From assembly GCF_014643735.1 (NCBI RefSeq), contig NZ_BMKA01000002.1, positions 124,001 to 188,000 on the forward strand: a DNA stretch of 64,000 bases, written 5' to 3'. Below the pieces are notes generated by a model. The model was not told the origin of the DNA and searched no databases. It was given only the letters and a program-made list of their open reading frames with translations. The DNA is from Neptunicoccus cionae. Its GTDB lineage: Bacteria; Pseudomonadota; Alphaproteobacteria; Rhodobacterales; Rhodobacteraceae. The number at the start of each line of letters is the position of its first letter. Positions within the stretch are counted from its first letter, which is position 1. The position numbers were made by a program, and so were the translations under genes. This document shows, one piece after another, positions 1 to 64,000 of the stretch.

Positions 1-2397
1 CGCAAGGCAATCAAGAAGTCCACCAAGGTAGAGCGGGTTGTTTTCAACGCGATCACCAAAGATGCGGTGACGACTGCGATGAAAAATCCCCGTCAGGTGG
101 ATATGGAACTGGTGGAGGCTTACCTCGCCCGTCGTGCTCTGGATTATCTGGTCGGTTTTAACCTGTCGCCGGTGCTGTGGCGCAAACTTCCCGGCGCGAA
201 ATCGGCAGGCCGCGTGCAATCGGTATGCCTGCGTCTGATTGTTGAGCGTGAGATGGAAATCGAGGCGTTTAAGGCGCGCGAATACTGGACAGTGAAGGCG
301 ATCCTATCCACCCCGCGCGGTCAGGAATTTGAAGCTCGGCTAACGGTTCTGGGCGGCAAGAAGCTTGACAAATTCGACATTGAAACCTCTGAAGCTGCTG
401 AAATCGCGGTCGCGGCGATCAATTCCCGCGATCTGTCGGTCGCCAGTGTTGAGGCGAAACCCGCCAGCCGTAATCCTTCACCGCCCTTCATGACATCCAC
501 CCTGCAACAGGAAGCCAGCCGCAAGTTCGGCATGGGCGCACGGGCCGCAATGTCCACGGCGCAGCGGCTTTATGAAGCGGGTTACATCACCTATATGCGT
601 ACCGACGGGATCGACATGGCCCCCGAAGCCGTGACTGCCGCGCGCAAGACCATCGGCAGCCTGTTCGGGGACAAATACGTTCCCGAAAAACCCCGTGTTT
701 ACAAGAACAAAGCCAAGAATGCGCAGGAGGCCCACGAATGTATTCGCCCCACGGATATGGACGTGACGCCGGAAAGCCTGTCCCGTCTTGAGGCGGACCA
801 GCGCAAGCTTTATGACCTGATTTGGAAGCGCACCATCGCCAGCCAGATGGAAGCGGCGCGGATGGAACGCACTGTGGTGGAAATCGCCTCGCAGGACGGT
901 CAGGTCGGGCTGCGCGCTAATGGTCAGGTTGTGCTGTTTGACGGCTTTCTTAAGGTTTACGAAGAAGGCCGCGATGATGTCGCCGACGGTCAGGTGGTGG
1001 ATGATGACGACAAGCGTCTGCCCCAGATTGCCCAAGGGGATGAGACCAAGAAATCCTCCGTCACACCGGAACGGCACCACACGCAACCACCGCCCCGCTA
1101 TACAGAGGCTACGCTGGTCAAGCGGATGGAGGAACTGGGCATCGGGCGGCCGTCTACCTACGCCAGTATCGTGACCACGATCCAGACCCGCGAATATGTG
1201 CGGAAAGACAAGAACCGCCTGATTCCAGAGGATAAAGGCCGTCTTGTGATCGCCTTTCTTGAAAACTATTTCCGTCAGTATGTGGGGTACAACTTTACCG
1301 CGCAACTGGAAGACGAGCTGGATGATATCTCTGGCGGGCGCGAGGATTACAAAGCCGTGCTGTCCCGTTTCTGGCGTGATTTCTCGGCAGCGGTGGCAGA
1401 AACGGCGGATCTGCGGATCACCGAAGTCCTGGAAAAAATCAACGAGGTGCTCGCTCCGCATTTGTTCCCCGCGAATGAAGACGGTTCCGATCCCCGCATT
1501 TGTAAGGCCTGCGGTAACGGCAAGCTTTCAATGCGCACGGCCCGTTCCGGCGGCGCTTTTATCGGGTGTTCGAACTATCCCGAATGCCGCTACACCCGTC
1601 CGATTTCCGGCGAGGTTGAAGGTGGCGACATTGCAGGGCCGGACGGCAAGCAGCTTGGTTTTGACGATGACGGAGAGCCGATCACCCTGCGCTCCGGCCG
1701 TTTTGGCCCCTATGTGCAGCGCGGCGAAGCGACGGAAGAAGTTCCTAAGCCGCCACGGTCCTCTATCCCTAAAGGTACGGATCTGAGCGCAGTTGACCTC
1801 AAACTCGCGCTTGACCTGCTGTCCTTGCCCCGCTTTGTCGGAACCCATCCGGATGGTGGCGATATTACAGCGGCCATCGGGCGGTTTGGTCCTTATGTGA
1901 TGTGGCAGATGCCGCTGGAAGAGGGCAAGAAAACCGCGCGCAAAATCTATGCCAACATGAAAGACCCCACCGAGGTGTTTACCATCGGCATGAACCGCGC
2001 TGTTGAGCTTATCGCCGAAAAGGCGGCCAAAGGCGGGCGCGGTGCGGCGGCTGAACCCCTTAAAGAGTTGGGCGAACACCCTGAACACGGCGGCGCAATC
2101 AACGTGATGGACGGGCGTTACGGCCCTTATGTGAAATGGGAAAAGGTTAACGCTACGCTGCCAAAAGAGATGGAGCCTACCCAGATCACCTTGGAAGAGG
2201 CTGTCGCGCTGGTGGATGCCAAGGCAGCGACCAAAGGTAAGAAAAAAGCTGCGCCGAAGAAGAAGGCAGCTGCGAAAAAAACGGCGGCCAAGAAGCCGGC
2301 AGCCAAAAAGGCAGCGGCGAAAAAGCCTGCGGCTAAGAAAACGGCAGCTAAAAAGGCCCCAGCCAAGAAAGCTGCTGAAGACAAGCCAGCGGAATAA
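1..2397 (+). CDS. topA: DNA topoisomerase I, 5'-truncated by window edge
   Basis: Type IA topoisomerase that relaxes negative supercoils through a 5'-phosphotyrosine intermediate. The frame is open from the first base, so the start and the N-terminal Toprim part lie outside the window. The visible 798 residues hold the active-site Tyr in the motif YITYMRTDG (Tyr codon 592-594), one C4 zinc finger (Cys codons between 1501 and 1590), and three repeats of the TopA C-terminal type built around GRFGPYV/GRYGPYV near 1690, 1880 and 2115. The last ~50 residues are almost only Lys and Ala with some Pro, a basic histone-H1-like tail probably used for DNA binding. A hairpin terminator follows directly. 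Identity is very secure; only the 5' end is missing. Confidence 0.97.
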   Translation, partial: RKAIKKSTKVERVVFNAITKDAVTTAMKNPRQVDMELVEAYLARRALDYLVGFNLSPVLWRKLPGAKSAGRVQSVCLRLIVEREMEIEAFKAREYWTVKAILSTPRGQEFEARLTVLGGKKLDKFDIETSEAAEIAVAAINSRDLSVASVEAKPASRNPSPPFMTSTLQQEASRKFGMGARAAMSTAQRLYEAGYITYMRTDGIDMAPEAVTAARKTIGSLFGDKYVPEKPRVYKNKAKNAQEAHECIRPTDMDVTPESLSRLEADQRKLYDLIWKRTIASQMEAARMERTVVEIASQDGQVGLRANGQVVLFDGFLKVYEEGRDDVADGQVVDDDDKRLPQIAQGDETKKSSVTPERHHTQPPPRYTEATLVKRMEELGIGRPSTYASIVTTIQTREYVRKDKNRLIPEDKGRLVIAFLENYFRQYVGYNFTAQLEDELDDISGGREDYKAVLSRFWRDFSAAVAETADLRITEVLEKINEVLAPHLFPANEDGSDPRICKACGNGKLSMRTARSGGAFIGCSNYPECRYTRPISGEVEGGDIAGPDGKQLGFDDDGEPITLRSGRFGPYVQRGEATEEVPKPPRSSIPKGTDLSAVDLKLALDLLSLPRFVGTHPDGGDITAAIGRFGPYVMWQMPLEEGKKTARKIYANMKDPTEVFTIGMNRAVELIAEKAAKGGRGAAAEPLKELGEHPEHGGAINVMDGRYGPYVKWEKVNATLPKEMEPTQITLEEAVALVDAKAATKGKKKAAPKKKAAAKKTAAKKPAAKKAAAKKPAAKKTAAKKAPAKKAAEDKPAE

Positions 2398-2401
2398 CTA
2401 A

Positions 2402-2430
2402 AAAGCCCTGCGCCGATGGTGCAGGGCTTT
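2402..2430 (+). terminator. Terminator after topA
   Basis: Perfect 10-bp inverted repeat AAAGCCCTGC / GCAGGGCTTT with a 9-base loop, starting five bases after the topA stop. The same element recurs almost unchanged at 3313-3346. Confidence 0.75.
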
Positions 2431-2550
2431 GCAATTCTTGGTGACACTGCTTGATCAAGAACCGCAGAGCGTCTCCTCCGATCTAAGGTTTCTATGGTTC
2501 GCCTGTCTTAGCGAACGGGCCGCATGTCATGGGCAGAAGCCAAGTAAGGG

Positions 2551-3087
2551 TTAAAATCTGCCCAAAATAGAAATCTGCCCAGTCATGGCGTTGTCAAGAC
2601 ATCGTATGTCGCCGCCGCAGCTATTTCGTCGCCCGATCCATTCCCGCTGCGAGGCGCGCACGCTATCCTTTTGACTGCTTCGAGCGAGAGCAGCGGCATA
2701 GGATTTGGCCACATCCCGGTCGCGCCGTGACAACCTAGCATCAGAGCAGATACCTTTTTCGGCGGGAGAAGACGCTCTGTCGCAATCGAAACTTGGCCCT
2801 GTCGCTAAAACTTTACCTCGATCCCAACCGTGCCCATGCAATCGGCGAAGCTGAACAATAAGTTCAGCAGAGGGTTGGCCCGTCACCCTTTTACCCATAT
2901 CGCGTTGGAAGGCGCTGATAGCGGTCGACGTTCCCGGCCCCATTACGCCGTCAACAGAACCGACTTCCGCACGGTATCCCATATCAGCCAGTAAACCTTG
3001 AACTTGTATGATTTCACTCTGCGTCACCGACTGGGCTGTGATTGGTGTTGAAAGCGCAAGGAATAGGAACATCGCAATCGCACGCAT
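2551..3087 (-). CDS. Secreted peptidoglycan-binding / LprI-like protein
   Basis: Predicted periplasmic protein of 178 residues. A signal peptide (about residues 1-18, ending near TPITAQS) is followed by a peptidoglycan_binding_1-like segment (about 22-82, with the characteristic DGVMGPGTSTAISAFQRD) and a C-terminal LprI/DUF1311-like part (about 100-178). That part has four Cys, in FDCDR, KGICSD, NSCGG and RCLDN. LprI-type domains are known as lysozyme inhibitors in some bacteria, so a wall-associated role is plausible but not shown. The ATG is preceded by GAGGTTAAAG. The gene stands alone between topA and murD in a segment flanked by two near-identical terminator sequences, which suggests it is a later arrival at this place. 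Confidence 0.75.
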   Translation of the reverse strand: MRAIAMFLFLALSTPITAQSVTQSEIIQVQGLLADMGYRAEVGSVDGVMGPGTSTAISAFQRDMGKRVTGQPSAELIVQLRRLHGHGWDRGKVLATGPSFDCDRASSPAEKGICSDARLSRRDRDVAKSYAAALARSSQKDSVRASQREWIGRRNSCGGDIRCLDNAMTGQISILGRF

Positions 3088-3149
3088 CTTTAACCTCTAT
3101 AGAAAATCCATTCGGAGCCTGATAATCCTAGGGTACCACAAAAACTTAA

Positions 3150-3318
3150 CCGCGCCAAACAACTGAACGGTTCCGAGGGAACTTGATGGTCTAGCACCCT
3201 GCCCTCAATGCCGGAAATTTGGAAATTCGACGGCTCGAAGCGTGCATCTAGCGCCGCTAAATGGCTCGTCACCTTGCCAACAGCGGGTTGGCCGGAAAAT
3301 GCACCACGACTTAAAAAG
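3150..3318 (-). pseudogene. Possible remnant of a peptidoglycan-binding protein
   Basis: On the minus strand a frame without a good start reads through a stretch containing SRGAFSGQPAVGKV and SHLAALDARFEPSNF. This resembles the end of a peptidoglycan_binding_1 domain; compare VTGQPSAELIVQLRRL in the neighbouring 178-residue protein. No start codon, ribosome site or signal peptide is visible because the frame runs into the terminator at 3313-3346. It may be a truncated duplicate. The plus strand is also open here, so the call is weak. Confidence 0.25.
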
Positions 3319-3346
3319 CCCTGCGTCGATGGTGCAGGGCTTTTTT
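3313..3346 (-). terminator. Terminator after murD (near-copy of the topA one)
   Basis: Inverted repeat AAAAAGCCCTGC / GCAGGGCTTTTTT, U-rich in both directions, 34 bp past the murD stop. It matches the topA terminator over about 32 bases with one difference. Confidence 0.75.
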
Positions 3347-3379
3347 ACAGGTGGTTTACCAAATTCAGCGCGGTTGCCG

Positions 3380-4783
3380 CTAATCGTTGAGACTGTTCAC
3401 CGCTGCGACGAACGCGTCGCCTCGCTTCTCGAAACTGGAGTATTGGTCAAAACTGGCGCAGGCTGGTGCCAGTAGCACCACATCGCCGGCCTCGGCATCT
3501 GCGGCGGCACGGGCGACGGCCTGTTCCATGGTTCCGCAGATTTCAAAGGGATAACCGTCGAGCTGTTCCGCGAATTCTTCAGCCGCGTCTCCGATCAGAT
3601 AGGCTTTGCGCAAGCGATCGAATTGGGGTTTCAGGGCCGCAATGCCGCCGTCTTTCGCCTGCCCGCCTGCAATCCAGCGGATGTTTTTGAACGCCAGAAG
3701 CGCCTTTTCAGCCGCATCCGTATTTGTGGCTTTACTGTCATTCACATAAAGCGCGCCGCCTTTTTCCGCGATGATCTGGCAGCGGTGCGGCAAGCCGCCG
3801 TAACTGGCCAGATGGGTTTCCACCACACGCGGTGCCAGACCGATGGACCGGCAGGCCGCATAGGCGGCACAGGCGTTCTGGTGGTTGTGCGCACCGGGAA
3901 GACCGCGCATGTTACGCAGATCAATCGACGCCACCTGTCGGCCCTTGCGCCATTCCGCAAGAAAGCCTTTGCGCGCGAAGACAGACCAGTCGTCCCCTTG
4001 TAGTTTGCGCCCCGATGATATGCGGATCACAGGTTCTCCGCTGTTCTGCGTCTCGCGCAATTGGGCGGCAAGATAGCGGCCCTCGACTTCGTCCACACCG
4101 ATGATGGACCGATCCGGTCCGCCAGCGGTGAACAACCGTGACTTGGCGGCGAAATAGCCCCCCGGACCGCCGTGACGGTCCAAGTGATCGGGGCTGAGAT
4201 TCATGAAAATTGCGATATCCGGCGCCAGAGAACGGGCCAATTCGGTCTGATAGCTAGACAATTCCAACACTGTGATCTGTCCGTCCGATGCCGGTTCCAA
4301 ATCCAGAACTCCGCGCCCGATATTGCCGCCCATTTGCACGTCGCGGCCCGCTTCCTGCAAAATATGGTGGATCAGCGCCGTGGTTGTGGACTTGCCGTTA
4401 GATCCTGTCACGCAGATCACGCGGGGCAGAATGTCAAAGCCGTCCCACTCCGGCGTGCCATAGCTGCGAAAGAACAGGCCCACGTCATTGTCCACCACAG
4501 CGCCCATGTCCCACGCCTTCGCGATCACCGGATGGGGGGCGGGATAGAGATGCGGGATGCCGGGCGATGTGATCAGGCAGCCGATCCCGTCCCAATTGCG
4601 ATCCTTGCTGAGGTCCGCCACCAGAAAGCCCTCGACGCGGGCGCGGTCCTGCGCATCCTCGTTATCGTCCCAACAAACCGGCACCGCACCACCCGCCGCG
4701 AGCGCCCGCGCTGTGGCCAAACCGGAGCGTCCCAAGCCCAGAACACCGACCGAATGGCCTTCATACCCACGAACTGGAATCAT
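3380..4783 (-). CDS. murD: UDP-N-acetylmuramoyl-L-alanine:D-glutamate ligase
   Basis: Cytoplasmic Mur ligase that adds D-Glu to UDP-MurNAc-L-Ala using ATP. The protein is 467 residues, the usual MurD size. An N-terminal Rossmann-like part ([17 protein letters not shown], about 10-26) binds the uridine nucleotide, the ATP loop is [13 protein letters not shown] near 125, the central-domain motif [10 protein letters not shown] follows, and the C-terminal domain carries [15 protein letters not shown]. It is the last gene of the mraZ-to-murD run here; the ftsW/murG/murC genes that commonly follow murD are absent and a terminator closes the operon. The ATG at 4783 fits the family N-terminus. Confidence 0.96.
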
Positions 4784-4867
4784 GTCTTGGTCCTCTTACG
4801 CAGCGCTTTGGCGGCGGTTCATTTATTGTTTATTTGGCGGGCATTTCGCCCCCTACCAGCCGGAATC

Positions 4868-5953
4868 TTAGCGGATTTTCAGCGTTGCCAGCCCGATCAG
4901 TGCAAGGATCAGGGAAATGATCCAGAAGCGGATTACGATTTGCGGCTCGGCCCAGCCCCGTTTTTCAAAATGGTGGTGGATCGGTGCCATCAGGAACACC
5001 CGTTTACCGGTCTTTTTGAAGTATAATACTTGAATAATTACGGACATTGCTTCGACCACGAACAAGCCACCGACAATCCCAAGGACGATTTCGTGCTTGA
5101 TGCTGACCGCAATCGCGCCCAGCGCGCCGCCCAAAGCCAGCGATCCCGTATCGCCCATAAACACCGCCGCAGGGGGCGCGTTATACCACAAAAAGCCGAG
5201 CCCGCCGCCAATCAACGCCGAGGTAAAGATCAACAGTTCGCCAGTGCCCGGAACGTAATGTACGTCCAGATATTCGGTGAAATCCGTGCGCCCCACCACA
5301 TAGGCGATCACGCCCAAAGTGGCTGCGCAGATCATCACCGGCATAATCGCCAACCCGTCGAGCCCGTCCGTCAGGTTCACCGCGTTTGCCGCACCGACAA
5401 TCGTAATCATAGCGAAAGGGAAGTAGAACAGCCCCGCCCCGATCAGCGCATCCTTAAACACCGGCAGCGCGATCTGCCCTGACAGGTCTTGCGGGTGCAG
5501 CGTGGCCACATAAACCGAAGCGATCAATGCAATCACAAACCCAAGCGCCAGTCGCGCCTTGCTGGAAAAGCCCGCAACCGTTTGTTTTGTAACCTTTAAG
5601 TAGTCGTCCATGAACCCGATCAGCGCAAAGCCGATGGTCACAAGCAGAACCGCCCAGACATAGCCGTTGTCACTGCGCGCCCAAAGCAGCGTGCTAAGCG
5701 TCATGGTGCCAAGGATCAGCACTCCGCCCATTGTCGGCGTTCCCGCTTTTTCCAGAAGATGGCTTTCAGGACCGTCCTCACGGATCGGCTGCCCCTTCTT
5801 TTGACGCAGCTTCAGATAGTTGATCAGCGGCTGCCCGAACAGAAAGCTGAGAATCAGTGCAGTGAAAAAGGCACCCCCTGCCCGGAAGGTGATATACCGG
5901 AACAGGTTAAAAAAGTCGCCACCATCACTGTACTGGCTTAGAAAATACAACAT
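4868..5953 (-). CDS. mraY: Phospho-N-acetylmuramoyl-pentapeptide transferase
   Basis: Integral membrane enzyme that moves phospho-MurNAc-pentapeptide onto undecaprenyl phosphate, making lipid I. Length is 361 residues, matching the family (about 360), with around ten hydrophobic helices. Catalytic and Mg-binding motifs are present: [10 protein letters not shown] near 117, [10 protein letters not shown] near 190 and [10 protein letters not shown] near 268. The C-terminus contains the usual [13 protein letters not shown]. It lies 14 bp after murF and 84 bp before murD in the same orientation; the 84-bp gap holds no recognisable gene. Confidence 0.97.
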
Positions 5954-5967
5954 TAAACGCTACCGCC

Positions 5968-7365
5968 TTATTTTTCTGTTGTCTGGCCCAGCGCTTTGAT
6001 CGCTGTTACAACCTGCCCCACTTTGGACCCTAGCGAGCCCTTTACCATAGCTACGTCGCCGGAATCCAGCAGCCTATTAACCCGTGCTGCCATAAGGTCT
6101 GCGGTGGCAAAATGCTGCCCGCGTTTGTGATCCGGCAGGGTTTCGTGGAGCGCTGCCATAAGCGGGCCGCTGGTGTGAACCGTGTCGATCCGCGCAACTG
6201 CGGGATGATCGGCCAGATCGCTGTGCAACTGCTGCTCTTGCGGGCCGAGTTCCAGCATATCGCCGAGCATGGCGATCCGCCGCCCGCCTTCAGGTTGACT
6301 GTCAGCCAGAACAGACAGCGCTGCCGCCACGGAGGTCGGATTGGCGTTGTAACTCTCGTCGATCAGTTCCATCACGCCGCCCGTGTCGCTGCGGGTCACG
6401 GTGAAACGCTGGCCCCGCCCGCTGGGCGCGTGCCACTGGGCGAGTGCAAGCATAGACTGTGCGGGATCGGCGCCGACCGCTTGCACAGCCCCCAAAACCG
6501 CCAGCGCGTTCATTGCCAGATGGTGACCGGGCGCGCCGAGTTTGAACAGGATTTCCTGCCCGTCGAGCAGTGCTTCCACCGTTGTCACAGTTTCCGTCGT
6601 GCGGGCCGCAACCAGCCGCAGATCCGCCTGATCGCTTTCGCCAAACAGCCGCACACGCGCACCCTTAGCCGCGTTCAGCAGGATCGGAAGCGTGGGAATG
6701 TCCCCGTTCAACACCGCCACCCCAGATGCGCCAAGCCCTTCAAAAATCTCGGCTTTTGCCTGTGCGATTTGTTCAACGCTGTCAAACGCCGCCATATGAA
6801 CGGCTGCCACCGTGGTGATCACCGCGACATCAAGCTGCGCCATGCGGGACAGCGGGCCGATTTCGCCCGGATGGTTCATGCCGATTTCGATCACGGCGAA
6901 ATCCGTATCCTGCGGCATCCGCGCGAGCGTCAGCGGCACGCCCCAGTGGTTGTTGAAACTGCGCACCGCGGCGTGTACCCTACCCTGTGGCGCAAGCGCG
7001 CTGCGCAACATTTCCTTGGTGCCGGTTTTACCAACCGAACCGGTCACGCCGATCACTTTGGCGGCGGTGCGGGCGCGTGCCGCCTGCCCCAAATCCTCAA
7101 GCGCTTGCAAAACATCCGGCACGATCAGAAGTGGCGCATCTTCGGGGACGTTTTCGGGGCGATGCGTCACCAGCGCCGCTGCTGCACCGGTTTTCAGGGC
7201 TTGCGCGACAAAGTCATGGCCGTCCCGCACGTCTTTCAGGGCGACGAACAGATCACCCTGTTCCAACTCGCGCGTATCAATAGACACTCCCCCCACGACC
7301 CAATCGCGGGTGGTTTGCCCCCCTGTTGCGGCGGCGGCATCCTGACTGGTCCACAAGGTTTTCAT
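5968..7365 (-). CDS. murF: UDP-N-acetylmuramoyl-tripeptide:D-Ala-D-Ala ligase
   Basis: Adds D-Ala-D-Ala to UDP-MurNAc-tripeptide, the last cytoplasmic precursor step. The 465-residue protein has the Mur-ligase ATP loop TGSVGKTGTKEML near 110, the central motif EIGMNHPGEIGPLSR and the C-terminal segment DESYNANPTSVAAAL. Its start overlaps the end of murE by 4 bp (7362-7365), so the two are probably translationally coupled. mraY follows after 14 bp. Confidence 0.96.
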   Translation of the reverse strand: MKTLWTSQDAAAATGGQTTRDWVVGGVSIDTRELEQGDLFVALKDVRDGHDFVAQALKTGAAAALVTHRPENVPEDAPLLIVPDVLQALEDLGQAARARTAAKVIGVTGSVGKTGTKEMLRSALAPQGRVHAAVRSFNNHWGVPLTLARMPQDTDFAVIEIGMNHPGEIGPLSRMAQLDVAVITTVAAVHMAAFDSVEQIAQAKAEIFEGLGASGVAVLNGDIPTLPILLNAAKGARVRLFGESDQADLRLVAARTTETVTTVEALLDGQEILFKLGAPGHHLAMNALAVLGAVQAVGADPAQSMLALAQWHAPSGRGQRFTVTRSDTGGVMELIDESYNANPTSVAAALSVLADSQPEGGRRIAMLGDMLELGPQEQQLHSDLADHPAVARIDTVHTSGPLMAALHETLPDHKRGQHFATADLMAARVNRLLDSGDVAMVKGSLGSKVGQVVTAIKALGQTTEK

Positions 7366-8843
7366 GCGCCCAACCCGTCCAAAGCGTGGACTGCCACGCT
7401 GGCCTGTTCCACATCGTCAAAGGGCAACACATCATCGCCGATGGTCTGTCCGGTTTCATGGCCCTTACCGGCAATCAAAAGCGCATCACCCGGTTGCAGC
7501 GCATCGACGCCTGCGAGGATAGCATGGGCGCGGTCGCCGATCTCGGTCGCCTCGGGGCATTCCGCTAGCACCATGCGCCGGATCAGGGCGGGATCTTCGC
7601 TGCGGGGGTTGTCGTCAGTGACAAAGACAACATCAGCGTTGTCCCGTGCCGCTGCCCCCATCAAGGGCCGTTTGGCTGTGTCGCGATCCCCTCCTGCGCC
7701 AAAGACCACAATCAACCGCCCAAGAACATGGGGCCGCAGTGCCTTTAGCGCGGTTTTTAGAGCATCCGGAGTGTGGGCGTAATCCACAAAAACCGACGCG
7801 CCGTTGTCCCGCGTCGCGGCAAGTTGCATCCGCCCTGGCACAGTTTGCAGTTCCGGCAGGCAGCGGAAGACTTCTGCACTTTGCGCGCCGCAAGCAATGG
7901 CAAGAGCCGCCGCTGTCAGCACATTTTGCGCCTGAAATCCGCCAATCAGGTTAAGCCGCGCGGTATGAACCTCGCCGTTCCACGAAAAACGAACCTCTTG
8001 TCCGGTGGCATCAAAACGCCCCGCAAGGATCTGCATATCCCCCTGCCCCGTGCCGAGGGTCACAACATCCTGCCCGCGCGCTGTGGCTATATCTACAAGT
8101 GCCGCGCCCTTAGGATCGTCGATATTGATAACGGCAGAGCCTTCGGGTGGCAGCACCCGCGCAAACAGTCCAGCCTTGGCGTTGAAATACGCCTCAAAGG
8201 TTTCGTGATAGTCCAGATGATCCTGCGTGAAATTTGTGAAAGCAGCCGCCGTGAGCCAGACCCCGTCAAGGCGGCGCTGGTCGAGCCCGTGGCTCGACGC
8301 TTCCATCGCAGCATGGGTGATGCATTCGGATTCCAGTGTCTTCAGCAGTTTGTGCAGGGTCACAGGTTCAGGGGTGGTGTGGCTCATCGCGGCGGTGTAA
8401 GCGCCCTCTACCCCTGTGGTGCCAAAGTTAACGCCCTGGAGACCAAGAAGCTCCCAAATCTGGCGCGTGAAGTTCGCAACGGAGGTCTTGCCGTTGGTCC
8501 CCGTAACAGCCACCATCGTTGCTGGCTGTGCGCCGTAAAAGCGGGCCGCTGACAGCGCAAGTGCGCGGCGGGGATCGTCAGAGACAACCACCGGAATGCT
8601 AATTTCACCCACGTCGTCCAAAGCAATTTCATAGCCTTCTGCATCCGTCAGGATCGCAGCAGCCCCCATGCGCAGAGCGTATTGCACAAAAGCCCCGCCA
8701 TGAACCGCAGATCCCGGCATCGCGGCGAACAGATCACCCGGCTTGCAGTTGCGGCTGTCCACACAGATGCCGCTGATCTGTGCATCCGTTTTCGTACCGT
8801 GTGTCGCTGTCAGGCCCAGTTTTTGCAGGGGTATTGCGGTCAT
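7362..8843 (-). CDS. murE: UDP-N-acetylmuramoyl-L-Ala-D-Glu:meso-DAP ligase
   Basis: Adds the third stem-peptide residue. The motif DNPRSEDP contains the DNPR signature that goes with meso-diaminopimelate rather than lysine, so the wall is DAP-type. The ATP loop is VTGTNGKTSVANF near 115. I start at ATG 8843 (protein begins MTAIPLQKLG, 493 residues). The frame stays open further upstream into the ftsI end, but the extra residues are unlike the family and ftsI ends at 8866, 22 bp before this ATG. Confidence 0.96.
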   Translation of the reverse strand: MTAIPLQKLGLTATHGTKTDAQISGICVDSRNCKPGDLFAAMPGSAVHGGAFVQYALRMGAAAILTDAEGYEIALDDVGEISIPVVVSDDPRRALALSAARFYGAQPATMVAVTGTNGKTSVANFTRQIWELLGLQGVNFGTTGVEGAYTAAMSHTTPEPVTLHKLLKTLESECITHAAMEASSHGLDQRRLDGVWLTAAAFTNFTQDHLDYHETFEAYFNAKAGLFARVLPPEGSAVINIDDPKGAALVDIATARGQDVVTLGTGQGDMQILAGRFDATGQEVRFSWNGEVHTARLNLIGGFQAQNVLTAAALAIACGAQSAEVFRCLPELQTVPGRMQLAATRDNGASVFVDYAHTPDALKTALKALRPHVLGRLIVVFGAGGDRDTAKRPLMGAAARDNADVVFVTDDNPRSEDPALIRRMVLAECPEATEIGDRAHAILAGVDALQPGDALLIAGKGHETGQTIGDDVLPFDDVEQASVAVHALDGLGA

Positions 8844-8865
8844 GACAGCGTCTCCTTTTGCGTGG

Positions 8866-10647
8866 TCAGTTTCCTGACGCGGTGTATTGAAGATTTCCCG
8901 CCGACGCAACATTAGGGCGCAGACCCAATACCGGCATAATCCGCGCAACGAGTTCGGCTGCGACCGGCACAACAGTCCACCCCGCCGTGCGACGTTCTTC
9001 GCCGTGGGCCTTGATCGAGGGTTCGTCGAGCGTCACCACCATCACATATTGCGGATCACTTGCAGGGAAAACGCTGGCGAAGGTAGAGATCACCTTCTTT
9101 TTGTAATAACCGCCGCCCGGTTTGGGTTTGTCCGCACTGCCGGTTTTACCAGCGACCTCGTATCCTTTCACCTCCCCGAAAGAGGCAGTACCCCGTGTCA
9201 CCACAGCGCGTAGCATCTTAACCAGCTTGGCCGAAGTGTCTTCGGAAATCACCTGCTCGCGGCTGGGGGGCACGCCGTCCCGCTTCAGTAGGGTCGGTGT
9301 AATCATGTAACCGCCGTTACCCATAGCCGCATAAGCCGCCGCCAGATGCAGCGGCGTTGCCGCGATACCGTGACCATAAGAAATCGTCATGGTCGACAGC
9401 TCTGACCAGCGGGGCGGCAGCAGCGGTTTCGCGTTGCGTGCTTCTGGCAATTCGACAGTCGCAACATCGAAGAAACCCAGCTTTTGCAGCATTTGTTGCT
9501 GTGCCTGTGTGCCAGCTGCCATTGCCATCCGCGCCGTGCCGATGTTGGACGATTTCACAATAATATCCGTCACTGACAGTTGCTTGCCATAATCGTGAAA
9601 GTCGCGAATGCGGAATTTCCCCCAGCGCAGCGGGCCACGGGTGTCGATCATGGTATTTTCATTGGCTAGACCGTTCTCTAGACTGATCCCTGCCGCAAAA
9701 ATCTTGAAGGTGGAGCCGAGTTCATAAACGCCCTGACTGGCACGGTTGAACAGCGGGCTGTCGGATTGGTCGCCCTTGGTCAGAACGCGGGGGCGGTTGT
9801 TGGGGTCAAAATCAGGCAGGGACGCCATCGAGAGGATTTCCCCTGTGTGGATGTCCATCAGGATCGCCGCAGCGCCTTTGGCCCCCATCAGGTTCATCCC
9901 GCCCGCCAGCACTTCGCGCATGGCGGATTGGGCGGTCAGGTCGATGGACAGCGCAAGTGGCTGGCCTTCCCGCGCCGGATCGCGCAGGGTTTCATCGAAA
10001 TAACGCTCCACTCCGGCAACACCGATCACTTCGGCGGCGTTTACGCCTTCCTTGCCAAAACTTGCACCGCCCAAGATGTGGGCAGCCAGCTTACCGTTGG
10101 GGTATAGTCGCATCTCACGTGGGCCGAACAGAAGGCCCGGCTCGCCCAGATCATGCACTGCCTGCTGTTGTTCCGGGCTGATTTTCTTCTTTATCCACAA
10201 GAACTTACGCTTTCCAGTGAAATCCTTGGTCAGACGTTCCAGATCAAGATCGGGGAAGACGCTGACCAGACCTTTGGCCGCTTCCACAGGATCCACCATC
10301 AACGGCGGCTGGGCGTAAAGCGCAGTGGTGGCCAGATTGGTGGCAAGCACCTCTCCGTTGCGATCAACGATATCGGCGCGCTGGTTCGCGATCTGGGGAA
10401 TGGATGCGGTGGACACCGGCTCGGACGGTTCAGAGGCCGAAAGCGTGCCCATGCGAATACCCACGGTCATAAAAGACACAAAGAAAAAGATGCCAAGGAT
10501 CAACAGACGGCTTTCCGCACGGCGGCGCATCTTCATCTGGGTTTTGACATTGCGAAGGGCCCGTTCGTGGGCCTCGATCATATCGGGATCTTCACCCTTT
10601 TCACGGGCGTCGAGGACTCGGGCGAGCGGGCGTAGGGGCGTTCTCAT
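8866..10647 (-). CDS. ftsI: Septal peptidoglycan transpeptidase (PBP3/FtsI)
   Basis: Penicillin-binding protein that cross-links septal peptidoglycan. Its 593 residues comprise a cytoplasmic basic N-terminus, one transmembrane helix (about 42-63), the PBP dimer domain and the transpeptidase domain. The active-site triad motifs are GSTFK (Ser near 311), SSN near 365 and KTG near 500. The start shares one base with the ftsL stop (TAATG arrangement), indicating coupled translation. Confidence 0.96.
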   Translation of the reverse strand: MRTPLRPLARVLDAREKGEDPDMIEAHERALRNVKTQMKMRRRAESRLLILGIFFFVSFMTVGIRMGTLSASEPSEPVSTASIPQIANQRADIVDRNGEVLATNLATTALYAQPPLMVDPVEAAKGLVSVFPDLDLERLTKDFTGKRKFLWIKKKISPEQQQAVHDLGEPGLLFGPREMRLYPNGKLAAHILGGASFGKEGVNAAEVIGVAGVERYFDETLRDPAREGQPLALSIDLTAQSAMREVLAGGMNLMGAKGAAAILMDIHTGEILSMASLPDFDPNNRPRVLTKGDQSDSPLFNRASQGVYELGSTFKIFAAGISLENGLANENTMIDTRGPLRWGKFRIRDFHDYGKQLSVTDIIVKSSNIGTARMAMAAGTQAQQQMLQKLGFFDVATVELPEARNAKPLLPPRWSELSTMTISYGHGIAATPLHLAAAYAAMGNGGYMITPTLLKRDGVPPSREQVISEDTSAKLVKMLRAVVTRGTASFGEVKGYEVAGKTGSADKPKPGGGYYKKKVISTFASVFPASDPQYVMVVTLDEPSIKAHGEERRTAGWTVVPVAAELVARIMPVLGLRPNVASAGNLQYTASGN

Positions 10648-11015
10648 TACGGGAATTCCTTGTCCGGTCCGGGAGTCGGCACGCTGCTTGTTGAAATCGG
10701 GTTCACCAGTTCATTTGCTTCGATCTCAACTTGTGGATAGGCCACCAGTTCAACTTCGGCGAAATGCTCTGGCAACAGCGGCACCAACCCCAGTTCACCA
10801 AAGTTCAAATCCACCAGATCGCGCAGACGGTTGGGGCGGTTCAGATAGGCCCATTCCGCCTTTAGCACTGAAATCGTTTCCCGCTCATGGGCAATCTGGC
10901 GCTGCAATTCGGCGACACGGCGCAGGCTGGCCTGTGTGCGGTAATTTTCCTTGTAGGCCCAATAAGCGACGCTAATCACCACGCCACAACAGATCATATA
11001 GAGAAATGTCTTCAT
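10647..11015 (-). CDS. ftsL: Cell division protein FtsL
   Basis: Small bitopic division protein that forms a complex with FtsB and FtsQ and helps activate FtsWI. The 122 residues show one N-terminal transmembrane helix (about 4-22) followed by a likely coiled coil (about 27-62, [19 protein letters not shown]) and a short variable tail. Sequence similarity in FtsL is always low; the call rests on topology and on the position between rsmH (4-bp overlap) and ftsI (1-bp overlap). Confidence 0.85.
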
Positions 11016-12010
11016 CGACTTACACTCTTTAAACTTAACCTTGGCAGGCCGAGACCTGCAAAATCCACATCCCCCACAGGGGCATCGGTACGCCGCGCCA
11101 GACGCAGTTTGGCAGAACGGGATCGCGGATTTTCGGCCAATTCGTCTTTGTCTGCAGTCACTGCTTTACGGCCCATCACCTCAAAACGGGGCGCGTCAGT
11201 TTCCGCCTCTGGTGCCCAGCGGTTGCCCTTGGGGTTCAGACCACCGCGCGCAGCCAAAAACCGCTTCACAATCCGGTCTTCAAGGGAATGGAAGGTCACG
11301 ACCGCCAGAACACCACCCTCGGCCAAAACCGACTCTGCCGCATACAGTCCGCGCACCAGCTGACCCAGCTCGTCATTCACGGCGATGCGCAACGCCTGAA
11401 AGGTGCGCGTGGCGGGATGGGCCTGACCGGGTTTGCCCTTGGGTAAGGTGGATTCGATAACAGCCACAAGCTGAAAGGTTGTTTTGATCGGTGCCGTCTT
11501 ACGTGCAGCCACAACCGCTTTGGCGATCCGGCGCGAAGCGCGTTCTTCGCCGTATTGAAAGAAAATATCGGCCAATTCTGCCTCGGAAGCGGTGTTAACC
11601 ACATCGGCGGCGGTTTCTCCAGACTGGCTCATCCGCATGTCGAGCGGGCCGTCCTTCTGGAAAGAAAAGCCACGTTCCGCCTGATCGATCTGCATGGAAG
11701 AAACGCCAATATCCAGCACAACACCGTCCATATCAGCGGGGACCAGACTGTCCATCTCGCCGAAGGTGCCTTCCACCAGCTGCAACCGGTCGCCATAGGT
11801 GCCCGCCCAAGCTGCCGCCCGCTCAAACACTTCGGGATCGCGGTCAATCGCATAGACCTGATCTGCACCGGCATCGAGAAACGCGCGGGTGTAACCGCCA
11901 GCCCCGAAGGTGCCATCGACCCAGCGCCCCTGCATTGGCGCGACCGCTTTCAAAATAGGGGTCAGCAACACGGGAATATGCGGGGAAGCAGTAGGCTCGT
12001 CCTGTTCCAT
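11012..12010 (-). CDS. rsmH: 16S rRNA m4C1402 methyltransferase
   Basis: SAM-dependent N4-methylation of C1402 in the 30S P site (older name mraW). The protein has 332 residues with the SAM loop [16 protein letters not shown] (about 34-49), AIDRDPEVF and [18 protein letters not shown]. The C-terminus contains [13 protein letters not shown]. It starts 8 bp after mraZ and overlaps ftsL by 4 bp. Confidence 0.96.
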
Positions 12011-12018
12011 CTCCGCGA

Positions 12019-12522
12019 TTACCCCTCTGCCGTTTCCATATCCAACAGGATCAGAGGATCAAAGTCCTCGTCCTCGTCGTCCATCCAGTCTTCCAACGAC
12101 GCTGCATGCGCGTCATAGGCAGAAGGCTCCCAAATCTGGAAGGTATCGCCCGTAGCCACAAAAGTCGCTTCCTTGGTAATGCCGATTTTGGAACGCAGCT
12201 TTGGGGACAAAACCAACCGTCCCGTTTCATCCACGCTCAGCTGCACGGACTGGCCCGAAAACATATGCTCCAACGCGCGTCGGCGTTTTGACCCGCGAGG
12301 CAGTGCAGCGATCTTGTCGTCCACTTCCTCCATAGAGGTCATCGTATAGCCTTCGATAAAATTGCGGGCTTTGCCGCCGTAGACCAGAACCAGATTGGGA
12401 TGCAATCCCTCGGTCCAGTCCGGATCACCTTCTTCAAGCACACGACGAAAGGCCGCAGGGATCGAAACCCTGCCCTTGGCGTCCACTTTATGGACACTCT
12501 CGCCTCTGAACCGTCGTGCCAC
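12019..12522 (-). CDS. mraZ: MraZ transcriptional regulator of the division cluster
   Basis: DNA-binding AbrB-like protein that in enterobacteria represses its own dcw promoter. The 167 residues contain the two SpoVT/AbrB half-domains typical of Mra[14 protein letters not shown] (about 14-26) and [13 protein letters not shown] (about 97-109). The start is a GTG (VARRFRGES) preceded by AGAAGGAG. It heads the run through murD. Ten-bp-phased TGGG(A) boxes upstream at 12792-12836 are a candidate binding site. Confidence 0.94.
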
Positions 12523-13135
12523 GAAGGGCGCTCCTTCTGTCCGTTGCCCTTGAAAATCAGGGGCTTAAAATGATAACGGCGAACCAAGCTGCTGCCACTG
12601 CTTGATCCGCCGCCCTCGTCCCGATTATGGGCCGCCCGACTGTGGTGCCACCTTTGGGGGGTGTCTGCTCGCATTCCACGTCGGATCTCATGTTCGATGT
12701 AGCTGGGCGCCTGTATGAAACCTGGTTTGGTCTAGCGGGATCTTAATGTCCCTTTTTCGTTCCCAACCTCATCTTGCAGTTAGGTATTACATGGGAATTT
12801 ATGGAAACCAAGCCCTTTTTATGGGAACACTTGGTCGCCGCGAGGCTGCACCAGCAAATTTCGCCTTATTCCCGCCAAGATTCATCACAATTTTAGCCTT
12901 ATTAGTTTCAGTCGAACTTTTGGACACAAGATGTGGTATGTGAAAAAACTTTGTTTTTCTGACGAATTGAAGCGAAAGCGCCACAGCACAAAATAGAACA
13001 TACTGAGAACATTAGAAAACAGGCCGGAAATTGCGATTCGAAACGGCGAGTCTGCGAGATTTTTCCATCATATATATGGATCAGACCAATTCGGACCATA
13101 AAGTCCCATGAACGGGTCATTTCAAAGCAGGATAA
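12523..13135. other. 613-bp intergenic region upstream of mraZ
   Basis: No convincing gene is seen. It should hold the mraZ promoter and the end of the rnpB transcript. Structures noted are phased TGGG boxes at 12792-12836 and an imperfect palindrome TCCATCATATATATGGA around 13066-13082, just past the rnpB 3' end. The part between about 12880 and 13090 is clearly richer in A/T than the flanking genes. Confidence 0.6.
12792..12836 (+). promoter_or_regulatory. Candidate MraZ operator (phased TGGG boxes)
   Basis: On the plus strand TGGGA (12792), TGGAA (12802), TGGGA (12822) and TGGTC (12832) lie in exact 10-bp register, with the 12812 position not matching. E. coli MraZ is known to bind TGGGN repeats separated by 5 bp. 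Here they sit about 270-315 bp before the mraZ GTG and on the strand opposite to transcription, so assignment is tentative. Confidence 0.4.
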
Positions 13136-13505
13136 TATCGCGGATGGCCTGTAAGCCGGATTTTGTCCCGGGGTTGCCCCCTTAGACGACCATTCATCTG
13201 GGCCTGCTGTTGCCAACAGGCTCTTGCAACCAACCCGAACCTGCTAGGGCAAAAGCGGCCCCGGATGTTGCCATCCACGCGGTCCCTATTTGGTTTTGCT
13301 CCAGGCGGGGCTTGCCATGCCAGTGATGTTACCACCACCGCGGTGGGCTCTTACCCCACCGTTTCACCGTTACCCGTGCAAGCACGGGCAGTCTTTTCTC
13401 TGTGGCGCTTTCCCTCGGGTTTCCCCGGGCGGGCGTTACCCGCCGCCTTTGCTTTTTGGAGTCCGGACTTTCCTCACTAACGTGCAGCCGTCCAGCCATC
13501 CGCGA
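13136..13505 (-). ncRNA. rnpB: RNase P RNA, class A
   Basis: Catalytic RNA of RNase P, which matures tRNA 5' ends. Read on the minus strand it carries the invariant 5' block GAGGAAAGTCCGGACTCC (13458-13475) and the invariant 3' block AAATCCGGCTTACAGGCC (13146-13163). The two ends pair as a 9-bp P1 helix (CGCGGATGG at 13496-13504 with CCATCCGCG at 13139-13147), giving a length near 370 nt. The 5' end lies inside the last codons of ampD on the same strand, an overlap of about 28 nt, so the RNA must start from a promoter within ampD or be processed from an ampD transcript. Confidence 0.95.
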
Positions 13506-14235
13506 AACCTTTCTCTAGCGCCCCATGCCCCCCGAGGTCAACGGCCTGACACGGCCATTCTTGCGCCAGCCGTACCATCAAACCCACATCAAGCGCATCG
13601 AGCGGACCAGAGTGGAACGGGCGGAACCGCAGGCGAAAGGCCGACAGGATGATTTCCCAGCTTTGCGGCGTATCATCTGCCGCACGGTATCCAAAGTAAA
13701 ACGCCGCCGCGCGAAAGGTTGACCAATCCGCAGAGCACTGTGCCGGATAGGGCCAGACCGACAGCCCCCGCTGCGCCAGATCCTGCCAGTCAAAATAGGG
13801 ACCTGGATCAATTTTGCGACCCGGTGCAAGATCAGAATGGCCGATCACCCGTTCTGGCGGGATGTTGTGCCGGTGAAGTATGGAGGACAGAAGCTCCCGC
13901 AGTGCAACCATCTGCGGTTCGGGGAAATGCGGGGTGTCGCTGTCCGGGCCGCGATTAACGATTTCGATACCTATGGAATGGGAATTAACGTCCTTGACCC
14001 AGCCCCACTGCCCTGCCCCTGCATGCCAGGCGCGGTCCGTTTCAGCCACAAGCTGTGTCACCGCCCCCGCTTCATCTATGACATAATGGGCCGAAACCTC
14101 GGCCTGTGGATCGCACAGCCGGTCAATTGCCGCCTGTGCTGTTTCCATGCCGGTATAATGGAGAACCACCGTATCCGGCCCGAGCCCGTGCCGCCGCGCG
14201 CTAAAATTCGCGGAGCTGCGGGTCGCGTAAGGCAT
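13477..14235 (-). CDS. ampD: N-acetylmuramoyl-L-alanine amidase, AmpD/Amidase_2 family
   Basis: Zinc amidase that cleaves the MurNAc-L-Ala bond of (anhydro)muropeptides in wall recycling. The 252-residue protein has an N-terminal His in VVLHYTG (about 26), the SAHYVID segment, and the ligand pair in VIGHSDLAPGRKIDPG near 125-140, all typical of Amidase_2. No signal peptide is evident, which agrees with a cytoplasmic AmpD. The start shares a base with the stop of the upstream lipoprotein (TAATG). The last codons overlap the 5' end of rnpB. Confidence 0.9.
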   Translation of the reverse strand: MPYATRSSANFSARRHGLGPDTVVLHYTGMETAQAAIDRLCDPQAEVSAHYVIDEAGAVTQLVAETDRAWHAGAGQWGWVKDVNSHSIGIEIVNRGPDSDTPHFPEPQMVALRELLSSILHRHNIPPERVIGHSDLAPGRKIDPGPYFDWQDLAQRGLSVWPYPAQCSADWSTFRAAAFYFGYRAADDTPQSWEIILSAFRLRFRPFHSGPLDALDVGLMVRLAQEWPCQAVDLGGHGALEKGFADGWTAAR

Positions 14236-14828
14236 TAGCTTGGCAGCAGGTTGCGATAGAGATCGGGGTTCCAGCTACAGGCAAACCCGTCACCATCAGG
14301 GTCAAGATTGCTGCGGTCCCGTTCCGGGCCACCTGCTTCCAAGAACCGGCGCTGTGCTGCATCGGGATCATTCCGGTAACGGCTACAACTCGACATGCTG
14401 CTGCTGGAGCGTTTGTAGGTGCGCGCGCCAACGGCTTGCTTTTGCGAAATCGCATAAGCTGCCAGATTCACATCCGTGCGCCGTTGGGGCAGCGGTTCTG
14501 GGTCAACGACAGTATAGGACTGGCGCAGGGCGGCCAGTTTGGCGGCATCCGATGCAATCGATTCCTGCTCTACCACCGCCTGAAAGTCCTGCGTGTTTGA
14601 AATGCCGCTGGGCCGGTTTTCTGGCGCGGAGGGCGTTGAGCCATCGCTTCCAGGAAGTTGCACCGCATCACCACCGTTTTCGGCTGCTGTCAAACGCTCA
14701 CGTTCGGTTTGAAGCGCGATAGGATCGGGGGTGATATTGTCGAAATACTGGTCCTGATCATTGGGGGATTGCGTCGTACACCCCGCCACAAGACCTGCCG
14801 CCAAAACCGTAACTACAAAACTGCGCAT
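14235..14828 (-). CDS. Excalibur-domain lipoprotein
   Basis: Predicted lipoprotein of 197 residues. The signal peptide ends in the lipobox LVAGC (Cys near 16). The long middle part is of low complexity. The C-terminus is an Excalibur calcium-binding-like domain ending in the DPDGDGFAC signature (about 178-186) with a partner Cys in SSCSRYRND. Excalibur domains are extracellular or periplasmic and their role is mostly unknown. The gene is coupled to ampD by a TAATG overlap, suggesting an envelope function. Confidence 0.75.
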   Translation of the reverse strand: MRSFVVTVLAAGLVAGCTTQSPNDQDQYFDNITPDPIALQTERERLTAAENGGDAVQLPGSDGSTPSAPENRPSGISNTQDFQAVVEQESIASDAAKLAALRQSYTVVDPEPLPQRRTDVNLAAYAISQKQAVGARTYKRSSSSMSSCSRYRNDPDAAQRRFLEAGGPERDRSNLDPDGDGFACSWNPDLYRNLLPS

Positions 14829-14858
14829 CTTACTTCCTTTGTGTGTAGCCTTGAAAAC

Positions 14859-16346
14859 TTACCACCATTTATCCGCCTTGGAAACAAAACCCGCGGATTG
14901 CTCCAGCGCGTAAGCGGTGTTCAGCATATCCGCTTCTTCCCACGGCTTCCCGATCAGTTGCAGCCCGAGCGGCAACCCCTGAGAGTCCAGACCTGTTGGC
15001 ACTGAAACGCCCGGCAGGCCGGCAAGGTTCACCGTCACGGTGAAGACATCGTTCAGGTACATTTTCACCGGATCCGCATCCGCCATTTCGCCCAGCCCGA
15101 AAGCTGCTGAAGGGGTAGCAGGCGTCAGGATCGCATCCACACCGCTGGCGTAAACATCCTCAAAGTCTTTCTTGATCAAGGTGCGCACACGCTGTGCACG
15201 GCGGTAATATGCGTCATAAAAACCGGCTGACAATACATAGGCCCCGATCATGATACGGCGCTGCACCTCGGGGCCAAAGCCCTCGGCGCGGGTGCGGGCG
15301 TACATTTCGTGGATGCCTTCGCCTTTTTGCAACTTGGCGCGGTGCCCGTAGCGCACGCCGTCATAGCGGGCGAGGTTGGAAGAAGCTTCAGCAGGTGCCA
15401 GCACGTAGTAGGCTGGCAGCGCGTATTTGGTGTGGGGCAGGGACACATCGACGATTTCCGCGCCTGCATCGCGCAGCATGTCCGCGCCGTCATTCCAAAG
15501 TTTTTCGATTTCAGCGGGCATCCCGTCCAGACGGTATTCTTTCGGAATGCCGATCTTTTTACCGCGAATATCCCCTGTCAGGGCAGCCTCAAAGTCCGGC
15601 ACGGCAAGATCCGCGCTGGTGCTGTCTTTGGCGTCATGTCCGGCAATCGCATTCAGGAAAATCGCGCTGTCGCGCACGGTTTTCGTCATCGGACCCGCCT
15701 GATCCAGCGAGGAGGCAAAAGCAATGATACCCCAGCGGGACACACGGCCATAGGTGGGTTTCACACCAACAATACCGGTAAAGGCCGCTGGCTGGCGGAT
15801 CGAACCGCCAGTGTCCGTGCCGGTCGCAGCCAGACACAAATCGCCAGACACAGCCGCCGCCGAACCGCCCGAGGACCCACCCGGTGTCAGCGCCGCATCG
15901 GACCCCTGGCGGCGCCAAGGATTAACCGCCGCACCATAGGCACTGGTTTCATTCGACGAACCCATGGCGAATTCGTCCATGTTCAGCTTGCCCAGCATCA
16001 CCGCACCGGACTCCCACAGTTTAGTGGTCACGGTGCTTTCGTATTCCGGTTTGAACCCTGCAAGAATGTTCGACGCCGCCTGACTTTCTACACCTTTGGT
16101 GCAGAACAAATCCTTAATGCCAAGCGGAATGCCACACAGGTCAGGTGCTTCGCCCTGCCCCAGACGTTCATCTGCCGCTTTGGCCTGTTCCAGCGCCATA
16201 TCCGGTGTTTTCACAGAATAGGCGTTCAGCGCGTCGCCACCCGCAACAGCGGCGTTACAGGCTTCGGTCAGTTCAACGGCAGAAATTTCCTTGCTGCGCA
16301 GCTTGTCGCGTGCGTCCGCAATGGTCAGGGTGTTCAATCCGCTCAT
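14859..16346 (-). CDS. gatA: Asp/Glu-tRNA amidotransferase subunit A
   Basis: Glutaminase subunit of GatCAB, which converts misacylated Glu-tRNA(Gln) and Asp-tRNA(Asn) to the amidated forms. The 495 residues contain the amidase-signature triad: Lys in GIKDLF (about 77), and the two Ser in [11 protein letters not shown] and [12 protein letters not shown]. gatC lies 3 bp upstream; gatB is not in the window, so the operon is only gatCA. Its presence together with aspS at 44909 fits a cell that makes Asn-tRNA or Gln-tRNA indirectly. Confidence 0.96.
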
Positions 16347-16349
16347 GTC

Positions 16350-16646
16350 TTACTCCACAACCTTGGGCACTGCAAAAAAGCCCTCGCGCGCATCTGGCGC
16401 ATTGGCCAGAATTTTATCCTGCTGGCTGCCGTCTGTCACCACATCGGTGCGGCGCTTCAAGCGCATTGGTGTCACGGATGTCATCGGCTCCACACCGTCA
16501 ACGTCCACTTCGTTCAATTGTTCCATAAAGCCGAGGATACCGTTCAGCTCTCCGGCCAGCGCATCAAGCTGGTCTTCGGGAACTTCGATACGGGCCAGAT
16601 GCGCCACTTTGCGCGCGGTGTCTTTATCAATGGACATTGGGGTCAT
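16350..16646 (-). CDS. gatC: Asp/Glu-tRNA amidotransferase subunit C
   Basis: Small GatC subunit that wraps around GatA and stabilises GatCAB. It has 98 residues if started at 16646, or 95 from the second ATG at 16637 ([17 protein letters not shown]), which matches the usual family N-terminus well; the sequence does not decide between them. The typical MSVTPM-like stretch is present as [14 protein letters not shown]. It is transcribed with gatA. Confidence 0.92.
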
Positions 16647-16775
16647 CCACTTTCTGTGTCACGGATATTTCAGGGCGAACCTTTATCCCCGCATCAGGTT
16701 CAAGACAACCCGTCAATCCAAAGGACACGGGTTCTTTGCGCCATATGCCTTATAATAATGCAGGCTGTGCTCCCC

Positions 16776-17225
16776 CTAGCCCCGCCGCCCCGCGAAAAAG
16801 CCGCGCAAAAGCGCAGCGGAGGCCGCTTCCTGAAGGCCATCATAAACGTCGGGGCTGTGGTGGCACTGGGGGTGGTCAAAGATGCGCGGACCCTGCGCCA
16901 CACCACCGGATTTCGGATCCGCCGCACCGTAGTAAAGCCGCGCGATCCGTGCGTTTGAAATGGCTGCTGCGCACATAGGACAGGGTTCCAACGTGACATA
17001 AAGGTCCGCCCCCGACAGACGTTCGCTCGACTCGGCGGAGCAAGCCTCGCGGATCACCAGCATTTCGGCATGGGCGGTCGGATCGTTAAGCTCCCTCGTG
17101 CGGTTGCCCGCACGGGCCAGCACCACGCCCCCCCGCACCAGAACCGCGCCGACCGGGACCTCGCCGCGGGCGGCTGCCGCCTGCGCCTCTGCCAGCGCGA
17201 CATCCATATAAGACGTAAACTCCAT
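16776..17225 (-). CDS. tadA: tRNA-specific adenosine deaminase
   Basis: Zinc deaminase that converts A34 to inosine in tRNA-Arg(ACG). Zinc-site motifs are TAHAEM (His and catalytic Glu, about 55) and PCPMCAAAI (two Cys, about 86-90). The start is placed at ATG 17225 (MEFTSYMDVALAEA, 149 residues); an upstream in-frame codon at 17264 would add 13 residues not seen in the family. It is divergent from rluB with a 63-bp shared promoter region. Confidence 0.93.
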   Translation of the reverse strand: MEFTSYMDVALAEAQAAAARGEVPVGAVLVRGGVVLARAGNRTRELNDPTAHAEMLVIREACSAESSERLSGADLYVTLEPCPMCAAAISNARIARLYYGAADPKSGGVAQGPRIFDHPQCHHSPDVYDGLQEAASAALLRGFFAGRRG

Positions 17226-17288
17226 TCCCCTGCCATAGCGTGGCGGGTTCCCTTGGACAAGCACGCCGATCCGCCCTATAGCGGGGCC

Positions 17289-18173
17289 ATGAGCAATGAA
17301 ATCACAGCCGAAGGCGAGCGTATCGCCAAATTCCTGTCCCGTGCAGGCGTCGCCTCCCGTCGGGAAATCGAACGGATGATCGAGGCCGGTCGCATCACCC
17401 TAAACGGTGAACCGCTGACCACACCTGCGATCAAGGTCACGGAAAAGGACCGGATTACCGTGGACGGCAAGCCCGTGGCCGAAAGAGAACCTGCGCGTTT
17501 GTGGCTTTATAACAAGCCCACAGGTCTGGTTACTTCGGCGCGGGATGAAAAAGGGCGCAAGACCGTTTTTGACGACCTGCCAGAGTCCCTGCCCCGCGTC
17601 ATGTCTGTTGGACGGCTTGATCTCAATTCCGAGGGTCTGTTGCTGCTGACCAATGACGGAGAGGTCAAACGCAAGCTGGAGTTGCCATCCACCGGATGGG
17701 TGCGCAAGTATCGCGTGCGGGTGAAAGGCGCGCCAACGCCCGAGTTGCTTGAACCGCTGCGCAAAGGCGTGACGGTGGACGGCGAACGCTTCCAGCCGAT
17801 GGAAATTAACATCGACAAACAGCAGGGCGCGAATGCGTGGCTTACGATTGCCTTGCGCGAAGGCAAGAACCGCGAAATTCGTCGCGCGGTGGAAACCGTT
17901 GGTCTTACGGTGAACCGGCTGATCCGCATTTCCTACGGGCCATTCCAGCTGAAAACGCTGGGCAGCGGCGAGGTCGAGGAAGTGCGCGCCAAGGTTTTGC
18001 GCGACCAACTCGGGATGGAAACGCCCGAAACCTTTGCCAAGAAGAAAGAGACACGGCGCGTTTCGCGCAACGTGAAGTCCGGTCTCAAACCAGCAGGTGG
18101 CAAACCCTCCGGCCCGCGACAAGGCACCCCCAAATCAGGCGGTAAAAACGTGTCGCGCAAACCGCGTCGTTAA
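17289..18173 (+). CDS. rluB: 23S rRNA pseudouridine synthase, RsuA/RluB family
   Basis: Makes pseudouridine in rRNA (RluB targets U2605 of 23S). The 294 residues comprise an S4 RNA-binding domain (about 10-55, RIAKFLSRAGVASRREIE), the catalytic motif GRLDLNSEGLLLLTNDG (Asp near 115) and the family end block GKNREIRRAVE. A Lys/Arg/Pro/Gly-rich tail of about 50 residues follows, which is common in alphaproteobacterial members. The ATG at 17289 is chosen because the frame upstream overlaps tadA. RluB and RluE/RsuA cannot be separated with certainty by eye. Confidence 0.9.
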   Translation: MSNEITAEGERIAKFLSRAGVASRREIERMIEAGRITLNGEPLTTPAIKVTEKDRITVDGKPVAEREPARLWLYNKPTGLVTSARDEKGRKTVFDDLPESLPRVMSVGRLDLNSEGLLLLTNDGEVKRKLELPSTGWVRKYRVRVKGAPTPELLEPLRKGVTVDGERFQPMEINIDKQQGANAWLTIALREGKNREIRRAVETVGLTVNRLIRISYGPFQLKTLGSGEVEEVRAKVLRDQLGMETPETFAKKKETRRVSRNVKSGLKPAGGKPSGPRQGTPKSGGKNVSRKPRR

Positions 18174-18251
18174 CCGGTATCAAAGCTTAACTTCACCACT
18201 ACGCGCCGGTTACAAAGCACTGGGCCCGCTTCCCGCAGCGTGGTGGTCGTC

Positions 18252-18461
18252 TTATTCGCTAAGCGAGATATTTCCGGCCATTTGCCGGCCATCCACACCG
18301 TCTACCATCTCAAATTCGATTGGCTGGTTGTTCTCTAAGGTTTGCAATCCAGACGCCTGAACCTGCGAAATATGTACAAAAATGTCCTTACCGCCGCCTT
18401 CAGGTTCGATAAATCCGTACCCTTTATCGGCGTTGAACCACTTGACCATTCCTTTGGCCAT
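18252..18461 (-). CDS. Cold-shock family protein
   Basis: Single cold-shock domain of 69 residues that binds single-stranded RNA or DNA. RNP1 is KGYGFI (about 16-21) and RNP2 is DIFVHI (about 31-36). The ATG at 18461 follows GAAGGGAATACAGCA. The frame is open upstream, but those residues are unlike the family. Which csp paralogue this is cannot be told; the region before it is long enough for a structured leader. Confidence 0.95.
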   Translation of the reverse strand: MAKGMVKWFNADKGYGFIEPEGGGKDIFVHISQVQASGLQTLENNQPIEFEMVDGVDGRQMAGNISLSE

Positions 18462-18831
18462 TGCTGTATTCCCTTCATATTCACCCGCAACACTTTGCTG
18501 CGGTTCCCCCGCAGCGCCTGCAAAAGGCGCGTCTGAACATAAATTGCAGCCCATGAGCGCTATTTTATGACGCTACGTCATAACAGCTTAGCCCAAGCTG
18601 CGATTTCTGCAAAACATAAAAGAACAGGCAAATTCAGGCGGTTAATCAGGGCATTCTCGCAGCGCACGCCCGTCCACCCTGTCCGCCCCCCGAAAGAGTG
18701 TTGCAAAACCTTTCGGGGAACCAACCGTTATCAGGATCGTTATAGTTAGGATGCGCGACTGCTTGCCCTGCGCGGGCGGGTTGCGTTAAATGCAGATAAA
18801 AATCATTTTACCTTCAGGGGGACATACCGCG
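18462..18831. other. 370-bp divergent region between csp and terC
   Basis: No gene is seen. It contains a perfect 9-bp inverted repeat CCCCGAAAG (18687-18695) / CTTTCGGGG (18709-18717) ahead of terC. TerC-family genes are often under a manganese yybP-ykoY riboswitch, but I could not find that motif's conserved core here. Confidence 0.5.
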
Positions 18832-19647
18832 ATGGCAGAACTGCTGACCTTTGAGAATCTGGCAAATCTGGGGGTGCTTATCTTCCTTCAGGCCGTGCTT
18901 GGTTTTGACAACCTTCTTTACATCTCGATTGAAAGCCAGCGGGCGCCGAAAGAGCATCAGAAATCCGTGCGGTTCTGGGGTATTATCATTGCGGTGGTGC
19001 TGCGTGTTATCCTTCTGTTTACCATGATCCAGCTGATCGATGCGCTGAAAGACCCGTTCTATATTTTCGATTATCCGGGCATCATTACCGGCGGCGTGAA
19101 CTTCTCTACGGTGGTGTTCATCTTTGGAGGCGTGTTCATCATGTATACCGCCTTCAAGGAAATCACCCACATGCTTTCGGTCCACGAGCTGGGCCATGAG
19201 GGGGGCAAGAAAGATGCAAAATCGGCGCGTCAGGTTGTGATGCTGATCGTTATGATGAACCTGATATTCAGCTTTGATTCCATCCTGTCGGCTCTCGCCA
19301 TCACTGACGTTTTCCCTGTGCTGGCAATTGCGATTCTCAGCTCCGGTCTGGCCATGTTGTTGCTGGCGGACGGCGTAACTACATTTTTGCAGAAGAACCG
19401 TATGTACGAAGTGCTCGGTCTGTTTATCCTGCTGATTGTCGGGGTCGTTCTGTTGGGTGAAGCCGGTCCCGCCGCAGCCCACGCGATGCACAACGACGAT
19501 CTGCAAATCCGCGTGTTTGGTTATGCTTTGTTGCCTATGTCCAAGACTACATTCTACTTTTCTGTTGTGGTGTTGGTTCTGGTTGAAATCGTGCAAACCG
19601 GATACCAACGCAAACTGGCAACAGAGCGTCAGAAGGGCGGCCATTAA
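18832..19647 (+). CDS. TerC-family integral membrane protein
   Basis: Polytopic membrane protein of 271 residues. It has about seven hydrophobic segments and the paired acidic membrane motifs of TerC proteins: GFDNLLYISI (about 24-33) and SFDSILSALAI (about 146-156). Family members act in tellurite resistance and in metal (manganese) export coupled to exoenzyme metalation. ATG 18832 is used because TCAGGGGG precedes it. A hairpin follows the stop. It lies just upstream of xpaC and telA, the usual partners in Ter-type stress clusters. Confidence 0.9.
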   Translation: MAELLTFENLANLGVLIFLQAVLGFDNLLYISIESQRAPKEHQKSVRFWGIIIAVVLRVILLFTMIQLIDALKDPFYIFDYPGIITGGVNFSTVVFIFGGVFIMYTAFKEITHMLSVHELGHEGGKKDAKSARQVVMLIVMMNLIFSFDSILSALAITDVFPVLAIAILSSGLAMLLLADGVTTFLQKNRMYEVLGLFILLIVGVVLLGEAGPAAAHAMHNDDLQIRVFGYALLPMSKTTFYFSVVVLVLVEIVQTGYQRKLATERQKGGH

Positions 19648-19690
19648 ATCAAACCCTGATCCGGCATATCAGTGCCGGCTTTAGCGGCAA

Positions 19691-19729
19691 CAGGGGCAGT
19701 TTTCCGCCGATAAAGCGGGGCTGCCCCTG
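19691..19729 (+). terminator. Hairpin after terC
   Basis: CAGGGGCAG (19691-19699) pairs with CTGCCCCTG (19721-19729) over a 21-nt loop. No U-run follows, so it may only be partial termination or an mRNA-stability hairpin. Confidence 0.45.
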
Positions 19730-19778
19730 CTATCTAACGGAAAAACCAGCGCAAAAGCCTAGTAACCGCAGCCCTGCC

Positions 19779-19809
19779 CTCATATATTGGACACACACAG
19801 AGATATGAG
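19779..19809 (+). promoter_or_regulatory. Inverted repeat upstream of the xpaC-telA operon
   Basis: CTCATAT (19779-19785) and ATATGAG (19803-19809) form a perfect 7-bp inverted repeat with a 17-bp spacer, about 30 bp before the start of the small membrane peptide. It could be an operator; no regulator is identified. Confidence 0.3.
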
Positions 19810-19839
19810 CGGGACCAACACCGTCTTAACGGGGGAAAC

Positions 19840-19932
19840 ATGTCTGCACCAACCTTGCAGTGGCTATCATATATCGTACTTTGTTTCGCGATCCTGACGG
19901 TGTCCCTCGGCAGTTTGGGAAGCCTGTCCTGA
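19840..19932 (+). CDS. Predicted 30-residue membrane peptide ahead of xpaC
   Basis: Short frame beginning ATG 19840 after the strong ribosome site GGGGGAAAC. The 30 residues start MSAPTLQWLSYIVL, continue hydrophobic through CFAILTVSLG and end SLGSLS, enough for one transmembrane helix. Its TGA overlaps the ATG of the xpaC-like gene as TGATG, so translation is probably coupled. Nothing recognisable by family. It may be a true small membrane protein of the stress cluster, or a leader peptide that only sets translation of the next gene. Confidence 0.5.
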   Translation: MSAPTLQWLSYIVLCFAILTVSLGSLGSLS

Positions 19933-20840
19933 TGGCGCAGAAATTTGGTGGCACCCACAGCCCCGCAGGAAGCCCGAACAATGCTGACCCTGCGTCCCCC
20001 CCCTCAAACAAATTCCGTGGCCGAAAGGTTCACAAGTCGGACATGCGCTCCAAGCTGCTGTTCGTTCTTCCCCTGCCCTTGCTGTTCTCGGGCATCGGTG
20101 AGATGCGTGCCCAAAATGCTGGCGGGATGCTGGCCGAACTTGGTGCGCTGGTAATTCTGCTGTTGGCTGCTTGGCTGTTGCGGGACGGCCTGCGGGCGCA
20201 AGAGGCTTACAACAGCCGCAAAATTGCCCGCCCCCCCGCCATTCCACGCAAAATTTTCGCCAGCGGCCTGACCGGCATCGGCGTTTTCATCGCTGCCGCT
20301 TTTGGCATGAACGCTGGCCTGCCCGCAGCGCTGGTTTATGCGATCATCGCAACAGGTGCCCATGTGTTCAGCTTTGGCATTGATCCCCTGCGCAAAAAGG
20401 GCATGGAGGGCATGTCCGATTTCGAAACAGAGCGGGTCGCCAAAGCCGTCGACAAGGCCGAAATTCTGCTGTCCGAGACCATTGCCGCCGCGCGGCGCAT
20501 CGGGGATCGTGGGATCGAACGGCGGGTGGACACACTCGCGGCATCCGTGCGCGATATGTTCCGCACTGTCGAAGACGATCCCCGTGATCTGTCCGGCGCA
20601 CGCAAGTTTCTTGGCGTCTATTTGCGCGGCGCACGGGACGCGACCCTGAAATATGCAGACCTCGCCAGCAAAACCAGCGATGCGGACGCCAAAGCAAAAT
20701 ACGAATCCTTGCTTAGCGATCTGGAAGCCAGCTTTAATACCCAACGTGAAACGATGATGTTGGACAACCGCACCGACCTTGATGTGGAAATCGAAGTTCT
20801 GCGCGACCGACTGAAACAAGAAGGCCTGAAGGCCAGTTAA
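19932..20840 (+). CDS. XpaC-like membrane protein
   Basis: Family annotated as 5-bromo-4-chloroindolyl phosphate hydrolysis protein (XpaC), normally next to telA. The 302 residues have two or three hydrophobic segments (about 39-57, 68-84 and 105-148), then a helical cytoplasmic domain (about 155-302, with FETERVAKAVDKAE and FLGVYLRGARDATLKYAD). ATG 19932 is favoured because it overlaps the stop of the small peptide; the frame is open to 19860 without a good ribosome site. telA begins 13 bp after the stop. Biochemical function is unknown. Confidence 0.8.
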   Translation: MAQKFGGTHSPAGSPNNADPASPPSNKFRGRKVHKSDMRSKLLFVLPLPLLFSGIGEMRAQNAGGMLAELGALVILLLAAWLLRDGLRAQEAYNSRKIARPPAIPRKIFASGLTGIGVFIAAAFGMNAGLPAALVYAIIATGAHVFSFGIDPLRKKGMEGMSDFETERVAKAVDKAEILLSETIAAARRIGDRGIERRVDTLAASVRDMFRTVEDDPRDLSGARKFLGVYLRGARDATLKYADLASKTSDADAKAKYESLLSDLEASFNTQRETMMLDNRTDLDVEIEVLRDRLKQEGLKAS

Positions 20841-20853
20841 CAGGAGACCCCCT

Positions 20854-22041
20854 ATGTCCAACATCCGCGATAAGGCTGAAAGCTCGTTGAAAGATGTAGA
20901 AGAAGTCAACGCCGTGGTCCTGCCCGAACCAAGCAACGAACTGATCGTTGTGTCCGACGTGGCACCGGACCTGCAAAAATCCATCAAGTCGCGGATGGAT
21001 GAAATCAACATGGACAACACCCAGTCTATTATTGAATTTGGCACCAAAGCGCAGGCGGAACTCCAAGAGATCAGTCAGGAAATGCTGTCGGGCGTGCGCA
21101 ACAAGGACGTTGGTCCTGCCGGTGAATCCCTGCGCAACATGGTCTCTTCCATTCGCGGTTTCTCTATCGACGAACTGAACCCCAACCGCAAACTGTCGTG
21201 GTGGGAAAAGCTGTTGGGCCGCACCGCGCCTATCGCAAAGTTCATGGCAAAATACGAAGACGTTCAAGGCCAGATCGACAGGATCACGGATGAGCTTCTC
21301 GACCACGAACATGTGCTGCTTAAGGACATCAAATCGCTCGACAAGTTGTATGGCAAAACGCTCGCCTTTTATGACGAACTGGCGCTTTATATCGCTGCGG
21401 GTGAAGAAAAGCTGAAGGAACTGGACGGTAAAATCATTCCAGCCAAAGAAAAAGAGGTTGAAAAAGCCTCTAAGGATAAGGGCGTTTTGCGCGCACAGGA
21501 GCTGCGCGATCTGCGCTCCGCACGGGACGATCTGGAACGTCGTGTGCATGATCTGAAACTGACCCGTCAGGTGACAATGCAGTCCCTGCCCTCTATCCGG
21601 CTGGTGCAGGAAAACGACAAATCACTGGTAACAAAGATCAATTCCACGCTGGTGAACACGGTTCCGCTCTGGGAAACGCAACTGGCGCAGGCGGTGACGA
21701 TCCACCGCTCCCGCGAGGCTGCGGAAACCGTGCGGCAGGCCAATGATCTGACCAACGAATTGCTGGAAAGCAACGCCGCCAATCTGCAACAGGCCAATCG
21801 CGAGGTGCGCAAGCAGATGGAGCGGGGCGTGTTTGACATTGAAAGCATCAAGAAGGCCAATCAGTACCTGATCGACACCATCGAAGAAAGCCTGACCATT
21901 GCCGATGAAGGCAAGGCCAAACGGGCCGAAGCAGAAAAGGAATTGGTCACAATGGAAGCGGAGCTGAAAAGCACCCTTGCCGCGGCCAAGGCGAAATCCA
22001 CCGGAACCGGCGATACCATCGGCACCAGCACCGATTCATAA
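20854..22041 (+). CDS. telA: TelA-family toxic-anion resistance protein
   Basis: Soluble, strongly helical protein of 395 residues, typical for TelA. Recognisable stretches are KLSWWEKLLGRTAPIAKF (about 109-126), YEDVQGQIDRITDELL and the long helices to residue 380. Members are linked to tellurite or other toxic-anion tolerance and to cell-envelope stress, but the mechanism is unknown. A Shine-Dalgarno AGGAG stands before the ATG. It is in one operon with xpaC upstream and the DUF2927 lipoprotein 27 bp downstream. Confidence 0.9.
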   Translation: MSNIRDKAESSLKDVEEVNAVVLPEPSNELIVVSDVAPDLQKSIKSRMDEINMDNTQSIIEFGTKAQAELQEISQEMLSGVRNKDVGPAGESLRNMVSSIRGFSIDELNPNRKLSWWEKLLGRTAPIAKFMAKYEDVQGQIDRITDELLDHEHVLLKDIKSLDKLYGKTLAFYDELALYIAAGEEKLKELDGKIIPAKEKEVEKASKDKGVLRAQELRDLRSARDDLERRVHDLKLTRQVTMQSLPSIRLVQENDKSLVTKINSTLVNTVPLWETQLAQAVTIHRSREAAETVRQANDLTNELLESNAANLQQANREVRKQMERGVFDIESIKKANQYLIDTIEESLTIADEGKAKRAEAEKELVTMEAELKSTLAAAKAKSTGTGDTIGTSTDS

Positions 22042-22068
22042 TCGCAGGACAGGGTAAGCCATTCAGAT

Positions 22069-23007
22069 ATGAAACTATCGCGATTCTTCCTACTGGCCAC
22101 CCTTTTCGGGGCAGGGTGTGACGTGGCAACAGCCCCGCCGCCACCCGAACCTGCGCCTGCTCCAAAGCCCAAACCGGCCGAACCGGCAGTGTCTGAAGAA
22201 AGCAAACGCATCGCTGCCTATTACGCATCCGTTCAGGCGCGATTGCTGGCACAGGGCAAACTGCGACAGGATTTCAATCCGCCTGATGCGCCATTCAACG
22301 CCGATACGCTTGTGCGCAACTTTGAAAAAGTGGCGCTTTACGATGAATACACCAATCAAGAGGGCGTGTTTATCGAAGAGCAAACGTCCTCCTACCTGCG
22401 TCGTTGGCAAAAACCTGTGCGGGTCGGTCTGCATTTTGGCAAGTCCGTCACGTCCGCCCAACGCCGTGAAGACCGCAAGTTTGTCAGCGCCTACGCCGCC
22501 CGTCTGGCCGGTCTGACCGGGCTGAACATTCGGCTGACCAGCCTGAAGAACGCGAACTTCGTGATGCTGTTCTTGAACCGCGACGAACAAAAAGTCGAAC
22601 CGGCCATGCTCGCCCCGGATGTGCCCCAGCTTTTGCCTTCGATTGTGCGGGAAATCGAAACCAGCCCGCGCAATATTTTCTGTGTCGCCTATGCGCTGTC
22701 CAATGCAGACAATCCGACAGATTATTCCGGCGCGGTCATTCTGGTGAAGGCTGAACACAGCGACGTTATGCGCAAATCCTGCATCGAAGAAGAAATGACC
22801 CAAGCACTGGGACTGGCCAATGACGACCCCACCGTGCGCCCGTCAATCTTTAACGACGACGAGGAATTTGCCCTGTTAACGCGCCATGATGAAATTTTGC
22901 TGAAAATGCTATACGATCCCCGACTGCGGGTTGGAATGACACCGGAACGGGCCCGCCCGCTGCTGCATTCCGTGGCCGAGGACGCATTGAAGCAAAGCCA
23001 TATTTAA
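22069..23007 (+). CDS. DUF2927 lipoprotein
   Basis: Predicted lipoprotein of 312 residues: signal peptide with lipobox LFGAGC (Cys near 17), a proline/alanine linker (about 22-48), then a DUF2927-type domain. The conserved DUF2927 end block is visible: CIEEEMTQALGLANDDP and the following HDEILLKMLYDPRL. The early part resembles a degenerate metalloprotease-like fold, but no HExxH motif is present. Function unknown; its place between telA and the SPFH gene suggests it serves the envelope side of this cluster. Confidence 0.8.
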   Translation: MKLSRFFLLATLFGAGCDVATAPPPPEPAPAPKPKPAEPAVSEESKRIAAYYASVQARLLAQGKLRQDFNPPDAPFNADTLVRNFEKVALYDEYTNQEGVFIEEQTSSYLRRWQKPVRVGLHFGKSVTSAQRREDRKFVSAYAARLAGLTGLNIRLTSLKNANFVMLFLNRDEQKVEPAMLAPDVPQLLPSIVREIETSPRNIFCVAYALSNADNPTDYSGAVILVKAEHSDVMRKSCIEEEMTQALGLANDDPTVRPSIFNDDEEFALLTRHDEILLKMLYDPRLRVGMTPERARPLLHSVAEDALKQSHI

Positions 23008-23021
23008 CTGGAGACTGACCT

Positions 23022-24146
23022 ATGGGTATTTTTGACTTTCTGACCGGCGAATTTATCGACGTTATCCACTGGACCGACGACACTCGGGACACGATGGTCT
23101 GGCGGTTTGAGCGGGAAGGCCATGAAATCAAATATGGCGCAAAGCTGACGGTGCGCGAAGGTCAGGCGGCGGTGATGGTCCATGAAGGGCAGCTGGCAGA
23201 TGTGTTCCAGCCCGGTCTTTACATGTTGGAAACCAACAACATGCCGATCATGACGACCCTGCAATACTGGGATCACGGCTTTGAAAGCCCGTTCAAATCG
23301 GAAATCTACTTTGTTAACACAACCCGCTTTACCGATCTGAAATGGGGCACCAAAAACCCGATCATCTGCCGCGATCCGGAATTTGGTCCGGTGCGTCTGC
23401 GCGCCTATGGCACCTATGAAATCAAAGTCTCTGATCCGGCGCGGTTTATGTCCGAAATTGTCGGCACTGACGGCGAATTTACCATGGACGAAATCAGTTA
23501 CCAGATTCGCAATATCATCACTTCTGAATTTTCCGCAGCGATTGCCGGTTCCGGTATTCCCGTGCTCGACATGGCGGCAAATACGCTTGATCTGGGCAAA
23601 CTGCTGGCAAAGAAAATCGCCCCTGCACTGGCCGAATACGGGCTGGAACTGCCCGGTCTTTACATCGAAAACATCTCCCTCCCCCCCAAAGTGGAAGAAG
23701 CACTCGACAAGCGGACCTCTATGGGGCTGGCGGGTGATTTGGACCAGTTCATGAAATACTCCGCCGCCGAAGCCATGAGCAATCCGGCATCTGCGGCTGG
23801 CGGGTCAATGGCCGCTGGTATGGGGGCCGGCATGGGTATGGCTATGGCGCAGCAGATGCAGGCGCAACAGGCAGCAGCCGGCCCTTGGGGCGCACGCCCT
23901 GCCGCGGCCGCCCCCGCTGCCCCACCACCCCCACCTGTGGAAAAGGTCTGGCATACCGCTACCAACGGAGAAACCAGCGGGCCTTACTCGCGCGCAACAC
24001 TGGGCCGGATGGCCGCTGATGGCAGCCTAAGCCGCGACACACATGTTTGGACTGCGGGGCAAGACGGGTGGAAACGCGCCTCAGAGGTTATGGAACTGGC
24101 CCAACTGTTCACCATCATGCCTCCGCCACCGCCTCCCGCAGACTGA
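23022..24146 (+). CDS. SPFH-domain protein with C-terminal GYF_2 domain
   Basis: Protein of 374 residues of the virion-core / YdjI-like SPFH family. The N-terminal SPFH part spans about 1-240 (ending KVEEALDKRTSMGLAGDLDQF). A Met/Ala/Gln/Pro-rich linker (about 258-312) follows, and then a GYF_2 domain (about 314-365, WHTATNGETSGPYSRATLG), a module thought to bind proline-rich partners. There is no obvious transmembrane helix. Related proteins in Bacillus sit in stress operons with zinc-ribbon membrane proteins, as here (next gene after 20 bp). It probably forms a scaffold at the membrane; this is inference. Confidence 0.8.
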   Translation: MGIFDFLTGEFIDVIHWTDDTRDTMVWRFEREGHEIKYGAKLTVREGQAAVMVHEGQLADVFQPGLYMLETNNMPIMTTLQYWDHGFESPFKSEIYFVNTTRFTDLKWGTKNPIICRDPEFGPVRLRAYGTYEIKVSDPARFMSEIVGTDGEFTMDEISYQIRNIITSEFSAAIAGSGIPVLDMAANTLDLGKLLAKKIAPALAEYGLELPGLYIENISLPPKVEEALDKRTSMGLAGDLDQFMKYSAAEAMSNPASAAGGSMAAGMGAGMGMAMAQQMQAQQAAAGPWGARPAAAAPAAPPPPPVEKVWHTATNGETSGPYSRATLGRMAADGSLSRDTHVWTAGQDGWKRASEVMELAQLFTIMPPPPPPAD

Positions 24147-24166
24147 TCCGCTAAGACAGAGGCATC

Positions 24167-25279
24167 ATGGACCCTGCATCCCCCGCACCAACAGAACACC
24201 GCTTTCCCTGCCATACCTGTGGCTCGGACATGCGGTTTGCGCCCGGAACCGGACAGTTGATCTGCGACCATTGCGGCGCAACAGAGGAGATAACCCCGCC
24301 CCAGTCCGGCTTAGCGATCAATGAACAGGATTTCCAACAGGCACTGCGCGCGCAACTGCCCGCCGCCGAGACCGAGGAAATCCGCACCGTCACCTGCGAA
24401 AACTGCGGGGCACAGGTCGAGTTTGACAGCAAGACCCACGCCGCAGAATGCCTTTTCTGCGCCACGCCCATCGTCACAGACACTGGATCACAGCGCCAGA
24501 TCAAACCCCGTGCTCTGGTGCCCTTCGCCCTGACAGAACCACAGGCAAGGGAACGGATGACAGAATGGCTCGGCTCTTTGTGGTTTGCACCGAACGGCCT
24601 GCAGGAATACGCCCGCAAAGGGCGCGCAATGCAGGGGATTTACATTCCTTACTGGACCTATGACGCCGACACCAAATCGAACTACAGCGGGGCGCGAGGC
24701 GATGTTTACTATGTGACCCAACGGGTTCAGGTGAAACGCAACGGCAAGATGGTGACGGAAACGCGGCAGGTTCCCAAAACCCGCTGGACGCCAACGGCAG
24801 GTCGGGTGGCCCGCTTCTTTGACGATGTGTTGGTGCTCGGCTCTAAATCCTTACCAAAAACCTACACGGATGCGCTCGCCCCGTGGGATCTGTCTGCGCT
24901 AGAACCTTACGACCCGCAATTCCTTGCGGGTTTTCGGGCCGAAAGCTACACTGTCAAGCTCGATGAAGGCTATGCTGAAGCCCGCACCTATATGGACCGG
25001 ATGATCCTGCGGGATGTGAAATTTGATATCGGCGGCGACAAGCAGCGGGTGACAAGCGTGGATACGTCGGTCAGCGATGTGACCTTCAAACATGTGCTCC
25101 TGCCGATTTGGATGGCGGCCTATAAATACCGCGGGAACACTTATCGCTTTGTTGTGAATGGCCAGACCGGAACAGTGCGCGGAGAGCGGCCCTACTCCAA
25201 GATCAAGATTGCCATTGCAGTGATCATCGGGCTGATTATCGCGGCGGCAGCTGGCGCTTATTTCGCGGCAAACGGCTGA
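24167..25279 (+). CDS. Zinc-ribbon membrane protein
   Basis: Protein of 370 residues with two zinc ribbons. The first has CHTCG and CDHCG (about 15-37) and the second CENCG and CLFCA (about 76-97). The middle region is rich in Tyr and Trp (GIYIPYWTYDADT, about 156-168), and the C-terminus has one transmembrane helix (about 345-366). It is often mislabelled as primosomal protein N' or a helicase because of the zinc ribbons, but no helicase motif is present. It resembles proteins that neighbour SPFH/YdjI genes. The next gene starts 3 bp later. Confidence 0.7.
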   Translation: MDPASPAPTEHRFPCHTCGSDMRFAPGTGQLICDHCGATEEITPPQSGLAINEQDFQQALRAQLPAAETEEIRTVTCENCGAQVEFDSKTHAAECLFCATPIVTDTGSQRQIKPRALVPFALTEPQARERMTEWLGSLWFAPNGLQEYARKGRAMQGIYIPYWTYDADTKSNYSGARGDVYYVTQRVQVKRNGKMVTETRQVPKTRWTPTAGRVARFFDDVLVLGSKSLPKTYTDALAPWDLSALEPYDPQFLAGFRAESYTVKLDEGYAEARTYMDRMILRDVKFDIGGDKQRVTSVDTSVSDVTFKHVLLPIWMAAYKYRGNTYRFVVNGQTGTVRGERPYSKIKIAIAVIIGLIIAAAAGAYFAANG

Positions 25280-25282
25280 TCC

Positions 25283-26035
25283 ATGTTTCCAATTCGCGAT
25301 CACAATCCGTCCCGCCGCTCACCATTTGTCACCTATATTCTTCTGGCTACAAATATCCTTATCTTCCTCGCTTATTATCCAGCCGCCAGTGGAGATGACT
25401 ACGCGCTTGCTGCGGTCTGGCAGGATTGGGCCACGATCCCGCGCAATGTCAGTTCTGGGGCTGATCTGCACACAATCTTTACATCTATGTTTCTGCACGG
25501 CGGCTGGATGCATCTGGCGGGCAATATGCTGTTCCTTTGGATCTTCGGCGACAATATGGAAGATGCATTCGGCCATTTGAAGTTTCTTGGATTTTACCTG
25601 CTTTGTGGCGTTGCCGCTGATTTGTTGCAGGTGGTTGCCGATCCCTATTCCCCCGTTCCGGTTGTCGGAGCGTCCGGAGCGATCGCCGGGGTGCTTGGCG
25701 GATACCTTTTGCTGTATCCCCGTGCGCGGGTCGATGTGGTGGTGATCTTTATTATCTTCTTCAAAACCTTTGCACTGCGCGCATGGATCGTGCTGGGCGC
25801 GTGGCTGGCATTTCAACTGTTCGGCGGGCTCTCGACCCCGGCAGATGGCGGTGGTGTGGCTTATTGGGCACATGCGGGCGGCTTCGTTGCGGGGGTTGCA
25901 CTTAGCCTGCCCTATTGGCTGTCCCGAGGCGGACCGCAGTTTTGGTCCGCCACACAAGGGCACCCGCCCCACCCGCCGACACCGACACCTCTGGTGCGCT
26001 CTCGCGTGCCTGTAGTGCGCCGCAAAGGGCGATAG
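25283..26035 (+). CDS. Rhomboid-family intramembrane serine protease
   Basis: Polytopic membrane protease of 250 residues. The rhomboid marks are MFLHGGWMHLAGNMLFLWIFG (loop 1 to TM2), the catalytic Ser in GASGAIAG (about 132) and the catalytic His in AHAGGFVAG (about 196). A proline-rich cytoplasmic tail follows. It starts 3 bp after the zinc-ribbon gene, so it belongs to the same transcript, and it could act on a membrane protein of the cluster. A bidirectional terminator follows. Confidence 0.92.
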   Translation: MFPIRDHNPSRRSPFVTYILLATNILIFLAYYPAASGDDYALAAVWQDWATIPRNVSSGADLHTIFTSMFLHGGWMHLAGNMLFLWIFGDNMEDAFGHLKFLGFYLLCGVAADLLQVVADPYSPVPVVGASGAIAGVLGGYLLLYPRARVDVVVIFIIFFKTFALRAWIVLGAWLAFQLFGGLSTPADGGGVAYWAHAGGFVAGVALSLPYWLSRGGPQFWSATQGHPPHPPTPTPLVRSRVPVVRRKGR

Positions 26036-26121
26036 ACGCAGCGCGCATAACCTAATGGGTCAACCACCAGCGATCCGACGCGGTTTAGAGAGTCCCGACA
26101 TGAAGACACCAGTCAGGCACG

Positions 26122-26153
26122 AAAAAACGCCCTGCGCAATACAGGGCGTTTTT
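26122..26153. terminator. Bidirectional terminator
   Basis: AAAAAACGCCCTG (26122-26134) pairs with CAGGGCGTTTTT (26142-26153). It serves the rhomboid gene (plus) and the small gene at 26185 (minus). Confidence 0.85.
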
Positions 26154-26184
26154 CAATAAAGTCAAAAGCTTACGCTAGGTCAGC

Positions 26185-26496
26185 TTAGGCTGCTTTCGCA
26201 GCTTGCTGGCGCTCGCTTTCTTCACGGCTCAGCGCGACAGAGGTGCGCACACCCCGATCCACGAACTCCATCATGCCTTTGACGCAGCGCTCTGTCGGTT
26301 CGATACCGGCGCACATCAGCACTTCACGGCCATCGCGAGAGCGGGCCCAACGGGCGATGGAATCCACGCCGTTTCCGTATTTCTTATCGTCCGCAATGGC
26401 ATCATCCAGAGCGGCGAGTACAACAGCAGCGAAAAGCTTCTGCGAGCGTTTTCCCTGGTCGTTATTGATAGCAGTCTCATCAACGTAATCGAACAT
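26185..26496 (-). CDS. Small conserved protein, DUF6280-like
   Basis: Acidic soluble protein of 103 residues without signal or membrane segment. I think it belongs to a small family found in Rhodobacterales (DUF6280), recalled from sequence look (FDYVDETAINNDQGKRSQKL at the start), but cannot confirm. ATG 26496 is used: AGAGG lies 5 bases upstream, and the GTG just before it is less well spaced. Function unknown. It is divergent from efp. Confidence 0.65.
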   Translation of the reverse strand: MFDYVDETAINNDQGKRSQKLFAAVVLAALDDAIADDKKYGNGVDSIARWARSRDGREVLMCAGIEPTERCVKGMMEFVDRGVRTSVALSREESERQQAAKAA

Positions 26497-26716
26497 CACG
26501 TCCTCTTTACTTTTTTGTTTTACCGGCTGTTAACGCAATATGGCGTTTCTGTGACGATTCGATAGGCCCGCAAACGCAAGAGAGCCATGCAGTAGGCACA
26601 TACCTATCGAAGCACCCGTATCGCACCAATCACCACCGTACTGCGGGTTGAATTGCGCATTGGCACAATATATAGGCTTGGGGGTCCAAAAATCAACCGC
26701 GCAAAGGGTAAAATGC

Positions 26717-27280
26717 ATGCCAAAAATCAATGGCAACGAGATCAAGCCGGGAAATATCCTGGAACACAACGGCGGCCTGTGGATCGCGGTCAAAGTGGAC
26801 CATGTGAAACCCGGCAAGGGTGGCGCGTTTGCCCAGGTTGAAATGAAGAACCTGCGCAACGGCTCCAAACTGAACGAACGGTTCCGCTCTGCCGACAAAG
26901 TAGAGAAAGTCCGGCTGGATCAGAAAGACCAGCAGTTTCTTTATGAAACCGATGGAATGTTGGTGTTCATGGATATGGAAACCTACGAGCAGATCGAACT
27001 GCCCGCAGATATTCTGGGCGACCGCCGCCCGTTCCTGCAAGACGGCATGACGATCCAGATCGAATACTACGAAGCCGAGGCGATTTCTGCGGCCCTGCCC
27101 CAAAAAGTGACCTGCACTGTGGTTGAGACCGAGCCTGCAGTCAAAGGCCAGACAGCGGCAAACAGCTTTAAACCGGCAGTGCTCGACAATGGCGTGCGCG
27201 TTATGGTGCCACCATTTGTGGGGCAGGACGAAGCCATCGTAGTTAACACAGAAACTATGGAATATGCCGAGCGGGCTTAA
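26717..27280 (+). CDS. efp: Elongation factor P
   Basis: Translation factor that relieves ribosome stalling at proline stretches. The 187 residues form the usual three beta-barrel domains. The tip of domain I reads VKPGKGGAF, so the modifiable position is Lys (about 34), the type that is beta-lysylated in E. coli. ATG 26717 follows AAAGGG and fits the family start (MPKINGNEI); the open frame upstream is not coding. A terminator follows at 27321. Confidence 0.96.
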
Positions 27281-27320
27281 CCAGGCAGCAATATCGGGAA
27301 TCTGCAATTTATAGTAGAGT

Positions 27321-27346
27321 AAAGGGTCCGAAATTCGGGCCCTTTT
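27321..27346 (+). terminator. Terminator after efp
   Basis: AAAGGGTCCGAA pairs with TTCGGGCCCTTT (one mismatch) and ends in TTTT; it lies 40 bp past the efp stop. Confidence 0.85.
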
Positions 27347-27429
27347 ACATGCTCATTCTTGGAAATGTATAGAAACGTTAAAAACTTCGCAGTTTTTTGA
27401 CGAACTATTCACGGGATAGTTAACAAGAT

Positions 27430-27530
27430 ATAAGTTACCTTAAGTTAACGACGCGGTGTCGTTGTATTTGAGTACCTATACCTTTTCAAAGATAGGGGCG
27501 GCTCTCCCGGAGCTGCCCCTATTCTTTTGT
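27430..27530 (+). ncRNA. Candidate small RNA between efp and rpmG
   Basis: A stretch without a gene shows TTGACG (27397-27402), a 17-bp spacer and TTAACA (27420-27425) as a possible promoter. A perfect 6-bp hairpin AACGAC-GCGGT-GTCGTT (27447-27463) follows, and then a strong terminator hairpin (27493-27522) with TTCTTTTG after it. That gives an RNA of about 95-100 nt. No known family is recognised. Because efp already has its own terminator, this second terminator needs another transcript to explain it. Confidence 0.4.
27493..27530 (+). terminator. Orphan strong terminator
   Basis: ATAGGGGC and GCCCCTAT (27493-27522) enclose a second short stem GCTC/GAGC, followed by a U-rich tail. It probably ends the candidate small RNA. 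Confidence 0.7.
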
Positions 27531-27577
27531 GCCCGCAGACGAGCAGACGCAGTTTCGCTGCGCGCCTTCACAAAACG

Positions 27578-27606
27578 AAAAAAGCCACGACGGATCGCGG
27601 CTTTTT
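27578..27606 (-). terminator. Terminator after rpmG
   Basis: AAAAAAGCC (27578-27586) pairs with GGCTTTTT (27599-27606), extended by CG pairs; on the minus strand the tail is U-rich. It lies about 20 bp past the rpmG stop. Confidence 0.8.
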
Positions 27607-27627
27607 CACAAAAGAAGGTCCGATCAA

Positions 27628-27795
27628 TTACTTGATCTTGCCTTCTTTATACTCGACGTGCTTGCGCGCGACGGGGTCATATTTTTTCACGACCATCTTT
27701 TCAGTCATAGTGCGCGAATTTTTCTTGGTCACGTAGAAGTGGCCGGTGTCCGCTGTGGAATTCAGGCGGATTTTGATCGTGGTTGGCTTAGCCAT
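27628..27795 (-). CDS. rpmG: 50S ribosomal protein L33
   Basis: Ribosomal protein of the large subunit, 55 residues, beginning [20 protein letters not shown]. The two CxxC pairs of the zinc-binding form are absent, so this is the zinc-independent type. ATG 27795 follows GAGGAGAT; the longer frame upstream is not coding. It stands alone, with a terminator behind it. Confidence 0.96.
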
Positions 27796-28179
27796 CTGAT
27801 ATCTCCTCGGCAGGCAGCGCTGCGAAATCTCGAATTGGCCTTCTACACCACTCCCACCCCCTGTCAACCCAAACAGAGGCAACAAGAGAGGGGAAATCTG
27901 GTTTTCTGTATCTTAGGTTAAGTTCAGACCTGAAATTGGCTCTTTTACCCACCTAACACTGTAGAAACCGGAGGCTGGTCCGACGCTTGAAGGGGCATAA
28001 ACTTTAAGCGGAGATGAGTACTCCGGCGGTAGAATCGGATATTTATCTGCCAGAAGAAATTGCGAGCAGAAAAAAGAAACGCCCTGATCCGCGAGAACCA
28101 AAGCGCCTTCTATTTTGCGGCCATCGGCCTGTGAAACTAAACCGCGCCCGTACTATTACCGAGTGTGGTTAATTTACCT
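27796..28179. other. 384-bp region between rpmG and mrp
   Basis: Apart from the rpmG promoter side, no intact gene is seen. A start-less minus-strand frame at 27913-28150 is described separately. Base composition is more A/T-rich than in the neighbours. Confidence 0.5.
27913..28150 (-). pseudogene. Possible gene remnant upstream of rpmG
   Basis: A minus-strand frame from a TAG near 28151 to the stop at 27913 has no ATG or GTG start but reads like protein, with pieces such as SQADGRKIEGALVLADQG, LLADKYPILPPEYSSPL and VGPASGFYSVRWVKEPISG. It could be the C-terminal remains of a gene whose front was lost. No family is recognised. The only possible start is a TTG at 28101 without a ribosome site. 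Confidence 0.3.
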
Positions 28180-29259
28180 TTAAGCCATCCCGCCAGCCAC
28201 AAGACGGGCGGCGATCGTTGCATATGCTTCGGCCTGAGGCGAATCCGTAGCCGCAATAGGCGTGCCACCGTCACCAGCCAAACGGATGTCGATATTGAGA
28301 GGGATCTCCCCCAGGAATGGCAGACCAAGCCGCTCTGCCTCGGAGGCTGCGCCGCCGTGACCAAAGAGGTGTTCTTCATGGCCGCAGTTGGGACAGATAT
28401 AGGTCGACATATTCTCGATCATGCCAAGCACGGGCGTTTTCGTCTTTTCGAACATGTTCAGCGCCTTGCGCGCGTCCAGCAGCGCCACGTCTTGTGGGGT
28501 GGACACCACGATCGCGCCCGTCACCTTGGCCTTTTGCGCAAGCGTCAGTTGCACATCCCCTGTACCGGGCGGCAGATCGACGATCAGCACGTCGAGTTCG
28601 CCCCACTCCACCTGCCCCAGCATCTGTTGCAGCGCCCCCATAAGCATCGGCCCGCGCCAGACCACGGCTTGATCCTCTTCCAGCATCAGGCCGATGGACA
28701 TGATTGTTACGCCGTGATTCTTCAGCGGGATGATGGTTTTGCCGTCAGGCGAGCTGGGCCGTTTGTTCACCCCCATCATGCGGGGTTGGGACGGCCCGTA
28801 GATATCTGCATCAAGCAGCCCCACACGCCGCCCCTGCCGCGCCAGTGCCACGGCGAGATTGCTGGACACTGTGGATTTCCCGACACCGCCCTTGCCCGAG
28901 GCAATCGCCAGAATGCGGTCCACCCCTGCCACCGGCGCCTGATCTGCGCTTGGCTTCGGGTGGCCACCGATTTTCAGCTGTGGCGGTTCTTTGGATTGGG
29001 GCGCTGATTGCGCGGGGCCGTGGGCTGTCAGCAGCACAGAGGCCTTTTCTACGCCATCAAGCCCCGCCACGATCTTTTCCGCAGCCTGACGCAGCGGTTC
29101 CATCGTCGGGCCCAGTTCCGGTGGAACCTCCAGCACAAAACGGACCGTTGTGCCTTCGATCGACAGCGCGCGCACATAATCGGCGCTGACAACATCGCGC
29201 CCGTCCTGAAGCTTCAGGGCCTTCAGCGCCTCGAGAATTTCTGCTTGTGTCGCGGCCAT
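28180..29259 (-). CDS. mrp: Mrp/ApbC-type iron-sulfur carrier ATPase
   Basis: P-loop ATPase (Mrp/NBP35/ApbC family) that carries or inserts Fe-S clusters. The 359-residue protein has an N-terminal MIP18/DUF59-like domain (about 5-85), a linker, the deviant Walker [10 protein letters not shown] (about 122-130) and the cluster-binding CPNC motif near 290. ATG 29259 begins MAATQAEIL. The frame is open far upstream across the promoter region but that part is not protein-like. It is divergent from the tupB-type gene with 109 bp between them. Confidence 0.94.
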
Positions 29260-29368
29260 AGTGCTATTCCTCTGTTCTGCGGTTGCGCTTGTGCGCCATT
29301 CGACCTTAACTTGTCCATCACAGACAAAAGGGCAAGAGGCATCCGTCAAAAGCGGTGTTTGAAACGGC

Positions 29369-30070
29369 ATGGATATACTTTCTACCGCAATGTCGTTAAT
29401 CTTGTCCGCCGACCGCGACCTGTTTGCGATTATTACGTTGTCTCTACAGGTGAGCTTCACAGCAACGTTGATTGCATCACTGGTTGCCATTCCCGCCGGA
29501 GCCGCGCTTGCCATTCTGCGATTTCCGGGGCGGCGGCTGTTGCTGGTCGTCTCAACCGCTTTTATGGCGCTGCCCCCAGTGGTTGTCGGACTGGCGGTTT
29601 ATCTGCTGTTGTCTCGTTCCGGCCCGCTTGGTCCGCTTGGGCTGTTGTTCACACCCACGGCAATGATCGTAGCGCAAAGCATTCTGATCCTGCCGATTGT
29701 ACTGTCCCTGACCCATCAGGCGGTTGAACCCCTGTTGCGGGATTACGGCGGGCTGTTTGCTGCGCTCGACACGCCGCGACGCTTACAGGTGCGTACGCTG
29801 ATCTGGGACGCGCGTTTTGCGGTGGCGGTGGCAGTGCTGGCGGGGTTTGGCCGTGCACTGGCCGAAGTGGGGGCTGTGATTGTTGTCGGGGGTAACATCA
29901 ACGGGCTGACCCGCGTGATGACCACGACGATTGCGCTGGAGACATCCAAGGGGAACTTGACGCTGGCGCTGGCGCTGGGGTTGGTGCTGATCACTATCGC
30001 CTTTGGAATTAACCTGTTGATACACGCGGTTGCCCGACGGGGTGAAGTCTATCAGATGGTGCGCAAATGA
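29369..30070 (+). CDS. tupB: Tungstate-type ABC transporter permease
   Basis: Inner-membrane permease of 233 residues with about five or six helices and the permease coupling loop [11 protein letters not shown] (about 170-180). It is most like TupB/WtpB-type tungstate permeases ([16 protein letters not shown]). It overlaps the ATPase gene by 4 bp. The periplasmic binding protein TupA that normally precedes tupB is not here; the upstream gene is mrp in the opposite direction. Substrate is inferred from family look only. Confidence 0.8.
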
Positions 30071-30768
30071 TCCGGTTGCAGATTGATCAGGCGAGCCTGA
30101 CGTTTAAAGGCACGCGCAGGCTTGGCCCCCTTGATCTGGATCTGGAACTGTCAGGGATCACTGCGGTGCTTGGGCCGAATGGCGCGGGCAAGTCGTTGTT
30201 CTTGTCGCTGTGTCACGGCACATTGCTGCCGGATCGCGGTGCGGTGCGCTGGCAGGGGCAACCTGCACGGGACAGCCGTGCGGCGCGGGGGGTCATGTTG
30301 CAATCCCCTGTGGTGCTGCGCCGATCCGTGGCGGGCAATATCGAGTTCGCCTTGCAATCGCGCGGGCTGCCCCGGCAGGTGCGGCGCGAGCGGGTGGAAC
30401 ATGCGCTGATCGCTGCAAGGCTGGAGGATCGCGCCCACGCCCCCGCCGCCACCTTGTCAGGGGGGGAGCTGCGGCGGATGAGCTTTGCCCGCGCCCTTGT
30501 CACCGCACCCCGCGCCTTGGTGTTGGACGAGCCCTTTGCGGGGCTTGATCCTGCGGCCAGTCAGGTGATGGAAGCGATGATTATCGAGGCCGCTGCCGCC
30601 ACGCCGGTTCTGCTGTCCAACCACGATCTGGTCCAGACCCGCCGGATTGCACGACAGGTTCTGTTCTTTTCCAAAGGGCAGATGCTGGAGCACGCAAGTA
30701 CTGTTGCGTTCTTCGCCGACCCGCAAAGCGGCGTGGCACAAGCCTTTCTTCAAAGCCAGTTGCTTTAG
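30067..30768 (+). CDS. tupC: Tungstate-type ABC transporter ATP-binding protein
   Basis: ABC ATPase of 233 residues. Walker A is GPNGAGKS (about 37-44), the signature is LSGGELRRMSFARAL (about 133-147), Walker B is ALVLDEPFAGLDP (about 152-164) and the switch His is in LSNHDLV (about 186). The 4-bp ATGA overlap with tupB shows they are coupled. There is no MOP domain at the C-terminus, so no molybdate or tungstate self-sensing part is fused. Confidence 0.85.
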   Translation: MIRLQIDQASLTFKGTRRLGPLDLDLELSGITAVLGPNGAGKSLFLSLCHGTLLPDRGAVRWQGQPARDSRAARGVMLQSPVVLRRSVAGNIEFALQSRGLPRQVRRERVEHALIAARLEDRAHAPAATLSGGELRRMSFARALVTAPRALVLDEPFAGLDPAASQVMEAMIIEAAAATPVLLSNHDLVQTRRIARQVLFFSKGQMLEHASTVAFFADPQSGVAQAFLQSQLL

Positions 30769-30800
30769 CTTTCGTATGCTATTTTCGGCCCCGCCAAAAG

Positions 30801-30830
30801 CCATGCAAAAACTGCATAGCGGGGTTGAAC
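30801..30830 (+). promoter_or_regulatory. T-N11-A palindrome plus AGCGG element, copy A
   Basis: CC followed by ATGCAAAAACTGCAT (30803-30817), then AGCGGGGTTGAAC. The palindrome fits the T-N11-A form of LysR-type operators. It lies upstream of the candidate sRNA at 30970 and matches copy B at 31067-31096 in the palindrome, in AGCGG and in the TTGA(A/C)CAAA that follows. Confidence 0.6.
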
Positions 30831-30893
30831 AAACGGGTCTTTCCCATCGGCCATTCAAACCCTAGATAAGCCTCAACGCTTCGGTGAGCTTTG

Positions 30894-30936
30894 AAAACTT
30901 GCAGTTCCTCCCAATCCACGAAAGTGGGCAGTTTTT
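30894..30936 (+). terminator. Hairpin with CCTCCC and U-tail
   Basis: AAAACTTGC (30894-30902) pairs with GCAGTTTTT (30928-30936), one base bulged. The intervening bases contain CCTCCC (30907-30912) and a small CCCA/TGGG stem. It may terminate tupBC or be an extra unit of the sRNA described next. Confidence 0.45.
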
Positions 30937-30969
30937 ACAAAGTTCCCAAGCTGTCAGCCGGTATCGGCT

Positions 30970-31057
30970 GAACCAACGGATCGCCTTTTCCTCCCTGTTG
31001 GGGCGGTCCGAAGAATAACGGCGGTGCGCCCTCCCTCGCACCGCCGTTTATTTTTTG
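30970..31057 (+). ncRNA. CcsR / cuckoo-like small RNA
   Basis: Two consecutive hairpins each expose CCTCCC in the loop. Hairpin 1 is a 9-bp stem (30977-30985 with 31002-31010) with a 16-nt loop holding CCTCCC at 30990-30995. Hairpin 2 is a perfect 12-bp stem (AACGGCGGTGCG 31017-31028 with 31037-31048), has loop CCCTCCCT and ends in TATTTTTT, a Rho-independent terminator. Two-stem RNAs with such loops that lie next to a DUF1127 gene are the hallmark of the CcsR (cuckoo) RNAs of Rhodobacter and relatives; here the RNA precedes the DUF1127 gene. The 5' end is not determined. Confidence 0.7.
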
Positions 31058-31066
31058 AAAAGACAT

Positions 31067-31096
31067 CCATGCGTTCAACGCATAGCGGTTTTGACC
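31067..31096 (+). promoter_or_regulatory. T-N11-A palindrome plus AGCGG element, copy B
   Basis: CC followed by ATGCGTTCAACGCAT (31069-31083), then AGCGGTTTTGACC, about 100 bp before the DUF1127 ATG. The half-sites differ from copy A by compensating changes (ATGCA/TGCAT against ATGCG/CGCAT), which indicates that the palindrome itself is under selection. Confidence 0.6.
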
Positions 31097-31184
31097 AAAT
31101 GCGGTCTACTCCGAGGGGCCTGAATGATTAGGTTCCGCTTAAGAACATAAACGATAGACACACAACGCCGGAAAGGATCTTCCA

Positions 31185-31400
31185 ATGGCTTCGATCACTA
31201 CGAACACAACCACACGTGACACATTCTTCGCAAACCTGCGCGCATCTGTTGCAGACGCTTTCCGCTCTGCTGTTCAAATGCGTCAGTACCGTGCGACTGT
31301 GACACAATTGTCCGCTCTGTCCACACGTGAACTGGACGATCTGGGCATCGCCCGTTGCGAAATCAAATCGGTTTCCCGCACAGCGGTTTACGGCATATAA
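31185..31400 (+). CDS. DUF1127 small protein
   Basis: Protein of 71 residues with the DUF1127 motif near its end: LSALSTRELDDLGIARCEIK (about 44-63). In Rhodobacter a protein of this family (CcaF1) is encoded with the CcsR sRNAs and acts as an RNA-binding factor in stress; in Brucella and relatives DUF1127 genes are targets of the LysR-type regulator VtlR/LsrB. ATG 31185 follows AAGGATCTTCCA. Upstream lie the candidate CcsR-like RNA and a palindromic T-N11-A element; a strong terminator follows. Confidence 0.9.
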   Translation: MASITTNTTTRDTFFANLRASVADAFRSAVQMRQYRATVTQLSALSTRELDDLGIARCEIKSVSRTAVYGI

Positions 31401-31424
31401 GAACGCTCCCTTCCGAGGGAAATG

Positions 31425-31460
31425 AAAAAAGGCGCTGCGGTCGATCCGCAGCGCCTTTTT
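31425..31460. terminator. Bidirectional terminator
   Basis: AAAAAAGGCGCTGCGG pairs with CCGCAGCGCCTTTTT (10-bp GC stem), U-rich in both directions. It serves the DUF1127 gene (plus) and uvrD (minus). Confidence 0.9.
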
Positions 31461-31487
31461 GTTTGTCCGCCAGATTGATCGGCGCGT

Positions 31488-33866
31488 TTAAAACGGGATG
31501 TCATCTGCACTGGTGACAAAGCTAGCGACAACCTTTTTCACGCCGGCCTTCTCAAAGGCGACCTCCAGTTTGTCCCCTTCAATACCTGTCACAGCACCAT
31601 AGCCGAACTTTTGATGGAACACGCGGTCTCCAAGATTGTGAAGCGGGATCGCCTTGCTGTCGATCACCAGCCCCTTGGCCTCGCGCGGTTGAGACGTGCC
31701 ACGCTGGGCAGAGCGCGCCTGCATCCGCTTCCAGCCCGGTGAATTATAGGCATCCGCACGGCCTGCCTTCTCCATCAGATCAGAGCCTTTGCTGACCCCG
31801 TCAAACGTCTGACTGCTGGCCGCAGCCCCGAATCCGCCACCGTACAGGCCGGGCGGTGTCAGCACATCCACGTGCTGTTCCGGCAATTCGTCAATAAAGC
31901 GGCTCGGCAGTGACGATTGCCACTGGCCGAACACACGCCGGTTTGCGGCAAAGCTGATGGTGCAAAATGCCTCGGCGCGGGTGATTCCCACATAGGCAAG
32001 TCGGCGTTCTTCTTCGACCCCTTTGAGGCCGGTTTCATCCATAGAGCGTTGGGACGGGAACAGGCCGTCTTCCCAGCCCGGTAGGAACACCACTGGAAAT
32101 TCCAGCCCTTTGGCCGCGTGAAGGGTCATGATGCTGACCTTTTCCACGTCGTCTTCCTGTTCGTTTTCCATAATCAGGCTCACGTGTTCCAGAAAGCCTT
32201 GCAGGTTTTCGAACTCTTCCAGCGCCTTCACCAGCTCTTTGAGGTTTTCCAGACGACCCGGTGCTTCGGGAGTTTTGTCGTTGCGCCAGTGGTCGGTGTA
32301 TCCCGATTCTTCGAGCATCTGCTCGGCGATTTCGATGTGGCTGGTCTTATCCTCGCGGATCAGGGCGGACCAGCGGTCAAACCCTTCGGCCAGTTCACGC
32401 AAAGCGGCGCGGGCTTTGGCGGACAATCCCCCTTGGGACACGACGATTCGCGCCCCTTCCAGCAAGCTGACACCGTTTTCACGGGCGGCCATCTGGATGG
32501 TTTGTTGGGCCTTGTCGCCGATCCCCCGCTTAGGCGTGTTCACAATCCGCTCAAACGCGAGCGCGTCGTCAGGGCTGACCGCCACGCGGAAATAGGCCAT
32601 CGCATCGCGGATTTCCATGCGTTCATAGAATCGCGGTCCGCCAATGACGCGGTAGGGCAGACCGATGGTCAGGAAACGGTCTTCAAAGGCGCGCATCTGA
32701 TGGGAGGCACGCACAAGGATCGCCATGCGTTCGGGGCTGATCGGGTCATGCCCCCGCGTGCCACGCTGGAAATTCTCGATCTCTTCACCGATCCAGCGGG
32801 CCTCTTCCTCACCGTCCCAATGACCGATGAGGCGGACTTTCTCGCCCTCGGGCTGGTCGGTCCAAAGCGTTTTCCCAAGGCGATTTTCATTGCCTTTGAT
32901 GACGCCCGAAGCCGCCCCCAAAATATGGGGCGTCGAGCGGTAGTTTTGTTCCAGCCGGACAGTTTTCGCGCCCGGAAAATCCTTTTCAAACCGCAAAATG
33001 TTGCCAACTTCGGCCCCGCGCCAGCCATAGATCGACTGGTCGTCATCCCCGACACAGCAAATGTTCTTATGCTCTGCCGCCAGTAGACGCAGCCACAGGT
33101 ATTGGGCCACGTTGGTATCCTGATACTCGTCCACCAGAATATAGCGGAACCAGTGCTGGTATTTGGCCAGAACATCGGGGTATTTCTGGAAGATCACCAC
33201 CATATGCAGCAGCAGATCGCCAAAATCACAGGCATTCAGCACCTTCAGGCGATTCTGATACGCCTCATAAAGATCGCTGCCCTTGTTGTTGAAGGCCCCT
33301 GCTTCGGCGCCTGGAACCTTGTCCGGTGTCAAAGCACGGTTTTTCCAGCCGTCAATCAACCCTGCCAGCATCCGCGCGGGCCAGCGTTTGTCGTCAATGT
33401 GTTCGGCCTGAATAAGCTGTTTTAACAGACGTATCTGGTCGTCCGTATCCAGAATGGTGAAGTTGCTTTTCAGCCCCACCAGTTCGGCATGGCGGCGCAG
33501 CAGTTTGACGCAAAGACTGTGGAAGGTGCCAAGCCACGGCATGCCTTCGACCATTTCCCCCAGCAATCCGCCGACGCGGTTCTTCATTTCCCTCGCGGCC
33601 TTGTTGGTGAAGGTCACTGCCAGAATCTGGTTCGGCTGTGCCCGTCCCGTGTGCATCAGATAGGCAATCCGCGCTGTCAGCGCCTTGGTCTTGCCCGTTC
33701 CGGCACCGGCCAGCATCAAAACCGGCCCGTCCAGCGTTTCAACAGCGTCCCTTTGGGCCGGATTTAACCCGTCCAGATAGGGCGCAGGACGCGCTGCCAT
33801 AGCACGCTGCGACAAAGGAACGGCGGCGGCTGCCTCAAAGGCGTCTGATTCTTCCCAATTGCTCAT
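31488..33866 (-). CDS. uvrD: DNA helicase II, UvrD/PcrA type
   Basis: Superfamily 1A 3'-5' helicase used in excision and mismatch repair. Length is 792 residues. Motifs in order are the Q motif LNPAQRDAV (about 34), Walker A AGAGTGKTKAL (about 52-62), VTFTNKAAREM (Ia), Walker B VDEYQDTN (about 246-253), DDQSIYGWRGAE (III), QNYRS (IV), TLHAAKGLEFPVVFLPG (V) and VGITRA (VI). A conserved C-terminal PcrA/UvrD tail (LGDRVFHQKFGYGAVT) follows. It is transcribed alone, divergent from pyc. Confidence 0.96.
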   Translation of the reverse strand: MSNWEESDAFEAAAAVPLSQRAMAARPAPYLDGLNPAQRDAVETLDGPVLMLAGAGTGKTKALTARIAYLMHTGRAQPNQILAVTFTNKAAREMKNRVGGLLGEMVEGMPWLGTFHSLCVKLLRRHAELVGLKSNFTILDTDDQIRLLKQLIQAEHIDDKRWPARMLAGLIDGWKNRALTPDKVPGAEAGAFNNKGSDLYEAYQNRLKVLNACDFGDLLLHMVVIFQKYPDVLAKYQHWFRYILVDEYQDTNVAQYLWLRLLAAEHKNICCVGDDDQSIYGWRGAEVGNILRFEKDFPGAKTVRLEQNYRSTPHILGAASGVIKGNENRLGKTLWTDQPEGEKVRLIGHWDGEEEARWIGEEIENFQRGTRGHDPISPERMAILVRASHQMRAFEDRFLTIGLPYRVIGGPRFYERMEIRDAMAYFRVAVSPDDALAFERIVNTPKRGIGDKAQQTIQMAARENGVSLLEGARIVVSQGGLSAKARAALRELAEGFDRWSALIREDKTSHIEIAEQMLEESGYTDHWRNDKTPEAPGRLENLKELVKALEEFENLQGFLEHVSLIMENEQEDDVEKVSIMTLHAAKGLEFPVVFLPGWEDGLFPSQRSMDETGLKGVEEERRLAYVGITRAEAFCTISFAANRRVFGQWQSSLPSRFIDELPEQHVDVLTPPGLYGGGFGAAASSQTFDGVSKGSDLMEKAGRADAYNSPGWKRMQARSAQRGTSQPREAKGLVIDSKAIPLHNLGDRVFHQKFGYGAVTGIEGDKLEVAFEKAGVKKVVASFVTSADDIPF

Positions 33867-34061
33867 GTCTGTATTCTAGCCCCATCCACGCCCGAGTTAA
33901 AGCGCGTGTTCTCAAAATGTTCCAACCACTTGAAGTTCGCTTCAAAATGTCTCCGCAAACTAAATTACCGCTTTTGTTGCACCGCAGCATTTTCCACGCT
34001 ACGCATTTGTCACAAAAAGCCGGATATGATCCAGGCCAGCCCCAACAAGGACCAAGCCCAG

Positions 34062-37000
34062 ATGAAAAACTTCTCCAAGATCCTGATTGCCAACCGCGGT
34101 GAAATTGCCATTCGCATCATGCGTGCTGCAAATGAAATGGGAAAGCGGACGGTGGCCGTTTATGCGGAGGAAGATAAGCTGGGGTTGCACAGGTTCAAGG
34201 CGGATGAAGCCTATAAAATCGGGGAAGGTCTTGGCCCTGTTGCCGCCTATCTGTCGATTGAGGAAATCATCCGCGTCGCCAAGATGTGCGGCGCTGACGC
34301 GATCCATCCGGGCTATGGGCTGCTGTCAGAGAACCCTGATTTTGTTGATGCCTGCACAGATGCGGGAATTACCTTTATCGGCCCCAAGGCGAAAACCATG
34401 CGCCAGCTTGGGGATAAAGCCAGCGCGCGGCGGGTTGCGATCGAGGCCGACGTGCCGGTGGTTCCGGCCACTGACGTCCTGCCTGACGATATGGACGAGG
34501 TCCACCGCATGGCCGCAGAAGTGGGCTATCCCTTTATGCTGAAGGCAAGCTGGGGTGGCGGCGGTCGCGGGATGCGCCCGATCATGTCACCGGACGAACT
34601 GGAAGAAAAAGTGCTGGAAGGCAGGCGCGAGGCTGAAGCCGCTTTCGGCAACGGTGAGGGCTATCTTGAACGCCTTGTGCAGCGCGCGCGCCACGTAGAG
34701 GTTCAAATCCTTGGCGACCAGCACGGTGAGATTTATCACTTGTGGGAGCGGGATTGTTCGGTCCAGCGGCGCAACCAGAAGGTCGTCGAACGCGCCCCTG
34801 CCCCTTATCTGTCCCAAGAACAGCGCGAGCAGCTTTGTGCCTTGGGCCGCAAAATCTGCGCCCATGTGGGGTATGAATGTGCTGGTACTGTCGAATTCCT
34901 GATGGATATGGACACGCAGGAGTTCTTCTTCATCGAGGTAAACCCCCGCGTTCAGGTGGAACACACCGTCACCGAGGAAGTCACCGGCATTGATATTGTG
35001 CGCAGCCAGATCAAGATTGCCGAGGGCGCTACATTGGCCGAAGCCACCGGTGTTGCCAGTCAAGTGGACGTGCAACTGCGCGGCCATGCCATGCAGTGCC
35101 GTGTGACAACCGAAGACCCGCAGAACAACTTTATCCCCGATTACGGCCGCATCACCGCCTATCGCGGCGCGACCGGCATGGGGATTCGTCTGGATGGCGG
35201 CACCGCCTACTCCGGAGCGGTGATCACGCGCTATTACGATTCTCTGCTGGAAAAAGTCACCGCATGGGCGCCGACCCCGACCGAGACGATCGCCCGTATG
35301 GACCGCGCCCTGCGGGAGTTCCGTATTCGCGGTGTGTCCACAAACATTGCTTTCGTGGAAAACCTGCTGAAACACCCGACGTTTCTGGACAACAGCTATA
35401 CCACTAAATTCATCGACTCCACGCCCGAGCTGTTCCGCTTCAAAAAACGCCGTGATCGCGCGACGAAAATCCTGACCTATGTGGCCGACATTACCGTAAA
35501 CGGTCATCCCGATGTCGAAGGCCGCCCTAAACCTGCCGCCACCGCCAAGGCACCTAAACCACCGGCGAACCGCGCCGATGCGCCTGCCTATGGCACCCGC
35601 AACCTGCTCGAAGACAAAGGTGCGCAGGCTGTTGTGGACTGGCTGGGTGAACAAAAACAACTGCTGCTGACCGACACCACAATGCGTGACGGGCACCAGT
35701 CCTTGTTGGCGACGCGGATGCGGTCCCACGATATGATCGCCGTGGCCGAAGCCTATTCCCACAACCTGCCCCAATTGTTCAGCATGGAGTGCTGGGGCGG
35801 TGCGACCTTTGATGTGGCCTACCGCTTTTTACAGGAATGCCCGTGGCAGCGGCTGCGCGACCTGCGCGCCCGTATGCCTAACCTGATGACGCAGATGCTG
35901 CTTCGGGCCAGCAACGGTGTGGGCTACACCAACTATCCTGACAATGTGGTGCAGGAATTTGTCCGTCAGGCCGCAGAAACCGGCGTTGATGTGTTCCGCG
36001 TGTTTGACAGCCTGAACTGGGTGGAAAACATGCGCGTTGCAATGGACGCTGTGGTGGAAAGCGGCAAGATTTGCGAAGGCACCATCTGTTATACTGGCGA
36101 TATTCTGGATGCGGACCGCGCCAAATACGACCTGAATTACTACGTCAACATGGGCAAGGACCTGAAAGCTGCGGGCGCGCACTTGATTGGCCTGAAAGAT
36201 ATGGCTGGTCTGTTAAAACCTGCTGCAGCCCGTGTTCTGGTCAAGGCCCTGAAGGAAGAAGTTGGCCTGCCGATCCATTTCCACACGCACGATACCTCGG
36301 GCATTGCGGGGGCGACAGTGCTCGCCGCCGCCGAAGCCGGTGTCGATGCGGTTGATGCGGCAATGGATGCATTTTCCGGTGGCACCTCTCAGCCCTGTCT
36401 CGGGTCCATCGTCGAGGCTTTGCGCCACACCGACCGCGACACCGGACTGGACATCAAGGCCGTACGTGAGATTTCGGATTACTGGGAAGGGGTTCGCGGC
36501 CAATATGCGGCGTTTGAATCCGGTCTTATGTCCCCTGCGTCTGAAGTGTACCTGCATGAAATGCCCGGTGGTCAGTTTACCAACCTTAAAGCGCAAGCGC
36601 GTTCCCTCGGGCTGGAGGACCGCTGGCACGAGGTCGCCCAGACCTACGCGGATGTGAACCAGATGTTCGGGGATATCGTGAAAGTCACGCCGAGCTCCAA
36701 GGTGGTTGGCGATATGGCGTTGATGATGGTCAGCCAGAACCTGACCCGCGCCGAGGTGGAAAGCCCGAAAACAGATGTGGCCTTCCCTGACAGCGTTGTC
36801 GATATGATGCGCGGCAATCTTGGCCAGCCTCCGGGGGGCTTCCCGCCAAAACTGCAGGCCAAGATCCTGAAAGGCGACACCCCTGCCACCACTCGTCCGG
36901 GGGCGCATATGCCGCCCGTAGATCTGGACGAAGCCCGTACAGAACTGTCCTCTGAACTGGAAGGCTATGGGGTGGATGGTGAAGACCTGAACGGCTATCT

Positions 37001-37508
37001 GATGTACCCCAAGGTCTTCCTTGATTACATGGGACGGCACCGCACCTATGGTCCTGTGCGCACCTTGCCCACCAAAACCTTTTTCTACGGGATGGAACCG
37101 GGAGAACAGATCAGCGCCGAGATTGATCCGGGCAAGACGCTGGAAATCCGTCTGCAGGCTGTCGGGGAAACCGATGAAGGCGGCGAGGCCCGTGTGTTCT
37201 TTGAACTCAACGGCCAGCCCCGCACCGTGCGTGTCACCGACCGCAAAGCGGCTGCAACGTCCGCGAAACGGGCCAAAGCCGAGGCCGGAAACCCCGCCCA
37301 TATCGGCGCACCGATGCCCGGTGTGATCTCTTCTGTGGTGGTCAGTACTGGACAGAAGGTGAAATCGGGCGATATGTTACTGACTATTGAAGCCATGAAA
37401 ATGGAAACTGGTATTTACGCCGAAATGGACGGCACCATCAAAGCCATTCACGCGCCGGCCGGATCACAGGTTGACGCAAAAGACCTTTTGATCGAATTCG
37501 AGACCTGA
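34062..37508 (+). CDS. pyc: Pyruvate carboxylase
   Basis: Biotin enzyme that carboxylates pyruvate to oxaloacetate. The single 1148-residue chain holds the biotin carboxylase (about 1-460, ATP-grasp loop KASWGGGGRGMR near 163), the carboxyltransferase (LLTDTTMRDGHQSL near 540), a PC-specific tetramerisation region and the biotinyl domain at the end (EAMKMETG, Lys near 1112). ATG 34062 is chosen because AAGGA lies about 10 bases upstream and the family starts MKNFSKILIANRGEIA; the open frame to 33906 is not similar. A phosphodiesterase gene follows after 4 bp. Confidence 0.97.
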   Translation: MKNFSKILIANRGEIAIRIMRAANEMGKRTVAVYAEEDKLGLHRFKADEAYKIGEGLGPVAAYLSIEEIIRVAKMCGADAIHPGYGLLSENPDFVDACTDAGITFIGPKAKTMRQLGDKASARRVAIEADVPVVPATDVLPDDMDEVHRMAAEVGYPFMLKASWGGGGRGMRPIMSPDELEEKVLEGRREAEAAFGNGEGYLERLVQRARHVEVQILGDQHGEIYHLWERDCSVQRRNQKVVERAPAPYLSQEQREQLCALGRKICAHVGYECAGTVEFLMDMDTQEFFFIEVNPRVQVEHTVTEEVTGIDIVRSQIKIAEGATLAEATGVASQVDVQLRGHAMQCRVTTEDPQNNFIPDYGRITAYRGATGMGIRLDGGTAYSGAVITRYYDSLLEKVTAWAPTPTETIARMDRALREFRIRGVSTNIAFVENLLKHPTFLDNSYTTKFIDSTPELFRFKKRRDRATKILTYVADITVNGHPDVEGRPKPAATAKAPKPPANRADAPAYGTRNLLEDKGAQAVVDWLGEQKQLLLTDTTMRDGHQSLLATRMRSHDMIAVAEAYSHNLPQLFSMECWGGATFDVAYRFLQECPWQRLRDLRARMPNLMTQMLLRASNGVGYTNYPDNVVQEFVRQAAETGVDVFRVFDSLNWVENMRVAMDAVVESGKICEGTICYTGDILDADRAKYDLNYYVNMGKDLKAAGAHLIGLKDMAGLLKPAAARVLVKALKEEVGLPIHFHTHDTSGIAGATVLAAAEAGVDAVDAAMDAFSGGTSQPCLGSIVEALRHTDRDTGLDIKAVREISDYWEGVRGQYAAFESGLMSPASEVYLHEMPGGQFTNLKAQARSLGLEDRWHEVAQTYADVNQMFGDIVKVTPSSKVVGDMALMMVSQNLTRAEVESPKTDVAFPDSVVDMMRGNLGQPPGGFPPKLQAKILKGDTPATTRPGAHMPPVDLDEARTELSSELEGYGVDGEDLNGYLMYPKVFLDYMGRHRTYGPVRTLPTKTFFYGMEPGEQISAEIDPGKTLEIRLQAVGETDEGGEARVFFELNGQPRTVRVTDRKAAATSAKRAKAEAGNPAHIGAPMPGVISSVVVSTGQKVKSGDMLLTIEAMKMETGIYAEMDGTIKAIHAPAGSQVDAKDLLIEFET

Positions 37509-37512
37509 CCTT

Positions 37513-38340
37513 ATGCAAAAACTTCTGGCCTTCACAGACATTCACATGAAATCCGAAGGCCAGAAGATTATCGGGCTAGATCCGTTCGCACAGTTTGAAC
37601 GGGCGCTGGCTCACGGCTTGCGTCACCACCCCGAAGCAGAGCGGATTATCCTGATGGGTGATCTCGCCGATACCGGCGCCCCAGAAGAATACGACCGTGT
37701 GCAGGAAATTCTGCAAGACATAGAAACACCCGTCACCCTGATGGCAGGCAATCACGATGTGCGCGATACGCTTGTGCAAAAGATGCCACAGGCTGTTTGT
37801 GACGCCGCGGGCTTCCTTCAAACAAGCCACAGCTATGGCACCGTGCGGGTGTTGACGCTCGACACGCTGTTCGGGCCTCCTGCGGTCTCCTACGCCCATT
37901 TCGGGGCCTATTGTGACCAGCGGTTTGCGTGGCTGACAGAGCAACTGTCAGAGGCGAAGCAAGCAGGGCAGTGGGTCGCGCTGTTCTCCCATCATCCGCC
38001 GTTTCGGGTGGGCTTTAAGGGCATGGACCAGATCCGTATGCGTGACGATGCACGGATGCTGAAAGTGCTGAAAGGATCGGGCGTTTCTGTGCATCTGATC
38101 TGCGGCCATATCCACCGCACCATTTCCGGAAACTGGGACGGATTCGGCTTTTCCATGTTGAAAAGCACCTGCCACCAGATGCCTTTGGCAATTGATACTA
38201 CCGAGATGACGCTTGGCACAACGGAACCCGCGGCCTACGGGGTGATCCTGCTGACAGATGATGGAATCATCGTACACTCCGAAGACTTCGATCTGGTGCA
38301 AGAGACCCTGAACACTCACACCGAAACCCCTGTCGCCTAG
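37513..38340 (+). CDS. Metallophosphoesterase, cyclic-nucleotide phosphodiesterase-like
   Basis: Calcineurin-like phosphoesterase of 275 residues of the class III (CpdA/GpdQ-like) type. Metal-site motifs are DIHM (about 8), GDLADTG (about 49), GNHD (about 78), SHHPP (about 160) and GHIH (about 197). It could hydrolyse cyclic nucleotides or phosphodiesters of lipid origin; the sequence alone does not decide. It follows pyc by 4 bp, so the two are probably co-transcribed. Confidence 0.85.
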   Translation: MQKLLAFTDIHMKSEGQKIIGLDPFAQFERALAHGLRHHPEAERIILMGDLADTGAPEEYDRVQEILQDIETPVTLMAGNHDVRDTLVQKMPQAVCDAAGFLQTSHSYGTVRVLTLDTLFGPPAVSYAHFGAYCDQRFAWLTEQLSEAKQAGQWVALFSHHPPFRVGFKGMDQIRMRDDARMLKVLKGSGVSVHLICGHIHRTISGNWDGFGFSMLKSTCHQMPLAIDTTEMTLGTTEPAAYGVILLTDDGIIVHSEDFDLVQETLNTHTETPVA

Positions 38341-38434
38341 CGTTTTCACCTAAATGGTTTTTTTTCGTTTTTTGTTCACTTTCCCCTTGTGCAGACTCGC
38401 TGTTTCTCGTTATACGCTGCCACACGAAAAGGAC

Positions 38435-38509
38435 GCGGGCGTAGCTCAGGGGTAGAGCATAACCTTGCCAAGGTTAGGGTCGAGAGTTCGAATCTCTTCG
38501 CCCGCTCCA
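38435..38509 (+). tRNA. tRNA-Gly (anticodon GCC), copy 1
   Basis: 75 nt including encoded CCA. The acceptor stem is GCGGGCG/CGCCCGC, the anticodon loop TTGCCAA reads GCC, and the T loop is TTCGAAT. A terminator hairpin follows at 38539. Confidence 0.97.
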
Positions 38510-38538
38510 ATTCGTTTCCTGCCTCGGCAGGATGAGAC

Positions 38539-38565
38539 AAAGGCCACCTTCGGGTGGCCTTTTGT
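38539..38565 (+). terminator. Terminator of tRNA-Gly copy 1
   Basis: AAAGGCCACC-TTCG-GGTGGCCTTT, a 10-bp stem with a stable UUCG tetraloop and a U-rich end. Confidence 0.9.
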
Positions 38566-38638
38566 GTTTCTGAACTTCAGTTTTTTCCTCTTGTGCAGGG
38601 TCACGGTTTCTCGTTATACGCTGCCACACGAATAGGAT

Positions 38639-38713
38639 GCGGGCGTAGCTCAGGGGTAGAGCATAACCTTGCCAAGGTTAGGGTCGAGAGTTCGAATCTC
38701 TTCGCCCGCTCCA
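38639..38713 (+). tRNA. tRNA-Gly (anticodon GCC), copy 2
   Basis: Identical in sequence to copy 1 over all 75 nt, including CCA, and placed 204 bp downstream within the tandem duplication. Confidence 0.97.
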
Positions 38714-38742
38714 ATTCGTTTCCTGTTTCGGCAGGATGAAAC

Positions 38743-38769
38743 AAAGGCCACCTTCGGGTGGCCTTTTGT
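38743..38769 (+). terminator. Terminator of tRNA-Gly copy 2
   Basis: The same AAAGGCCACC-TTCG-GGTGGCCTTT hairpin as after copy 1. Confidence 0.9.
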
Positions 38770-38804
38770 GTTTCCGGCATCCGGTGGTCTCGCATGTAAA
38801 CAAC

Positions 38805-38835
38805 AAAGGCCGCCTGCGGGATCACAGGCGGCCTT
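38805..38835 (-). terminator. Hairpin after the TRAP operon
   Basis: AAGGCCGCCTG pairs with CAGGCGGCCTT (11 bp), 30 bp past the stop of the large TRAP subunit. The U-run is weak on the minus strand. Confidence 0.65.
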
Positions 38836-38864
38836 GGCGCGTGTTTAGCGGTGCGGTGGGCAGG

Positions 38865-40256
38865 TCAGCCCGAAATCACCTTAGGCAGCCATGTCACGAT
38901 CTGGGGGAACAGGAACAGGCAGGCAATCGCCACGATCTGTAAGAAAACAAACGGCAGGATGCCTTTGTAAATCGCCGAGGTCGGTAGACCGTCCGGCGCC
39001 ACTCCGCGCAAGTAGAACAACGCAAAGCCGAAGGGCGGGGTCAGGAAGGAGGTTTGCAGATTAACCCCCACCAGCACGCCCAACCAGATCGGGTCCACAT
39101 CCAGCGCCAGCAGGATCGGCGCGGTGATCGGGATCACGATAAAGATGATCTCAAACGTGTCGAGGATGAAGCCGAGCACAAACATGATCGCCATTACCAC
39201 AGCCACCGCCATCAGCGTACCACCGGGCAGGTTTGACAGGAATTCGTGCACCAGATCATCCCCGCCCATCAGGCGGAAGACGATAGAAAACACCGAAGCC
39301 CCAAGCAGAATCACAAACACCATACTGGTGATTGTTGCCGCAGAAACAACCGTATCGCGCAGCACCGCAAAGGACAGTCGCCAGCGCAGTGCCGCCAGCA
39401 CCATCGCGCCCACAGCCCCGACAGAGGCCGCTTCCGTCGGGGTGGCAATACCGCCCAGAATGGAACCGAGCACCGCCATAATCAGCAGGAACGGCGGCAC
39501 CAGCGCGACGAACACCTCGCGCATCAAACCACGTTTTTCCTCCTCGGACACTGGCATTGCCGGACAGCTTTTCGGGTCAGTGAACGCCTTGAACGCCACA
39601 TACCCCATATACAGCCCAACCAACAGCATACCGGGCAGCAGTGCGCCGGCAAACAGATCCCCGACAGACACAGGCGTGGGCGCGAAATTGCCCTTGGCCA
39701 TCTGCACCTGACTGTTGATGCCAGACAGCATATCGCCCATGAAAATCAACACGGTAGAGGGCGGGATAATCTGGCCGAGCGTACCGCTCGCACAGATCAC
39801 ACCGGTGGCGAGTTTCGGATCGTACCCCGCACGCAACATAGCTGGTAACGAGATCAGACCCATTGTCACCACGGTCGCCCCCACAACCCCTGTGGACGCC
39901 GCCAGCATCGCGCCGACGATCACCACCGAAAAGCCAAGCCCGCCGCGCAGGGAACCAAACAGCTTGCCCATGGTCAGAAGCAATTGCTCTGCGATATTGG
40001 ACCGCTCCAGCATGACGCCCATAAAGATGAACAGCGGCACCGCCACCAGAACCTCATTCGTCATGAAACCGATATAGCGGTTGGGCAAAGAGCCAAAGTT
40101 GCTGGGGTCGAACACCCCGAACATCATCCCCGCAAGCCCGAACAGCAAAGAGACCCCTGCCAGAGTAAAAGCCACGGGAAACCCGAGCAGCAGGAAGCCG
40201 ATAATGCCAAAGAACATCAACCCCGAGAGGAGCTCGCCGATAAGTACTGGATCCAT
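38865..40256 (-). CDS. TRAP transporter large permease (DctM family)
   Basis: Polytopic membrane protein of 463 residues with about 12 helices, the ion-coupled transport subunit of a tripartite (TRAP) uptake system. Typical stretches are LMFFGIIGFLLLGFPVAFTL, GVICASGTLGQIIPPSTVLI (about 155-174) and the C-terminal NLQTSFLTPPFGFALFYLRG (about 410-429). It starts 12 bp after the small subunit. Together with the binding protein at 41093 it resembles mannitol/chloroaromatic- and alpha-keto-acid (TakPQM)-type TRAP systems. Confidence 0.93.
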   Translation of the reverse strand: MDPVLIGELLSGLMFFGIIGFLLLGFPVAFTLAGVSLLFGLAGMMFGVFDPSNFGSLPNRYIGFMTNEVLVAVPLFIFMGVMLERSNIAEQLLLTMGKLFGSLRGGLGFSVVIVGAMLAASTGVVGATVVTMGLISLPAMLRAGYDPKLATGVICASGTLGQIIPPSTVLIFMGDMLSGINSQVQMAKGNFAPTPVSVGDLFAGALLPGMLLVGLYMGYVAFKAFTDPKSCPAMPVSEEEKRGLMREVFVALVPPFLLIMAVLGSILGGIATPTEAASVGAVGAMVLAALRWRLSFAVLRDTVVSAATITSMVFVILLGASVFSIVFRLMGGDDLVHEFLSNLPGGTLMAVAVVMAIMFVLGFILDTFEIIFIVIPITAPILLALDVDPIWLGVLVGVNLQTSFLTPPFGFALFYLRGVAPDGLPTSAIYKGILPFVFLQIVAIACLFLFPQIVTWLPKVISG

Positions 40257-40268
40257 TGGAAGTCTTTC

Positions 40269-40835
40269 TTACACGTCTGGGGTTTCGGCTGTGGCTGCAC
40301 CATAGCGGATCTGGGGAGGCACAAGTTCGGGCCGCCCGCCAAGCACGAGTATCGAGCGCACAGCCATTGCCACACCCTGAAGCGCAAGCAAGACCGCGAA
40401 CCCGATGATAAAGCTTTTAAGGATGAACAAACCGGGCATACCACCCACATTGGCCGAGGATTCGTGATACCCCCATGACCGGGTGACAAAAGGCATGCTG
40501 TAAGCGTAAACGACCCAAGTGAAGGGCAGCAGGAACAACACGACGCCGATCAAATCAACAAGCGCTTTGGTGCGGATTTTTGCAGGGCGGTAGAATATAT
40601 CCACCCGTACGTGGTCATTCCGAAGCAAGGCGAATCCTGCAACCGCTGTGAACATTGCGCCGTTCAGCCAGATATACAGATCCTGCAACCAGACATAGCT
40701 GACCGCGAAAACATACCGCTGGACCACGACCGTGAAACAGACCACAACAATGCCAAGGGATAGCCAGGAGAATACTTTCCCCAAACCGTTGTTTATATGG
40801 CAGATGATGCCGGCACATAGCGCTAAGAATTGCAT
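40269..40835 (-). CDS. TRAP transporter small permease (DctQ family)
   Basis: Membrane protein of 188 residues with four helices, the small TRAP subunit. The ATG at 40835 (MQFLALCAGI) is preferred: AGGAGG (minus strand of 40844-40849) lies at good distance, while the ATG at 40868 has no ribosome site. The conserved DctQ parts VWLQDLYIWLNGAMF and DHVRVDIFY are present. It is separated from the binding-protein gene by 257 bp that contain a terminator-like hairpin, so the permease genes may be expressed below the level of the binding protein. Confidence 0.88.
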   Translation of the reverse strand: MQFLALCAGIICHINNGLGKVFSWLSLGIVVVCFTVVVQRYVFAVSYVWLQDLYIWLNGAMFTAVAGFALLRNDHVRVDIFYRPAKIRTKALVDLIGVVLFLLPFTWVVYAYSMPFVTRSWGYHESSANVGGMPGLFILKSFIIGFAVLLALQGVAMAVRSILVLGGRPELVPPQIRYGAATAETPDV

Positions 40836-41001
40836 GTTTGACGCCTCCTCTTTCGCTGCCTTTTCCATGCTGACGCGGGGTGATGCAAGACTGCAATCGA
40901 CAGGAAAATCCGTTTTCGCCCGAAAAATGCAGCATCCACGCGCAGAAAAATGCGTTTTTGACAGGTTTTGACCGGCCTTCCCGCCTGTCTGCCCCCGTTA
41001 T

Positions 41002-41034
41002 AAAAAACACCCGCCAGCGGAAACCGGCGGGTGT
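41002..41034 (-). terminator. Intra-operon terminator/attenuator after the TRAP binding protein
   Basis: ACACCCGCC (41007-41015) pairs with GGCGGGTGT (41026-41034), and on the minus strand six U follow. It sits between the binding-protein gene and the permease genes, a usual way to make more binding protein. Confidence 0.8.
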
Positions 41035-41092
41035 CGGTTTAAAACCGGATGTACGGGGCGGAATTTTGGCAACGCCCGCCCCGATTTGATCA

Positions 41093-42187
41093 TCAGATTT
41101 TGAAGTATTTTTCCCGTGCGTTTACGAAAGCACCATCTGTGGTCTTGGAGCGCTGACGAAGGATGTTGAGCGATTCAATGAAGCTCTCGGCGGTCTTTTT
41201 CACCAGCGCATCATCAGAATCCCGCAAACCGGCCATGATCTCGCTTGCCGCTTCAGCACCGGCCTCAAGGATTTCCTCGGGGAACTGGCGAATGTTTACG
41301 TCGTGCTCGTTGCCCAGAGTCTGCAGCGCACGTGGATCATTGGCGTAGAAATCAGAAGCAACCTGATCGTATTCTGCCTGACAGACATCGCGTACGATGG
41401 CTTGCAGGTCTTCGGGCAGCGCCTGATATTTTTTCTTGTCCACAACCAGTTCGGTGGCCAGACCCGGTTCTACGAAGCTTGGGAAATAGTAGTTTTTGGC
41501 GACCTGATGGAACCCAAGCGCGAGATCGTTGTAAGGGCCAACAAATTCAGCCGCATCCAGCGTACCCGATTGCAGCGCCTGAAAGATTTCGCCAGCCGCC
41601 ATGTTCGTCACAGTCGCGCCGAGTTTTTCCCAAACACGCCCGCCAAGCCCCGGTGTGCGGAAGCGCAGGCCGGATACGGAATCAACGCCGGTCAGTTCGT
41701 TCTTGAACCAGCCGCCAGCCTGTGTACCGGTGTCGCCGGACAGGAAACCCTGAACGCCGAACTGGTCATAAATTTCGTCCCAGATTTCCTGACCGCCCAT
41801 GTAACGGACCCAAGCTGTCAGTTCGCGGGAAGTCATGCCGTAAGGCACGCCGGTGAAGAAAGACAGCGCAGGAGATTTGTTCTGCCAGTAGTAAGCAGCG
41901 CCGTGGCTCATCTCTGCGGCACCGTCGATTACGGCATCAAGGCTTTGAAGTGGTGGGACCAGTTCACCTGCAGAATAGACTTTGATCGTCAGACGACCAC
42001 CAGAAGCTGCGGTAATCCGGTCTGCAAGACGCTGCGCGCCCACACCCAGCCCCGGAAAGTTTTTAGGCCATGTTGTGACCATGCGCCATGTGATGTTGCC
42101 GTCAGCAACCGCAGGTGCAGCCAGAGTAGAGGCCGCAGCACCCACGCCCAGCACACCGGCTTTAGAAATAAAAGAACGACGATCCAT
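41093..42187 (-). CDS. TRAP transporter substrate-binding protein, TakP-like
   Basis: Periplasmic binding protein of 364 residues. The N-terminus MDRRSFISKAG is a twin-arginine signal (RRSFISK) ending around APAVADG. The start of the mature part, ITWRMVTTWPKNFPGLGVGA, matches the TakP group of DctP proteins, for which alpha-keto acids are the known ligands in Rhodobacter; other members bind other carboxylates. ATG 42187 is used (AGGAGATCTCTT upstream). A perfect inverted repeat at 42269-42304 lies upstream, and an IclR-type regulator gene is next door. Confidence 0.9.
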   Translation of the reverse strand: MDRRSFISKAGVLGVGAAASTLAAPAVADGNITWRMVTTWPKNFPGLGVGAQRLADRITAASGGRLTIKVYSAGELVPPLQSLDAVIDGAAEMSHGAAYYWQNKSPALSFFTGVPYGMTSRELTAWVRYMGGQEIWDEIYDQFGVQGFLSGDTGTQAGGWFKNELTGVDSVSGLRFRTPGLGGRVWEKLGATVTNMAAGEIFQALQSGTLDAAEFVGPYNDLALGFHQVAKNYYFPSFVEPGLATELVVDKKKYQALPEDLQAIVRDVCQAEYDQVASDFYANDPRALQTLGNEHDVNIRQFPEEILEAGAEAASEIMAGLRDSDDALVKKTAESFIESLNILRQRSKTTDGAFVNAREKYFKI

Positions 42188-42268
42188 AAGAGATCTCCTT
42201 TGGTATTGGTTACGCACTCCACAGCACCCGACACGCGGCCCGACCCTGCGACTTACCGAATTTCGGGG

Positions 42269-42304
42269 TATTGGCAAAATTGGCAGGTATTGTCCATGCC
42301 AATA
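42269..42304 (-). promoter_or_regulatory. Candidate operator of the TRAP operon
   Basis: TATTGGCA (42269-42276) and TGCCAATA (42297-42304) form a perfect 8-bp inverted repeat with a 20-bp spacer, 82-117 bp before the binding-protein start. A second palindrome, TAACATGTTA, lies at 42332-42341. Both could be sites of the neighbouring IclR-type regulator. Confidence 0.4.
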
Positions 42305-42428
42305 GTCAAGCCACACCATGGGGTTTGATGCAGATAACATGTTACGTATAATACAGCGTCTTTTCCAACGCTTAGCACCAAAAAAACCGCACCCCAATCG
42401 AGTTCGGAGCAGTCCTAGCTGTGCGAAG

Positions 42429-43283
42429 TTACCGGTGCCGGACCTGGTTTGCCTGCCGCGTCAAACCGACCGGATCGGCTTCAGCGCTGGCAGCATCATG
42501 GCCAAAATCACGAGAAAGTTTGCGTGTGAAAGCCAGAAGTTTGGTGGTTGTTTCGCCCTTGGGTTCAAGATCAACCATCCCCGTCGGCCCAATAGCCGTT
42601 ACACATAATTGCAAAGCACCGGTGTGATCAAAAACCGGTGCTGCTATGGCGGAAACGCCGGGAATTGGCATGTCTTGCGTGATCGCATAGCCTGCCGCTT
42701 TTGTTTCAGCCACTGCTTTTTCATAGGCTGCCTCATCAATCTCAAACAGGGCGCGGCGGCGAAAATCCTCGTCTGCCATTTCCCGTTCGATCACAGGGGC
42801 CGTCACAGAGGACGGCAGAAAGGCGGCAAACGCGCGCCCGGTGGCTGTGACTGTCATATTATAGACGCCGCCCACCTGCACGTTCGCATGTATCCGCGCC
42901 GCGTATTCCTGAACGTAGGTAATTGTCGGACCTTGCGCGCCCCACACAGCAACGGACACCATCAGCCCAAGGCTGTCGACCAGATCAGCAACCCGTGCAA
43001 TCGTGTCGCGATAGGCATTCTGTCCGCGCAACCGTGCCAGCCCGATATGAAGCGCGAACGGACCGAGTTGATAGGTCCCCCGAGCTGTCTGTTCGACCAT
43101 CTCCATCGCTCGAAAGCTGACCAGATAAGGGTGAAGCTGCGCTGGCGCCACTCCCATCAGTTCTGCGAGATCCCGCAACTTGATCGGTCCCTGCGCATTG
43201 GCCAGTTCCCGCAGAATACGCCCTCCCGTTTCAATAGATTGCACACCCCGTGAGGCAGGTCCGGATTGGGTGGGTTTGGGCAT
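42429..43283 (-). CDS. IclR-family transcriptional regulator
   Basis: Regulator of 284 residues: an N-terminal winged helix (about 15-75, GGRILRELANAQGPIKLRDL) and a C-terminal IclR effector domain (about 90-265, with the ligand-pocket part GVSAIAAPVFDHTGA). It is encoded in the same direction just upstream of the TRAP genes and is the likely local regulator, sensing a carboxylate; this is inference. ATG 43283 (MPKPTQSGP) is used because AAGG lies upstream. A TATAAT box is found upstream at about 43332-43337 on the minus strand. Confidence 0.9.
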   Translation of the reverse strand: MPKPTQSGPASRGVQSIETGGRILRELANAQGPIKLRDLAELMGVAPAQLHPYLVSFRAMEMVEQTARGTYQLGPFALHIGLARLRGQNAYRDTIARVADLVDSLGLMVSVAVWGAQGPTITYVQEYAARIHANVQVGGVYNMTVTATGRAFAAFLPSSVTAPVIEREMADEDFRRRALFEIDEAAYEKAVAETKAAGYAITQDMPIPGVSAIAAPVFDHTGALQLCVTAIGPTGMVDLEPKGETTTKLLAFTRKLSRDFGHDAASAEADPVGLTRQANQVRHR

Positions 43284-43448
43284 GATCAGGCCTTGTTTAG
43301 CAGGGCCGATCTCATCCGGCCAATTGAGCCTTATTATACATAAAAAACATGGCGTCCAAAAGAATTGGTAGCACATTCAAATACATGACGAAGCGTTCCA
43401 CGGCCCGTACCGCCCAACTGCGCAATCTGATCTGGCAGCGGCCCCGAT

Positions 43449-43907
43449 TTAACGGTCCCGCGGCCTTAAATCAGAGAATTCGTGCAGCAGATCCAGCAAT
43501 TGTTCCATCTTTTCCGGCTTGAAGCGCTGTTCGATCTCTCCGTAAATCTGGTTCGAGGCCTCTACGCATTCTGCCATCAGATCGTGAGCCTTTTGCGTTG
43601 CCCGCACCCAAGACCGGCGCGAATCACGCAGATCACGCTTGCGCTCGACCATGCCGCTCTCTTCCAGAACTTGCAAAATCCGGGTGACACTTGGCATGTG
43701 CATGGCCGTTGCTTCGGTCAAGCTACTGATATCAATACGATCATTCTCTGCAACGACCCGCATCACGCGCCATTGCTGTTCGGTGAACCCGATTTCAGTC
43801 AACTTTGGCCGCCAGTAATACAGCAAAGTTTCCCGCGCGCGGGCCAGAAGGATTGGCAGTGTTCTATTCATAGGCTTCAACCCAGCCAAGGCATTTCGAT
43901 CCTGCAT
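43449..43907 (-). CDS. MarR-family regulator, HpaR-like
   Basis: Winged-helix regulator of 152 residues from ATG 43907. MNRTLPILLARARETLLYYW and GFTEQQWRVMRVV are close to HpaR, the repressor of homoprotocatechuate degradation. The recognition helix is about MHMPSVTRILQVLEESGMVER and the wing RDSRRSWVRAT. A TTG further upstream (43955) would lengthen it, and ATG 43871 would shorten it. No hpa catabolic genes lie in the window, so the target is unknown. A palindrome TTCAATTGAA at 44011 may be its operator. Confidence 0.85.
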   Translation of the reverse strand: MQDRNALAGLKPMNRTLPILLARARETLLYYWRPKLTEIGFTEQQWRVMRVVAENDRIDISSLTEATAMHMPSVTRILQVLEESGMVERKRDLRDSRRSWVRATQKAHDLMAECVEASNQIYGEIEQRFKPEKMEQLLDLLHEFSDLRPRDR

Positions 43908-44218
43908 GATCGTCAAACCTTCTATGAAGGCGCCAGCATCATTCGTATTCAACAAATCGACGCAATTAGCCTTTTCGTATCAATGACTTGCTTCGTGAGG
44001 GATATTAAAATTCAATTGAACAAAAAGGTAAGTAATGCTTCACATGATAACAAACAGTTGAAAAAACGCAAACTTTTTCGCGCCAGAACCTTATTTTATT
44101 AGCCCTACTGCACGTTCCCACACGGGGGACCAGAAACCACACCCGCCAGAAAACGGCGGTAAATGATTTACAAATAGCCCCCGCCAGCTAGATTCCCCCT
44201 ATCAGTAAAGGGAACACT
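43908..44218. other. 311-bp divergent region between the MarR gene and the L,D-transpeptidase
   Basis: No gene is seen. It is A/T-rich around 43980-44105 and contains the palindrome TTCAATTGAA at 44011-44020. Promoters for both neighbours must lie here. Confidence 0.5.
44011..44020. promoter_or_regulatory. Candidate MarR-type operator
   Basis: Perfect 10-bp palindrome TTCAATTGAA, 104 bp before the HpaR-like start, in the style of MarR-family sites. Confidence 0.3.
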
Positions 44219-44836
44219 ATGAAACGACGTGAATTTATAGCTGGTACAATTGCCGTTGGGGCCTACGCCGCAAGCCCGGCTTTTGCCTATGACAATACGA
44301 TTGCCAACGAGCCTCCGATTCCAGATGTGCTTGCTCCGCGGGTAGTGAACATCAAAGGCGGTGCGCCAGGGGAAGTCCACGTGGTGCCGGACCATTACTC
44401 GCTTTATCTTATGTTAGAGGACAACAAGGCGATCCGCTACTATGTCGGAGTTGGCCGCGATGCCCTTTACGAAAGCGGCAGCTTTTTCGTGGGGGCCAAG
44501 AAGAAATGGCCAAGCTGGACGCCAACCCCCGACATGATCAAGCGCGATCCAAAGTCCTACAAACGGTTTGAAGACGGAATGCCAGGCGGACCGAGCAATC
44601 CCTTGGGCGCGCGCGCGCTTTATCTGTTTTATCCGGGTCGTGGTGACAGCTTCCTGCGCATCCACGGCACCAACAAACCCAAGACTATCGGACTGGATGT
44701 TTCAAACGGCTGCGCCCGTCTGGTGAACGCGCATATGGTTGATCTTTACCAGCGTGTGCAGATGAAATCCAAAGTGGTGTTGCACCCCAAGGGGCTTTAT
44801 CCAAAGAAACCCATCGGTTCTGACGTGACCAGCTAA
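44219..44836 (+). CDS. L,D-transpeptidase (YkuD family)
   Basis: Peptidoglycan-modifying enzyme of 205 residues. The N-terminus MKRREFIAGT carries a twin-arginine pair and a signal ending at PAFA. The YkuD catalytic motif is HGTNKPKTIG (His near 145) followed by SNGCARL (Cys near 164). It can form 3-3 cross-links or attach lipoproteins. A terminator follows. It is monocistronic, divergent from the MarR gene. Confidence 0.93.
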   Translation: MKRREFIAGTIAVGAYAASPAFAYDNTIANEPPIPDVLAPRVVNIKGGAPGEVHVVPDHYSLYLMLEDNKAIRYYVGVGRDALYESGSFFVGAKKKWPSWTPTPDMIKRDPKSYKRFEDGMPGGPSNPLGARALYLFYPGRGDSFLRIHGTNKPKTIGLDVSNGCARLVNAHMVDLYQRVQMKSKVVLHPKGLYPKKPIGSDVTS

Positions 44837-44853
44837 ATAGCGACTTCAACACG

Positions 44854-44892
44854 AAAAAAGGCGCGCGAGGATGTCTCCCCGCGCGCCTTTTT
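44854..44892. terminator. Bidirectional terminator
   Basis: AAAAAAGGCGCGCG pairs with CGCGCGCCTTTTT (8-bp GC stem); shared by the L,D-transpeptidase (plus) and aspS (minus). Confidence 0.9.
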
Positions 44893-44908
44893 CTTTGCGT
44901 GATACAGA

Positions 44909-46690
44909 TTAGCTCTCTTGGGGCAGTACCCGCAGGCCCAGCTCGCGCAGTTGTTCGTTAGTCGGCTCGGATGGTCCGCCCAGCATCAGGTCTTCGGCCC
45001 GCTGGTTCATCGGGAACATGATGACCTGACGAATGTTGCTTTCGTCCGCCAGCAGCATCACCAGACGGTCGATCCCTGTGGCGCAACCACCGTGGGGCGG
45101 GGCACCGTAGGTGAAGGCGTTGACCATACCGCCGAAACGCTTGTCCACTTCTTCCGCAGGATAACCGGCGATTTCAAAGGCTTTGTACATGATTTCCGGT
45201 TTGTGGTTCCGGATCGCGCCCGAGATAAGCTCGTATCCGTTACAGGCCAGATCGTACTGGTAGCCGAGAATATCGAGCGGGTCTTTGTTCTCAAAATCCG
45301 CCATTCCGCCTTGTGGCATGGAGAACGGGTTGTGCGAGAAATCAAGTTCGCCGGTTTCTTCGTCTTTTTCATACATCGGGAAATCGACGATCCAGCAGAA
45401 CTCGAACTTGTCTTTGTCGGTCAGGCCCAGTTCTTCGCCGATCACGTTACGCGCACGACCTGCAACACCTTCAAAGGCGCTAGGCTTGCCGCCAAGGAAG
45501 AAGGCCGCATCGCCCACGCCAAGGCCAAGCTGCTCGCGAATGGCTTCAGTGCGTTCGGGGCCGATGTTTTTGGCTAGTGGCCCTGCGGCCTCCATGCCTT
45601 CGCCCTGATCGCGCCAGAAGATGTAGCCCATACCCGGCAGGCCCTCTTGCTGGGCGAATTTGTTCATCCGGTCGCAGAACTTGCGGCTGCCGCCCGTGGG
45701 GGCAGGAATAGCGCGGACTTCTGTGCCTTCGTTTTCCAACAGGGACGCGAAAATCTTGAAACCGGAACCGGCGAAATGTTCAGACACAACTTGCATCTTG
45801 ATCGGGTTCCGCAGGTCCGGCTTGTCAGAGCCATACCACAGCGCAGCATCCTTATAGCTGATCTGCGGCCACTCCTGATTGACGGGACGGCCTTTGCCGA
45901 ATTCTTCCATCACACCTTTCAGAACGGGTTCGATCGTGTCGAATACATCCTGTTGGCTGACAAAGGACATTTCCATATCCAACTGGTAAAAGTCGGTTGG
46001 CGAGCGGTCGGCGCGGGGGTCTTCGTCGCGGAAACACGGTGCGATCTGGAAGTATTTATCAAATCCCGCAACCATGATCAGTTGTTTGAACTGCTGGGGC
46101 GCCTGGGGCAATGCGTAGAATTTACCCGGATGCAGACGGCTTGGCACGAGAAAGTCACGCGCGCCTTCGGGGCTGCTGGCGGTGATGATCGGGGTCTGAA
46201 ATTCGTTGAACCCCTGCCCTTCCATACGCTTGCGGATCGAAGACACCACGTTGGAGCGCAGCATGATGTTGTCATGGAGGCTTTCGCGGCGCAGGTCGAT
46301 GAAGCGGTATTTCAGACGGGTTTCTTCGGGGTATTCCTGATCGCCAAACACCGGCAGCGGCAGTTCGGCTGCTTCGCCCAAAACCTCCATATCGCGGATG
46401 AACACTTCGACTTCACCGGTCGGCAGCTTGGGGTTCACCAGCTCGGGAGAGCGTGCCATGACGGTGCCGTCGATACGGATCACCCATTCGGAGCGTACTT
46501 TTTCGATGTCTTTGAACACGGGGCTGTCGGGATCGGCCAGAACCTGTGTTATGCCGTAATGGTCCCGCAGATCGATGAACAGGATGCCGCCGTGATCGCG
46601 CACACGGTGGACCCACCCCGAGAGCCGCACGGTATCACCCACGTTCGACGCGTTTAATTCGGAACAGGTGTGGCTGCGATAGGCGTGCAT
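44909..46690 (-). CDS. aspS: Aspartyl-tRNA synthetase
   Basis: Class II synthetase of 593 residues, the bacterial length: OB-fold anticodon domain (about 1-105), catalytic core and GAD insertion domain (about 280-420). Motif 2 is seen in [20 protein letters not shown] and motif 3 in [10 protein letters not shown] near 540. With gatCA present it may be the non-discriminating form that also charges tRNA-Asn, but this cannot be decided by eye. It begins next to the divergent methyltransferase gene. Confidence 0.97.
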
Positions 46691-46840
46691 TTGGATATCC
46701 TTCAGGCGTCTTTGTACAGGGGTTTAATCACTCTGCGCATTGACCGTGTCAAAGCCCAGTTGTCAAGGGAACCTTGGGGTTTTGCCCTGAAATCCCCGCA
46801 AAACCTTGCAATTCCCGTCCAATCTGGCGATCCTGCCCCT

Positions 46841-47485
46841 ATGTCACAAAAACGAACCCCGACCGAGTTGTTGGAAGGCGCCTATAAGATCGAAACCCCG
46901 CAGGATTCTGTCGAGTATTATCAGGATTTTGCCGATCACTATGACGCAGAATTTGCACAGAAGCTTGGCTACGTGTACCCGCGGATCATCGCTGATCATT
47001 ACCGCAAGGCAGCAACGCCATTTGACCGTCCGGTGGCAGACATCGGCTGTGGCACAGGATTGGTCGCTGAGGCCATAAACCTGCCCCGCGCTGAAATTGA
47101 AGGTTTTGATATTTCACCCGAAATGCTGGAACGGGCACGGCAAAAGGGGCTTTATGGCGGTTTGCATCGGGTGGATCTAACACAGCCTCTGATCCCGCCG
47201 CAGACCCTATTCGGGGCGGTGGTCTCGGCGGGGGCATTCACCCACGGACATCTTGGGCCGGAACCATTGGAAAACCTGTTGGCATTGGCACAAACGGACG
47301 CATTATTCTGCATTGGCGTGAACGCGCAGCACTATAGGGACAAAGGGTTCGCAGCGGTTCTTGCACGTTTGCGAAAACAAGGCCGGATCAGTGCGCCGAA
47401 GCTGAAAAACGTGCCGATCTATTCTGACCCCGACAGCGCCCATGGTGCGGATACGGCACAGGTCCTGCTGTATCGAAAGCGCTAG
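46841..47485 (+). CDS. SAM-dependent methyltransferase, class I
   Basis: Protein of 214 residues with motif I VADIGCGTGLVAEA (about 64-77), FDISPEMLERARQKG (motif post-I) and a Rossmann-like fold throughout. Substrate unknown; it resembles UbiE/TPMT-like small-molecule methyltransferases. ATG 46841 (MSQKRTPTEL) is used because the open frame before it overlaps aspS and reads as non-coding. It converges with pabC (3 bp between stops). Confidence 0.82.
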   Translation: MSQKRTPTELLEGAYKIETPQDSVEYYQDFADHYDAEFAQKLGYVYPRIIADHYRKAATPFDRPVADIGCGTGLVAEAINLPRAEIEGFDISPEMLERARQKGLYGGLHRVDLTQPLIPPQTLFGAVVSAGAFTHGHLGPEPLENLLALAQTDALFCIGVNAQHYRDKGFAAVLARLRKQGRISAPKLKNVPIYSDPDSAHGADTAQVLLYRKR

Positions 47486-47488
47486 GCG

Positions 47489-48124
47489 CTACACCAATAC
47501 GGCAGGGATTAATCCGCGCAGGGAGTTGCCCACAAAGATCTCTGCCCCTTGCAAATCTTGCGGTGTAAGCAGCGCCTCTTGCGCGCGCCCAGTGTCGAGC
47601 AATTCCTGCCGCAACACGCCTGCCAGCAGACCGCTGGAAAGGGGTGGCGTCAGCAGCACCCCGTCCCGCCCCACAAACAGATTGGTGATGGTCCCTTCGC
47701 ACAGATGCCCGTTTTCGTTCAAGAAAATCAGCTCCTCCACATCGTCGGGCATCTTGGCTCGCACCCTGTCATAGACCGCCCTGTTAGAAGTTTTCACCTG
47801 CAACCAAGGATCATCCGAACGCAGCACCACATCGCTGATCCCGACCCGCCAGACCTGTGGCGGTGTGGTCAGCTCGCTGGTGCTGACCCCGATGCGCCCG
47901 TCCAGATCAATCGTCATACGCACCCGTGCAGGCAGCATATCGACCGCGGTGCCAAGACTGTGCAGCGCCTCCCCCCGATCGAAAGGTATATCTAGCCGCG
48001 CACAGGTGGCTTCGGCGCGATCCATATGCAGACCGAGACGTGCAAATCCGTCTTTTGGCGAATAGCCGAGCGTTTCGATGACTACCAAACCGGCGGGAGC
48101 AAGGTCGCGTAACGTGCCTTCCAT
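47489..48124 (-). CDS. pabC: Aminodeoxychorismate lyase-like, class IV aminotransferase
   Basis: PLP enzyme of 211 residues. In folate synthesis PabC splits aminodeoxychorismate to p-aminobenzoate and pyruvate. The PLP Lys lies in QVKTSNRAVYD (about 110) and the family motif NENGHLCEGTITNLF follows. It is short for the family and overlaps pabB by 43 nt. The function is assigned mainly from this pairing with pabB. Confidence 0.85.
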   Translation of the reverse strand: MEGTLRDLAPAGLVVIETLGYSPKDGFARLGLHMDRAEATCARLDIPFDRGEALHSLGTAVDMLPARVRMTIDLDGRIGVSTSELTTPPQVWRVGISDVVLRSDDPWLQVKTSNRAVYDRVRAKMPDDVEELIFLNENGHLCEGTITNLFVGRDGVLLTPPLSSGLLAGVLRQELLDTGRAQEALLTPQDLQGAEIFVGNSLRGLIPAVLV

Positions 48125-49242
48125 AGGGCCTCCTCATATTCTGACGGGGCGGTGCTGTCGTAAACGACGCCGCCCCCTACATTCAGGCGCGCCGTGCCGT
48201 CTTCGGCCAGCGACAGGGTGCGGATGGCCACGTTGAACGCCGCCGCGCCATCCGGTGCGATCCAGCCGATAGAGCCGCAATAAATATCGCGGGGGCTGTG
48301 CTCCAGATCGTTAATCACTTCCATCGCGCGGATTTTCGGCGCGCCGGTGATTGATCCACAGGGAAACAGGGCCGTGAAAAGATCAAACAGCCCCACATCG
48401 CGGCGCATCTGCGCGGTTACGAGTGATGTCATTTGATGGACGGTGGCATAGCTTTCGACGGTAAACAGCTCTGGCACCTTGACCGTGCCAAGCTCGGCTA
48501 CGCGGCTGATATCATTGCGCAAAAGATCAACGATCATCAGGTTTTCAGCGCGGTTCTTTGCGTCATTCGCCAAAAACGCCTTCAACTCTGCGTCCTCGGC
48601 CTCGGTCTTGCCGCGCGGCACTGTGCCTTTCATCGGGCGGGTGGAAATCCGGCCCGTATCATCCACGCGGAAGAACAGTTCGGGGGAGCGTGAAACAATC
48701 GCATCCCCGACGCCGAGGTTAACAATCCCGCCGTAATTCACCGGCTGCACCCGTGCGAGCGCGCCGTACAACCCTTCGGGTGTGCCAGACCATTTCGCCC
48801 GCATCGGAAAGGTCAGGTTGGTCTGATAAAAATCACCCGAACGGATGTATTCTGCCACCTGATCAAACGCACGAGCATAGGTGTCCCCGTCCCACAACGG
48901 CTCAGGCGCGCTGAGCCTTGCGCGGGGTTCATCCGTAAGCGCTTTTTCAAGAACCGCAGCAGTTGCGGCTTCATCTGGTCCGTCGAACACCCCGAAACAC
49001 AGCAAGGGCGCGCGGCGGGTGTCTGGCAGGCGTGCGGCGAGTTTGGGTTCCAGCACATAGCCCAGTTCATAACTTGCAAATCCCGCGAGCCAGCGCCCCG
49101 CGTCTTTGGCCGCCTGAAGCGCTGCGAAAGCGGCTGGCACCTCTTCTGGCGTATAAGCCACAATCAGTTCTTCAGGACACGCAAAAGCCTGCGCCCTGTT
49201 GTCAGGGCCGAAATCCACCAGAATGTAGGGCGTCTCAGTCAT
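48082..49242 (-). CDS. pabB: Aminodeoxychorismate synthase component I
   Basis: Chorismate-binding enzyme of 386 residues that aminates chorismate to aminodeoxychorismate with a glutamine amidotransferase partner (PabA, not in the window). The motif RPMKGTVPRG carries the nucleophilic Lys of the PabB type. RAENLMIVDLLRNDISRV and the CGSITGAPKIRAMEVI block are conserved. It overlaps pabC in a different frame and both share one transcript. Confidence 0.92.
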   Translation of the reverse strand: MTETPYILVDFGPDNRAQAFACPEELIVAYTPEEVPAAFAALQAAKDAGRWLAGFASYELGYVLEPKLAARLPDTRRAPLLCFGVFDGPDEAATAAVLEKALTDEPRARLSAPEPLWDGDTYARAFDQVAEYIRSGDFYQTNLTFPMRAKWSGTPEGLYGALARVQPVNYGGIVNLGVGDAIVSRSPELFFRVDDTGRISTRPMKGTVPRGKTEAEDAELKAFLANDAKNRAENLMIVDLLRNDISRVAELGTVKVPELFTVESYATVHQMTSLVTAQMRRDVGLFDLFTALFPCGSITGAPKIRAMEVINDLEHSPRDIYCGSIGWIAPDGAAAFNVAIRTLSLAEDGTARLNVGGGVVYDSTAPSEYEEALWKARYATLLPPVW

Positions 49243-49294
49243 TCCATTGCCATAGCGCAGGCATCAGGGTTTGGGAACAGGCACAAGCGACCGG

Positions 49295-49795
49295 TCAGGA
49301 CACCAATCCGGTCTCTTTCAACATGCCGCGCCGTTTGGCTTCGTAATAGTAGCCGCGCGAATACCATTTCACCGCTGTTGCGTGATCCCCGTCAGACAGC
49401 AACCAAGCGCCGCGCAGGTATTTGACCGCATATTGCAGATTGGTATCTGCATCCAGCAAATCGGACGGTTTCCCCCGAAACCCCATAGTGCGCGCAGTTG
49501 CGGGCAGGATTTGCATCAGCCCGTAGTAAGGACCATTGCGGGCATAAGGGCGGTGGGTGCTTTCGCGAATGATCTGACGTTGGACCAGCGCCACAGGCAC
49601 ATCGTAATAGTTCGCCCATTTCACGATCAGCTTGCGCAACGCGGGGGTTTCGTTCGGGTATAGCGGTCTGGTGTTCGCGGTAGATACCTGTGCCCGCGCC
49701 GTCTTTGCTTCACGCCCCCGGCCACAACCTGCCAAGCCCACAGCTATAAGCCCGATAGCCGTTCTTCTGGAAAACTTATCCAATGTCGCCCCCAT
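49295..49795 (-). CDS. Lytic transglycosylase lipoprotein (SLT domain)
   Basis: Predicted periplasmic muramidase-like enzyme of 166 residues. The SLT fold is marked by the catalytic Glu in RESTHRPYA (about 77) and by GPYYGLMQILPATARTMG (about 86-103). The N-terminus has a lipobox GLAGC after SRRTAIGLIAV, i.e. a lipoprotein signal that also contains a twin-arginine pair. ATG 49795 is used; two upstream in-frame starts would add 12 residues before the signal. No clear ribosome site is seen for any of them. Confidence 0.85.
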   Translation of the reverse strand: MGATLDKFSRRTAIGLIAVGLAGCGRGREAKTARAQVSTANTRPLYPNETPALRKLIVKWANYYDVPVALVQRQIIRESTHRPYARNGPYYGLMQILPATARTMGFRGKPSDLLDADTNLQYAVKYLRGAWLLSDGDHATAVKWYSRGYYYEAKRRGMLKETGLVS

Positions 49796-49849
49796 GTGCA
49801 GCGTTTTACGTTTTTTGCTGTGTATCATCACAGGGGCGGTGGGACAGAA

Positions 49850-50503
49850 CTAAATCAAAGTACGAGCACGAACCCGCTCAGGCGAATCCAGATGGGGGGT
49901 CGCGCAGAATTGCAGAAGGTGCAGATCATCCCCGACCATCTCAAATTTATGTACAGAAGTATGGGCAATGCGCAGGAACACCTCGGATTTGCGCCGGATG
50001 TCCAGATCCAGTGCCACCGCCATCAGGGTTGCAATCACGCCGGTAGAGCTGACCACTATCACGCGATCCTCGGCCTGTGCAATATTGCGCACCGCGCCAA
50101 GTATCCGCCCGCGAAAATCCGCATAGCTTTCCAGATCGTCACCCACTTCGGCGCGGGACCACGCGCCAAGCACCTCTGCCACATGGGTCTGGAATTCTTC
50201 CTGACTGGTGGGGGTGGCCAACCCGTGCGAGGTTTCAAGCACACCCGCGAGACCGAAATAATCCATCTCGTTCAGGCGTGCGTCGGTCTGGTAATCCACA
50301 CCGTCCAACCCCATCGACAGGCCGGTCTGCATTTGCCGGCGCATGGTGCCGGTTACAACGCGATCAAAGGCATGATCCGCGTCCAGATGTTCCCCCAGCC
50401 AGCGGGCCTGCTGGTGTCCCAAATCCGACAGGTTGTCGTAACTCGCTTCGTCTTTCGCACCCGTCTGCGCCTGTCCGTGGCGCACCATTATAATCTCTGC
50501 CAT
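49850..50503 (-). CDS. Histidine phosphatase family protein
   Basis: Phosphoglycerate-mutase-like enzyme of 217 residues. The catalytic loop is MVRHGQA (His near 9), with VVTGTMRRQMQT holding the second Arg, LNEMDYFG the Glu, and the second His probably in IAHTSVHKF near 180. Substrate unknown. ATG 50503 follows GGCAGGG; the long open frame upstream overlaps the start of carB on the other strand and is not coding. Confidence 0.85.
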   Translation of the reverse strand: MAEIIMVRHGQAQTGAKDEASYDNLSDLGHQQARWLGEHLDADHAFDRVVTGTMRRQMQTGLSMGLDGVDYQTDARLNEMDYFGLAGVLETSHGLATPTSQEEFQTHVAEVLGAWSRAEVGDDLESYADFRGRILGAVRNIAQAEDRVIVVSSTGVIATLMAVALDLDIRRKSEVFLRIAHTSVHKFEMVGDDLHLLQFCATPHLDSPERVRARTLI

Positions 50504-50678
50504 TCTACCCTGCCTTTTACTTATGCAGCTTCTTGCCAAATTAGCAGCGACACCACAACCAATTCCCCTTGAACCGCCTGCCTTGTGGACTATAACCACG
50601 ACAATTTGCAATCGCCCCCCGAATCCACAGTGCAAGGCTGCGCCGTGATGACGGGCGGGCCAAGCCTTGGGGCCGTCC

Positions 50679-53600
50679 ATGCCAAAAAGAACCGATATCG
50701 ACACCGTAATGATCATCGGAGCCGGGCCTATTATTATTGGTCAGGCCTGCGAGTTCGACTATTCCGGCGCACAAGCCTGTAAAGCCCTGCGCGAGGAAGG
50801 CTACCGCGTTGTGCTCGTCAACTCCAACCCCGCAACCATCATGACCGACCCGAATATGGCAGATGCCACTTATATCGAGCCGATCACACCGGACGTTGTG
50901 GCCAAAATCATCGAACGTGAAACGACTGCGCGTCCGGATGAAAAGCTGGTGCTGCTGCCGACGATGGGCGGACAGACCGGCCTGAACACGGCGCTGGCGC
51001 TGGACGAGGACGGCACGCTGGAGAAATTCGGGATCGAGCTGATCGGCGCGGACCGCAAAGCGATCGAGATGGCCGAGGACCGCAAACTGTTCCGCGAAGC
51101 GATGGACCGGCTTGGCATTGAAAACCCCCGCGCCACCATCGCCGAAAGCATGGAAGAAGCCATGGCGGCGATTGACGATGTGGGCCTGCCCGCGATCATC
51201 CGTCCTGCCTTTACCATGGGCGGCACTGGCGGTGGCATTGCTTACAATCGCAAGGACTACGAAGAAATCTGCGCCAGCGGGCTGGATGCCTCCCCGACCA
51301 GCCAGATCCTGATCGACGAGAGCCTGCTGGGCTGGAAGGAATTTGAAATGGAAGTGGTCCGCGACAAAGCGGATAACGCCATTATCGTTTGTGCCATTGA
51401 AAACGTGGACCCGATGGGGGTTCACACCGGGGATTCCATCACTGTGGCCCCTGCCCTGACCTTGACCGACAAGGAATACCAGATGATGCGGACCCACAGC
51501 ATTAACGTGCTGCGGGAAATCGGCGTGGAAACCGGCGGATCGAACGTGCAGTGGTCGGTGAACCCTGCGGATGGCCGTATGGTTGTGATTGAAATGAATC
51601 CGCGTGTGTCCCGCTCTTCGGCGCTGGCGTCCAAGGCGACAGGTTTTCCGATTGCCAAGGTCGCTGCCAAACTGGCCGTAGGCTACACGCTGGACGAGCT
51701 GGACAATGACATCACCAAGGTGACTCCCGCTTCGTTTGAGCCTTCTATCGATTATGTTGTCACCAAGATCCCACGCTTTGCCTTTGAAAAATTTCCGGGC
51801 GCCGAAGCAACTCTGACCACAGCGATGAAATCCGTCGGAGAGGTCATGTCCATTGGCCGCTCCATCCACGAGAGCATGCAAAAAGCGCTGACCTCTATGG
51901 AAACCGGTCTGACCGGCTTTGATGATCTGGCGATTGACGGCTGCCCGCCGCTTGACACTTGTGTGCGTGAAGACGACCCCGACCAAAGCCTGCCTTTCAT
52001 CCTGCGCGGTGCCAATGCAGACGACCAGACCGCAATCGACAAATCCGTGACCCGCGCGCTGGCGCTGCAAACGCCTGACCGGATGCGCACCATTGCCCAA
52101 GCCATGCGTTATGGTTTTTCCGACGATGAAATAAACGAAATCACCAGCTTTGACCCGTGGTTTCTGGAACGCATTCGCGAAATCATTGCCATTGAAAAGG
52201 ACATCCTTGTCAACGGCTTGCCAGAAACGGCCAAGGGCCTGCGCCGCCTGAAGATGTTCGGCTTTACGGATGCACGCCTTGCCAAACTTTCAGGGCAGAG
52301 CGAACGGGACGTTCGGATCAACCGCACCACACTCGGTGTGACGGCTGTGTTCAAACGCATCGACACCTGCGCTGCCGAGTTTGAGGCGCAAACCCCCTAT
52401 ATGTACTCCACCTACGAAATGGACGCGATGGGAGAGGTCGAATGCGAAGCCCGCCCGACCAACCGCAAGAAAGTGGTCATTCTGGGGGGCGGTCCGAACC
52501 GGATCGGCCAAGGTATCGAGTTCGATTACTGCTGCTGTCACGCCTGTTACGCGCTAACGGATGCGGGCTATGAAACCATTATGGTGAACTGTAACCCTGA
52601 AACGGTTTCCACGGACTATGACACATCGGATCGTCTGTATTTCGAACCGCTGACGCTGGAACATGTTCTGGAAATCCTGCGGGTTGAACAGGAAAACGGC
52701 ACCCTTCACGGTGTGATTGTGCAGTTCGGCGGGCAGACCCCACTGAAACTGGCCAATGCCCTGGAAGAGGAAGGCATCCCGATCCTTGGCACCACACCGG
52801 ACGCGATTGATCTGGCCGAAGACCGTGAACGCTTCCAGAAACTGTTGGAAGACCTGAAGCTGAAGCAACCCCATAACGGCATCGCCAGCACCGCTGAGCA
52901 AGCCTTCGAGATTGCCAAGGATGTCGGCTTTCCGCTTGTGATCCGGCCTTCCTATGTTCTGGGCGGACGCGGCATGGAAATCGTGCGTGATACGGCCCAT
53001 CTGGAACGCTACATCAACGAAGCGGTGGAAGTATCCGGCGACAGCCCTGTGCTGCTCGACAGCTACCTCTCCGGCGCGGTTGAGGTGGACGTAGATGCAC
53101 TGTGCGACGGCGAGACTGTCCATGTGGCGGGCATCATGCAGCACATCGAGGAAGCGGGCGTACACTCCGGTGACAGCGCCTGTTCGCTGCCGCCCTACTC
53201 GCTTGGGCAGGGCATCATCGACGAATTGAAACGCCAGTCCACAGATATGGCACTTGCGTTGAATGTTGTGGGCCTGATGAACGTGCAATTCGCGATCAAA
53301 AACGGTGAGATCTTCATTCTGGAAGTGAACCCCCGCGCCTCGCGCACCGTGCCGTTTGTGGCCAAAGCGGTGAATTCCCCCATTGCCGCAATCGCTGCGC
53401 GGGTGATGGCCGGCGAGAAACTGGGTAACTTCGATCTGAAAGACCCACAAACCAAACACTTCGCGGTGAAAGAGGCCGTGCTGCCCTTCGCCCGCTTCCC
53501 GGGTGTGGACACGCTGCTTGGCCCAGAAATGCGCTCTACCGGTGAGGTAATGGGCTTGGATAAATCGTTTGATCGTGCCTTCCTGAAAGCACAGATGGGC

Positions 53601-54014
53601 GCTGGTCACACGCTGCCTTCGGACGGGACCGTGTTCATCTCGATCAAAGACGAGGATAAGACCCCGCAAATGATCGAAGCCGCGCAAATCCTGAAAGAAG
53701 CCGGCTTTGACATCGTCGCGACGCGGGGAACTGCGGCGTTTCTGGAGGAGGCTGGGATTGCGGCCGAGGTTGTTAACAAAGTCTATGAAGGCCGCCCCAA
53801 CGTGGTGGACCGCCTCAGCAACGGCGATATTAATCTTGTGTTCAATACAACCGAAGGTGCTGACTCCATTCAGGACAGTCGCGCGATTCGATCCGAAGCG
53901 CTTTATGGCAAAATTGTGTACAACACGACCGCAGCCGCCAGTTACGCAGCCGCCCGCGCCATCCGCAATATCCGCGAAGGTGATCTGGAAGTCTCTCCAC
54001 TCCAGAACTACTAA
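50679..54014 (+). CDS. carB: Carbamoyl-phosphate synthase large subunit
   Basis: Makes carbamoyl phosphate for arginine and pyrimidines, using ammonia from CarA (not in the window). The 1111-residue protein has two homologous ATP-grasp halves, each with its own pre-ATP-grasp part: [19 protein letters not shown] near 12-30 and [19 protein letters not shown] near 605. The C-terminal MGS-like allosteric domain spans about 965-1111. ATG 50679 begins [15 protein letters not shown] strong terminator follows. Confidence 0.97.
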
Positions 54015-54036
54015 ACACCTGTAAATAAAAGACATT

Positions 54037-54072
54037 CACGCCTCGCGACACTCTCGCGGGGCGTGTTTTTTT
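54037..54072 (+). terminator. Terminator after carB
   Basis: CACGCCTCGCGA pairs with TCGCGGGGCGTG and is followed by seven T. Confidence 0.9.
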
Positions 54073-54200
54073 GTGCGGTTACCCAACCCCAAATCATTTT
54101 CCTTGCAATATTTCTGCCACATTTCGAACAAAATACGCGCACATTTCAAAATTTGCAGGTAGTTTTACGTATATAGAACCGCTCAACGTAGGAGAGTATC

Positions 54201-54749
54201 ATGCAAACCTCAGAAACCAGTGTTTCGATGATCAAAGATCTGTCGGAAATGCAAATAGCCCATGACATCCGCAGACAAGTCTTTGTGATTGAAGGAGAAG
54301 AATCCGAAGACGTGGAGTTCGACGGCAACGATTTCTGCGCCGCACATCTGTTGGCATACTGGAAAGGCGAACCCGTCGGCACCATGCGTCTGAGAATTGT
54401 ATCAGGCAGCGAAGGCGGCACCATAATTTGGGAACGTATGGCTATTCTGAAAGACGCCCGCGAGCGTAATCCCTGGATTTTTAGAGCCTTGATGAACAGC
54501 GCGCGCCACTATACTGATATTATGGGGCTGAAAAATGTAATCGGAATCGTCGAGAACCCGAAACTTATGCGATTCTGGCAGATTTACGGTGGCAAAGAAA
54601 CCGGAGAAGAACCGTTGGAATTCCGCGGGCACACCTATCGCCCAATCCGCCTGACCATCCAGCGGGACGAACCGCAGGAAGAACTGACATTGCGTCAGGC
54701 GATTATGGCGGTTCCCGAGGTCTTTGATGAGACAAGGAAGAATACGTGA
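54201..54749 (+). CDS. GNAT-family acetyltransferase with LuxI-like features
   Basis: Protein of 182 residues with a GNAT fold: IRRQVFVIEGEE (about 23-34), an E-x-D-x-x-D set in EFDGND (about 38-43), GTMRLRIV (about 59-66) and IVENPKLMRFWQIYGG in the acetyl-CoA region. The R..VF, E.D..D and G..RLR marks are shared by ordinary GNATs and by LuxI-type acyl-homoserine-lactone synthases, but the conserved Trp of LuxI (GW after VF) is missing. Its stop overlaps the start of the LuxR-type gene by 4 bp (ATGA), a place where a signal synthase would be expected. ATG follows GTAGGAGAGTATC. It could modify a metabolite that the next protein senses; substrate unknown. Confidence 0.75.
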   Translation: MQTSETSVSMIKDLSEMQIAHDIRRQVFVIEGEESEDVEFDGNDFCAAHLLAYWKGEPVGTMRLRIVSGSEGGTIIWERMAILKDARERNPWIFRALMNSARHYTDIMGLKNVIGIVENPKLMRFWQIYGGKETGEEPLEFRGHTYRPIRLTIQRDEPQEELTLRQAIMAVPEVFDETRKNT

Positions 54750-55444
54750 CAGTAAGCTTCGCCCTATTGATGGAGCGGCTCTGGCAGTCGGACAGTCCCG
54801 AGACCACTCGGGACATTATCCTCAGCCTCGGCTTTAACGGACTGGTTTTCCAGCGCTGGTCGCCCGACTATATAGAGAACTGGGAAGGCCGGATTGCCGG
54901 GGGTTTTCTAGAGCACTACTACGGCGCCCAGCTTGACCAACACTGCCCTATCGCCAAAGCCATCCACACGTGGTCTCGCAGCTATACCTTCGGGGAGGCC
55001 CGCAGCCAGCCCGGAGCGGATACAGAGAACGCACAGCGAGTGGAACGGCTGTTCCAACAGTTCGGGATGAATGACGGGGTTGTGCTGCTTACAGGGCAAA
55101 ACCACCTGCGCTCCTCGGTTATTCTGACGAACGCTAACAGTGTGGAGGAAGACTTTGAAAAGCTCGGCGGCATGTTGTATTTCGCAGCTGATAAGTTGAC
55201 CCGTCAACTGCGCCCTGGCCACCCCCTGCTGACCCACGTGCCACGGGAAAACCCGACCCTGTCGGACATGCAGACGAAAATCCTGCAAATGCAGATCGAC
55301 CATCCAGAGCTTAGCAAAAACGAGATGGCACTTGCCTTGGGGCTTTCCCCTAAGACGCTTCATGCGCACCACAAGAAGATCGCCAAGAAGAATGGCGTGA
55401 CGACTTTTGCCGGTGCAGTAATCAAGAAATTGAAAGAGTCCTGA
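54746..55444 (+). CDS. LuxR-family regulator with autoinducer-binding-like domain
   Basis: Protein of 232 residues: an N-terminal autoinducer-binding-like domain (about 20-165, with FNGLVFQRWSPDYIENW and QLDQHCPIAKA matching the W..Y..D.P pattern) and a C-terminal helix-turn-helix (about 172-225, NEMALALGLSPKTLHAHHKK). The HTH departs from the LuxR consensus, since LSDMQTKILQMQ stands where LTxREXEVL is usual. It is coupled to the GNAT gene upstream. The arrangement suggests a signal maker and sensor pair, or a LuxR solo with an unrelated enzyme. Confidence 0.82.
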   Translation: MTVSFALLMERLWQSDSPETTRDIILSLGFNGLVFQRWSPDYIENWEGRIAGGFLEHYYGAQLDQHCPIAKAIHTWSRSYTFGEARSQPGADTENAQRVERLFQQFGMNDGVVLLTGQNHLRSSVILTNANSVEEDFEKLGGMLYFAADKLTRQLRPGHPLLTHVPRENPTLSDMQTKILQMQIDHPELSKNEMALALGLSPKTLHAHHKKIAKKNGVTTFAGAVIKKLKES

Positions 55445-55470
55445 CACCTCCCGACCTACGCGGGAGGTGT
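55444..55470 (+). terminator. First hairpin after the LuxR-type gene
   Basis: ACACCTCCCG (55444-55453) pairs with CGGGAGGTGT (55461-55470), starting on the last base of the stop codon; no U-run. Confidence 0.6.
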
Positions 55471-55476
55471 GGACGC

Positions 55477-55514
55477 AAAAACCCCGGCTGACTTTGCGGG
55501 CAGCCGGGGTTTTA
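55477..55514. terminator. Terminator between LuxR-type and XRE genes
   Basis: AAAAACCCCGGCTG pairs with CAGCCGGGGTTTT (10-bp GC stem), U-rich in both directions. Confidence 0.85.
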
Positions 55515-55596
55515 ATACTCGCACACTCGCTACAAACCGGATCACGCTCAGCGACAAACGCGATGGAGCGGCGTTATCGGCCGCCCGAAAACTGGA

Positions 55597-55938
55597 TCAG
55601 GTGCAGGCTTTGATCAGACCTACGATTTGATTCTTAACCGCCTCGTTCGGGATCTGGTTAATCTGTGTGGCCAATTCGATGGTGCGTGTAGAGATCTCTT
55701 CGATTTCCTGCCCCTCACCACCGTCAGCGCCATCAAAGAAGTAGGAAATCTGAACGCCAAGCGCTTGGGACACTTCCCAAAGACGGCTGGCGCTGATGCG
55801 GTTAATCCCGCGCTCGTACTTCTGAAGCTGCTGAAAGCTGATACCTAGCATTTCGCTGAGCTTTTGCTGGCTGATACCACGGGATGCCCGTGTCAGGCGG
55901 ATCTTCGTACCAACGTGAACGTCTACTGGATGAGGCAT
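55597..55938 (-). CDS. XRE-family helix-turn-helix regulator
   Basis: Protein of 113 residues with an HTH_3 domain (about 9-65: TKIRLTRASRGISQQKLSEM, then ISFQQLQKYERGINRISASRL) and an acidic C-terminal part. Very similar small regulators are common in Rhodobacterales, but the target is unknown. It is transcribed alone, convergent with the GNAT-LuxR pair. A TGTGA-N6-TCACT sequence lies 88 bp upstream. Confidence 0.9.
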   Translation of the reverse strand: MPHPVDVHVGTKIRLTRASRGISQQKLSEMLGISFQQLQKYERGINRISASRLWEVSQALGVQISYFFDGADGGEGQEIEEISTRTIELATQINQIPNEAVKNQIVGLIKACT

Positions 55939-56690
55939 ATTCGGCTCCTAAAACTGCGATTACCCCTGTGGGGATCACACAAACTGTTAAAGATTAGCCG
56001 AGGGTCGCTGCCGACGGAGCGCCGTTGTGATTGAGTTCACTTGGCGGTGTATAACGACAGGTTTAAACTGAGCGCTCTCAAAAATCAATAATTAATATGA
56101 AAATTATGCAACCCAAGATAGCTTATCCATTAAGTTGTTACAAAGCAGGGTTAAGCAATGCTCCGGTTGCATACGTCGAACAGCTCAACCATTCCGCTTC
56201 CCTACGCCCCCCCATCGGACCTGCCCGCGCTGTGCGATCCGAAGAAAGGCATACGTGTCAATACTCTCAAAAGTATAGGACGCGAAATAATCAAAAACCC
56301 TTTAATAACATGACGTAACTCGAAAAATCACACTTACTCAATAGGTTGAATACGTTAACCCCTGCGCAACCGGAATTTCACTAACCTCCCGTGATGCAAA
56401 AGCTGCCAGGTCTCGCAAACTCGATTCCGAACGGGTGCGATCCCGATAAAAAGGCACCCGAATCTTGCCGATGCCGTGGAAGGATTATGGCGGCAGTGCG
56501 GCGGAAAATTACTACCTTAAGGGGTCATTGGACACAGTATGGACACAGTTCCGCTTCCGCTTTGGAAACAAAGCCAGAAGAAATTAATTTGAAAGAATTT
56601 TTTTTTGACGCGCGGCCGGTCCTCACGCGGAAAAAAATCAGGCCAAACGAATCTCTTGAACCGCCCCTGTCTGCGGGTAAAAGTCCGGTC
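55939..56690. other. 752-bp non-coding, A/T-rich region before tdk
   Basis: No gene is recognised, though the tdk frame stays open upstream from 56391. It contains the CRP-like site at 56026-56041, a 7-bp hairpin CGGGTGC (56432-56438) / GCACCCG (56454-56460), and the direct repeat TGGACACAG at 56529 and 56540. Composition is clearly more A/T-rich than in the neighbours, so it may hold the remains of an inserted element. Confidence 0.5.
56026..56041. promoter_or_regulatory. CRP/FNR-like site upstream of the XRE gene
   Basis: TGTGA-TTGAGT-TCACT matches the TGTGA-N6-TCACA consensus at 9 of 10 fixed positions. Whether a CRP-type protein of this organism uses it is unknown. Confidence 0.3.
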
Positions 56691-57281
56691 ATGGCAAAAC
56701 TATACTTCCACTATTCGACCATGAATGCCGGCAAATCCACGGCGCTTTTGCAGGCATCACATAATTACCGCGAACGGGGGATGGAGACCTATCTTTTAAC
56801 CGCCCGCTTTGATGATCGCAGCGGTGCCGGTGAGATCGGTTCGCGCATCGGGATTTCCGCCAAAGCGGACGGGTTTGACGGCAACAGTGATCTGTTTGAC
56901 ATGATCGAAAAGCGGATGAAGAGCAGCACGCTTTCCTGCGTATTCATCGACGAGTCGCAGTTCCTGTCTTACGATCAGGTCTGGCAACTGGCCCGCGCGG
57001 TGGATGATTTGAACATTCCGGTGATGTGCTACGGGTTACGGGTGGATTTTCTGGGCAAACTCTTCCCCGGCTCTGCCGCGTTGCTGGCGATGGCCGATGA
57101 AATGCGCGAAGTGCGCACCATTTGTTACTGCGGGAAGAAAGCGACGATGGTTGTGCGGCAGGATGGCGATGGCAATGTCATCACCGAAGGCGCGCAGGTG
57201 CAGATCGGCGGGAACGAAACCTACGTTTCCCTGTGCCGTCGTCACTGGCGCGAAGCCACCGGAGAGCGTTTCCCCCTGTAA
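56691..57281 (+). CDS. tdk: Thymidine kinase
   Basis: Type II thymidine kinase of 196 residues for salvage of thymidine. The P-loop is STMNAGKST (about 9-17), the catalytic/Walker B part is CVFIDESQFL (about 83-92) and the zinc lasso uses CYCGKKA and CRRHW. ATG 56691 (MAKLYFHYST) is used. The frame upstream contains low-complexity residues and is not coding. Confidence 0.95.
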   Translation: MAKLYFHYSTMNAGKSTALLQASHNYRERGMETYLLTARFDDRSGAGEIGSRIGISAKADGFDGNSDLFDMIEKRMKSSTLSCVFIDESQFLSYDQVWQLARAVDDLNIPVMCYGLRVDFLGKLFPGSAALLAMADEMREVRTICYCGKKATMVVRQDGDGNVITEGAQVQIGGNETYVSLCRRHWREATGERFPL

Positions 57282-57339
57282 ACCGGCCTATCAGAGACAT
57301 AACCCCGTCATCCAGCGCAAATTCACACCAATCAAACGC

Positions 57340-57369
57340 AAAAAAACGGCCCCGATCCGTCGGAGCCGT
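57340..57369 (-). terminator. Terminator after rpmB
   Basis: On the minus strand ACGGCTCCGA pairs with TCGGGGCCGT (one mismatch) and is followed by seven U. Confidence 0.85.
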
Positions 57370-57399
57370 CTGATTACTTAATCGCGCGGGCAGATGCCC

Positions 57400-57687
57400 T
57401 TAAGCGGCAGCAGTTGCCTTGGCGATTTCTTTCTTTACTTTCAGCGCAGCGTCCGAAAGTTCCACGTCTTTGGCTTTGGCCATGAACGCATCCAGACCAC
57501 CACGGTGATCAACAGTGCGCAGGGCAGCCGCAGAGATACGGAATTTGAAAGACCGGCCCAATGTATCGCTGGTCAGCGTCACATCGTTCAGGTTTGGCAA
57601 AAACCGGCGACGGGTTCTGTTTTTGGCGTGGCTGACATTGTTGCCAGACATTGGGCCTTTGCTTGTAAACTCACAACGACGAGACAT
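57400..57687 (-). CDS. rpmB: 50S ribosomal protein L28
   Basis: Large-subunit protein of 95 residues starting [20 protein letters not shown], with the usual [11 protein letters not shown]. The C-terminal 25 residues are an Ala/Lys-rich extension as in alphaproteobacteria. No second cysteine pair for zinc is seen. Monocistronic. Confidence 0.97.
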
Positions 57688-57848
57688 CGCGTATATCCTT
57701 ACTCTCTTGTCGCGCGCCCCGAGTGGCCTGCGCTGACATTTGAAATTCGAGCCGCTTCTTTAGGCGCGATTGTCCGCCCCGTCAAGGGCAGCACGCGATC
57801 TAACAGCAGTTGGGTTCGTTTGGGGCTTTTGCGCCCGAAATACAACCT

Positions 57849-58844
57849 TTATCCGACCTGATTTGAAGATTTTAATGCCAAAAGCACTTCTGCTGCCGCT
57901 GCATCAGGGCTAAGGCTGCCATTCGTAACCTTTTCGCGCAGTTCTGACTGTAGTTTTTGCAAGGCTTCGTCCTGATCGAGCTGCGCCAGAATACCCCTAC
58001 GAATCTCATCCTGAAACCAGATCTCTGCCTGACGCGCGCGATTCGCGTCAAATGCGCCGTCTTCCTTGCGCCAGTCGGTCAGCGTCCGGATCTCGCTCCA
58101 GACCTGCTCCAGCCCCTCCTCTTCCAGCGCGGAAACCGTCATCGCCTTGGGAAAGCCTTTGGGGTCTTGCGGGCGTTTGCGCAGCAGACGCAGGGCACCG
58201 GCGTAATCGGCACAGGTGCGCACGGCGGTTGGTTTCAGATCACCGTCCGCCTTGTTCACCAGAATAAGGTCGGCAATCTCCATAATGCCCCGCTTCACGC
58301 CTTGTAGCTCATCCCCCCCCGCAGGGGCGAGCAGCAGCAAAAACAGATCAGTCATATCCGCGACCATCACTTCGGACTGGCCAACCCCCACGGTTTCCAC
58401 CAGCACCACGTCAAAACCGGCGGCTTCGCACAGGGTGATCGCCTCGCGGGTGCGCCGCGCCACGCCGCCCAGCGCAGCGCTTGACGGAGAGGGGCGGATG
58501 AAAGCGTTCGGGTGGCGGGACAGGTTATCCATACGGGTTTTATCCCCCAAGATCGAACCGCCGGAGCGTTTGGAGGAGGGATCAACGGCCAGCACCGCAA
58601 CCTTCAACCCCTGCTCTACCAGCATCATGCCGAAGCTTTCGGTGAAAGTGGATTTCCCCACGCCCGGTGTGCCAGACAGCCCGATGCGCAGCGCAGAGCG
58701 GCCCTTTTGTGTCAACCGGTCAATCAGTTCCACCGCCTGTGCGCGGTGATCCGCCCGTGTGCTCTCAACCAGAGTGATCGCACGGGCCAAAATCCGCCGA
58801 TCCCCGTTAAGGATCGACTCTACCATTGCGGCATCGACTTGCAT
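57849..58844 (-). CDS. meaB: Methylmalonyl-CoA mutase-associated GTPase
   Basis: G3E-type GTPase of 331 residues (MeaB/ArgK) that guards and reloads adenosylcobalamin in methylmalonyl-CoA mutase. The P-loop is GLSGTPGVGKSTFTESF (about 54-70), followed by AVDPSSKRSGGSILGDKTRM (about 88-107), ETVGVGQSE and NKADGD. ATG 58844 is used; the extra upstream residues are not conserved. The mutase genes are not in the window, but the presence of MeaB implies a methylmalonyl-CoA route. Confidence 0.93.
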   Translation of the reverse strand: MQVDAAMVESILNGDRRILARAITLVESTRADHRAQAVELIDRLTQKGRSALRIGLSGTPGVGKSTFTESFGMMLVEQGLKVAVLAVDPSSKRSGGSILGDKTRMDNLSRHPNAFIRPSPSSAALGGVARRTREAITLCEAAGFDVVLVETVGVGQSEVMVADMTDLFLLLLAPAGGDELQGVKRGIMEIADLILVNKADGDLKPTAVRTCADYAGALRLLRKRPQDPKGFPKAMTVSALEEEGLEQVWSEIRTLTDWRKEDGAFDANRARQAEIWFQDEIRRGILAQLDQDEALQKLQSELREKVTNGSLSPDAAAAEVLLALKSSNQVG

Positions 58845-58985
58845 CACGTTGAAAACACTCCATCTTATCGGCGTCGCGCCTATTCTGGCAGAATTTTGCG
58901 CATTCCGCCGCCCCCAGTTTCCACAAGTCTTAGTCAATCTTAAACCTGTGGGAAAGCCAGCCACCGAAAAAAACGGGATCTCTTT

Positions 58986-59708
58986 ATGCGTCTGCTCCTT
59001 ACGACCCTCGCCCTGCTGAACAGCACAGGATTTACCTATGCGGGGGATATTGACCAGACGTTCGGGTTTTATGTGGCGGGATTAAAAGCTGGCACCATAC
59101 GGCTTATTGGAACCGAACCGGCGCTGGGGGAGGACGGGCCTTACACACTGCACGGCACGCTGACACCGACCAGTATCATGCGGCGGTTCCATGATGTCGG
59201 GTATGACGGGCGCGTCGACGGTGCGGTTTCGGATGGCCAGTTTGTGCCGCAAAATTACGAAGGGCAGAGCCGTTCTGAAAGCAGGCAGACCGACGTTCAG
59301 CTTACCTACAAAGACAGCCGACCGCAGGTGGTGCGCTATGCGCCGGAACGCGGATCCCACCCCTACGATATTGATCCTGCTGCGCAAAACGACGCGGTTG
59401 ATCCGCTGACCGCCGCCCATATGCTGCTGCGGGACCAGCGCGGGGCTGATCTGTGTGACCGGACTCTGGACCTGTTTGACGGGCGCAGACTGTCCCGTTT
59501 GGAGGTGGATGCCCCCATCCACAATGGCGCAAAGGCCATTTGTGAAGGCCGTTACACGCGGGTTGCGGGATTTTCGCCAGAAGATATGCAAGAACAGGTG
59601 AACTTTCCGATTACACTTGTATACATCAAGGGCGATGCAGACCTTTATACTCTCTCCTTCTTTAAAACCGACACCACTTTCGGCCCGGCCGAGGCTGCCC
59701 GAAGGTAG
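58986..59708 (+). CDS. DUF3108 secreted protein
   Basis: Predicted exported protein of 240 residues: signal peptide about 1-19 (ending FTYAG), then one DUF3108-type domain made of beta strands (GFYVAGLKAGTIRL at 27-40, EGRYTRVAGF near 183). Function unknown; the family is found in the cell envelope. It lies 6 bp before hrpB in the same direction. Confidence 0.8.
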   Translation: MRLLLTTLALLNSTGFTYAGDIDQTFGFYVAGLKAGTIRLIGTEPALGEDGPYTLHGTLTPTSIMRRFHDVGYDGRVDGAVSDGQFVPQNYEGQSRSESRQTDVQLTYKDSRPQVVRYAPERGSHPYDIDPAAQNDAVDPLTAAHMLLRDQRGADLCDRTLDLFDGRRLSRLEVDAPIHNGAKAICEGRYTRVAGFSPEDMQEQVNFPITLVYIKGDADLYTLSFFKTDTTFGPAEAARR

Positions 59709-59714
59709 CACGCC

Positions 59715-62177
59715 ATGACCCGTCTACCGATTGAAGACGCCCTGCCGGAACTGGCAGAGGCGCTGGAAGCACGCGGGCTGGCAGTGTTACAGGCCCCCCC
59801 CGGTGCGGGGAAAACCACGCGGGTGCCGTTGTTTCTGCTGGAACGAGGGCTGGTAGAGGGACGTGTCCTGATGCTGGAACCCCGCCGCCTTGCCGCCCGC
59901 GCTGCTGCTGAACGGATGGCGCAAACGCTGGGCGAGCCTGTCGGGCAGAGCGTTGGCTACCGGATGCGGGGCGACAGCAAGGTCGGGCCACAGACCCGAA
60001 TCGAGGTGATCACCGAGGGCATTTTGATGCGGGTGATCCAGAATGACCCCGAACTGTCCGGCGTCGGTTGCATCATCTTTGACGAATTTCACGAACGCAG
60101 CTTGCAGGCAGACACCGGACTGGCCTTTGCTTTGGAAATCCGCGAGGCACTGCGCCCCGATCTGGTATTGATCGCCATGTCAGCAACGCTGGATGCGGCC
60201 CCCGTGGCGACCCTGATGGGGAATGCGCCGCTGGTCACATCTGAAGGGCGCGGCTATCCGGTGGAAACCCGCCATCTGGCGGAGCCGTGGAACCGACCAA
60301 ACCGGCGCGGGCCACGGTTTGAAGAGGCCGCCGCAGATCTGATCCGTCAGGCCGCTGGCGAGACCGCCGGCGGTATACTGGCCTTCCTTCCGGGCGAAGG
60401 GGAAATCCGCCGTGTGCAAAGCCTGCTTCAGGGCAAACTGCCAGCGGGGAGCAACCTGCGCCCACTGTATGGTGCCCTGCCCTTTGCCGAACAACGCCGC
60501 GCCGTTCTGCCCGATCAAGAGGGCTGCAAAATTGTGCTGGCGACCTCAATCGCGGAAACCTCGCTGACCATTCAGGATGTCTCGGTCGTGGTAGATGGCG
60601 GACGGGCGCGGCGCGCGCGGTTTGATGCAGGGTCCGGCATGTCGCGGCTGGTGACAGAGCGTGTGACCAAGGCGGAAGCCACACAGCGGCAGGGCCGCGC
60701 CGGACGGGTTGCGGCTGGTATTTGCTACAAGCTTTGGACCAAAGGGGAAGAAGGCGGCTTTGCGCCCTTCCCGCTGCCTGAAATCCTGTCCGCCGATATT
60801 ACCAATCTGGTGCTGGAACTGGCGGCATGGGGCACCAGCACCCCGACAGAGCTGCCGTTTCTGGATCAACCGCGCAGCAGTGACGTGGAGCGATCACAAG
60901 AGCTGTTACGCGGGCTCGGCGCGCTTGATCCTGCGAACAGGATCACGGATCACGGCCGCGCCCTGCTGCGCCATCCGCTGCATGTGCGTCTGGCCCATAT
61001 GCTGGAGCAAGGCGGGCCGGATGCGGCGATACTGGCCGCGCTTCTGGAAAACCGCGACCCCCTGCCCCGCACCGCACCAAGCGACCTGTCGTTGCGCCTT
61101 GAAGCCATCCGCGATCCGCGCCGGTTTGCGGACAGCCACCCCTATCAGGCCAATACGGCGGCGGTGAAGACCATCAAAGCCGAGGCGAAACGCCTGCGCG
61201 GCGGAACCGCTCCGCTGTCGGCGACAGAAACGCTCGCACTCGCGTATCCCGACCGGATCGGACTGCGGCGCAAAGGCGATGCGCCGCGTTTTGTGCTGTC
61301 TGGCGGCAAGGGTGCTGTGTTCAGCGAGGATGATTCAACCGGCGCGACCCGTCTTGCGGTGATCCCGTCACTGGACGGCGACGGACGCGAGGCCCGCGTG
61401 CGCATGGCGCTGCCCCTGACACAGGGCGAGCTTGCCACTGTTTATGGCGAGCAGTTCGAGACACGCCACCTGTGTGAATGGTCCAAGCGGGAACGGCGCG
61501 TGCTTGCCCGCAAGCATCTGTGTTTCGGGGCGTTGGTTCTGGAAGATCAAAACTGGAAGGATTGTCCGGCGGATGCCTCAAGCGCGGCGATGTGTGAGGG
61601 GGTTGGAGATCTCGGGCTTGGCTGCCTGCCCTGGAGCCAGCCCGCGACCCTGTTCCGCGCCCGTGCCGAATGGCTGCGCGGTCAGGGCCACGAGATGCCG
61701 GACCTGTCGGATGCAGGGCTGCTGGCGGGGTTGAACGACTGGCTCGAACCGCACCTTGGCGGGATTCGCACCCCTGATGGTCTGCGCGGGCTGGACCTGC
61801 ATATGATCCTGCGCAACCAACTGGATTGGGGGGCTTTGCAGATGCTCGACCAGCTTGCACCGGCGAGCATTACGGCACCGACCGGCACCAAACTGCCAAT
61901 CGATTACGGCGCGCCCCAACCCAAGGTATCCGTGCGATTACAAGAACTGTTCGGGATGACGACTCACCCCACCGCAGGCCCCAAGCGCATCCCCCTGCTG
62001 ATCGAACTGCTGTCACCGGCGCGGCGTGCTGTTCAGACCACAGCGGATCTGCCCGGCTTCTGGAAAAGTTCTTATGCCGATGTGCGCAAAGATATGCGCG
62101 GGCGGTATCCAAGACACCCGTGGCCAGAAGACCCGACACAAGCAGAGCCGACACGGCGAGTGAAACCACGGGGCTAA
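59715..62177 (+). CDS. hrpB: ATP-dependent helicase HrpB
   Basis: DEAH-type RNA helicase of 820 residues. Motif I is APPGAGKTTRVP (about 28-39), motif II DEFHERS (about 121-127), motif III SATLD (about 156), motif VI QRQGRAGR (about 319-326), and the HrpB-specific C-terminal domain starts near 680. The role of HrpB in non-pathogens is poorly known. It probably shares a transcript with the DUF3108 gene. Confidence 0.94.
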   Translation: MTRLPIEDALPELAEALEARGLAVLQAPPGAGKTTRVPLFLLERGLVEGRVLMLEPRRLAARAAAERMAQTLGEPVGQSVGYRMRGDSKVGPQTRIEVITEGILMRVIQNDPELSGVGCIIFDEFHERSLQADTGLAFALEIREALRPDLVLIAMSATLDAAPVATLMGNAPLVTSEGRGYPVETRHLAEPWNRPNRRGPRFEEAAADLIRQAAGETAGGILAFLPGEGEIRRVQSLLQGKLPAGSNLRPLYGALPFAEQRRAVLPDQEGCKIVLATSIAETSLTIQDVSVVVDGGRARRARFDAGSGMSRLVTERVTKAEATQRQGRAGRVAAGICYKLWTKGEEGGFAPFPLPEILSADITNLVLELAAWGTSTPTELPFLDQPRSSDVERSQELLRGLGALDPANRITDHGRALLRHPLHVRLAHMLEQGGPDAAILAALLENRDPLPRTAPSDLSLRLEAIRDPRRFADSHPYQANTAAVKTIKAEAKRLRGGTAPLSATETLALAYPDRIGLRRKGDAPRFVLSGGKGAVFSEDDSTGATRLAVIPSLDGDGREARVRMALPLTQGELATVYGEQFETRHLCEWSKRERRVLARKHLCFGALVLEDQNWKDCPADASSAAMCEGVGDLGLGCLPWSQPATLFRARAEWLRGQGHEMPDLSDAGLLAGLNDWLEPHLGGIRTPDGLRGLDLHMILRNQLDWGALQMLDQLAPASITAPTGTKLPIDYGAPQPKVSVRLQELFGMTTHPTAGPKRIPLLIELLSPARRAVQTTADLPGFWKSSYADVRKDMRGRYPRHPWPEDPTQAEPTRRVKPRG

Positions 62178-62527
62178 GGCGCGCTGCGGGCCGGCATCAT
62201 CAGGCACTTATCGTGTTGTTATTTAAGCCGGAAATGAATTAACATACTGCATATATGAAGCTTCATTTAAGAAGCTTCATATATGACGCGTCTTGTATGA
62301 CGCTTCATATTTGCAGGGTGATAACACCACAGACAGGCCGCCTCCGCCCGAGCCGCAATCCCGTCCTGCGGCGCTGTACGACTTGCCAGCCCCCTCTACG
62401 GCGCACCCTCCTTACTGGGGCGAAGTTGCAACAACCCTGTGCTTTCAGGGCACCTACCCTTCGCGAATCTCTTTCCCTCTCCGTGTCTGTGCTATCACTT
62501 GGTCAAAAAACGATACGGAGCAGTACC
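62178..62527. other. 350-bp region between hrpB and the glycosyltransferase gene
   Basis: No gene is seen. It contains the large palindrome at 62251-62284 with related short repeats to 62310. The rest, up to the GTG start, is G/C-rich and holds the ribosome site ACGGAGCAGTACC. Confidence 0.5.
62251..62310. repeat. Perfect 14-bp inverted repeat with further partial copies
   Basis: ATATATGAAGCTTC (62251-62264) and GAAGCTTCATATAT (62271-62284) form a perfect hairpin with the loop ATTTAA. CTTCATAT recurs at 62303-62310 and ATGACGC at 62283 and 62297. No U-run follows, so a plain terminator is unlikely. Confidence 0.85.
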
Positions 62528-63664
62528 GTGACTCATATTGACCGCAAATTCTTGCGCCTGCGCAGAACGCCCTTGCCGCCTGCACGTTTTACTCTTGTGG
62601 CAACGGCCAAGAACGAAGGCCCCTATCTATTAGAATGGGTCGCCTACCACCGCTCGATCGGCTTTAACGACATTATCATCTTTCAGAACGACTCCGAAGA
62701 TTATACCGGCAAGATTCTCACCTGCCTCGATGAAATCGGCGCCGTGCGCTATCGTTACAATCAGGCCAAGCGCGGTGGCCACCAGATTGCGGCTTACAAT
62801 CGCAGCGTCCGGCACACCGAATACCAGTCTGCTGACTGGGCGATGGCGCTTGATCTGGACGAATTTCTTGTAATCAAAACCGGTGACGGCACCCTGCCCG
62901 CACTGCTGTCCGCCGCGCCGAATTTCCACCGGATGCTGATTAACTGGAAACTGTTCGGCAGTTCGGGCATCGACACCATCCAGAGTGGCCTCATTACCGA
63001 CCGGTATTCGCTGGCCGAGAAGGACAGTTTTATCAACAAATACGTCCAGCCCTACAAGACCTTGTTCAAGCGGGATGCTTTCCTGCGGCCCGGCGTTCAC
63101 AAGCCAAGCAAGTTTCTGCTGGATGAAGAGATGATCACCGTGAACGGCTCGGGCCTTGGCGATGACGCTTTTGAAATCCGCAACTTTCAGTCCAATGATC
63201 CTGGTCTGCGCAGCCTTGCGCAGGTGAACCATTATATCGTGAAGGACCCGCAAAGTTTTGTCCTGAAATCGGCGAAGGGCAGCGCCCATCAGGCCAACCG
63301 TGATGTTGGTGAAGCCTATTGGGCAAAGCGTAACAAGAACCACGAACCCGACCACAGCATTCGCGCCAACCGCCCTCGTTTGATCCGTGAGATGAAGCGC
63401 CTTAACAACCTCTCCGGCGGTCGTCTGCGCGCCCTGACCGATCAGGCGGTGGCCTATCACCGCGAAAAATTCGACACGGTGCGCAGCGATCCGGATTTCG
63501 CCAAGCTCTACGATTTTTGCACCACCCGTAGCGGAGTAAAGCCCCCTGAACCTCGCCGAATTACCAACTTCCCAATCAAAGGCGTGCAACTGACCACCGG
63601 TTTGAAGAAAACCGATTACGGCGGGTTTCGGATACTCAACATCAAAGGCCGTCGCGCCTGCTGA
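62528..63664 (+). CDS. Glycosyltransferase family 2 / GT92-like protein
   Basis: Protein of 378 residues with an N-terminal GT-A-like start VATAKNEGPYLLEWVAYHRS (about 23-42), the DxD-like ALDLDEFLVI (about 107-116) and KPSKFLL / HYIVKDPQSFVLK later on. It resembles the DUF23/GT92-like proteins that often occur in polysaccharide loci of Rhodobacteraceae. The GTG at 62528 is taken as start (GGAG 8 bases upstream); the open frame back to 62255 crosses the palindrome and is not protein-like. Sugar and acceptor unknown. Confidence 0.82.
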   Translation: MTHIDRKFLRLRRTPLPPARFTLVATAKNEGPYLLEWVAYHRSIGFNDIIIFQNDSEDYTGKILTCLDEIGAVRYRYNQAKRGGHQIAAYNRSVRHTEYQSADWAMALDLDEFLVIKTGDGTLPALLSAAPNFHRMLINWKLFGSSGIDTIQSGLITDRYSLAEKDSFINKYVQPYKTLFKRDAFLRPGVHKPSKFLLDEEMITVNGSGLGDDAFEIRNFQSNDPGLRSLAQVNHYIVKDPQSFVLKSAKGSAHQANRDVGEAYWAKRNKNHEPDHSIRANRPRLIREMKRLNNLSGGRLRALTDQAVAYHREKFDTVRSDPDFAKLYDFCTTRSGVKPPEPRRITNFPIKGVQLTTGLKKTDYGGFRILNIKGRRAC

Positions 63665-63671
63665 TCCGGCC

Positions 63672-64000
63672 TTAGGCAGCTTTCGCCCTGCTCGTCCCAT
63701 CGGGAAGGCTGGCTAGCGGGCGGTTTGCCCGCTGGCCGGCCCAAACCGCCCCTAGCACAATCGCGGCACCTGCGAACTGCACCGGCGAGAGCGACTGGCC
63801 GAGCCACACCCAACCGAGCACAACAGCGGTCAAAGGGCTCATCATCCCGAGCATGGAGACAGCCGCCGGTTCCAGCCGCGCAACCCCGCGGAACCACAGC
63901 GCATAGGTCGCCGCAGCCCCCACCAGTCCAAGCCACGCCAGTCCTGCGAGGTTCGTTGCGCTCAACGGTGGCAGCGGCGGTTCAACCAGCACAGCAATCG
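63672..64000 (-). CDS. EamA/DMT-family transporter, C-terminal part
   Basis: Only the last ~109 residues are inside the window; the start lies beyond base 64000. The visible part has three or four hydrophobic helices (GLAWLGLVGAAATYALWF, AVSMLGMMSPLTAVVLGWVW, FAGAAIVLGAVWAG), the typical end of an EamA repeat of drug/metabolite transporters. It converges with the glycosyltransferase gene, with 7 bp between the stops. Confidence 0.85.
   Translation of the reverse strand, partial: IAVLVEPPLPPLSATNLAGLAWLGLVGAAATYALWFRGVARLEPAAVSMLGMMSPLTAVVLGWVWLGQSLSPVQFAGAAIVLGAVWAGQRANRPLASLPDGTSRAKAA

Follow-up and report, generated by a model that had tools for sequence, protein, structure and literature searches.

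Two predicted VtlR/LsrB-type recognition sites upstream of a putative anti-Shine-Dalgarno sRNA and a DUF1127 gene in Neptunicoccus cionae

In the 64,000-nt stretch of Neptunicoccus cionae DNA analysed here (the window), two conserved elements of the form ATGC-N7-GCAT stand one before a predicted small RNA and one before a DUF1127 gene. Each is most probably the recognition site of a LysR-type regulator of the VtlR/LsrB family that would switch on both genes, a reading to which we give a probability of about 0.78. Co-activation of the two transcripts by a VtlR-like regulator had been proposed from the letters of the stretch (the sequence-only reading), and as a prediction it is supported: lack of conservation in relatives, lack of further copies before DUF1127 or sRNA genes and transcription starts far from the elements had been named as grounds for giving it up, and none of these, as far as they could be tested, was encountered. 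VtlR control of an sRNA and of DUF1127 genes is already known from Rhizobiales. What appears to be new, judging from the sequence comparisons below, is the inclusion of DUF6280, SorY and CcsR-type RNAs in the candidate regulon, and a regulator missing the redox cysteines of LsrB.

The pattern CCATGC-N7-GCATAGCGG matches the window exactly twice, at 30801-30822 and 31067-31088, both on the + strand; 100 dinucleotide shuffles of the window gave a mean of 0.00 matches, and no shuffle held two. The two elements are genuine and not a product of chance, and their proposed positions, with CC before them and AGCGG and TTGA(A/C)CAAA after them, are confirmed, TTGAACAAA and TTGACCAAA being what follows. 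A third ATGC-N7-GCAT palindrome of the window, at 56158-56172, has no AGCGG flank and is probably a chance occurrence. The closest relatives among the matches listed are Amylibacter cionae, Neptunicoccus sediminis and a Rhodobacteraceae MAG, with DUF1127 proteins 90, 89 and 86% identical to that of the window. Alignment of the intergenic region, suggested beforehand as a check, finds both palindromes conserved at the same places in all three sister species, with intact ATGC/GCAT arms and varying inner bases. In the box on the sRNA side the 4-bp arms are the only part invariant in the four sequences; the seven inner bases read AAAAACT, AGATTCT, GAAATCT and ACAAAGC, and the fifth arm pair (A-T) is retained in two of the four. 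Selection on symmetry, as claimed from the window, is thus supported for the 4-bp arms but not for any longer symmetry.

Table 1. Features of the sRNA-DUF1127 region, in window coordinates
Feature	Position	Strand	Remarks
VtlR-type box 1 (predicted sRNA side), ATGC-N7-GCAT	30803..30817	+	Window sequence, shuffles, sister species
Right flank of box 1, AGCGGGGTTGA	30818..30828	+	Conserved; window sequence, sister species
-10-like CTAGAT, putative sRNA promoter	30862..30867	+	Box 1 start +59; DUF1127 promoters of other Alphaproteobacteria share this offset
Predicted sRNA, about 184 nt	30875..31058	+	Start inferred from promoter spacing
CCTCCC (anti-Shine-Dalgarno) in the predicted sRNA	30907-30912, 30990-30995, 31030-31035	+	
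Terminator-like hairpin of the predicted sRNA	31017..31056	+	CCTCCC in the loop, then a T-run
VtlR-type box 2, ATGCGTTCAACGCAT, before DUF1127	31069..31083	+	Window sequence, shuffles, sister species
Right flank of box 2, AGCGGTTTTGACCAA	31084..31098	+	2 letters differ in one sister species
-10-like TTAGGT, weak, putative DUF1127 promoter	31128..31133	+	Box 2 start +59; CTAGGT in Neptunicoccus sediminis
DUF1127 gene, 71 aa	31185..31400	+	PF06568

The spacing between box and -10-like element is shared beyond the window, since [CT]TA..T occurs at box start +59 in 17 of 36 box sites upstream of DUF1127 (taken from the listed DUF1127 loci and including both boxes of L001-L003), the next best offset reaching 5 of 36. 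Within the window the -10 of the DUF1127 gene is poorer than that of the sRNA, which is a weak point for the VtlR reading. The transcription start would fall near box +72, and so the centre of the box at about -65, the usual place of LysR recognition sites.

The predicted sRNA folds far more stably than expected (30874-31056, z -6.80, with 0 of 200 shuffles as stable) and its mean column identity across four species is 97%, yet one-base indels in T-runs near 30932 and 30985, in comparison with L001-L003, shift any reading frame in it. A small coding ORF within this stretch was considered and ruled out, as these indels between sister species break the frame. The sRNA claimed behind box 1 stands as a prediction, on its fold, terminator-like hairpin, identity and frame-breaking indels, and not as an observed RNA. 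The gene behind box 2 was rightly called DUF1127, with a PF06568 match of 43.2 bits against a cut-off of 23.3. Elsewhere in the window, two tRNA-Gly(GCC) genes lie in tandem (38435-38509 and 38639-38713) with about 130 bp between them.

In the mechanism that we propose, one regulator dimer would sit on ATGC-N7-GCAT, whose centre lies about 65 bp before the start, another would touch the flank nearer to the -35, and the two dimers would jointly recruit RNA polymerase. A single regulator would in this way turn on, as a pair, an anti-Shine-Dalgarno sRNA and a DUF1127 protein, and the three CCUCCC stretches of the sRNA likely block ribosome binding on target mRNAs. The comparisons show the boxes and how they are conserved, together with the genome-wide set of target sites and the neighbouring regulator gene in relatives and, in another species, the distance to a published start; from these we infer that the regulator binds and activates, that another dimer takes part, where transcription starts in the window, and that the sRNA exists and has targets.

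The box is found before DUF1127 genes well beyond the sister species. An exact ATGC-N7-GCAT lies within 430 nt upstream of 42 of the 80 listed alphaproteobacterial DUF1127 loci, against 1/78 and 1/77 like-sized control stretches; the 38 listed loci with no exact box in that range count against the VtlR reading. Counts were made with the long pattern ATGC-N7-GCAT-RNCNG-NN-WTG in 61 genomes from the Rhodobacteraceae, the family to which G001 belongs, in preference to the shorter ATGC-N7-GCATRGCNG, which in 8 genomes gave 33 sites against 1 control, some of them intragenic. The long pattern has 102 sites in 53 of the 61 genomes (101 places, one in G048 being counted on both strands) and the backward-read control 0; the 8 genomes lacking a site again count against the VtlR reading. 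Further copies before DUF1127 and sRNA genes, expected if the proposal was right, are thus present in relatives: 36 sites have a listed DUF1127 domain 168-282 nt downstream, and 29, every one of them on the strand of the gene, follow one LysR gene, 28 at distances of up to 100 nt and the last at 225 nt; 46 of the 61 genomes hold at least one site in either place. The remaining 37 lie elsewhere. Sorting 29 of these by eye placed 9 before DUF6280 genes, 5 before additional DUF1127-like genes, 3 before arrays of CcsR-type RNAs with no DUF1127, 1 before a relocated SorY-like RNA, 6 before other genes and 5 inside ORFs, the last probably by chance; among the other 8 is the sister-species counterpart of box 1, in G001. 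The DUF6280 genes (L212, L220, L237, L242, L245, L248, L253, L254 and L256) have the box about 105-135 nt upstream and form a candidate target family, L248 being assigned to PF19796 by Pfam and the other eight by eye. A site before an elongation factor P-like gene (named by eye; L218, in G061) is a single case and may be due to chance.

One of these genomes ties the box to a published transcription start. Among 394 Rhodobacteraceae, the only SorY above the Rfam cut-off is that of G054 (C4:1632645-1632727), and because this location fits the start at 1,632,642 given for R. sphaeroides in the accessible part of PMC6238624, G054 appears to be Rhodobacter sphaeroides 2.4.1. In this presumed R. sphaeroides genome the box at 1632560-1632574 is centred 75 nt before the published SorY start; it lies between the LysR gene (1631580-1632473), which precedes it, and a gene that by eye is purL-like. 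A second box starts 141 nt before the ATG of a 71-aa DUF1127 gene that is followed by repeated CCTCCTCCC RNAs, an arrangement that fits ccaF1-CcsR1-4 as described in the excerpt of PMC10253847. The third long-pattern site of this genome is within an ORF (L239).

Both SorY and ccaF1-CcsR of R. sphaeroides are RpoHI/RpoHII-dependent according to the available text of PMC8307010 and PMC10253847, and the presumed R. sphaeroides sorY promoter holds CTTG and CCTAAAT-like elements, a pair found in strict form in 13 of 51 SorY-like promoters. Perhaps, then, these stress sigma factors alone drive the promoters, and the palindrome either serves something else as an accessory site or is a relic. We consider this unlikely, as it leaves unexplained a conserved 15-bp element that is found at a similar distance and is common to Rhizobiales loci of the VtlR-dependent kind, and it leaves equally unexplained the regulator gene adjoining the box. 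An activator and a sigma factor are compatible: with the LysR protein acting alongside RpoHI/RpoHII, the two accounts could both be true. The word LysR has no occurrence in the R. sphaeroides papers that were text-searched, which counts against the VtlR reading, and in the open-access papers searched (few subscription papers among them) no link was found between VtlR/LsrB and SorY, CcsR or Rhodobacterales targets.

An orthologue of the VtlR/LsrB regulator that the preferred reading calls for is encoded in every Rhodobacteraceae genome searched. With LsrB of Rhizobium lentis as query, located beside trxB, each of 9 Rhodobacteraceae genomes gave one clear best match (39-44% identity, E 3e-70 to 2e-78), the next-best being at about 30% identity and E 4e-39, and in the reverse search LsrB ranked first in both Rhizobiaceae genomes, making it a reciprocal best hit. 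All 61 Rhodobacteraceae genomes searched, relatives of the window genome, have one match at E<=1e-60, and 91 of 144 Alphaproteobacteria have a match at E<=1e-55. This occurrence favours PMC7486931, the accessible part of which places VtlR/LsrB in many Alphaproteobacteria, over the excerpt of PMC11975290 in which the family is confined to Rhizobiales. The DNA-binding domains of 8 Rhodobacteraceae proteins are 72-80% identical to that of R. lentis LsrB, against 31-41% for 11 paralogues; outside this domain the values are 27-32% and 19-27%. In protein trees the node that would unite VtlR/LsrB apart from the paralogues is weak (support 64/64 with 21 rows, 56/90 with 41 rows), which counts against the VtlR reading. 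By eye none of 5 Rhodobacteraceae trxB loci has a LysR gene within about 1.5 kb. At the four cysteine positions of LsrB, described for its thiol redox switch in the excerpt of PMC11975290, none of the 8 Rhodobacteraceae proteins has a Cys at any column, and among 20 class-wide proteins these cysteines are mostly missing, three keeping one. Since they are missing in all 8 proteins compared, the signal sensed in Rhodobacteraceae is unlikely to be the thiol switch of LsrB.

Binding of the box by VtlR is a prediction, and each genome searched has other LysR proteins; a different dimeric regulator, not the VtlR orthologue, might bind ATGC-N7-GCAT. We give this still less credit than the sigma factors acting alone, as the LsrB-like gene is the one match of its kind in each of the 61 genomes, the LsrB DNA-binding domain is kept, and 29 of the 102 sites are right behind this very gene on the same strand. 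Although AT-rich-centred inverted repeats can be hairpins, it is very improbable that the palindromes belong to RNA hairpins, to terminators or to some repeated mobile element and are not operators, for they lie at a fixed offset upstream of a -10-like element and, in the presumed R. sphaeroides genome, upstream of a published start, and their inner bases vary.

The lsrB genes of Rhizobium lentis and Sinorhizobium terangae have ATGC-N7-GCAT behind them, with ar15/AbcR next. In the 61 Rhodobacteraceae, an exact box is found behind the LysR gene in 32 (control windows 0/122) and a box with at least 7 of the 8 arm letters in 50, where about 0.1 per locus would be expected by chance (an arithmetic estimate, with no control). 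The 12-letter core CCTCCCTGTTGG of a SorY-like RNA is present behind 51 of these genes, and the 10 that have no such core count against the VtlR reading. At 9 of the loci, with the best hit per locus taken, the Rfam model of SorY matched at E 3e-9 to 4e-7, each time under its cut-off, and that of SorX at E 8e-10 to 1e-5, above its cut-off in 4; suhB (clan of ar15) matches at SorY loci were below cut-off. Across 20 loci picked from the 91 Alphaproteobacteria with an LsrB match, an exact box lies within 300 nt behind the gene in 12 and one with at least 7 of 8 letters in 17; SorX-, SorY- or suhB-like Rfam matches occur in 8, all below cut-off, and CTCCC in 18, a weak sign given a chance expectation of about 4 in 10 stretches (arithmetic estimate). 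In one of the 10 genomes with no core behind the LysR gene (L244, G037) a SorY-like RNA and its box lie away from the LysR gene, neither being found behind it, and the box seems to go with the SorY-like RNA rather than with the regulator. In another genome (L147, G011) the LysR gene has two SorY-like RNAs in tandem behind it, and the box there, ATGCACAAAGCGGGT, is degenerate.

The likeness to SorY (RF02651) lies in CCTCCCTGTTGG and a VtlR-type box upstream, and that to AbcR1/2 (ar15, RF02345) in the position behind regulator gene and box and in a CTCCC stretch. Homology was rejected both between the window sRNA and SorY and between SorY and AbcR: the window sRNA scores 15.7 bits with RF02651 (cut-off 111), against a covariance model built from 51 SorY-like RNAs it reaches 11.7 bits (E 0.47), and this model, itself weak (6 base pairs, 5' hairpin unaligned), gives no significant match to AbcR (E 6.5); nor does the window RNA match ar15 in Rfam. 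Therefore we claim for the window sRNA, SorY and AbcR only a shared position and a likely function. A mark of cuckoo/CcsR RNAs is that their hairpin loops show CCUCCUCCC and that a DUF1127 gene adjoins them. The window RNA has two of its three CCUCCC stretches in loops of the minimum-energy fold, and none gives the full nine letters of CCUCCUCCC; its Rfam likenesses to ar14, ar7 and CcsR1 are weak and all below cut-off (CcsR1 26.5 of 65.3 bits, ar14 32.4 of 58.8 bits), so that Rfam does not place it among cuckoo/CcsR RNAs. With ccaF1-CcsR1-4 (the CIN1 locus of R. sphaeroides, cuckoo RNA family, per the excerpt of PMC10253847) the window shares a DUF1127 gene and CCUCCC in RNA hairpin loops, and the presumed ccaF1 has the box before it too; the window differs in having one RNA, which precedes the DUF1127 gene and has a box and a terminator to itself, and CCUCCC in place of CCUCCUCCC.

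Set against the Rhizobiales VtlR/LsrB regulon, the window and its relatives share a LysR regulator with a closely similar DNA-binding domain, a box upstream of an anti-Shine-Dalgarno sRNA as well as of DUF1127, and an sRNA gene right behind the regulator gene (R. lentis and most Rhodobacteraceae searched). In Agrobacterium, VtlR binds the promoter of atu1667 and that of abcR1, which lies close behind the vtlR gene (excerpt of PMC7486931), and Brucella VtlR positively regulates AbcR2 and three DUF1127 genes, the reported motif being CAATGCAGCCATGCA (excerpt of PMC12595884). Judged by position only, DUF1127 genes and sRNAs are likewise the targets here; the sRNA targets differ in being SorY-like and CcsR-type RNAs, and DUF6280 is added. 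TGCATGGCTGCATTG, the complement of the Brucella motif, is one letter apart from TGCATGGCAGCATTG, found in several Rhodobacteraceae sites. It counts against the VtlR reading that the window boxes themselves agree with the Brucella motif in only 11 and 10 of 15 letters, and with the Agrobacterium consensus GCAT-N3-TG-N3-T, as it stands in the published text available, in 6 of 7 specified letters each; they read GCAT-N3-GG, and many listed Rhodobacteraceae long-pattern sites likewise have no T at this position. LsrB of S. meliloti was reported, in the accessible part of PMC7486931, not to control AbcR RNAs, and therefore the presence of a box and an sRNA is no proof of control.

In Rhodobacter, SorY and the CcsR RNAs have been described as outputs of stress sigma factors. 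The VtlR box on both, and the regulator gene beside SorY, predict a missing activator, one that would connect what is known of AbcR and VtlR in Rhizobiales with the studies of SorY, CcsR and DUF1127 in Rhodobacter. It is a tentative thought, to which we give somewhat less than even odds, that across the Alphaproteobacteria VtlR has since ancient times been the master switch for anti-Shine-Dalgarno sRNAs encoded right behind its own gene, with SorY, CcsR/cuckoo and AbcR as lineage-specific outputs, and that thiol sensing by LsrB is a later addition of Rhizobiaceae, the original signal being a different one.
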